Positions 1-21,656 of a stretch of 21,656 nucleotides of DNA are shown here, piece by piece. Position numbers and translations under genes: made by a program. Under the pieces are notes generated by a model. That model was not told where the DNA came from and ran no database searches. It saw nothing but the letters and a program-made list of their open reading frames with translations. Each line of letters starts with the position of its first letter. The first letter of the stretch is position 1. Source of the DNA: a virus; IMG/VR virus record IMGVR_UViG_3300032053_000608, positions 1 through 21,656 of that record. One strand, written 5' to 3'.

Positions 1-730
1 GCAGTTTCTCCATGTCGGCGTCGCCGAGGCGGTCCTCCTTGCGGCGGTCGAGCAGGTCCACCTCGCTGTACTCGGTGCCGAGGCCCTTGCCCGTCTTGCG
101 GAAGAAGACGTTCCAGTTCTCCTCCAGTACGCTGAAGTACTTATACTCTCCGGTGCGCTTGTCGCGGGCGCGGTCGATGATGACGTCCTCTATGGAGGCG
201 TGCGGCGCGGTCCACACCATGAGCCCCCTGTCCATGTCCTTGCGGCTGTTGAATCCGACGATGTTGTAAATCGCGCGCTTGCTCGCTCCCAGTTCGCTTA
301 TCCGTTTTTCCAGGTCGGGGTCGGTGCGGCCCTTGGCCTTGAGCTTGGCCAGCTCTTCGCGCAGCTGATCCCGGAGCTCACATAGCGGGCAGGCCTGCTT
401 CAGGGTTCGCAGGCATATCGCCCGGTCCTTGTTGGGGCCGACATTGCCGTGCACCAGCGCCACCAGCTTGTACACCCAGCCCTCCTTGCCCTTGAGGGCG
501 GCGTCGCTCACCGGCCTGTTCATGTCTGGGTTGAGTTTGCGAAACTGGCTGTTCTCGGTCACGAGGTAGGGCACGATGGCCACCTCGTTCTCGCCGTCCG
601 CGGGGCTCCACTCGTCCACGTCTTCCGTGAAGAAGTGGCCGAACATCCCGCTGTCGCCACGGTGCTCCCATGAGTGGTCGTACTGGTCGCGCATGCTCTC
701 CGCGCTCGGTCCTCTGTTACCCTTTGCCAT
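1..730 (-). CDS. gp32-like single-stranded DNA binding protein (3' end outside window)
   Basis: About 243 residues are visible from an ATG at 730, preceded by an AGGAGG site; the C-terminus lies beyond position 1. I translated this frame directly. The middle has a CPLCE motif followed by a charged helix and a segment reading YNIVGFNSRKDMDRGLMVW. After that comes NVFFRKTGKGLGTEYSEVDL, which resembles the core of T4 gp32-type phage ssDNA-binding proteins, where a Cys-rich motif and an 'F..kG.G..T.Y' strand are typical. Proteins of this family coat single-stranded DNA at the replication fork and work with the polymerase and recombination mediators. The neighbouring UvsY-like candidate and replication genes fit this role. 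The upstream gene overlaps its first 14 nt, so translation is probably coupled. The family call rests on motif resemblance only. Confidence 0.62.
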   Translation of the reverse strand, partial: MAKGNRGPSAESMRDQYDHSWEHRGDSGMFGHFFTEDVDEWSPADGENEVAIVPYLVTENSQFRKLNPDMNRPVSDAALKGKEGWVYKLVALVHGNVGPNKDRAICLRTLKQACPLCELRDQLREELAKLKAKGRTDPDLEKRISELGASKRAIYNIVGFNSRKDMDRGLMVWTAPHASIEDVIIDRARDKRTGEYKYFSVLEENWNVFFRKTGKGLGTEYSEVDLLDRRKEDRLGDADMEKL

Positions 731-911
731 AACTGTTACCTCCTCTGTTGTTCTTCAGGTTGTCGTTGGTGCGCCGCCTCTCGGCGCCCTCCTCCTCGCG
801 CTTGCTCCGGTACCAGGCCTTGCCCATCACGCGCATGCACAGGTACAGCGCCAGCACCGCGAGCACGGAGCCGAGCACTATCGCCGCCGCGATGGAAAGG
901 TCTTCCCACAT
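717..911 (-). CDS. Small single-pass membrane protein, unknown function
   Basis: A 64-residue protein. Residues about 7-30 form one strong hydrophobic segment (AAAIVLGSVLAVLALYLCM), followed by a basic, Arg/Lys/Glu-rich tail ending in an Asn/Gly-rich stretch. This predicts one membrane helix with a short N-terminus and a charged cytoplasmic tail. It starts 6 nt after the stop of the upstream gene, and that gene's last codons (GGGAGGAAG) serve as its ribosome binding site. It overlaps the start of the ssDNA-binding gene by 14 nt. No family is recognised. Its position between two DNA-metabolism genes may mean nothing more than operon packing. Confidence 0.6.
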   Translation of the reverse strand: MWEDLSIAAAIVLGSVLAVLALYLCMRVMGKAWYRSKREEEGAERRRTNDNLKNNRGGNSYGKG

Positions 912-917
912 GAGCCG

Positions 918-1424
918 CTACTTCCTCCCGGTCTTGCGCGTCTTCATCCGCTCACGCAGGCGCTCCTCGCCCTCGCCCTTCTTGATCTGCACATCGCTAT
1001 AATATTCGGAAATCCACAGGTCGCCGAGCATCCGCAGCATGGTCTTCTTCTGGTCGCAGGCGCTCGTGGCGCTGTTGAAGAACTTGGCGTAGGCGGTGGC
1101 CTCGATCACGTCGGCCTTCAGGCCCATGATGCCGGGGTCCTTCGCGATGACGGACTTCACGGCGTTCTCCTTGATGTCGCTGATGCCGAACTTCCCGGGG
1201 TCGGTGCGGATCTCGTTGTCCAGTATCGCGTTGAGCTCGTCCAGCTCCTTCTGGCGCCAGTCGCGCTCCTTGCTCGCCAGCGCGCTCAGCAGCGCCCACT
1301 TGGTGTAGACGCAGGCCTGCCGGGCGCACTCGTCGTCCAGCTCGTACTTGTCCACCTTCATGTCGGCGTTGAGCTCCTCGGCCCAGTCATCCAGCGTGCG
1401 CTCCATGATCTTCTCTGTATCCAT
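918..1424 (-). CDS. Possible UvsY-like recombination mediator
   Basis: A 168-residue, charged, mostly helical protein. The ATG at 1424 follows an AGAGGAGGATAG site. The C-terminal third carries ACDQKKTMLRMLGDLWISEYYSDV. This resembles the 'K..ML..L..L....YY' signature near the end of phage UvsY-like proteins, which load a recombinase on ssDNA coated by a gp32-type protein. The gene lies two genes upstream of the gp32-like gene, as expected for such a pair. It is the first gene after the promoter-like site at 1446-1475. No catalytic motif is visible, so the call rests on one motif plus context; a different helical phage protein is possible. Confidence 0.45.
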   Translation of the reverse strand: MDTEKIMERTLDDWAEELNADMKVDKYELDDECARQACVYTKWALLSALASKERDWRQKELDELNAILDNEIRTDPGKFGISDIKENAVKSVIAKDPGIMGLKADVIEATAYAKFFNSATSACDQKKTMLRMLGDLWISEYYSDVQIKKGEGEERLRERMKTRKTGRK

Positions 1425-1445
1425 AATCTATCCTCCTCTATTTTT

Positions 1446-1475
1446 ATTATACCCTAAAGGGGTTAAAGTGCTTAA
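1446..1475 (-). promoter_or_regulatory. Promoter-like site upstream of the UvsY-like gene
   Basis: Read on the minus strand, a perfect TATAAT lies at 1451-1446, about 20 nt before the start codon at 1424. Upstream there is TTAAGC with an 18-nt spacer, and in between an ACTTT and a CCTTTA block. The same layout occurs upstream of the gene at 14946 (site at 15003-15032). The site sits immediately after the stop of the methyltransferase gene, so it would start a new transcript for the ssDNA-binding group. Confidence 0.5.
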
Positions 1476-3346
1476 AAAAGAAATCCCCTGATTCGCCTGT
1501 CTGAGGGCTGGGAGGTGATTTTGTTTCTTCGCCCTCTGTTCCAAATCCGCTTCTCCGCTATCTCGATGTACTCAGGGTTCAACTCTATCCCTATCCATTT
1601 CCGGTAAAGGTTCTCAGCTACAATGCCGGTAGTGCCTGAGCCAATGAAGGGATCGAGCACAACGGCAGGCACCGTCTTTTCCTCACCACAGGAGCAGGTG
1701 GGCCGCCAGCCGGTAGTTCTTTTTTCTGGATCGCTGCATCGAAGACGAATTCCTCGCTTATCTGTCCCTCGGTCAATGCCATCAAAATCACGTCGCCCGA
1801 TTACCTCGTTCTCCACCACCGGCTCCCAGGGCTTGCCGCACTTCGGGCAGCAGCCCTTCTCACTCGTACCCGCCAGTATGCACCGCTTGACCAGCTCTTG
1901 AGGGAACGTGGCAAAGTGCGCCTCCGGGGTCGGCTCAGTAGCAAACGTCCACACGCTGCGGATATTGCGATTACCTATGGCTGTTCCACATTTGGCTCTG
2001 CCTCCATCGTTCCGGTCACCATTGGCACCGCTTTTACTTGTCATACTTCCACGAAATAGAGTATTTGAACTAGCCTTCTCCCTCACCGCCTCCTGATCGA
2101 AGAAATACTTTGCCGCCTTGGTAAGCAAAAAAATATATTCGTGGCTCTTGGTGGGCCGGTCAGTCACGCTCTCAGGCATGGGGTTGGGCTTCGCCCAGAT
2201 GATGTCAGAGCGCAACCACCAGCCATCTGCCTGAAGCGCCAGGGCAACCATCCAAGGAATAGGCACAAGATCCTTCGGTTTAAACTTGACATCACAGAAC
2301 ATTGTTTGTAAACTATCCTTAATTGAAGAAGGAGGTAACTTATATGCCTTGGAAGAAAGTCCCGTGTCCTGTTTGTGGTAAGAACCTGATTGACAAGCGT
2401 TCAAAGGCTTGTCTCCATTGTTCAGTACCCTATAAACGCACTCAAAATCACCGACAACACCTGAGCGACATACAAAAGGGTCGCAAACACCATTGGAAAT
2501 CCGGCAGTAACCGTCAAGAGGTAGCTCAGAAGATTCGTGAATGGTGGACTCCTGAGAGGAAAGAGGCAAAACGTCAAGAGATGCTTCTTCGGAATCCTGA
2601 AGCCCTATATCATGGCCTTTCTTGCAAAGGGGCCAAGAGGCTTCGTGATGCTCTAGGTCATTGCGAACATTGTGGTCATGATGGTTCTGAAAGTCACCTT
2701 GACGTTCATCACCGGAACGGCAACAAGAAGGATCAATCTCTTGATAATCTGATCGTACTTTGTCATCGTTGCCATATGTTTCAACACCGCCATGAGATCG
2801 GATGGGAGAAATACCATGAACGTATCCGTCTCTTGAAAAACTCTTAGATAACCCTGGATTCGCATGGTGTTCTTTGTGAGCGCCGCCGCTGCCCATGTAA
2901 CTTGATCCCAAATTCACGAAGCACACGCCTGTAGGCTTGAGCACCCGCTTGACCTCGGCAAAGACTTGCACTGTGTGTTTCACGAAAAGCTCCGGGGTCG
3001 GCTCCAGGCCCAGGCTCCCACGCCACGCCCCGCAGCGGAGGCAGAAGGAATGTTCATGTAATTCATGCCAAGACCCTTTATTCGATTCCTGCTTATCGGA
3101 TGGACCACCACTCATTCCATTTCGTTGTTCAGTTTCCCACTCATGCTCACATCCTTCCCGAGCATCCCACACCTGCGGCTCGATCTTGTAATCCCTCAAC
3201 CCCCAATACGGCGGCGAAGTAACCACGCAGTCCACCGAGTCAGCCTCCATACCCTTGAGTACGTCCAGAACATGGCCTTGGAGAATTACTCCAGACTTCA
3301 CTTTACAGCTGACGCTGAAGGGTTCTATTTTCTTGAATGCCTTCAT
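1472..3346 (-). CDS. DNA methyltransferase (beta class, N4-cytosine/N6-adenine type) with a large internal insertion
   Basis: A 624-residue frame; the ATG at 3346 overlaps the polymerase stop (ATGA). Motif IV is TSPPYWGLRDY at about residues 43-53 and motif I is DPFIGSGTTG near 565, followed by WIGIELNPEY. The order IV then I is that of beta-class amino-methyltransferases. The central block PKDLVPIPWMVALALQADGW with SDIIWAKPNPMPESVTDRP is a familiar phage methyltransferase signature. Possible zinc-binding Cys pairs are FCLRC, CCPKC and CSC. It probably methylates an exocyclic amino group at a short site, for self/non-self marking or regulation. Residues about 167-335 coincide with an HNH gene on the other strand. 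In relatives as I recall them, the loop between NLGSSY and PKDLV is far shorter, so most of this segment is inserted sequence and activity is uncertain. Confidence 0.85.
   Translation of the reverse strand: MKAFKKIEPFSVSCKVKSGVILQGHVLDVLKGMEADSVDCVVTSPPYWGLRDYKIEPQVWDAREGCEHEWETEQRNGMSGGPSDKQESNKGSWHELHEHSFCLRCGAWRGSLGLEPTPELFVKHTVQVFAEVKRVLKPTGVCFVNLGSSYMGSGGAHKEHHANPGLSKSFSRDGYVHGISPIRSHGGVETYGNDDKVRSDYQEIDPSCCRSGDERQGDFQNHHDHNVRNDLEHHEASWPLCKKGHDIGLQDSEEASLDVLPLSSQESTIHESSELPLDGYCRISNGVCDPFVCRSGVVGDFECVYRVLNNGDKPLNACQSGSYHKQDTGLSSKAYKLPPSSIKDSLQTMFCDVKFKPKDLVPIPWMVALALQADGWWLRSDIIWAKPNPMPESVTDRPTKSHEYIFLLTKAAKYFFDQEAVREKASSNTLFRGSMTSKSGANGDRNDGGRAKCGTAIGNRNIRSVWTFATEPTPEAHFATFPQELVKRCILAGTSEKGCCPKCGKPWEPVVENEVIGRRDFDGIDRGTDKRGIRLRCSDPEKRTTGWRPTCSCGEEKTVPAVVLDPFIGSGTTGIVAENLYRKWIGIELNPEYIEIAEKRIWNRGRRNKITSQPSDRRIRGFLF
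2286..2314 (+). promoter_or_regulatory. Sigma-70-like promoter for the HNH gene
   Basis: On the plus strand there is a perfect TTGACA at 2286-2291, a 17-nt spacer and TAAACT at 2309-2314. The start codon at 2344 lies 30 nt further on, behind an AAGGAGG site. It is one of very few consensus-like signals pointing rightward in a window otherwise transcribed leftward. The -35 box falls in the conserved methyltransferase coding region, so it may be fortuitous. Confidence 0.4.
2344..2847 (+). CDS. HNH homing endonuclease, encoded antisense inside the methyltransferase gene
   Basis: A 167-residue protein on the plus strand. The ATG at 2344 has a very strong site (AAGGAGGTAACTTAT) at good spacing. 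An N-terminal CPVC...CLHC pair probably binds zinc. A basic NUMOD3-like region (QHLSDIQKGRKHHWKSG) follows. The C-terminal third holds the HNH core: CEHC, then LDVHHRNGNKKDQSLDNLIV, then LCHRCH. Such enzymes nick or cut DNA at an intron-free or insert-free allele to spread themselves. Base composition is visibly more AT-rich than the flanks, which fits recent transfer. Unlike a usual homing gene in an intron or intein, it lies wholly opposite to its host gene's coding strand, and the host frame stays open through it. Confidence 0.88.
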   Translation: MPWKKVPCPVCGKNLIDKRSKACLHCSVPYKRTQNHRQHLSDIQKGRKHHWKSGSNRQEVAQKIREWWTPERKEAKRQEMLLRNPEALYHGLSCKGAKRLRDALGHCEHCGHDGSESHLDVHHRNGNKKDQSLDNLIVLCHRCHMFQHRHEIGWEKYHERIRLLKNS

Positions 3347-5898
3347 GCTTTCACCTTTTCCATCTCCAGCCAGTTCTTCTCCCCTCGCTCCCATTCGACC
3401 TCCAGCGGCACGATCACCCACCTGTTCCTGCGGCGCACGCCCACGGTCATCTCCTCGGTCACCGCCTCCATCACTCGCGCCTGCTCGTTCCGGTGGGCGT
3501 CGAAGAAGATGGCGTCGTGGATCTGCCCTGGCATCTTAGTCACCCAGCTCTCCTTGCGCTTCAGCGGGACCAGGTGGTTGATGGCGTCCATCAGGCAGTG
3601 GTAGGCAGGCCCCTGTATGTGGCTGTTGAAGATGGTGTTGCGGTTGAGGTAGCCGTGGCGCCGGAAGCCCCACCCGATCATCTCGATGTAGCCCAGCCGC
3701 TTGTACTGGGTCACGGCCTCCTCCTGCCTCTGCCGCACGCCCTTGAACATGTCCCAGAAGGCCCCGTCGCACCCGCGCACGTGGCGCTCCCAGCGCTCCC
3801 ACTGGGGCCAGTCCTTCTTCCAGTCTTCTGGCATGTACTCCCAGAGGTTCCTCGCCGTGTTCTTCCAGTAGCTGCCATAGAAATTCGGGAACACGAAGCC
3901 GTTCTTGCCCCCGTAGCGCAGGCGCTTCCACAGCGCCTTGTCCACTTGCCCCTCCGTGACTCCGTAGATCTTCGTAGCCCAATGGCCGTGCATATCATAG
4001 CCGCTCAGGATGAAGTCGATGAGCGTGGGGTCGCGGCTCCAGCAAGCCAGTATCCTCACTTCCATCCCGCTGTAGTCCACCTCTAGGATGACATAGCCCT
4101 CACGCGGTATGACGAGCATCCGTATCAGCGCCCCCTCCTCATCGCGCTTGGGGACGTTCTGGAAGTTGGGCTCGGTGCTAGTGCTGCGGTAACTTCTGGC
4201 AATGTCCAGGTTGAACGCCGGGTACAGGTAGCCGTCCACCTGGAGGGAGTCCCAGTTCTCCAGCACGCCGAGGCGCTTGAGCACCTTGCGCGCCTTGAGT
4301 TCGTGTGACAGGAACTCGCACTTGTCCGCCAGCCCGCTCAGGTATGCCTCATCCATCACGGCGCTGCGTGGCACCCCCACGACCTCCGTCAGCAGGGTGG
4401 TGAGGTCGTCGCGGCTGATCTGTTTCTTGTACTCCACGGGGCGCCCCTTCAGCTGCGCGAACTTGCGCCCCTCCTCGCTCGCGAGCACGGCCTCCCTGAG
4501 TCGCGCGAACTCCGCGCCCCACTCCCCCTTGTACTTGTGGAGCAGCGCCATGTCGAGCCGGATGCCCTCCTGCTGCATGTGGGCGAAACTCTCAGCCCCG
4601 CGGTGCAGCAGCTCATAGGCTCGGCTCAGGCCCTTGGCCTCAACCTCCTTGCGCTGGAGCTTGCAGAGGCGGGCGGTGTTTTCTACGTCCTTCGCGTTGT
4701 ACTCCGCCACGCGCTCCAGCGGCTCCGCGTCCATCTTATTAAGCTGCTTCGGATCGGCAGAAATAACAGAGTCTGGTAGCCCGTAGTTCGGGATGCCCAG
4801 GCGCAGGTAGCTCTGCTCCTTCAGGCCATTGACCTTGGGCGCCTCGTCCTGGACGCGGTTGCCCATCTTGGTGTCCCACCACCAGTTTTCGGTATCCACC
4901 CCCAGGAAGAACTTCGTGCAGAGATGCTCGTGTGTGAGGTGCTGCGCCACCTTGGGGACTCTCGCGTCCGCCATCATCGCCCGCAGGGTCAGTTTCAGCA
5001 CGCCCAACTGCTCGGCGTCCCAATAGGGTCCGCCTGTCTCCAGGTCGGTCTTCTCCAGCGGGATAACGTACACCACGTCCTCGTCTAGTACCTGCAGCCC
5101 GACGGTGTAGACCTTGTGAATCTTCTCGTGGTAGCGGTAGCTGCTCGTCTCGTAGTCGATCACGATGGGGATGCCGCCCCAGCCCTTCTCGCCGTGCAGG
5201 CGGGCGATCACGCTCCTGGCCTGGATGAAGTCGGTGACCACCTCGCGCCTCACGCTCTTGCCCCCGATCTTCGGGGCGCTCTTGAACCTGGCGACAAGCG
5301 CCACGTCGCGCTCGAACACGTGCCGCTTGTCGTCGTTGCCGCGCAGGATGAAGGCCGGGTGGTAGGTGTGGCAGATCCAGGCGCTCGCCGCATAGTCAGG
5401 CACAGCCTTACCGCGTAGGCTCATTACGGTCAGATCCATCCAGGAGCGCTCCGGGTCGCAACGGTAGAAGCTGTCCACCGCGTAGTCCCCGATCAGCAGG
5501 ATCACGCTGGGCTTCAGCTCCCCCAGCGCCTTGCGCTTGCGCTCCCAGCAGCACCGCAGCTGTACCAGGGTGGGCTTCTTGTTGCCGGGGATGTGGCAGT
5601 CTACGGAGTTCACCAGCCAGCAGTCCAGGTCCATGTTCACCCCGGCCAGGGCCAGGGTCTTCCTCAACAGCTCGCCGCTCGGTCCGCAGAAGGGCCTCCC
5701 GGCCTTGTCCTCCTCCTCGCCGGGACCCTCGCCCCACAGGAGGATCTTGCGCCGCCCCTCGCCGAAGAGGGCGATCTTTGGGGAGTGGATGTCCGCGTTG
5801 GAGAGGCCACACAGGGTGCAATCGTAGACCTTGGCAGACTTAGCCTTTGGCTTGGAGAGCGGCTTGCTTGGCGGTTGTGCTTCAAAGAAGCCCCTCAT
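3343..5898 (-). CDS. Family A DNA polymerase with N-terminal uracil-DNA-glycosylase domain and 3'-5' exonuclease
   Basis: An 851-residue replicative polymerase. Residues about 25-205 are a family 4/5-like uracil-DNA glycosylase: GEGPGEEEDKAGRPF (56-70), NSVDCHIPGNKKPT (97-110) and HPAFIL (180-185). Cys27, 30, 101 and 117 match the C-x2-C...C-x14-17-C pattern that holds a 4Fe-4S cluster. Residues about 240-415 are the proofreading exonuclease (DYET at 249, YNAKD at 400-404). Polymerase motif A is EVDYSG around Asp608. Motif B is the R-x3-K...YG block at 661-675, and motif C is QIHDAIFFD at 792-800. Motif C has Ala where Pol I has Glu after HD, but the catalytic Asp remains. A glycosylase-like N-terminus is known in the polymerase of phage SPO1, whose DNA contains hydroxymethyluracil. 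The gene starts 1 nt after the clamp loader stop and overlaps the methyltransferase start. Confidence 0.93.
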   Translation of the reverse strand: MRGFFEAQPPSKPLSKPKAKSAKVYDCTLCGLSNADIHSPKIALFGEGRRKILLWGEGPGEEEDKAGRPFCGPSGELLRKTLALAGVNMDLDCWLVNSVDCHIPGNKKPTLVQLRCCWERKRKALGELKPSVILLIGDYAVDSFYRCDPERSWMDLTVMSLRGKAVPDYAASAWICHTYHPAFILRGNDDKRHVFERDVALVARFKSAPKIGGKSVRREVVTDFIQARSVIARLHGEKGWGGIPIVIDYETSSYRYHEKIHKVYTVGLQVLDEDVVYVIPLEKTDLETGGPYWDAEQLGVLKLTLRAMMADARVPKVAQHLTHEHLCTKFFLGVDTENWWWDTKMGNRVQDEAPKVNGLKEQSYLRLGIPNYGLPDSVISADPKQLNKMDAEPLERVAEYNAKDVENTARLCKLQRKEVEAKGLSRAYELLHRGAESFAHMQQEGIRLDMALLHKYKGEWGAEFARLREAVLASEEGRKFAQLKGRPVEYKKQISRDDLTTLLTEVVGVPRSAVMDEAYLSGLADKCEFLSHELKARKVLKRLGVLENWDSLQVDGYLYPAFNLDIARSYRSTSTEPNFQNVPKRDEEGALIRMLVIPREGYVILEVDYSGMEVRILACWSRDPTLIDFILSGYDMHGHWATKIYGVTEGQVDKALWKRLRYGGKNGFVFPNFYGSYWKNTARNLWEYMPEDWKKDWPQWERWERHVRGCDGAFWDMFKGVRQRQEEAVTQYKRLGYIEMIGWGFRRHGYLNRNTIFNSHIQGPAYHCLMDAINHLVPLKRKESWVTKMPGQIHDAIFFDAHRNEQARVMEAVTEEMTVGVRRRNRWVIVPLEVEWERGEKNWLEMEKVKA

Positions 5899-5899
5899 T

Positions 5900-6805
5900 T
5901 CATTTCACCATCATCGCCTTCATCACGAGGCAGGTCAGTCCCGCCCGCCCGCTGTCGTACAGGTTGTCCATGAAGATCTCCAACAGCACCGTGAGCTTCG
6001 GGTTCAGGGCGCTTCCGCTCATCGCCACGCTGCTCATGTAGCCGAGTATGGCGCGGCGGCTCCCCTCGGCGTCGTCGTCCAGGGCGCGGAGTATCTTCGC
6101 GGCGTCGGGCCACTTGCCTCCCCTCATCATGAGGGCGCAGAGGTCCCTCACTCCCGCGTCCGCCGTCCCCCGCTCCACCAGCTCCAGCGCCTCAGCCACC
6201 GTGAGCCCTTGAACCTGCTCCAGCAGCACCAGGGCCTCGCGCGGCACCCCGGCGCTTTGCTCGCACACCGCCGCCAGCACCTCCGCTGGGGTGCCCAGCC
6301 CTTCCGCCTTGTCCACCCACGCGAGCAGGTCCAGCATGGAGCGCCTGTTAAGCGGCTTCACCTGGAACTGCGTGGCGCGGGAGCGGATGGTGGGGACCAC
6401 CTTGTTATAGTCCGTCGTGCAGAACACGAAGAACGCGAAGGCCGGGGGCTCCTCCAACACCTTGAGCCACACGTCTTGCGCCTCGGGGGTCAGGCGGTGG
6501 CACTCGTCGATGATGTAGAGTTTTTTAGTCCCGGAGATGGGGTGCTTGTAAATACCGGACTTCAATTGTCTGGAAGCATCTATGCCACGTGTACTGGCCG
6601 CGTCCACTTCAATCAGGTCGAACGGGTCCACCGCCAGCGCTTGCGCTATCAGCCGGGCGAGGGTGGTCTTGCCGCACCCCCTTGTCCCGTGAAGGAGGTA
6701 GAAGTGGGCCGTGCCGATGGTCTTCTTCAGTGAGGCCACGAGGGTCTTATTGCCCCGCACCTCGTCAAAGGTCGGTGGGCGGTACTTCCTATAAAGTTGT
6801 TCCAT
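5900..6805 (-). CDS. Sliding clamp loader ATPase (DnaX/RFC-small-like)
   Basis: A 301-residue AAA+ protein. I chose the ATG at 6805 because the protein then begins MEQLYRKYRPPTFDEV, the classic N-terminus of clamp loader subunits; a GGGGG site lies upstream. Walker A is GTRGCGKTT (40-48), Walker B IIDECH (98-103), sensor 1 CTTD (129-132) and the SRC-like motif IRSRA (140-144). It opens the sliding clamp and loads it at primer ends using ATP. The zinc-binding Cys module that bacterial DnaX carries after Walker A is absent, and there is no tau-type C-terminal extension. It lies between the clamp and the polymerase, the natural partners. No second loader subunit is visible in this window. Confidence 0.9.
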   Translation of the reverse strand: MEQLYRKYRPPTFDEVRGNKTLVASLKKTIGTAHFYLLHGTRGCGKTTLARLIAQALAVDPFDLIEVDAASTRGIDASRQLKSGIYKHPISGTKKLYIIDECHRLTPEAQDVWLKVLEEPPAFAFFVFCTTDYNKVVPTIRSRATQFQVKPLNRRSMLDLLAWVDKAEGLGTPAEVLAAVCEQSAGVPREALVLLEQVQGLTVAEALELVERGTADAGVRDLCALMMRGGKWPDAAKILRALDDDAEGSRRAILGYMSSVAMSGSALNPKLTVLLEIFMDNLYDSGRAGLTCLVMKAMMVK

Positions 6806-6824
6806 ATTATCGCAGCCCCCGTGC

Positions 6825-7895
6825 CTAGAAAGAGATGAGGTGTTTGAAGTTGCTTCCCTCAAAGAGCATCTTGCCCTCCCCAGCCAGGTAGGACTTCCCC
6901 TCATATTTCAATACCCAAGACAGGAACGCTGGGTTGATGGCGATCTCAAAGCGGTTCACCTGGTCGTTGAACTCCACGTGTTCCTCGTACCATTCATTTT
7001 CCGTTTCGGACCTACAATACAATCCGTCCCCTTTGGAAAATAGCTTCACGGTGCGATCATAAAAAGATTGCTCCTTGCCCAGCACCAAGGAGTTTTCCAG
7101 CGTGGTAGTGAAGGTCTTGGGTATGGTGAACTGTTGAGCGGCGGTCACCTTCTTAGGGAAGAAGCCTTTGGCCGCTTCGGCGGGGAACTCTTCCGCTAAG
7201 GGCATTAGCAACAGGCTGTGGTACAACGCCCCACCCCGGAAGTGAAGCCAACCGTCCTCCACTGCGTACTCTTCACAAGGGTGGTTGGACACTTGTAGGT
7301 ATTCATGAGCCGGTATCAGTAGGGGGCCGCCAGGGAAATCAGCAGGTAAGGTGAACCAGCTGATCCGCAAGTTATCAGACGCTAACAGGTCCCGCCCTCT
7401 CACTAGCACGCCCAGGAGGTAGGGCTTGGTGGCGTCCTGTGAGGCGCAGTAGCTACAAAAGGTCAGCCCCTCCCGGAACCCTTCGGGCACCCGCCGCCAT
7501 TTCATATCCGCATAGGGCAGCGCTTCCAAGCGCCGTATCAGCGCCTCGTCCTGGCCCCCGAGTTTTATCCCAAACGATTGCCGCCCGCCGCTCACCACCA
7601 GTTGGTCGGCGTCCGGGCGTATGGTGAGCTTATCTGCTTTCATTTTGCCCAACAGTGCTAGGAGCTTCTCCCCTTCCACACTCCCCTCCACCCCAATAGG
7701 GAATTCACATTGAATAGCCACTTCCCGATTGAACGCGGCCACGCGGTCTCCCATCAATAGGTAACTGCCCGCGTACTCCGCATTGCTGAGGCCCGGTTGA
7801 AGGCGCTTGAGCACCTCCAAGAGTTCACCCCGGTCTATTGTACCATCTTCCTTTTCCACTTCAATCCGTTGCTGTTTTTTACCCTTGCCCGTCAT
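6825..7895 (-). CDS. DNA polymerase sliding clamp (DnaN-like)
   Basis: A 356-residue protein with three successive regions of similar beta-rich pattern, each about 115 residues, as in the bacterial beta clamp. Region 1 contains LLMGDRVAAFNREVAIQCEF and EGEKLLALLGKMKADKLTI. Region 2 contains LLGVLVRGRDLLASDNLRIS. Region 3 contains IAINPAFLSWVLKY, like the 'NP.yL...L' segment of DnaN. The ATG at 7895 follows AAAGGAGGACTCATTC. The clamp rings DNA and tethers the polymerase. It lies directly upstream of the loader. The sequence is well diverged from cellular DnaN, so the call relies on the fold pattern and context. Confidence 0.72.
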   Translation of the reverse strand: MTGKGKKQQRIEVEKEDGTIDRGELLEVLKRLQPGLSNAEYAGSYLLMGDRVAAFNREVAIQCEFPIGVEGSVEGEKLLALLGKMKADKLTIRPDADQLVVSGGRQSFGIKLGGQDEALIRRLEALPYADMKWRRVPEGFREGLTFCSYCASQDATKPYLLGVLVRGRDLLASDNLRISWFTLPADFPGGPLLIPAHEYLQVSNHPCEEYAVEDGWLHFRGGALYHSLLLMPLAEEFPAEAAKGFFPKKVTAAQQFTIPKTFTTTLENSLVLGKEQSFYDRTVKLFSKGDGLYCRSETENEWYEEHVEFNDQVNRFEIAINPAFLSWVLKYEGKSYLAGEGKMLFEGSNFKHLISF

Positions 7896-7919
7896 GAATG
7901 AGTCCTCCTTTTATTGTTG

Positions 7920-9431
7920 TTATTTGTTTGGAATGCCCTTGAACTGTTTGTCGAAGTCTGGGTGCCACTTGCGATACTCGTAGACCAAATCGCCGCTCTG
8001 GGGGTCCTTGCCTACGGGGGTCATTGTACCTTTGAAGTAAACGTAGGGGCTGCGGGGGTGACGCGGTGCGTTCCACTTGTTACGCATAACGTCCCCAAAG
8101 GTTTGCCCCTTCCTAGACCTATAGCCCTTCCAATTGCCTTGGGCGATCATTTTGTGAGCTTCCACCGCATGTGCCCATTCCGGAGCCCAATCTCTATAAG
8201 TGACCCGGAGGGGCTGCCCTTGCTCATGGGCCCGGTGAAGGTCCACTATCACCTGGGTGAGCTGGCGGCGGCTATAATTTCCAAACCACGGGTCATTGGG
8301 TTGGATACCGCAACAGCTACCCGTGTCATTGTATTCCTTGAAATGGGGGTCGCTGATTCCAAAGGTCATCCCCAACGCGTGAACCCGCTCGCGCACCGCC
8401 ATGGTGATGTCGAACTTCAAGTTGCGGCTCGCCCGACGGCAGCTTTCCTTGAGGTTGCTATGGCTGTTCCACCATTCTCCAAAGCGTGGATTGTCTTGGA
8501 TCTGGAACATGTGATGGTACATGATCTTCTGACGCGTGGTCAACGCTGAATTCAGGAACACAAATTCAAAGCTCACCGCCTGCGCCCCGGCCTCCGCCGC
8601 TTTATCCAATAGCACCTTCCAACCCTCACCCTTGGGCGCGCGTTTGTGGTAGTCGCTTATCCCGAACAGGAAGGGCCGAAAGCGCAAACTCACCGGGTGC
8701 CCTGCCGCGCTGTACGCCTTCATTGCTTTCAAGCGGGCCGTGGCGTTGGGTGCAGCCACGTCCACTGCTTCCAGTTTGGCGTCGTCCGCCGTGATAATGC
8801 TAAAGGCAAACCAGAACTGCGCCGGGTCGTATTGCCCGAACAAGTCCCGGTACGCCTTCAACATCATGACTCGCGCCCCCTTAGTGCTTATGCGAACTGG
8901 TTGGCGGTGCTCCGCGAACAAAGGCACCGCCCGCTTCATCCACCCGCTCACCTCTTCCAAGTCATCGAAGGGGTCCCCCAATGTGCCCAACTGGATGGGT
9001 AGCCGCTGGTCCAGCAAGGCGTACATAGCTCGCGCCACAGGATTCTCCAGCTCCCGATTCAAGAACTTAGCCAGCCGCTCCACCGCCCACTCACCGTACA
9101 AGTTGAGGCGCTTGCCCTCGACCAGGTGCCGCATCTTATCCGGGTTGCGGTCTGTAGCCCGGTTCAGGTTATTACTGAAGCAATACAAGCACCCGAAGCT
9201 ACACCCACTGTGGCTGTCCATAGAGATCGGTAAGCTGCAATCCATAGCGTCACTAGTGAAGCGCACTCCATCATACTGGGTATTCATAGGTTCCGTTAGC
9301 AAGCGGCGGCGCTTATCGGGGTCCGTCATATAAGCCAGACAACGATCCCCTTCACACCCGCCCATCGCGCGCAAGTTGCAACCCCGGCAAACGTAATGTA
9401 ATTTTTTCAGTGCTCCTTTATCAGCGTCCAT
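7920..9431 (-). CDS. Radical SAM protein 1, SPL-like, with extra N-terminal Cys cluster
   Basis: A 503-residue protein. I chose the ATG at 9431 (MDADKGALKK), just after the upstream stop. The radical SAM 4Fe-4S motif is CSFGCLYC (Cys77, 81, 84), preceded by LPISMDSHSG as in spore-photoproduct-lyase-like enzymes. An extra set Cys15, 18, 26, 31 (CRGC...C....C) could hold a second metal centre. A paired Cys motif GSCCGIQ lies at 373-374, also found in the two other radical SAM proteins of the cassette. These enzymes cleave S-adenosylmethionine to make a 5'-deoxyadenosyl radical. The SPL branch acts on a thymine dimer in DNA, while other branches have unknown substrates. A DNA base as substrate here is inference. 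It is the cassette member closest to the sliding clamp. Confidence 0.85.
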   Translation of the reverse strand: MDADKGALKKLHYVCRGCNLRAMGGCEGDRCLAYMTDPDKRRRLLTEPMNTQYDGVRFTSDAMDCSLPISMDSHSGCSFGCLYCFSNNLNRATDRNPDKMRHLVEGKRLNLYGEWAVERLAKFLNRELENPVARAMYALLDQRLPIQLGTLGDPFDDLEEVSGWMKRAVPLFAEHRQPVRISTKGARVMMLKAYRDLFGQYDPAQFWFAFSIITADDAKLEAVDVAAPNATARLKAMKAYSAAGHPVSLRFRPFLFGISDYHKRAPKGEGWKVLLDKAAEAGAQAVSFEFVFLNSALTTRQKIMYHHMFQIQDNPRFGEWWNSHSNLKESCRRASRNLKFDITMAVRERVHALGMTFGISDPHFKEYNDTGSCCGIQPNDPWFGNYSRRQLTQVIVDLHRAHEQGQPLRVTYRDWAPEWAHAVEAHKMIAQGNWKGYRSRKGQTFGDVMRNKWNAPRHPRSPYVYFKGTMTPVGKDPQSGDLVYEYRKWHPDFDKQFKGIPNK

Positions 9432-9433
9432 AT

Positions 9434-9703
9434 TTATTCTACCCCCGTCAATAAGCTCAGCAACTTGTCCGTGTTCATCCAAGGGGCGGCCTTACCCCGG
9501 CCTTTCACTTCCAGCGCCCTGACCACCCGGTCATAGTCCGCCTCACTATCAAAGTAGAACACTACGAACTTGCGCTTTCCACGGTTGGTCTCATCAGCCT
9601 TTTGGTCCTCCGGAAAGCAGAACAGCCCCGGCGCGGTGTCCAGCTTTTTATTAGCACTTATGGAATAGCTCAACTCGTCTTTGTGGCTCCGCTTCTTACC
9701 CAT
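9434..9703 (-). CDS. Small unknown protein of the radical SAM cassette
   Basis: An 89-residue protein with a strong GGGAGGTAAAAGG site. It overlaps the acyltransferase-like gene by 34 nt and ends just before radical SAM gene 1. The N-terminus is basic. The second half reads KFVVFYFDSEADYDRVVRAL and ends PWMNTDKLLSLL. A strand followed by a helix starting 'F.sEaDYdR' is reminiscent of the small C-terminal domain attached to some ParB-like proteins in phages and mobile elements; I cannot confirm this. It could be an accessory or partner subunit of the flanking enzymes. Confidence 0.62.
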   Translation of the reverse strand: MGKKRSHKDELSYSISANKKLDTAPGLFCFPEDQKADETNRGKRKFVVFYFDSEADYDRVVRALEVKGRGKAAPWMNTDKLLSLLTGVE

Positions 9704-10506
9704 CCTTTTACCTCCCTGACCCTTGTGGGGTTCAATTTGTCTTTGAAAAATTTTAGTCGCTCACTCCCAAGGGTCCCCCCGTCATTAACGGGCTTGTGCT
9801 TGGAGAGTATAGCGGCGTCCGTATAGAATAGCCATCTCATGTACTCACTTAGGAACGGCTCCCCCCGGCATACGCAAAACCGGAAGTTCACGTAACAGTA
9901 GTTCTCGTCCCACACGTTCACGCCCCACAAGCCCCCCGCAGCATCGAACAGGGCCTTGCGGTGGTTGCCATTCAGAACATAGTCCAATAGCAAGTCCCCG
10001 TCGTGTATCTCGGCGTCCGCCCCCTTTGCCTCCAACCATTCCACCAGTAGCGCTGTCAGCGCCTCTGGCGCTTGTTCTGGGGCCAATTCCACATAGCTCA
10101 GTTCCCGCCCGGCCCGCGCCGGAAACTTGCGGGCGTTCTTACGGAACGTCATCCACCGGCCCCCCTCCATTTTTAGGAAGGCCCTTGGTTCATAGATATA
10201 CTCCCAATCCAAAAAGCTCGCCACCCCGCCCGTTGGGGCGAACCCCGCCACGTCACTCCAAAGGTCAGCCGGGAACTCCTCCGGCCATTGGAACTCTCCA
10301 CCCCCCGTCAACGGGGGCAACACCAGCTGCTCCCCGTCAAACACCCCACATATATCCCCCGCCTGGGTGTAGCGTTCTGTGAAGCCCGCGCGCCGGGCGT
10401 ACTCCTCGGAACACCAGAAATTAGGTCGCCACCCGCCCCGCTCCAACCTTTTTAAGTACTCTAGCACCGCCCCCGCCTCACCATGCCTGGCCAACGCTTT
10501 GCACAC
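9670..10506 (-). CDS. DUF2156/GNAT-fold acyltransferase-like protein
   Basis: A 278-residue protein beginning at GTG 10506, about 17 nt after the stop of the upstream small gene; the ribosome binding site is weak, so the start is uncertain. Residues about 96-125 (DWEYIYEPRAFLKMEGGRW, then FRKNARKF) resemble the 'YlYd.e.L..l.Gr....KrN...F' signature of the DUF2156 family. The end (VNDGGTLGSERLKFFKDKLN, then P) resembles that family's closing 'N....LG..gLr..K..l.P' motif. Relatives have the GNAT fold and include the tRNA-dependent lysyltransferase domain of MprF and FemX-like enzymes. This suggests transfer of an acyl or aminoacyl group. In this cassette the acceptor could be a nucleobase made reactive by the radical SAM enzymes, which is inference only. 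Confidence 0.55.
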   Translation of the reverse strand: MCKALARHGEAGAVLEYLKRLERGGWRPNFWCSEEYARRAGFTERYTQAGDICGVFDGEQLVLPPLTGGGEFQWPEEFPADLWSDVAGFAPTGGVASFLDWEYIYEPRAFLKMEGGRWMTFRKNARKFPARAGRELSYVELAPEQAPEALTALLVEWLEAKGADAEIHDGDLLLDYVLNGNHRKALFDAAGGLWGVNVWDENYCYVNFRFCVCRGEPFLSEYMRWLFYTDAAILSKHKPVNDGGTLGSERLKFFKDKLNPTRVREVKGWVRSGATKTS

Positions 10507-10522
10507 GCCCTGCTGTCAGGGC

Positions 10523-10681
10523 CTACATACCCAGCCCCTTGCCTTTTAGTGGGATGTTAGAGGTCGATTTTCTGCAGCCCTTTTTGGGCTTGGCCACCCC
10601 GGTCACCGCCACCGCCCCCTCTTTCAACCGCTGTATCAAGCGCTTTGACACGCCCCCGCTTTTCCTGCTTTTGCCGCCCAT
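10523..10681 (-). CDS. Small basic protein
   Basis: A 52-residue, Lys/Arg-rich protein (MGGKSRKSGGVSKRLIQRLK start; KPKKGCRKS in the middle) with ATG at 10681 behind AAGGGGGTGATAAGG. Its first 125 nt overlap the 3' end of the upstream gene in another frame. The composition suggests nucleic-acid binding, but there is no recognisable fold. I judge this frame real because it has a good start site and the overlapping frame reads as low-complexity tail. Confidence 0.5.
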   Translation of the reverse strand: MGGKSRKSGGVSKRLIQRLKEGAVAVTGVAKPKKGCRKSTSNIPLKGKGLGM

Positions 10682-11432
10682 GATCCTTATCACCCCCTTC
10701 TGCGTTCGCCTCACCCAGCTCCCCCAGTTCACCCAACTCGTCGTAGAGACAAGTGGTCACCATGCCGCTCATCCGAAGCTTGTCGTTCTGAATCCAAGAA
10801 TAGAACGGGTCCACAAAGTAAAAGTCCAGCGCCCCTTCTTTCAGTGCCTCCACAAAGTCCAACAGGGCCTTGATGTCCGAGGTACGGTAGCCCCTGAAGC
10901 TCCAATCGCCCTCCACTTTAAACAGCCCCAAGCGCCCCGCCTTGGGCCACGCTTTTATCAACCGCCCCGAATACAGGTCACGTTGAACTATGAAGAAGGA
11001 CCCGCCCCGCGCCCCAAACTCTACATGGGACAACCCCTCCTCCAGGTGTTCAAATACCAACCCCTTACTCAGGGTCACGCGGTTCGTGAGTCGCTTGGGC
11101 GTGTACTTGTGGTACAAGGTTTGAACCTCGGCGAAGGTGGTCTCCGGCACCCGGCTCAAAATCTTAGCGTCTGACACCTTGCCCTTGTTGTGAAACACTA
11201 TGCCGTTGCTGACCATCTCCAGCTCATTGCTGGAGTAGTCATTAGCGAAGAAGCGCACCTCCTCAGGGAAGGCTTTACCCGCTTCAAACCGCACCAGCAC
11301 CGTGTGATCAGTGTTGGCCACGAACATGGTATCCCCCTTACAATACACGGCGTTACTGAAGCGCCCGCCCGCATGGAGCCCTGCGGCAATAGCGAAGTGT
11401 GCCTCATCGTGATCTGAAATTTTGATTATCAT
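10557..11432 (-). CDS. Unknown beta-rich protein in the radical SAM cassette (possibly clamp-like)
   Basis: A 291-residue frame. The ATG at 11432 overlaps the radical SAM 2 stop (ATGA) and follows GGGGAGAGGAACT. Residues 1-245 look like an alternating strand/helix protein: MIIKISDHDEAHFAIAAGLH, LEMVSNGIVFHNKGK, VTLSKGLVFEHLEEGLSHVE and FGARGGSFFIVQRDLYSG. The pattern recalls sliding clamps but lacks any diagnostic motif. A GELGELGELGE repeat follows. The last 45 residues (from about GGDKDHG) are Gly/Lys/Arg-rich and coincide with the small basic gene in another frame. One extra G in the G5 run at 10693-10697 would bring a TGA TAA double stop into frame, so the tail may be an artefact or a genuine frame device. 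Confidence 0.65.
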   Translation of the reverse strand: MIIKISDHDEAHFAIAAGLHAGGRFSNAVYCKGDTMFVANTDHTVLVRFEAGKAFPEEVRFFANDYSSNELEMVSNGIVFHNKGKVSDAKILSRVPETTFAEVQTLYHKYTPKRLTNRVTLSKGLVFEHLEEGLSHVEFGARGGSFFIVQRDLYSGRLIKAWPKAGRLGLFKVEGDWSFRGYRTSDIKALLDFVEALKEGALDFYFVDPFYSWIQNDKLRMSGMVTTCLYDELGELGELGEANAEGGDKDHGRQKQEKRGRVKALDTAVERGGGGGDRGGQAQKGLQKIDL

Positions 11433-12856
11433 AGTTCCTCTCCCCTCATAAGGGCTGTTAGCATTTGTTCTCGAAAGTCCCCCGTCCCAGTACTGTAGCT
11501 CCACACCATCATGCCGTCTTGATCGGGGCCATGTGGCTTGAACCCTGGGATCCAATCCATCTGGTACCCGTTGCGCTCTTCCAGGTTCCACAGCCGTTGA
11601 ACAGCGGTCTGAATAGTGGTGGATAAGAAGCCGCCCCCCTCGCCAACCCAAGTGGCAAAGTCCCGCCACCGGGCGCGTGCCCCCTTCTGGCGTATGACCC
11701 AGCGGGCCGCCGTGAGTATGTTGCCCCTGTTGTAGCCCCCGGCCAAGAACTGAGAGTCCACAGAACAACAAAGGTCACTGTCGTTGCTCGGTACATTTCC
11801 AAAGTCAAACGTACTACACGAGAATCCCCGCTCCCGAAAGTGATCCATGAAGCGCCCCAATATCAGGCTCCCCAACCACTGACAATCACTCATGATCAAG
11901 AACATACGTCGAAAGTCCAACCCCACGCGGAAGTACCCCTCCTCAATGCCCGGATTGTTCGCAGAGTAACTGTAGGTGTCAAAGGTCAAGTGCTTCACCC
12001 CGGCCCATTTCAACCGCTCAATGTAGTGGTCCGTGTCGGCTCGGTCGTCGTTTATAAAAGCCATGAAGGGTTCTATGCGCGCCACCACCTTGACCCCGGC
12101 TTGGATGAGGGCGCGACACGCTTCCAGCCGCTGCTCAAAGCTGGGTGCCCCACTTTCCAAACGCCGCCTCAAGGGCTCACTACCTGTGATCATGGTCAAG
12201 TGAACAGCGGCCCCAGCCTTGTTGTCCGCCAGCGCCCGCACGTAATCCTCACGCCCAACCAGGGCCGACTTAGTGTTAATCATCACCGGGTAGGCCTCCG
12301 CAGCCAAGTACCGCAACAGCGCCAAGCTCACTTGGTCCCGGCCCTCGCGGGCTATGAAGTCCTCGAACCGTATCCCAAAGCGCATAGGCACTTCCATAGC
12401 AACGGCGCGCGCTGTCTCATTACCCGCTTGGGTCAGGCGGCCCCGGTTGGTGAATAGCCGGTCCAACTCACGCTTGAAGAAGTCTGGGTTACAATGCCTC
12501 AAGCCCATGAGCCGCGCATTGTCGAAGAAGCTGGAGTACAAGGACGCCCTGAAACAATTGGCGTAGCAATAGATACAATTGTAGGGGCAGGTGAACCCGT
12601 CCCACGTGTCTATGTTCAAGGGCAGGGGGCACGCTTGCGCCCGCAAGCTCACCTCCAGGAAGCTGTTCATCTCCTCTGTGTTGAGCAAGCGCTCCTTGCG
12701 AAGGTGCTCCCCCCGGAACAAGTCCCCCTCCTGGTAGTTGCGCTTGCGGCCCTTCTCCTCCACCAACCCCCGCCGCTCATAATCACTCGTCCGGCTCCAT
12801 CGCACCGACCGGGGCACCAGGTCCTTTACCACCGTTCGTAAATCCCAGTAATTCAT
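11429..12856 (-). CDS. Radical SAM protein 2, SPL-like
   Basis: A 475-residue protein. The ATG at 12856 is 1 nt after the upstream stop. The radical SAM motif is CPYNCIYC (Cys90, 94, 97), preceded by PLPLNIDTWDGF, closely matching the layout in the two sister proteins. The AMEVPMRFGIRFEDF and VMINTKSALVGREDY segments fit the TIM-barrel strands that bind the cluster and SAM. A paired-Cys motif SDLCCSV (363-364) corresponds to the CCG motif of the sisters. An 80-residue N-terminal extension with a basic stretch (EEKGRKRNYQ) precedes the barrel. The substrate is unknown. Sequence divergence from radical SAM 1 and 3 suggests three different reactions or subunits rather than recent duplication. 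Confidence 0.85.
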   Translation of the reverse strand: MNYWDLRTVVKDLVPRSVRWSRTSDYERRGLVEEKGRKRNYQEGDLFRGEHLRKERLLNTEEMNSFLEVSLRAQACPLPLNIDTWDGFTCPYNCIYCYANCFRASLYSSFFDNARLMGLRHCNPDFFKRELDRLFTNRGRLTQAGNETARAVAMEVPMRFGIRFEDFIAREGRDQVSLALLRYLAAEAYPVMINTKSALVGREDYVRALADNKAGAAVHLTMITGSEPLRRRLESGAPSFEQRLEACRALIQAGVKVVARIEPFMAFINDDRADTDHYIERLKWAGVKHLTFDTYSYSANNPGIEEGYFRVGLDFRRMFLIMSDCQWLGSLILGRFMDHFRERGFSCSTFDFGNVPSNDSDLCCSVDSQFLAGGYNRGNILTAARWVIRQKGARARWRDFATWVGEGGGFLSTTIQTAVQRLWNLEERNGYQMDWIPGFKPHGPDQDGMMVWSYSTGTGDFREQMLTALMRGEEL

Positions 12857-12857
12857 A

Positions 12858-13307
12858 TCACAACCCCAATTGTCCTTTCAATAACACGGTGTTCACGAAA
12901 TGGGAATTGTTAAAGATGAAAGTCTCCAATCCCACTTCAATCACCTTTGGTGAAAAGGAATACTGATAGTCCCCCTGGCGCTTCACCCTATCCAGAACGC
13001 CGATCAGGGTCAGCTTGGTTAGCAAGTGCTCCATAGTGGTGTCTGTCTGAGTCCCGGTGGCCTTGCCCCCAATAGTACCAGGCCATCGGGCGTTGATCGC
13101 GGTGGCCAAGTCTCGCACCCCAAAGGCTTGCTCGGGGTACTCCTTAAATAGGTCCGTCAAGATCAGCAACGAGGGCTTCACTGCCCCGTCACAATGTATT
13201 ATTGGGTCCGCCGCGTCACTAACAACTGCCATTGGGTCCTCTGCTCGTATCTGTTGAACCCGCACCTTCAAACACCATTCGGAGCAGTCGTCATATTTCT
13301 TCTTCAT
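12858..13307 (-). CDS. Small protein of the radical SAM cassette, possibly winged-helix
   Basis: A 149-residue protein. Its ATG at 13307 overlaps the stop of radical SAM 3 (ATGA), and radical SAM 2 begins 1 nt after its stop, so the three are translationally linked. The middle has the helical pattern LLILTDLFKEYPEQAFGVRD then LATAINARW, followed by TMEHLLTKLTLIGVLDRVKR and GDYQYSFSP. That spacing resembles a winged-helix domain with a beta hairpin wing. It could bind DNA for the flanking enzymes or regulate the cassette. No family is recognised with certainty. Confidence 0.65.
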   Translation of the reverse strand: MKKKYDDCSEWCLKVRVQQIRAEDPMAVVSDAADPIIHCDGAVKPSLLILTDLFKEYPEQAFGVRDLATAINARWPGTIGGKATGTQTDTTMEHLLTKLTLIGVLDRVKRQGDYQYSFSPKVIEVGLETFIFNNSHFVNTVLLKGQLGL

Positions 13308-14395
13308 AGTCCCAAACGCCCCCTGTTGTTGGTGGGCTTTGCCCCGGCGGCGAAGTCCCCCCAGGAATAGAGGTCTGTGGGCCCCCGGCCTTCCAAGAGC
13401 GCCCGCCCCAATTCATAATCCCCCACCCCATCCCAAGACTTGTCCAAGTCCTCCAAAGTGAAGCTGCCCCCGCCCGCCATCCACTGCTCTTTCCACTTGA
13501 TGAAGTTGAAGGTGGTGGGGTTCCTTACGTCCACGCCACAACAGGTGTTGGCGGGGTTTTGGTACTGACCGGAGTTGATGAAGTCTGGACACCCCAATTT
13601 CACCCCGCGCCGCCGCGCTATATCCAACAGTTCTAATAGCTGTGGGCGCCACGCGGTGTCTTGGTTCAAGGTCCACACCCGCTCAATGTCCAGCCCCGGC
13701 ACTTGGGCAAGGCGCTTGGCCACAAAGGCGTTGAGGCGCAGGTTGTATACATTGTACCGGGTCACCCCGGCGGCCTTGATGCGGCGCAACACCGCGTCGA
13801 AGTCCTGCGCCGTGTTCCAGCCGGGAATGAATGGCTCTCCAATGAAGCCCACCTGCAACCCATGGGCACAAAAAAAACGGGCCGCCTCGATGCGTGATTG
13901 CACCGGGGCGACCCGTTTATTTTCCAACAACTCCCAATCCCGCTCCATACCACAAGACAGTGAAATGGTTATCACCGCTTTCATCCGCACCAACAAGTCC
14001 GAGCACTCTTGTAGCCAGTGGGTGTACTTGGTCTCAACCTTCACTTCCCAATTCAGCGGGGCCAACAGCTCCAACGCCCGCCGCGTACAATGATGGATTC
14101 CTTCGGCGGGTTGGAAGGGGTCGCTCTTGTTGCCCAAGCGCAGCGTCTTGCGTTGCCGCAAGGCCTGACTCAAGGGGGACTTGGAGTGTGGCGAACTCTT
14201 CAACCCCCGCTCCAACTCCCGCTCGAAATGCTCCATATCCAACGGGCGGAAGTCCGCCCCCCAGACCGCGTTCAGCTGTCTACAAAAACAATAAACACAA
14301 TCGGCCTCACAATTGTAGTAGGTGTCCAGCCCCAAGGCCAGGGGACAGTACAGACTGTCCCCCCGAATTGTGAGGCCCTGTTTCAGGCGCTTCAT
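13304..14395 (-). CDS. Radical SAM protein 3, SPL-like
   Basis: A 363-residue protein, the shortest of the three. I chose the ATG at 14395, which overlaps the upstream TGA; an in-frame TTG lies one codon earlier. The radical SAM motif is CEADCVYC (Cys29, 33, 36) close to the N-terminus, preceded by PLALGLDTYYN, the same lead-in as in radical SAM 2. KTLRLGNKSDPFQPAE and WEVKVETKYTHWLQE match the barrel strand motifs of SPL-like proteins. The paired-Cys motif is NTCCGVD (285-286). It is the first enzyme translated in the cassette. The substrate is unknown; DNA is suggested by the SPL-like family and neighbouring replication genes. Confidence 0.85.
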   Translation of the reverse strand: MKRLKQGLTIRGDSLYCPLALGLDTYYNCEADCVYCFCRQLNAVWGADFRPLDMEHFERELERGLKSSPHSKSPLSQALRQRKTLRLGNKSDPFQPAEGIHHCTRRALELLAPLNWEVKVETKYTHWLQECSDLLVRMKAVITISLSCGMERDWELLENKRVAPVQSRIEAARFFCAHGLQVGFIGEPFIPGWNTAQDFDAVLRRIKAAGVTRYNVYNLRLNAFVAKRLAQVPGLDIERVWTLNQDTAWRPQLLELLDIARRRGVKLGCPDFINSGQYQNPANTCCGVDVRNPTTFNFIKWKEQWMAGGGSFTLEDLDKSWDGVGDYELGRALLEGRGPTDLYSWGDFAAGAKPTNNRGRLGL

Positions 14396-14946
14396 CAAGC
14401 GGCCTGGACGTACTTGATTTTGCTTTTGGCCCGCTTGGCCGCCCAGGCTTCATCAACGCCCGGCTTGATGGCGAGCAGTTCCTTGACCACCTTTTTAACG
14501 ATGGCCTCTTCGGCCAGCTTCTCGGTGAGCCAGGCGCGGATTTTGAAATTCAGACTGCCCTCGCGCGGTGTCCCAGCGCCCTTGGTGGCTGCCTTCCCCG
14601 CCTTCTCTTCCGCGGCCTTGGCCTTGGCGGCCTCCGCCTTGGCCTTGGCCTCGGCCAGGGCGTCCTTCTTGCCGTTGCCGCCCTTCTTGGTCGCGGTCTT
14701 CTTCTCAGCGGGAGCCTCTGTCTTCGCCTCGGCCTTGGCCTCGGGTCCCGGTTCGCAGTTCGCGTTGTACCAGTCGATCAGATCCTTGTTGGCCTTGACC
14801 CACTCGACGTCCTTGGTCGACTTGGCCGCGTTGGCCTTTTCAAGGATACCCGCCATTACAGCTGCCTTGGCGTCCGCCGCCTTCTTGCCGGTGATCTTCA
14901 CGCCAACCCTCTTGCCGTAGTCTCTCATCAAGCTCATGTCTTCCAT
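14395..14946 (-). CDS. Lys/Ala-rich histone-H1-like basic protein
   Basis: A 183-residue protein; ATG at 14946 behind GGAAAGGAGAACACA. Residues about 70-125 are almost entirely Ala, Lys and Glu with repeats of the type AEAKAKAEAAKAKA, like the tails of histone H1-like bacterial and phage proteins. An N-terminal segment (DYGKRVGVKITGKKAADAKA) and a C-terminal segment (FKIRAWLTEKLAEEAIVKKV) look folded. The protein probably binds DNA or RNA through the basic linker, joining two small domains. It opens the transcript that begins at the promoter-like site at 15003-15032 and is followed directly by the radical SAM genes. Confidence 0.7.
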   Translation of the reverse strand: MEDMSLMRDYGKRVGVKITGKKAADAKAAVMAGILEKANAAKSTKDVEWVKANKDLIDWYNANCEPGPEAKAEAKTEAPAEKKTATKKGGNGKKDALAEAKAKAEAAKAKAAEEKAGKAATKGAGTPREGSLNFKIRAWLTEKLAEEAIVKKVVKELLAIKPGVDEAWAAKRAKSKIKYVQAA

Positions 14947-15002
14947 TGTGTTCTCCTTTCCTCATTGGGAAAAATAAAAGTGTTTTTTACCTCTATGAAC
15001 CT

Positions 15003-15032
15003 ATTATAACTTAAAGCCTACAAAGTCGCTAA
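15003..15032 (-). promoter_or_regulatory. Promoter-like site upstream of the radical SAM cassette
   Basis: On the minus strand a perfect TATAAT lies at 15008-15003, about 55 nt before the start codon at 14946. TTAGCG lies 18 nt further upstream, with ACTTT and GCTTTA blocks between. These blocks align without gaps with the site at 1446-1475: 14 of 24 upstream bases plus the whole TATAAT agree. The site overlaps the end of the upstream gene, whose stop is at 15018. Confidence 0.5.
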
Positions 15033-15401
15033 AAGTTTTTTCACCTCGCGGAACGCGGCCCAGATCGCACGCCACTTCCAGCCCCGCCACCGCAGCCAGG
15101 CCTGCACCGTGGCCCCGGTGAGTTCGCGGTTCGTGCCCTTGCCCATCACGAATTCCACGAGCTCGCGCGGGCAGTCCAACACGATCCCGACCACCTCCCG
15201 CGCCTCCGCGCTCAGTCCCTCCAGCGCCTGCTTCAGGCTCGCGGAGCGCTCCGGGTCGTCGCCCAGGGAGCCCTCGCTCAGCAGGTGGCAGTCGCTCAGC
15301 CCGCTGTAGTTCTCCCTCAGCTCGGCCACCGCGTAGCCCCGCTTGCACAGCTCCAGGTCCAGGTCGTCTTCGATCATTCTGATCTCCTCATCAAGACTCA
15401 T
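15018..15401 (-). CDS. Possible sigma-70 region 4-like phage protein
   Basis: A 127-residue protein; ATG at 15401 behind GGGAGGTGATGTGA. The N-terminal half is acidic. The second half reads LEGLSAEAREVVGIVLDCPR and ends with WLRWRGWKWRAIWAAFREVK. The sequence 'LS.eAReVV..vL..P.EL' followed by a final 'GW....I..aF.Ei' helix resembles small phage proteins with a sigma region 4-like helix-turn-helix. If correct it could direct host RNA polymerase to phage promoters, and it would be the natural candidate reader of the two related promoter-like sites. That link is inference. Confidence 0.5.
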   Translation of the reverse strand: MSLDEEIRMIEDDLDLELCKRGYAVAELRENYSGLSDCHLLSEGSLGDDPERSASLKQALEGLSAEAREVVGIVLDCPRELVEFVMGKGTNRELTGATVQAWLRWRGWKWRAIWAAFREVKKLLATL

Positions 15402-15431
15402 TCACATCACCTCCCTTTCTCTTATTTGGAT

Positions 15432-15482
15432 TTGATCGCTCCATCAGGGACCCCGCTCAGAGGTCCCTTGTGCAGGGATCAA
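15432..15482 (-). repeat. Intercistronic structured element, copy 1 (subtype A)
   Basis: On the minus strand: TTGATCCCTGCAC, an inner hairpin AGGGACC/GGTCCCT (7 bp), then GATGGAGCGATCAA. The outer TTGATC/GATCAA arms are fully complementary. The stop codon of the 51-residue membrane protein is the TGA within the first arm. A short A-rich stretch and the next gene's ribosome binding site follow. Confidence 0.85.
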
Positions 15483-15634
15483 TGTCCCGCGAACGCCATC
15501 ATCGCCCAGAAGTACCCCGCGCCCACGCCGACGCAGAAGGCGAAGAGCACGAAGGCGATGAAGGTCTCCTTCCACTTGTTCAGCCGCAGCTCGGCCTCCT
15601 TGCTCTCTCGGGTCGCTACTACCTTCTCAAACAT
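15479..15634 (-). CDS. Small single-pass membrane protein
   Basis: A 51-residue protein that I translated by hand; ATG at 15634 behind AAAGGAGGTGATACAAA. After a charged N-terminus (VVATRESKEAELRLNKWKE) comes a hydrophobic segment (FIAFVLFAFCVGVGAGYFW), so it should cross the membrane once with the charged end in the cytoplasm. Its stop lies inside the intercistronic element. No family recognised. Confidence 0.7.
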   Translation of the reverse strand: MFEKVVATRESKEAELRLNKWKETFIAFVLFAFCVGVGAGYFWAMMAFAGH

Positions 15635-15861
15635 TTTGTATCACCTCCTTTCGTTTTCGGCACCGTCAGGGCCGGGTTTGTCGCCGAGATGCTTCCCACT
15701 TCCCTTGCAGTTTCAAAAATAGCCGACGAGTGACAGCACCTATTTTGTAAATGGTAAAAGCAATCGGCATATCCTTTATGATAATAATAGCATTGTTCAT
15801 TTGGTGACAGGCAAACCGATAAAAAGTTTACGACGATACAATGGTTAGATTTCTCGTTCAT
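15619..15861 (-). CDS. Small Cys-rich protein, possible zinc binding
   Basis: An 80-residue frame with a good GGAGGCGTGAA site before ATG 15861. It contains Cys9, 17, 24, 34, 42 and 43 plus several His (CLSPNEQCYYYHKGYADC, then CCH), a spacing compatible with a small zinc-binding fold. The first two thirds are clearly more AT-rich than neighbouring genes, suggesting separate origin. Its last 16 nt overlap the start of the next gene, and it is itself preceded by an overlapping 12-codon frame. Confidence 0.55.
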   Translation of the reverse strand: MNEKSNHCIVVNFLSVCLSPNEQCYYYHKGYADCFYHLQNRCCHSSAIFETAREVGSISATNPALTVPKTKGGDTKCLRR

Positions 15862-15896
15862 TTCACGCCTCCAATAAAGAGCATTTTATTTTCCAT
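15858..15896 (-). CDS. 12-codon leader-like reading frame (MENKMLFIGGVK)
   Basis: ATG at 15896 lies behind GAAAGGAGACCAAG, as strong a site as those of true genes. The frame ends in a TGA that overlaps the ATG of the Cys-rich gene (ATGA), and its own codons supply that gene's GGAGG site. This suggests a leader peptide or translational coupler. The peptide has no recognisable attenuator codon run. Confidence 0.4.
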   Translation of the reverse strand: MENKMLFIGGVK

Positions 15897-15910
15897 CTTG
15901 GTCTCCTTTC

Positions 15911-16102
15911 TCATCGACAATGGGGCTCGCGGCCCCAGGGTTTCCACTCACCGCGCCCGTTCTTCTTCACCATGCAGGGGTCCCTCCTGCCCTCCGTCCG
16001 CACCATCCAGTGGGCGGTGGTCTCCGCGATAACCTCCGTCACCCTCGTCACCAGCCACCCCCAGTCGTAGGCGCGACTGACGAATTTCGGTTCTCCTCTC
16101 AT
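15911..16102 (-). CDS. Small unknown protein (63 residues)
   Basis: The ATG at 16102 (MRGEPKFVSRAYDW) follows GGAAAGGAGGAGAGCGA. I reject the longer frame running back into the intercistronic element. The protein is rich in Arg and Trp, with VTRVTEVIAETTAHWMVRTE as its most structured part. No family is recognised. It is the first gene after element copy 2. Confidence 0.65.
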   Translation of the reverse strand: MRGEPKFVSRAYDWGWLVTRVTEVIAETTAHWMVRTEGRRDPCMVKKNGRGEWKPWGREPHCR

Positions 16103-16127
16103 TCGCTCTCCTCCTTTCCTTTCTGGT

Positions 16128-16177
16128 TTGATCGCTCCATCGCGGGTCCCAGGGGAGACCCGCTGTGTAGGGATCAA
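16128..16177 (-). repeat. Intercistronic structured element, copy 2 (subtype A)
   Basis: TTGATCCCTACAC, inner hairpin GCGGGTC/GACCCGC (7 bp), then GATGGAGCGATCAA. It differs from the consensus by A for G in CCTGC. The TGA stop of the upstream 112-residue gene lies in its first arm. Confidence 0.85.
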
Positions 16178-16512
16178 AGCACGATGTCCCGCTCCAGCTC
16201 CACCACCACCTCCGCGCCCTTGGCGTCCCTCGCCTTTGGGCTGCGGCTCTTGACCTCCTCGCGCCGGGGCTCTACGTCGGCGACCTTGGCTTTGACAGCC
16301 GCAGCCATAAGGCCCGGGTTGTCAAAACTCCTCACCTGCTCGATGCGCGCCTTCACCAGGTCGGCCAGGCGCCTGTTCTCCTTCTCCCGCGCCACCATCA
16401 GGAAGGCTTCCAGCTTCTCCAGCTGAGCCATCTTGCCCACCCTGAGAAAGCGTTCCCTCTCGCTCATCGTGTCGTACCTCATCCGCGCGTGCTCCAGTAT
16501 TCTGTATTTCAT
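16174..16512 (-). CDS. Unknown helical protein ending in VELERDIVL
   Basis: A 112-residue protein; ATG at 16512 behind AAAGGAGAACGACC. It is strongly charged and predicted helical (MSERERFLRVGKMAQLEKLE, then MVAREKENRRLADLVKARIE). Its last nine residues, VELERDIVL, match the end of the DUF3150-like protein (VELERDIEL), with 24 consecutive identical bases underneath. No family recognised. Confidence 0.68.
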   Translation of the reverse strand: MKYRILEHARMRYDTMSERERFLRVGKMAQLEKLEAFLMVAREKENRRLADLVKARIEQVRSFDNPGLMAAAVKAKVADVEPRREEVKSRSPKARDAKGAEVVVELERDIVL

Positions 16513-16538
16513 GGTCGTTCTCCTTTCTCTTTTTGGTT

Positions 16539-16592
16539 TTGATCACTCCATCCTGCCCCCGGCGCTCAGCCAGGGGCAGTAGCAGGGATCAA
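16539..16592 (-). repeat. Intercistronic structured element, copy 3 (subtype B)
   Basis: TTGATCCCTGCTA, inner hairpin starting CTGCCCC and closing GGGGCAG, then GATGGAGTGATCAA. The stop of the upstream 72-residue gene ends 1 nt before the element. Confidence 0.85.
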
Positions 16593-16593
16593 A

Positions 16594-16812
16594 TCACCTG
16601 TAGAAGATCACGTGCTCCCCGAACTCCCGCTCCAGCACCGCGAGCAGGTGCTCGTAATCGCCGCTCGTCATCTCAGCCTGGATGGGCTTCCACTCCTTGC
16701 CCAACTGCTTGGCCCACCCTGCGGCCATCCCCATCAGCACGAAAGCGTTGCCGTCGGGGCCGGTCAGGTCGACTTCCGTCTTCCCGCGCCTTTCCTTTTT
16801 TCTTTTCATCAT
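16594..16812 (-). CDS. Conserved small phage protein (72 residues)
   Basis: ATG at 16812 follows AAAGGAGAGCGACT. After a basic start, VDLTGPDGNAFVLMGMAAGW recalls a small protein type I have met in other tailed phages with a 'GPDGNAF.lmg' start. The function is unknown. It starts about 15 nt after the stop of the DUF3150-like gene. Confidence 0.7.
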   Translation of the reverse strand: MMKRKKERRGKTEVDLTGPDGNAFVLMGMAAGWAKQLGKEWKPIQAEMTSGDYEHLLAVLEREFGEHVIFYR

Positions 16813-16826
16813 AGTCGCTCTCCTTT

Positions 16827-17756
16827 CTAAAGCTCGATGTCCCGCTCCAGCTCCACCAGCGGGATGGCCTTGAACTCCTTGACCACGGAGTCCATCACGT
16901 CGCCCATCTCCTTCCTGTACCAGTCGAGGTCCCTCAGGTCCTTGCCCTCGACACCGTCCAGGATGGCCCGGCTATCGGCGATCACCTTATTAAGTGCCTT
17001 ATCATCCAGGAAGGCCAGGGTCTTGCCCAGGTCCTCCAGATAGCGCTTGGGTTTTTCTACCGTGCTGTCCTGGAACATCTTGTTCTTGTCCTTGAGGCAG
17101 TCGCGCAAGTGCTCCAGCACCTCCAGCGTGCCCCGGCGGGCGGCCCCCACCACCACCTCGACGCCGCTCTTCATCAGGTCCCTGAACTTCGCCGTCTCGC
17201 GGTCCACGATGTCCTTGCCGACCACGCCCACGTCGCCCGCGCTCAGCGTTGGGCGGAAGCGCTGCCAGTTCCACTCGATCCCGAACTTTTCCCTCATGCG
17301 GGAGGGCGTCGGGTAGTGGTCCTCCCTGTAGAGGTTGGGGTGCTTCTCGCGGTGCTCGGCCTTGCGCTCCTCGTACACGGCGAGGAACTCTTCCAGCCGC
17401 GCCTTGATGTCGGCGCTCGTGTTCTGCAGTTCCCCCTCCATCACCGGCACCCGCTCCTCGATGAACCAGTACACGCCCTCGCCCAGCCAGGGCTTGCTCA
17501 GGTCGTCCACTTTCTTGTTGATGTAGCTGATGCACTGATTGACCGCCTGGAGCTCCTTGCAGAGCAGCAGCTTCTGGACCGCGTTGATCGCCTCGGCGTC
17601 TTTCTCGAACTTCTCCTCCAGCAGGTCCTGCGCCAACCGGCGCCTGTTACCCCAGCTGTGCCGCGTGAGCTTCAGCGCCCACCCGGCGTTCATGGCCCGC
17701 TCGACCAAGCGGTCCGCCTCGACCCCCTTCAACACCACTTTCCCGTTTGTGCTCAT
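16827..17756 (-). CDS. DUF3150-like protein, possible AAA+ partner
   Basis: A 309-residue protein. I chose the ATG at 17756 (MSTNGKVVLK), which has AAAGGAGAACGAGTC in front, over an upstream ATG lying inside the repeat element. It is highly helical. HYPTPSRMREKFGIEWNWQR resembles the central 'yP....lr..F.f...' region of DUF3150 proteins, which are often encoded near AAA+ ATPase genes. An AAA+ gene lies three genes upstream, which supports a partnership, but the family call is from memory of the pattern. It ends in VELERDIEL, shared with the 112-residue protein two genes downstream. Confidence 0.5.
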   Translation of the reverse strand: MSTNGKVVLKGVEADRLVERAMNAGWALKLTRHSWGNRRRLAQDLLEEKFEKDAEAINAVQKLLLCKELQAVNQCISYINKKVDDLSKPWLGEGVYWFIEERVPVMEGELQNTSADIKARLEEFLAVYEERKAEHREKHPNLYREDHYPTPSRMREKFGIEWNWQRFRPTLSAGDVGVVGKDIVDRETAKFRDLMKSGVEVVVGAARRGTLEVLEHLRDCLKDKNKMFQDSTVEKPKRYLEDLGKTLAFLDDKALNKVIADSRAILDGVEGKDLRDLDWYRKEMGDVMDSVVKEFKAIPLVELERDIEL

Positions 17757-17787
17757 GACTCGTTCTCCTTTCATTGTTTTTGGTTTG

Positions 17788-17845
17788 TTCGATCGCTCCA
17801 TCGCGGGCTCCCGTCCTCGGTGGGAGCCCGCTGTGCAGGGATCAA
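17788..17845 (-). repeat. Intercistronic structured element, copy 4 (subtype A)
   Basis: TTGATCCCTGCAC, a 10-bp inner hairpin GCGGGCTCCC/GGGAGCCCGC (the longest of the set), then GATGGAGCGATCGAA. The upstream gene's TGA is within the first arm. The 3' arm carries GATCGAA instead of GATCAA. Confidence 0.85.
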
Positions 17846-18090
17846 ATCTTCAGCATCCTGATGGGCGCGGCGGCCATCTCCGTGGTGATCTCGATCTTCA
17901 GGGTCACCGGGGTGGCCTTGGCGATGGGCTCGCCCACCCACATGTTGTGCTCCCAGCAGGCCTTGCGGGCGCCCTCCGCCACGAAGAGCTCCGCCACCTT
18001 TGCACGTTCGCTGCCGTCGATGAAAGGCACCATGACCTTTCCGCCACTGCCGTCCTTCATGATCAGGTCAAACACGCTCACCAGCATCAT
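17842..18090 (-). CDS. Unknown small protein (82 residues)
   Basis: ATG at 18090 follows AGGAAAGGAGAAACG; a second ATG comes directly after. The protein alternates short strands and helices (MLVSVFDLIMKDGSGGKVMV, VTLKIEITTEM). No motif or family is recognised. It starts about 30 nt after its upstream neighbour's stop and ends inside element copy 4. Confidence 0.65.
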   Translation of the reverse strand: MMLVSVFDLIMKDGSGGKVMVPFIDGSERAKVAELFVAEGARKACWEHNMWVGEPIAKATPVTLKIEITTEMAAAPIRMLKI

Positions 18091-18121
18091 CGTTTCTCCT
18101 TTCCTAAAAGTCCAGCCTCGG

Positions 18122-18349
18122 TCAGATCGTCTTCGAGTTTACGTCCGGGCGCCCCGTGGGGCCGAAGTGCCGCGCGGCGTAGTCCACCGCGTAGTGGCTC
18201 ACCAGGTCGTTGCGCCGGTAGCTGTTCTTGACTTGCTCCACGCTCCCGAGTACCCGCACCTTGCACTCGATGAACGCCTTGGCGTCCTGCTCCAGGTCCG
18301 TGAAGGTCAACGCCCTCTTCTTTTTTATTTTGCCCTTGCCCTTTCCCAT
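18122..18349 (-). CDS. Unknown small basic protein (75 residues)
   Basis: ATG at 18349 follows AAAGGAGAACGGACT. It starts with a basic run (MGKGKGKIKKKR). The remainder (DLEQDAKAFIECKVRVLGSV, then YAVDYAARHFGPTG) looks like a small alpha/beta domain. No family is recognised. It is the first gene after element copy 5. Confidence 0.65.
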   Translation of the reverse strand: MGKGKGKIKKKRALTFTDLEQDAKAFIECKVRVLGSVEQVKNSYRRNDLVSHYAVDYAARHFGPTGRPDVNSKTI

Positions 18350-18374
18350 AGTCCGTTCTCCTTTCCTTTTTCAA

Positions 18375-18433
18375 TTCGATCACTCCATCCTGCCCCCGGA
18401 CTCCTCAGGTCCGTGGGCAGTAGCAGGGATCAA
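18375..18433 (-). repeat. Intercistronic structured element, copy 5 (subtype B)
   Basis: TTGATCCCTGCTA, inner hairpin CTGCCC..CGGAC with GTCCG..GGGCAG, then GATGGAGTGATCGAA. The AAA+ gene's stop ends 1 nt before the element. Confidence 0.85.
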
Positions 18434-18434
18434 A

Positions 18435-19934
18435 TCACTTCTTGAAGTTGATGCCCTTTACCAACTCGCTGAGCTCGATGTCGCGCCCCTCGCCTACGCT
18501 CTCCACCGCGGCCTCGCTGGCCGGGAGGGTGCGCCCCTTCGCCCACTTGCGCAACGTGTCAATGTCCTCCGACATCGTCTTGCTGACGGGCACGATGTAC
18601 TTGGCGCTCGCCTCTGTGGTGGTCCCGCCGAGGTAGGCCAGGCGGCACGCGGCCTTGATCTCCGCGCCGCTCCACCCGTCGGTGTCCTTGGCGGTGAGCT
18701 TCCCGTCCACCTTGTACTCCGTCTGATAGTACCTCAGGATGGTCGCCCGCTCCTCCCTGCTCGGCAGGTCGATGAAGAACGGCGCGGTGTCCCAGCGCTC
18801 CGCTCTCACGTACTCCGGCGGGAGGTCGGCGATGTTGTTGCAGGTGGCCACGATGTACACGCCCTTCGGCCTGTCTTGCAGGAACTTCAGGAACTGGCTC
18901 ATCGCCTTCTTGTTCAGACTGTCGCCGCTGTAGCCGCCGAAGCCCTTCAGCCCGGCCAGCCCCTTCTCGATCTCGTCGATGAACACGACGCAGGGCGCCA
19001 TCGCCTTGGCCGCCTCTATAAAGGATCGCACCTTGGCCTCGGTCTCGCCCACCAGGCTCCCGGTCATCTCCGCCATCTCGGCGGTCAGCATGAACATATT
19101 GAACTCCCGCGCCAGACACTTCGCGAACATGCTCTTGCCGGTGCCCGGCGGCCCCAGGAGCAGGATGCCCTTGGCCTCGGGGTGGGTCGGCGGAGCCATG
19201 AACTTCACGAAGTCCTTCACGACCTTATAGCCCTGAAGCTGGCTGAAGTCCTCTCCATACTCTACATATTTCACCCCAGCCACCTTCTCCAGGAACGCCG
19301 CTCGCTGAACCTTGATGAGCAGCGGGTCAAATGTCTTGGTCTTCACGGCGCTGTACGCCAGGCTGTTGTCGATCTCGGCCAGCGTCATGCCCTTGCAGGA
19401 CTCGACCACGCGCCCCAGGTCCTTCGGGGCGATCCACTTGGGGTCTTTGCTTAGCGCCTGGAGCATCTTCTCCACCTTGCCCAGTATTTCCGTCGCCCCA
19501 GGGAGGGGCAGCGTGAGGTAAACGAACTCCCTCGTGATCTCCTTGGGCAGGGCGTCCGGTCCCTCGGCCCCGACCGCCACGATCAATTTGCGCTTGTCTT
19601 TGCTGCGGAACTCCACCGCTGTATTCTGGATGAACTGCACGAGCCCGAAGTTCACGTTCCCGCTGGAGTCCTTCAGGAACCAGCTCATGTTTCTGATGAC
19701 GAGCACGCTGCCAGCGCTGGCCTCCAACTGGAGCCTGTCGAGCGCCTCGCCGGGGTCCCCGCCCGCGTCCTTGGTGGCGCAGTCCCACACGGTCACTTGG
19801 CGCCCTTCGAGCTCCGCCTTCAGTTGCTCGATGGCGCGCCCGCTCTCATCCGTCTGGAGCCAGTAGTGAGAATAACCGGCCCGCACGTAGTCGCTGATAC
19901 CGATGACGCCCTTTTTCTCCTCTGTCTTTTCCAT
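18435..19934 (-). CDS. AAA+ ATPase, Ycf46-like
   Basis: A 499-residue protein; ATG at 19934 behind AAAAAGGAGAACCACA. Residues about 10-150 look like a degenerate ATPase domain (GYSHYWLQTDESGRAIEQL, SAGSVLVIRNMSWFL). The active AAA+ domain has Walker A GPPGTGKS (261-268), Walker B VVFIDEIEK (316-324), sensor 1 ATCNN (363-367), arginine fingers around RAERWD (377-382) and a sensor 2 helix (GWSGAEIKAACRLAY). A weak N-terminal half plus an FtsH/Cdc48-type AAA+ domain is the layout of Ycf46 proteins. It probably remodels a protein target using ATP, with the DUF1257- and DUF2997-like products as likely partners. It forms its own block between element copies 6 and 5. Confidence 0.85.
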   Translation of the reverse strand: MEKTEEKKGVIGISDYVRAGYSHYWLQTDESGRAIEQLKAELEGRQVTVWDCATKDAGGDPGEALDRLQLEASAGSVLVIRNMSWFLKDSSGNVNFGLVQFIQNTAVEFRSKDKRKLIVAVGAEGPDALPKEITREFVYLTLPLPGATEILGKVEKMLQALSKDPKWIAPKDLGRVVESCKGMTLAEIDNSLAYSAVKTKTFDPLLIKVQRAAFLEKVAGVKYVEYGEDFSQLQGYKVVKDFVKFMAPPTHPEAKGILLLGPPGTGKSMFAKCLAREFNMFMLTAEMAEMTGSLVGETEAKVRSFIEAAKAMAPCVVFIDEIEKGLAGLKGFGGYSGDSLNKKAMSQFLKFLQDRPKGVYIVATCNNIADLPPEYVRAERWDTAPFFIDLPSREERATILRYYQTEYKVDGKLTAKDTDGWSGAEIKAACRLAYLGGTTTEASAKYIVPVSKTMSEDIDTLRKWAKGRTLPASEAAVESVGEGRDIELSELVKGINFKK

Positions 19935-19963
19935 TGTGGTTCTCCTTTTTTGTGTTGGTTTGG

Positions 19964-20014
19964 TTCGATCACTCCATCGGGGGTCGCCCTCGCGGCCCCC
20001 TGTGCAGGGATCAA
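19964..20014 (-). repeat. Intercistronic structured element, copy 6 (subtype A)
   Basis: TTGATCCCTGCAC, inner hairpin GGGGG.../...CCCCC, then GATGGAGTGATCGAA. The TGA stop of the DUF1257-like gene is inside the first arm. The A-rich stretch and ribosome binding site of the AAA+ gene follow. Confidence 0.85.
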
Positions 20015-20316
20015 GCCCACTTCTTCAGCGTGAACTTGTTCTGGCCCTTGGCCTTGACGCTCCACTTCTTCTTGGCGGCCACCTTCTTGAGTACAACCTC
20101 GCTGTACTTCTGCTTGATGGCGTTGACCCGGGACTGCATGCCCTTTGGGCAGCGCACCTGCTGCCCGTCCAAGCTGATCTCCAACCCTCCCGAGACGTAA
20201 ATGGTTCTCCCCTCTTCACGGTGTCCCAAGCCCAATTCATCAAGGGCCTGAAGTAGCAGATCCTTGTGGGCCGCTTTGAACTCGACGCTTACTAGTCTCA
20301 CTTCGTAGCACGGCAT
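20011..20316 (-). CDS. DUF1257 (Ycf35)-like protein
   Basis: A 101-residue protein. I chose the ATG at 20316 (MPCYEVRLVSVEF), which follows TTAGGAGGTGCGTC. The layout fits DUF1257: a short strand, then helix AAHKDLLLQALDELGLG, then strands TIYVSGGLEISLDGQQVRC and a long basic helix QSRVNAIKQKYSEVVLKK. In cyanobacteria and other bacteria DUF1257 genes sit beside Ycf46-type AAA+ genes and DUF2997 genes, as here. The molecular function of this trio is not established. Confidence 0.58.
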   Translation of the reverse strand: MPCYEVRLVSVEFKAAHKDLLLQALDELGLGHREEGRTIYVSGGLEISLDGQQVRCPKGMQSRVNAIKQKYSEVVLKKVAAKKKWSVKAKGQNKFTLKKWA

Positions 20317-20326
20317 GACGCACCTC

Positions 20327-20509
20327 CTAATCCCAGTCTTTGACTTCACAGACCATCGTGAAGTTTTTTACGTTTTCCCCGGCCACCTTCGCGATGGTCA
20401 ACTTCAATCCCTCGGCGTCCTTTAATGAGGTCGCCGTGGCGCCCGGTATCCGCACCCAGGTGCCGTCTCTCCAACGCTCGATGTAGAATTTTCGCTTCGC
20501 TTCCATCAT
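20327..20509 (-). CDS. Small unknown protein (60 residues)
   Basis: ATG at 20509 (the first of two tandem ATGs) follows GGAAAGGAGACCGATC and overlaps the stop of the upstream gene. KFYIERWRDGTWVRIPGATA followed by a helix and NFTMVCEVKDWD suggests a small beta-beta-alpha-beta fold. It lies 10 nt before the DUF1257-like gene. No family recognised. Confidence 0.68.
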   Translation of the reverse strand: MMEAKRKFYIERWRDGTWVRIPGATATSLKDAEGLKLTIAKVAGENVKNFTMVCEVKDWD

Positions 20510-20661
20510 GATCGGTCTCCTTTCAGCGTTTTGTCGCTGACTGCCTTGCACCACTCCGCAAAGCTCGTCAGGGTCTCTTTGGTTTTGCTCTTCACTTCGG
20601 TGACCGGCATCCGGTCCTCGTCCGCGTCGCCCAGCAACTCTGACATATCAATTCGTGTCAT
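20506..20661 (-). CDS. Small unknown acidic protein (51 residues)
   Basis: ATG at 20661 (MTRIDMSELLGDADEDRM) follows GAAAGGAGATTGAAC. A longer upstream frame crosses the repeat element and is rejected. The C-terminal half (KETLTSFAEWCKAVSDKTLK) is a probable helix. It overlaps the next gene by 4 nt. Function unknown. Confidence 0.65.
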   Translation of the reverse strand: MTRIDMSELLGDADEDRMPVTEVKSKTKETLTSFAEWCKAVSDKTLKGDRS

Positions 20662-20686
20662 GTTCAATCTCCTTTCTCTTTTTGGT

Positions 20687-20745
20687 TTGATCACTCCATT
20701 CTGCCCGCGAGTCCCTCCGGGCTCCGGGGCAGTAGCAGCGTTCAA
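20687..20745 (-). repeat. Intercistronic structured element, copy 7 (subtype B, variant)
   Basis: TTGAACGCTGCTA in place of TTGATCCCTGC, then inner hairpin CTGCCC.../...GGGCAG and AATGGAGTGATCAA. The outer arms now pair only over TTGA/TCAA. The stop of the DUF2997-like gene is inside the first arm. Confidence 0.8.
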
Positions 20746-20957
20746 GCCGTCCGCGTGATCTTGCCGTGGAGCCCCACCTTCCGGTTGGCCCAGAAGGGGT
20801 GCTCGCGGCGGGTGCGCTCGCTGGGGCCGCCCAGGGTGGCCTCCACCTCGGCGAGCAGCTCGTCGGCGTCCAGGTGCAGCGACTGGCCGATCTCGCCGGT
20901 CGTCATACACACCTTGCCGTCCTCCTTGATCTCGAATTCGATCTCGGTCATTGCCAT
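20742..20957 (-). CDS. DUF2997-like protein
   Basis: A 71-residue protein; ATG at 20957 behind GAAGGAGAGACGAAA. MTEIEFEIKEDGKVCMTTGE followed by QSLHLDADELLAEVEATLGG matches the short DUF2997 pattern 'IeF.I.eDGkV.....G..G..C/l.l..elE..LG'. DUF2997 genes are commonly next to DUF1257 and Ycf46-type AAA+ genes. The family's usual Cys in the middle is replaced here by Ser/Leu. About 20 further basic residues follow the domain. Confidence 0.58.
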   Translation of the reverse strand: MAMTEIEFEIKEDGKVCMTTGEIGQSLHLDADELLAEVEATLGGPSERTRREHPFWANRKVGLHGKITRTA

Positions 20958-20972
20958 TTTCGTCTCTCCTTC

Positions 20973-21077
20973 TCACCTGTATTTTGAAGCGCTGTTTTTG
21001 TAAGGTTCCGCCACGGCCATCGCCATGATACCGACGACGGCCACCACGATCGCGCCCACCAGAAAGAATAGTCCCAT
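20973..21077 (-). CDS. Very small membrane protein (34 residues)
   Basis: ATG at 21077 (MGLFFLVGAIVVAVVGIMAM) follows AAAAAGGAGAAAACAAA. Nearly the whole first 23 residues form one hydrophobic helix, then a short basic tail (KNSASKYR). It could be a membrane anchor peptide. Its stop is 15 nt before the DUF2997-like start. Confidence 0.62.
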   Translation of the reverse strand: MGLFFLVGAIVVAVVGIMAMAVAEPYKNSASKYR

Positions 21078-21098
21078 TTTGTTTTCTCCTTTTTGAAT

Positions 21099-21149
21099 TT
21101 GATCACTCCATCGCGGCCCCTCATCAAAGGGCCGCTGTGCAGGGATCAA
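21099..21149 (-). repeat. Intercistronic structured element, copy 8 (subtype A)
   Basis: TTGATCCCTGCAC, inner hairpin GCGGCCC/GGGCCGC, then GATGGAGTGATCAA. The TGA stop of the zinc-ribbon-like gene is within the first arm. Confidence 0.85.
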
Positions 21150-21328
21150 TTGCTTTTGTGCTTTGCGCATATCCGGCGCTCTGTGCCCCGGATCACCTTG
21201 CCGTCGATGCCCACTTGGTGGCAGACGCCGCAGACGTACTCGCCGATGTAGCCGCTCCCGCAGTACATGCAGTCGCGATGGCGCTTGGGCGCCCGACACG
21301 TACACTTGGTTACTTTTGCTTTTTTCAT
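21146..21328 (-). CDS. Small zinc-ribbon-like protein (60 residues)
   Basis: ATG at 21328 follows TAGGGGGCGAAG, 9 nt after the upstream stop. Cys residues are arranged as CTC, CMYC and CGVC plus a late C..H (ICAKH), with many Lys/Arg. This arrangement suggests one or two bound zinc ions and possible nucleic-acid contact. No named family recognised. Confidence 0.68.
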   Translation of the reverse strand: MKKAKVTKCTCRAPKRHRDCMYCGSGYIGEYVCGVCHQVGIDGKVIRGTERRICAKHKSN

Positions 21329-21337
21329 CTTCGCCCC

Positions 21338-21517
21338 CTACGCCATCAGGATAGACAGCGCGGTCGCCTGCGTTGTGAAAAGCATTTTGATTGCCTTGGC
21401 CAGCCCGAAGGATCGGGCCACGCTGAAGAAGTGTTTCTTGGTCACGACGCCTTTCATCGTGAAAGAGCGCTTCGCTGCCCGGCGCTCCGCCTCAATTCGC
21501 CTTTGTAGGTGTGTCAT
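21338..21517 (-). CDS. Small basic unknown protein (59 residues)
   Basis: I chose the ATG at 21517 (MTHLQRRIEAERRAAKRS) because AAGGAG is 7 nt away; an ATG 6 nt earlier is too close to it. The N-terminal half is very basic and helical, and the second half is more hydrophobic (SFGLAKAIKMLFTTQATALS). First gene after element copy 9. Function unknown. Confidence 0.6.
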   Translation of the reverse strand: MTHLQRRIEAERRAAKRSFTMKGVVTKKHFFSVARSFGLAKAIKMLFTTQATALSILMA

Positions 21518-21538
21518 ATTCATTCTCCTTTTTTTTGT

Positions 21539-21589
21539 TTGATCACTCCATTCTGCTCCCCCGCAAAGGGAAGCAGTAGCAGGGATCAA
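21539..21589 (-). repeat. Intercistronic structured element, copy 9 (subtype B)
   Basis: TTGATCCCTGCTA, inner hairpin starting CTGCTTCCC and closing GGGGGAGCAG (with G-U pairing), then AATGGAGTGATCAA. The TGA stop of the gene running in from the right is inside the first arm. Confidence 0.85.
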
Positions 21590-21656
21590 GATCTTTCGCA
21601 AGGGTCAATGTAAATCAATCGGGTGATGTAAGTGGCCCTGCCGTTGTTGATGACCT
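21586..21656 (-). CDS. C-terminal end of an unknown gene (5' part outside window)
   Basis: Reading the minus strand from the right edge gives an open frame ending VINNGRATYITRLIYIDPCE-RS and a TGA inside element copy 9. About 23 codons are visible. The shared stop-in-element arrangement seen at other copies supports this frame. Too short to identify. Confidence 0.55.
   Translation of the reverse strand, partial: VINNGRATYITRLIYIDPCERS

Follow-up and report, generated by a model that had tools for sequence, protein, structure and literature searches.

What are several radical SAM genes doing in the replication region of an uncultured virus? The window, the whole analysed stretch of 21,656 nucleotides from IMG/VR record IMGVR_UViG_3300032053_000608, raises this question between positions 7920 and 14395, where three such genes are interleaved with smaller ones. 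From the sequence alone, an earlier note had proposed a multi-step system of DNA base modification or repair tied to replication. The tie to the replisome holds in our analysis and a DNA target is probable, but neither strictly SPL-like enzymes nor a pathway through 5hmdU is indicated. We propose that the locus encodes a replication-coupled DNA base-modification machine of uncultured tailed phages, its enzymes tethered to a clamp, and we put the probability of this reading at roughly 55%.

All genes of the module are on the minus strand of the window, within positions 7920 to 14395, and they are joined by ATGA-type overlaps and short gaps, as the earlier note had described. The same strand carries a DnaN-like clamp (6825 to 7895; 356 aa; PHROG 947 processivity factor, E 5e-18), a clamp loader AAA subunit (5900 to 6904; Pfam DNA_pol3_delta2, E 2e-22), a fusion of uracil-DNA glycosylase (UDG) and DNA polymerase A (3343 to 5898; PF03167 and PF00476, both above cut-off) and an N6/N4 DNA methyltransferase (1472 to 3421; PF01555, E 3e-43).

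The three radical SAM genes are real. rSAM-A (13304 to 14395, minus strand; 363 aa) is a core gene whose ATG overlaps the upstream stop, rSAM-B (11429 to 12856, minus strand; 475 aa) is better conserved than any other enzyme of the module, and rSAM-C (7920 to 9431, minus strand) is an optional third enzyme with extra N-terminal cysteines; its ATG start is probable, and the longest reading frame begins at a TTG at 9482. All three contain the CX3CX2C cluster motif, a cysteine-containing lead-in, C-x-(L/I)-x...D...C, and a late CC, and an alignment of the three with one homologue has 35 invariant columns. The cluster motif and radical SAM profiles together place A, B and C in the superfamily, and curated families match the window proteins at E 1e-10 to 1e-19. 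The gathering score of Pfam Radical_SAM (PF04055; 29.5 bits) is passed by rSAM-B only, at 30.1 bits; rSAM-A (19 bits) and rSAM-C fall below it. The rSAM_PA0069 and Rv2578c profiles match all three at 40.6 to 68.5 bits, the highest being rSAM-A against NCBIfam PA0069, against cut-offs of 360 and 430, which places the proteins outside these families; all 24 rSAM-B members examined match them at E<=0.001. To our knowledge, no substrate or function is known for either family. The strict spore photoproduct lyase (SPL) assignment fails more clearly: the curated models give 8.6 to 13.2 bits against cut-offs of 400 to 438, the best being 12.7 for TIGR04070 (400) and 13.2 for TIGR03886 (437.55). Radical SAM profiles compared by sequence with PDB chains gave no match, and neither did PADLOC on the three proteins.

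A tree resolves A, B and C as three deep clades, with C separate and grouping with cellular proteins, and a recent triplication is thereby ruled out. The earlier note had treated the three as one set of paralogues and suggested a neighbourhood survey of their clades; in our survey A and B recur together and form the conserved part, while C was found in a single other contig, L110, whose orthologue (E 1e-167) occupies the same place before the clamp. A scan of viral contigs for close relatives of rSAM-C had given nothing, and the L110 orthologue emerged later. P0007 (9434 to 9703, minus strand; 89 aa) appears to be a partner of rSAM-C, with a 116-aa homologue directly upstream of the L110 gene. 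One cellular relative of rSAM-C is encoded in a defence-like island, together with genes for PALP and nucleoside deoxyribosyltransferase.

Structure prediction and profile searches, which the earlier note had recommended, assigned folds to two of the remaining proteins. The one described as unknown and beta-rich (10557 to 11432, minus strand) is modelled by AF2 (mean pLDDT 79; 143 residues at or above 90) as a two-domain sliding clamp of the PCNA/9-1-1 type. Residues 1 to 231 of the model, its whole ordered chain, align to PCNA and 9-1-1 chains at Z 15 to 16.9, with RAD9 the best match (Z 16.9) and PCNA at about 16. We call it clamp-2, since it would give the virus a second clamp in addition to the DnaN-like one. 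The other is a DUF2156/LPG_synthase_C-type protein (9670 to 10506, minus strand), for which a GNAT-like assignment had already been made. Its AF2 model (pLDDT 92.7) has a predicted tandem-GNAT fold of the aminoacyl-tRNA-dependent transferase kind, matching 2hqy at Z 22.3, MprF-type chains at about 15 to 17 (14.8 to 16.8), the Sbb17 peptide synthase at 13.6 and FemX at 13.3. PF09924 is found in 11 of 24 members of this GNAT family (E<=0.1, best 1e-6), the window copy not among them. A winged helix, suggested for P0002 (12858 to 13307, minus strand; 149 aa), was not confirmed, and a Pfam search with this protein gave no match; it has one clear homologue, in L017, and sits in the slot that PLP, aldo-keto reductase (AKR) or other accessory genes hold in relatives.

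Between the transferase and clamp-2 lies sb (10523 to 10681, minus strand), which encodes a 52-aa basic peptide, MGGKSRKSGGVSK..., with C-terminal KGKGLGM. This is the small basic protein of the earlier note, with its start corrected to 10681 (MGGKSRK...) and its gene overlapping that of clamp-2 in another frame. We considered whether this overlap makes the reading frame spurious and rejected the idea because no stretch of the module is better conserved than the N-terminus of sb: GGKSRK is invariant in 59 of 59 distinct sequences and is followed by a near-invariant S and L and then by a variable tail. In the first set, another 23 loci encode homologues, and a coding-pattern scan of all IMG/VR matched 75 contigs, every one of which carries the module. 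The invariant GGKSRK offers a handy marker for detecting it. The second clamp and this invariant peptide are the most distinctive parts of the module, and both had been missed.

How widely is the module shared? Five genes, rSAM-A, rSAM-B, clamp-2, sb and the GNAT gene, form a core that recurs in a related set of 86 contigs (83 from IMG/VR and 3 MAG contigs), lying between DnaB on one side and clamp/UDG/PolA on the other. Profile matches place rSAM-B in 83, clamp-2 in 76 and rSAM-A in 75 of the 86, and a scan seeded by clamp-2 alone returned 49 contigs, all inside the rSAM-B set. Such joint recurrence across tens of divergent contigs is far above chance; the identity of rSAM-B to the window copy is 46 to 56% in 23 relatives. 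rSAM-C, P0007 and P0002 are rare, which the core genes are not. PLP, AKR, FAD, DUF362 and second GNAT genes are optional and vary around rSAM-A and rSAM-B, and the A-to-B interval is a variable slot for tailoring-type enzymes. In L168, the most distant member (36% identity), clamp-2 directly follows rSAM-B; rSAM-A, sb and the GNAT gene were not found at that locus. In L284, two genes lie between the GNAT gene and the clamp, one for a queuosine-precursor transporter and one whose product ends in RGFLL. The carriers are dozens of never-cultured viruses, apparently phages. A tblastn search of a phage collection found the module in no cultured phage: rSAM-A, rSAM-B and the GNAT protein gave no relatives there, and rSAM-C a single match of 26% (L005) in an unrelated prophage-like context. 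A literature search likewise yielded no account of a phage module that combines radical SAM enzymes with a clamp. Whatever the substrate turns out to be, the five genes stay nearly constant beside the replisome of many phages, and this calls for an explanation.

A short terminal motif, GLLF/GFLF/GFF, is shared by rSAM-A proteins and DNA methyltransferases, where it is C-terminal, and by the UDG/polymerase subunit, where it is N-terminal; in the window the methyltransferase ends in RIRGFLF and the UDG-polymerase fusion begins with MRGFF. The first set contains 14 occurrences against 0.58 expected, the strict form is found in 4 of 42 rSAM-A proteins from new contigs against 0.0 expected, and a count blind to family gives 21 of 1226 against 2.0 expected, mostly in rSAM-A and DNA methyltransferases. 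A related GFF motif stands at the N-terminus of the polymerase-associated UDG subunit in 49 of 59 contigs. Many rSAM-A proteins are without the motif, and that of the window ends in RGRLGL, which resembles it but fails the strict form. The idea that the motif is common at protein N-termini was rejected (0 or 1 observed against 0.55 or 1.29 expected). The tails resemble clamp-binding peptides, and from this resemblance we infer that they may bind a clamp. Since rSAM-A and DNA methyltransferases have the same short tail, the tethering idea becomes testable with peptides.

We suggest a plausible mechanism on this basis. Radical C-H chemistry on the bases of freshly replicated DNA would fall to rSAM-A and rSAM-B, supplemented by rSAM-C; their product would receive an amino acid or another acyl group from the DUF2156 protein; and the variable PLP, AKR, FAD, DUF362 or second GNAT genes could tailor the final group. 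The PCNA-like clamp-2, sb and the GLLF/GFLF/GFF-type tails would keep the enzymes trailing the polymerase along the DNA. This reading is supported because the core genes persist beside the replisome and clamp-2 is a predicted sliding clamp, because rSAM-B and clamp-2 adjoin even in L168, because the terminal motif exceeds expectation on rSAM-A and DNA methyltransferases, because the DUF2156 protein is predicted to fold like aminoacyl-tRNA-dependent transferases, and because tailoring-type genes vary; the sb scan, the related GFF motif on the UDG subunit and the two L284 genes count in its favour as well. Linkage to replication genes by itself leaves the substrate unfixed, and the invariant N-terminus of sb would suit a modified-peptide substrate too.

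That second point leads to the alternative that sb is a precursor, modified by the radical SAM enzymes and the DUF2156 transferase, which docks on the clamp and regulates replication or host functions. Its invariant GGKSRK, near-invariant S and L and variable tail fit such a role, the match to the Sbb17 peptide synthase agrees with it, and the combination of radical SAM enzyme, aminoacyl-tRNA-dependent ligase and small peptide resembles pathways that build on a peptide scaffold. Yet L168 has rSAM-B and clamp-2 with sb undetected, a peptide pathway needs no second sliding clamp, and the tail motif is common to rSAM-A and DNA methyltransferases; moreover, no peptide-maturase model matches consistently, AlbA appearing once among 24. 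We consider this scheme rather unlikely. Clamp-guided repair, in which the radical SAM enzymes reverse or process photoproducts or other lesions during replication, with clamp-2 acting in a 9-1-1-like manner and UDG as a partner, would account for the structural proximity of clamp-2 to RAD9/HUS1/RAD1 and PCNA, for the UDG domain on the polymerase and for a weak match of the radical SAM family to PHROG 9252, a broad group named for photolyases. The SPL models lie far under their cut-offs, however, and repair does not readily explain an aminoacyl-transferase fold or the variable PLP, AKR, FAD and DUF362 genes, so that we regard it as unlikely.

It is also conceivable, though quite improbable, that the substrates of the enzymes are RNA, nucleotides or a host metabolite, and that their adjacency to replication genes reflects shared early expression. 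The variation of the accessory genes and the island around the cellular relative of rSAM-C would suit this explanation, but the gene order persists in divergent contigs down to the immediate succession of the rSAM-B and clamp-2 genes in L168, and the terminal motif is common to rSAM-A and DNA methyltransferases, with a related form on a polymerase-associated subunit. More tentatively, and on balance doubtfully, many uncultured phages might share a kind of DNA modification not described before: a clamp-guided factory coupled to replication, whose radical SAM enzymes, held on the polymeric DNA by a dedicated PCNA-like clamp and an adaptor peptide of 50 residues, modify bases with a group that an aminoacyl-tRNA-dependent transferase supplies.

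How does the module compare with known systems? Phages M6, ViI and phiW-14 derive thymidine hypermodifications from 5hmdU (PMC6449724) and likewise combine multi-enzyme modification clusters with replication genes of their own, whereas the window module is distinguished by its second clamp, invariant peptide and DUF2156 protein. The earlier note had mentioned phage thymidine hypermodification; a 5hmdU route of this type is not indicated here: ThyA-type genes (dUMP hydroxymethylase) are found in 2 of 12 contigs and HMUDK_hel, the helical domain of 5hmdU DNA kinase, in 0 of 21, the latter with a silent control and in contigs that may be incomplete. If DNA is the target, the module would reach modified DNA through radical chemistry by clamp-tethered enzymes, not through modified nucleotides or free-standing transferases. 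Three paralogues in one compact phage operon had been called unusual; several radical SAM genes in one phage genome have a precedent in the Campylobacter phages CP220 and CPt10 with 11 and 12 (PMC2853527). By tblastn, rSAM-A and rSAM-B matched nothing in the phage collection. The PA0069 and Rv2578c families (NF033668 and NF038135), of the wider SPL-like group, share the CX3CX2C core and are the best curated matches of A, B and C, but at 40 to 69 bits against cut-offs of 360 to 430, and the cysteine lead-in and late CC were not seen in several cellular relatives compared. With the C-terminal domain of MprF/LPG synthase and with FemX, the transferase shares a predicted tandem-GNAT fold (Z 13 to 17), but it is phage-encoded and lies inside a replication operon. 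Finally, clamp-2 is predicted to have the two-domain fold of PCNA and of the RAD9-HUS1-RAD1 checkpoint clamp (Z 15 to 17); unlike these, it is a virus-encoded second clamp, next in its operon to a radical SAM gene, and if DNA is the target, the second sliding clamp of a phage would gain a specific job.

The radical SAM genes rSAM-A and rSAM-B belong to a module of five core genes, the others encoding a clamp-like protein (clamp-2), a small basic peptide (sb) and a DUF2156 protein. In relatives this module recurs between the DnaB helicase and the clamp, PolA and clamp loader genes, which bears out the proximity to the replisome claimed in an earlier note. A two-sequence rSAM-B profile retrieved 32 viral contigs. 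Further searches, run with profiles of both rSAM-A and rSAM-B, enlarged the set to 86: 83 from IMG/VR and three small MAG-bin contigs (bins labelled Thioalkalivibrio, Bacteroidota and Bacillota). Typically the genes run helicase, low-complexity protein, rSAM-A, a variable slot, rSAM-B, clamp-2, sb and DUF2156, followed by the DnaN-like clamp, UDG/exonuclease and PolA, and the clamp loader. Among the 86 contigs, many of them truncated and some near-identical rather than independent events, rSAM-B was present in 83, clamp-2 in 76, rSAM-A in 75, sb in 72, DUF2156 in 71 and the clamp in 68. The slot is empty in 11 contigs (rSAM-A/rSAM-B gap below about 100 bases); elsewhere it holds a PLP fold-II enzyme, c13, an aldo-keto reductase, an FAD oxidoreductase-like protein (a label read from sequence only), a second GNAT or others. 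The PALP, aldo-keto reductase and DUF362 labels are backed by Pfam; DUF362 genes occur in 11 contigs of the set and, in the three mapped (L007, L012 and L014), lie just before rSAM-A, outside the slot. The most distant rSAM-B member (L168, 36% identity) has two detected core genes, rSAM-B and clamp-2, directly adjacent. In the window, a single IMG/VR virus record of 21,656 bases that is classed as linear and possibly a fragment, the minus strand carries all genes of this finding. One window ORF (3343-5898) fuses UDG to PolA, while many relatives have UDG/exonuclease and polymerase as separate genes; a putative HNH endonuclease-like ORF (2323-2847, plus strand) lies inside the opposite-strand DNA methyltransferase gene (1472-3421).

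Translation confirmed CX3CX2C, accompanied by a lead-in that contains Cys and by a late CC, in all three claimed radical SAM proteins: rSAM-A (13304-14395), rSAM-B (11429-12856) and rSAM-C (7920 to about 9431), all on the minus strand. They match the Radical_SAM, PA0069 and Rv2578c families, mostly under curated cut-offs. Spore photoproduct lyase models reached only noise level in the curated profile search, and the label "SPL-like" is not supported in its strict sense. In our tree the three form separate, well-supported groups, and rSAM-C of the window and L110 groups with cellular proteins of Sphingomonas and an acidobacterium (support 98/88), the placement of long cellular branches being unsure. 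Since a homologue of the 89-residue protein P0007 (9434-9703) lies upstream of the rSAM-C orthologue in L110, rSAM-C and P0007 form an optional pair. Inteins directly precede the first or third cluster-binding cysteine of rSAM-B (both of them in L157), and apparently also one in L157 rSAM-A; the regions concerned are L036 8730-11128, L159 8665-11143, and L157 7742-11128 and 2560-3741. Some halves lie in separate ORFs, suggesting split inteins, and L157 has an endonuclease-like ORF between halves. A cellular radical SAM protein of Sphingomonas sp. QA11 (L060, 5632-17240) has the same lead-in and CC; two genes away is a PALP homologue matching the phage PLP profile (E 1e-12), and nearby are a putative membrane protein, a nucleoside deoxyribosyltransferase-like gene, an RT-associated SbcB-like exonuclease and Wadjet JetD, a setting that looks defence-island-like. 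A second relative of this protein (L177, 6184-8137; 36% identity), encoded in a genome belonging to the same class, is likewise immediately preceded by a gene for a putative membrane protein.

Clamp-2 (10557-11432) had been described as an unknown beta-rich protein; it is predicted to have a sliding-clamp fold. Its AlphaFold2 model (24 homologues) has a confident core (mean pLDDT 79) and low confidence from residue 232 on, and the ordered chain matches PCNA and 9-1-1 clamp structures (Z 15-16.9), with viral structures in agreement. Its 356-residue neighbour matches phage processivity factors, so two clamps seem to be encoded close together; the model places clamp-2 as a predicted second sliding clamp beside the DnaN-like one (6825-7895). 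A scan seeded with clamp-2 alone gave 49 contigs, every one of them a member of the rSAM-B set, using patterns from close members that distant homologues elsewhere could escape. The DUF2156/GNAT-like assignment (9670-10506) also stands: the model (pLDDT 92.7) best matches 2hqy (Z 22.3), then MprF-type domains (Z 14.8-16.8), the aminoacyl-tRNA-dependent peptide synthase Sbb17 (Z 13.6) and FemX (Z 13.3), and PF09924 matches weakly in 11 of 24 members. The predicted fold is thus one common with aminoacyl-tRNA-dependent transferases, although fold alone is no proof of aminoacyl-tRNA use.

The ORF of the claimed small basic protein, sb (10523-10681), is real. Homologues in the first loci share the start MGGKSRK.GG.SK.LI, with M or V in first place, and their tails vary; GGKSRK is invariant across 59 distinct sequences. 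When the whole IMG/VR collection was scanned with a degenerate DNA pattern of this start, ignoring neighbours, 75 contigs were found. Sixty-six lie within the rSAM-B set, all with rSAM-B and clamp-2 and 64 with DUF2156; in the other nine, DUF2156, clamp and/or clamp-2 adjoin sb. Most sb tails finish in short hydrophobic motifs (e.g. PLFD, GLGF, GFF, GLF). A terminal GLLF/GFLF/GFF-type tail motif, which we take to resemble bacterial clamp-binding peptides (QxxLF type), was picked after inspecting C-termini, making its first enrichment post hoc (14 observed, 0.58 expected). On contigs not used for choosing it, the strict motif ends 4 of 42 rSAM-A proteins (0.0 expected) and no protein of the other profile-matched families tested, which did not include methyltransferases. 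A family-blind count over all old and new contigs gave 21 of 1226 (2.0 expected), chiefly rSAM-A and DNA methyltransferases; the window's methyltransferase ends in RIRGFLF, while its rSAM-A ends in RGRLGL, outside the strict form. The polymerase UDG/exonuclease subunit has a GFF-type N-terminus (G[FLMI][FLMI] in 49 of 59 contigs; MRGFF in the window).

Taken together, the gene order, the second clamp, the tail motif that rSAM-A has in common with DNA methyltransferases and, in a related form, with the polymerase-associated UDG subunit, and the variable tailoring genes lead us to favour a model in which the module enzymes act on DNA at the fork. A 5hmdU pathway was not indicated in the module phages, whose contigs are possibly incomplete and for which the kinase control was silent. 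Hosts would be bacteria, as one long contig carries portal and tail genes of the tailed-phage type. The DUF2156-clamp interval of L284 (7814-9603) encodes a queuosine-precursor transporter, whose TIGR00697 score exceeds the cut-off, and a second inserted protein ending in RGFLL, which has no match in Pfam or NCBIfam and whose DSGAFSAW motif recalls phage 7-deazaguanine transglycosylases.

No published account of the module was found in the literature searched, which excluded subscription papers and preprints. Three radical SAM paralogues in one compact phage operon were called unusual earlier; many radical SAM genes in one phage are not new in themselves, as Campylobacter phages show (PMC2853527). 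Therefore, we regard the module as new as a variant and known in kind, and its mechanism may be categorically new.
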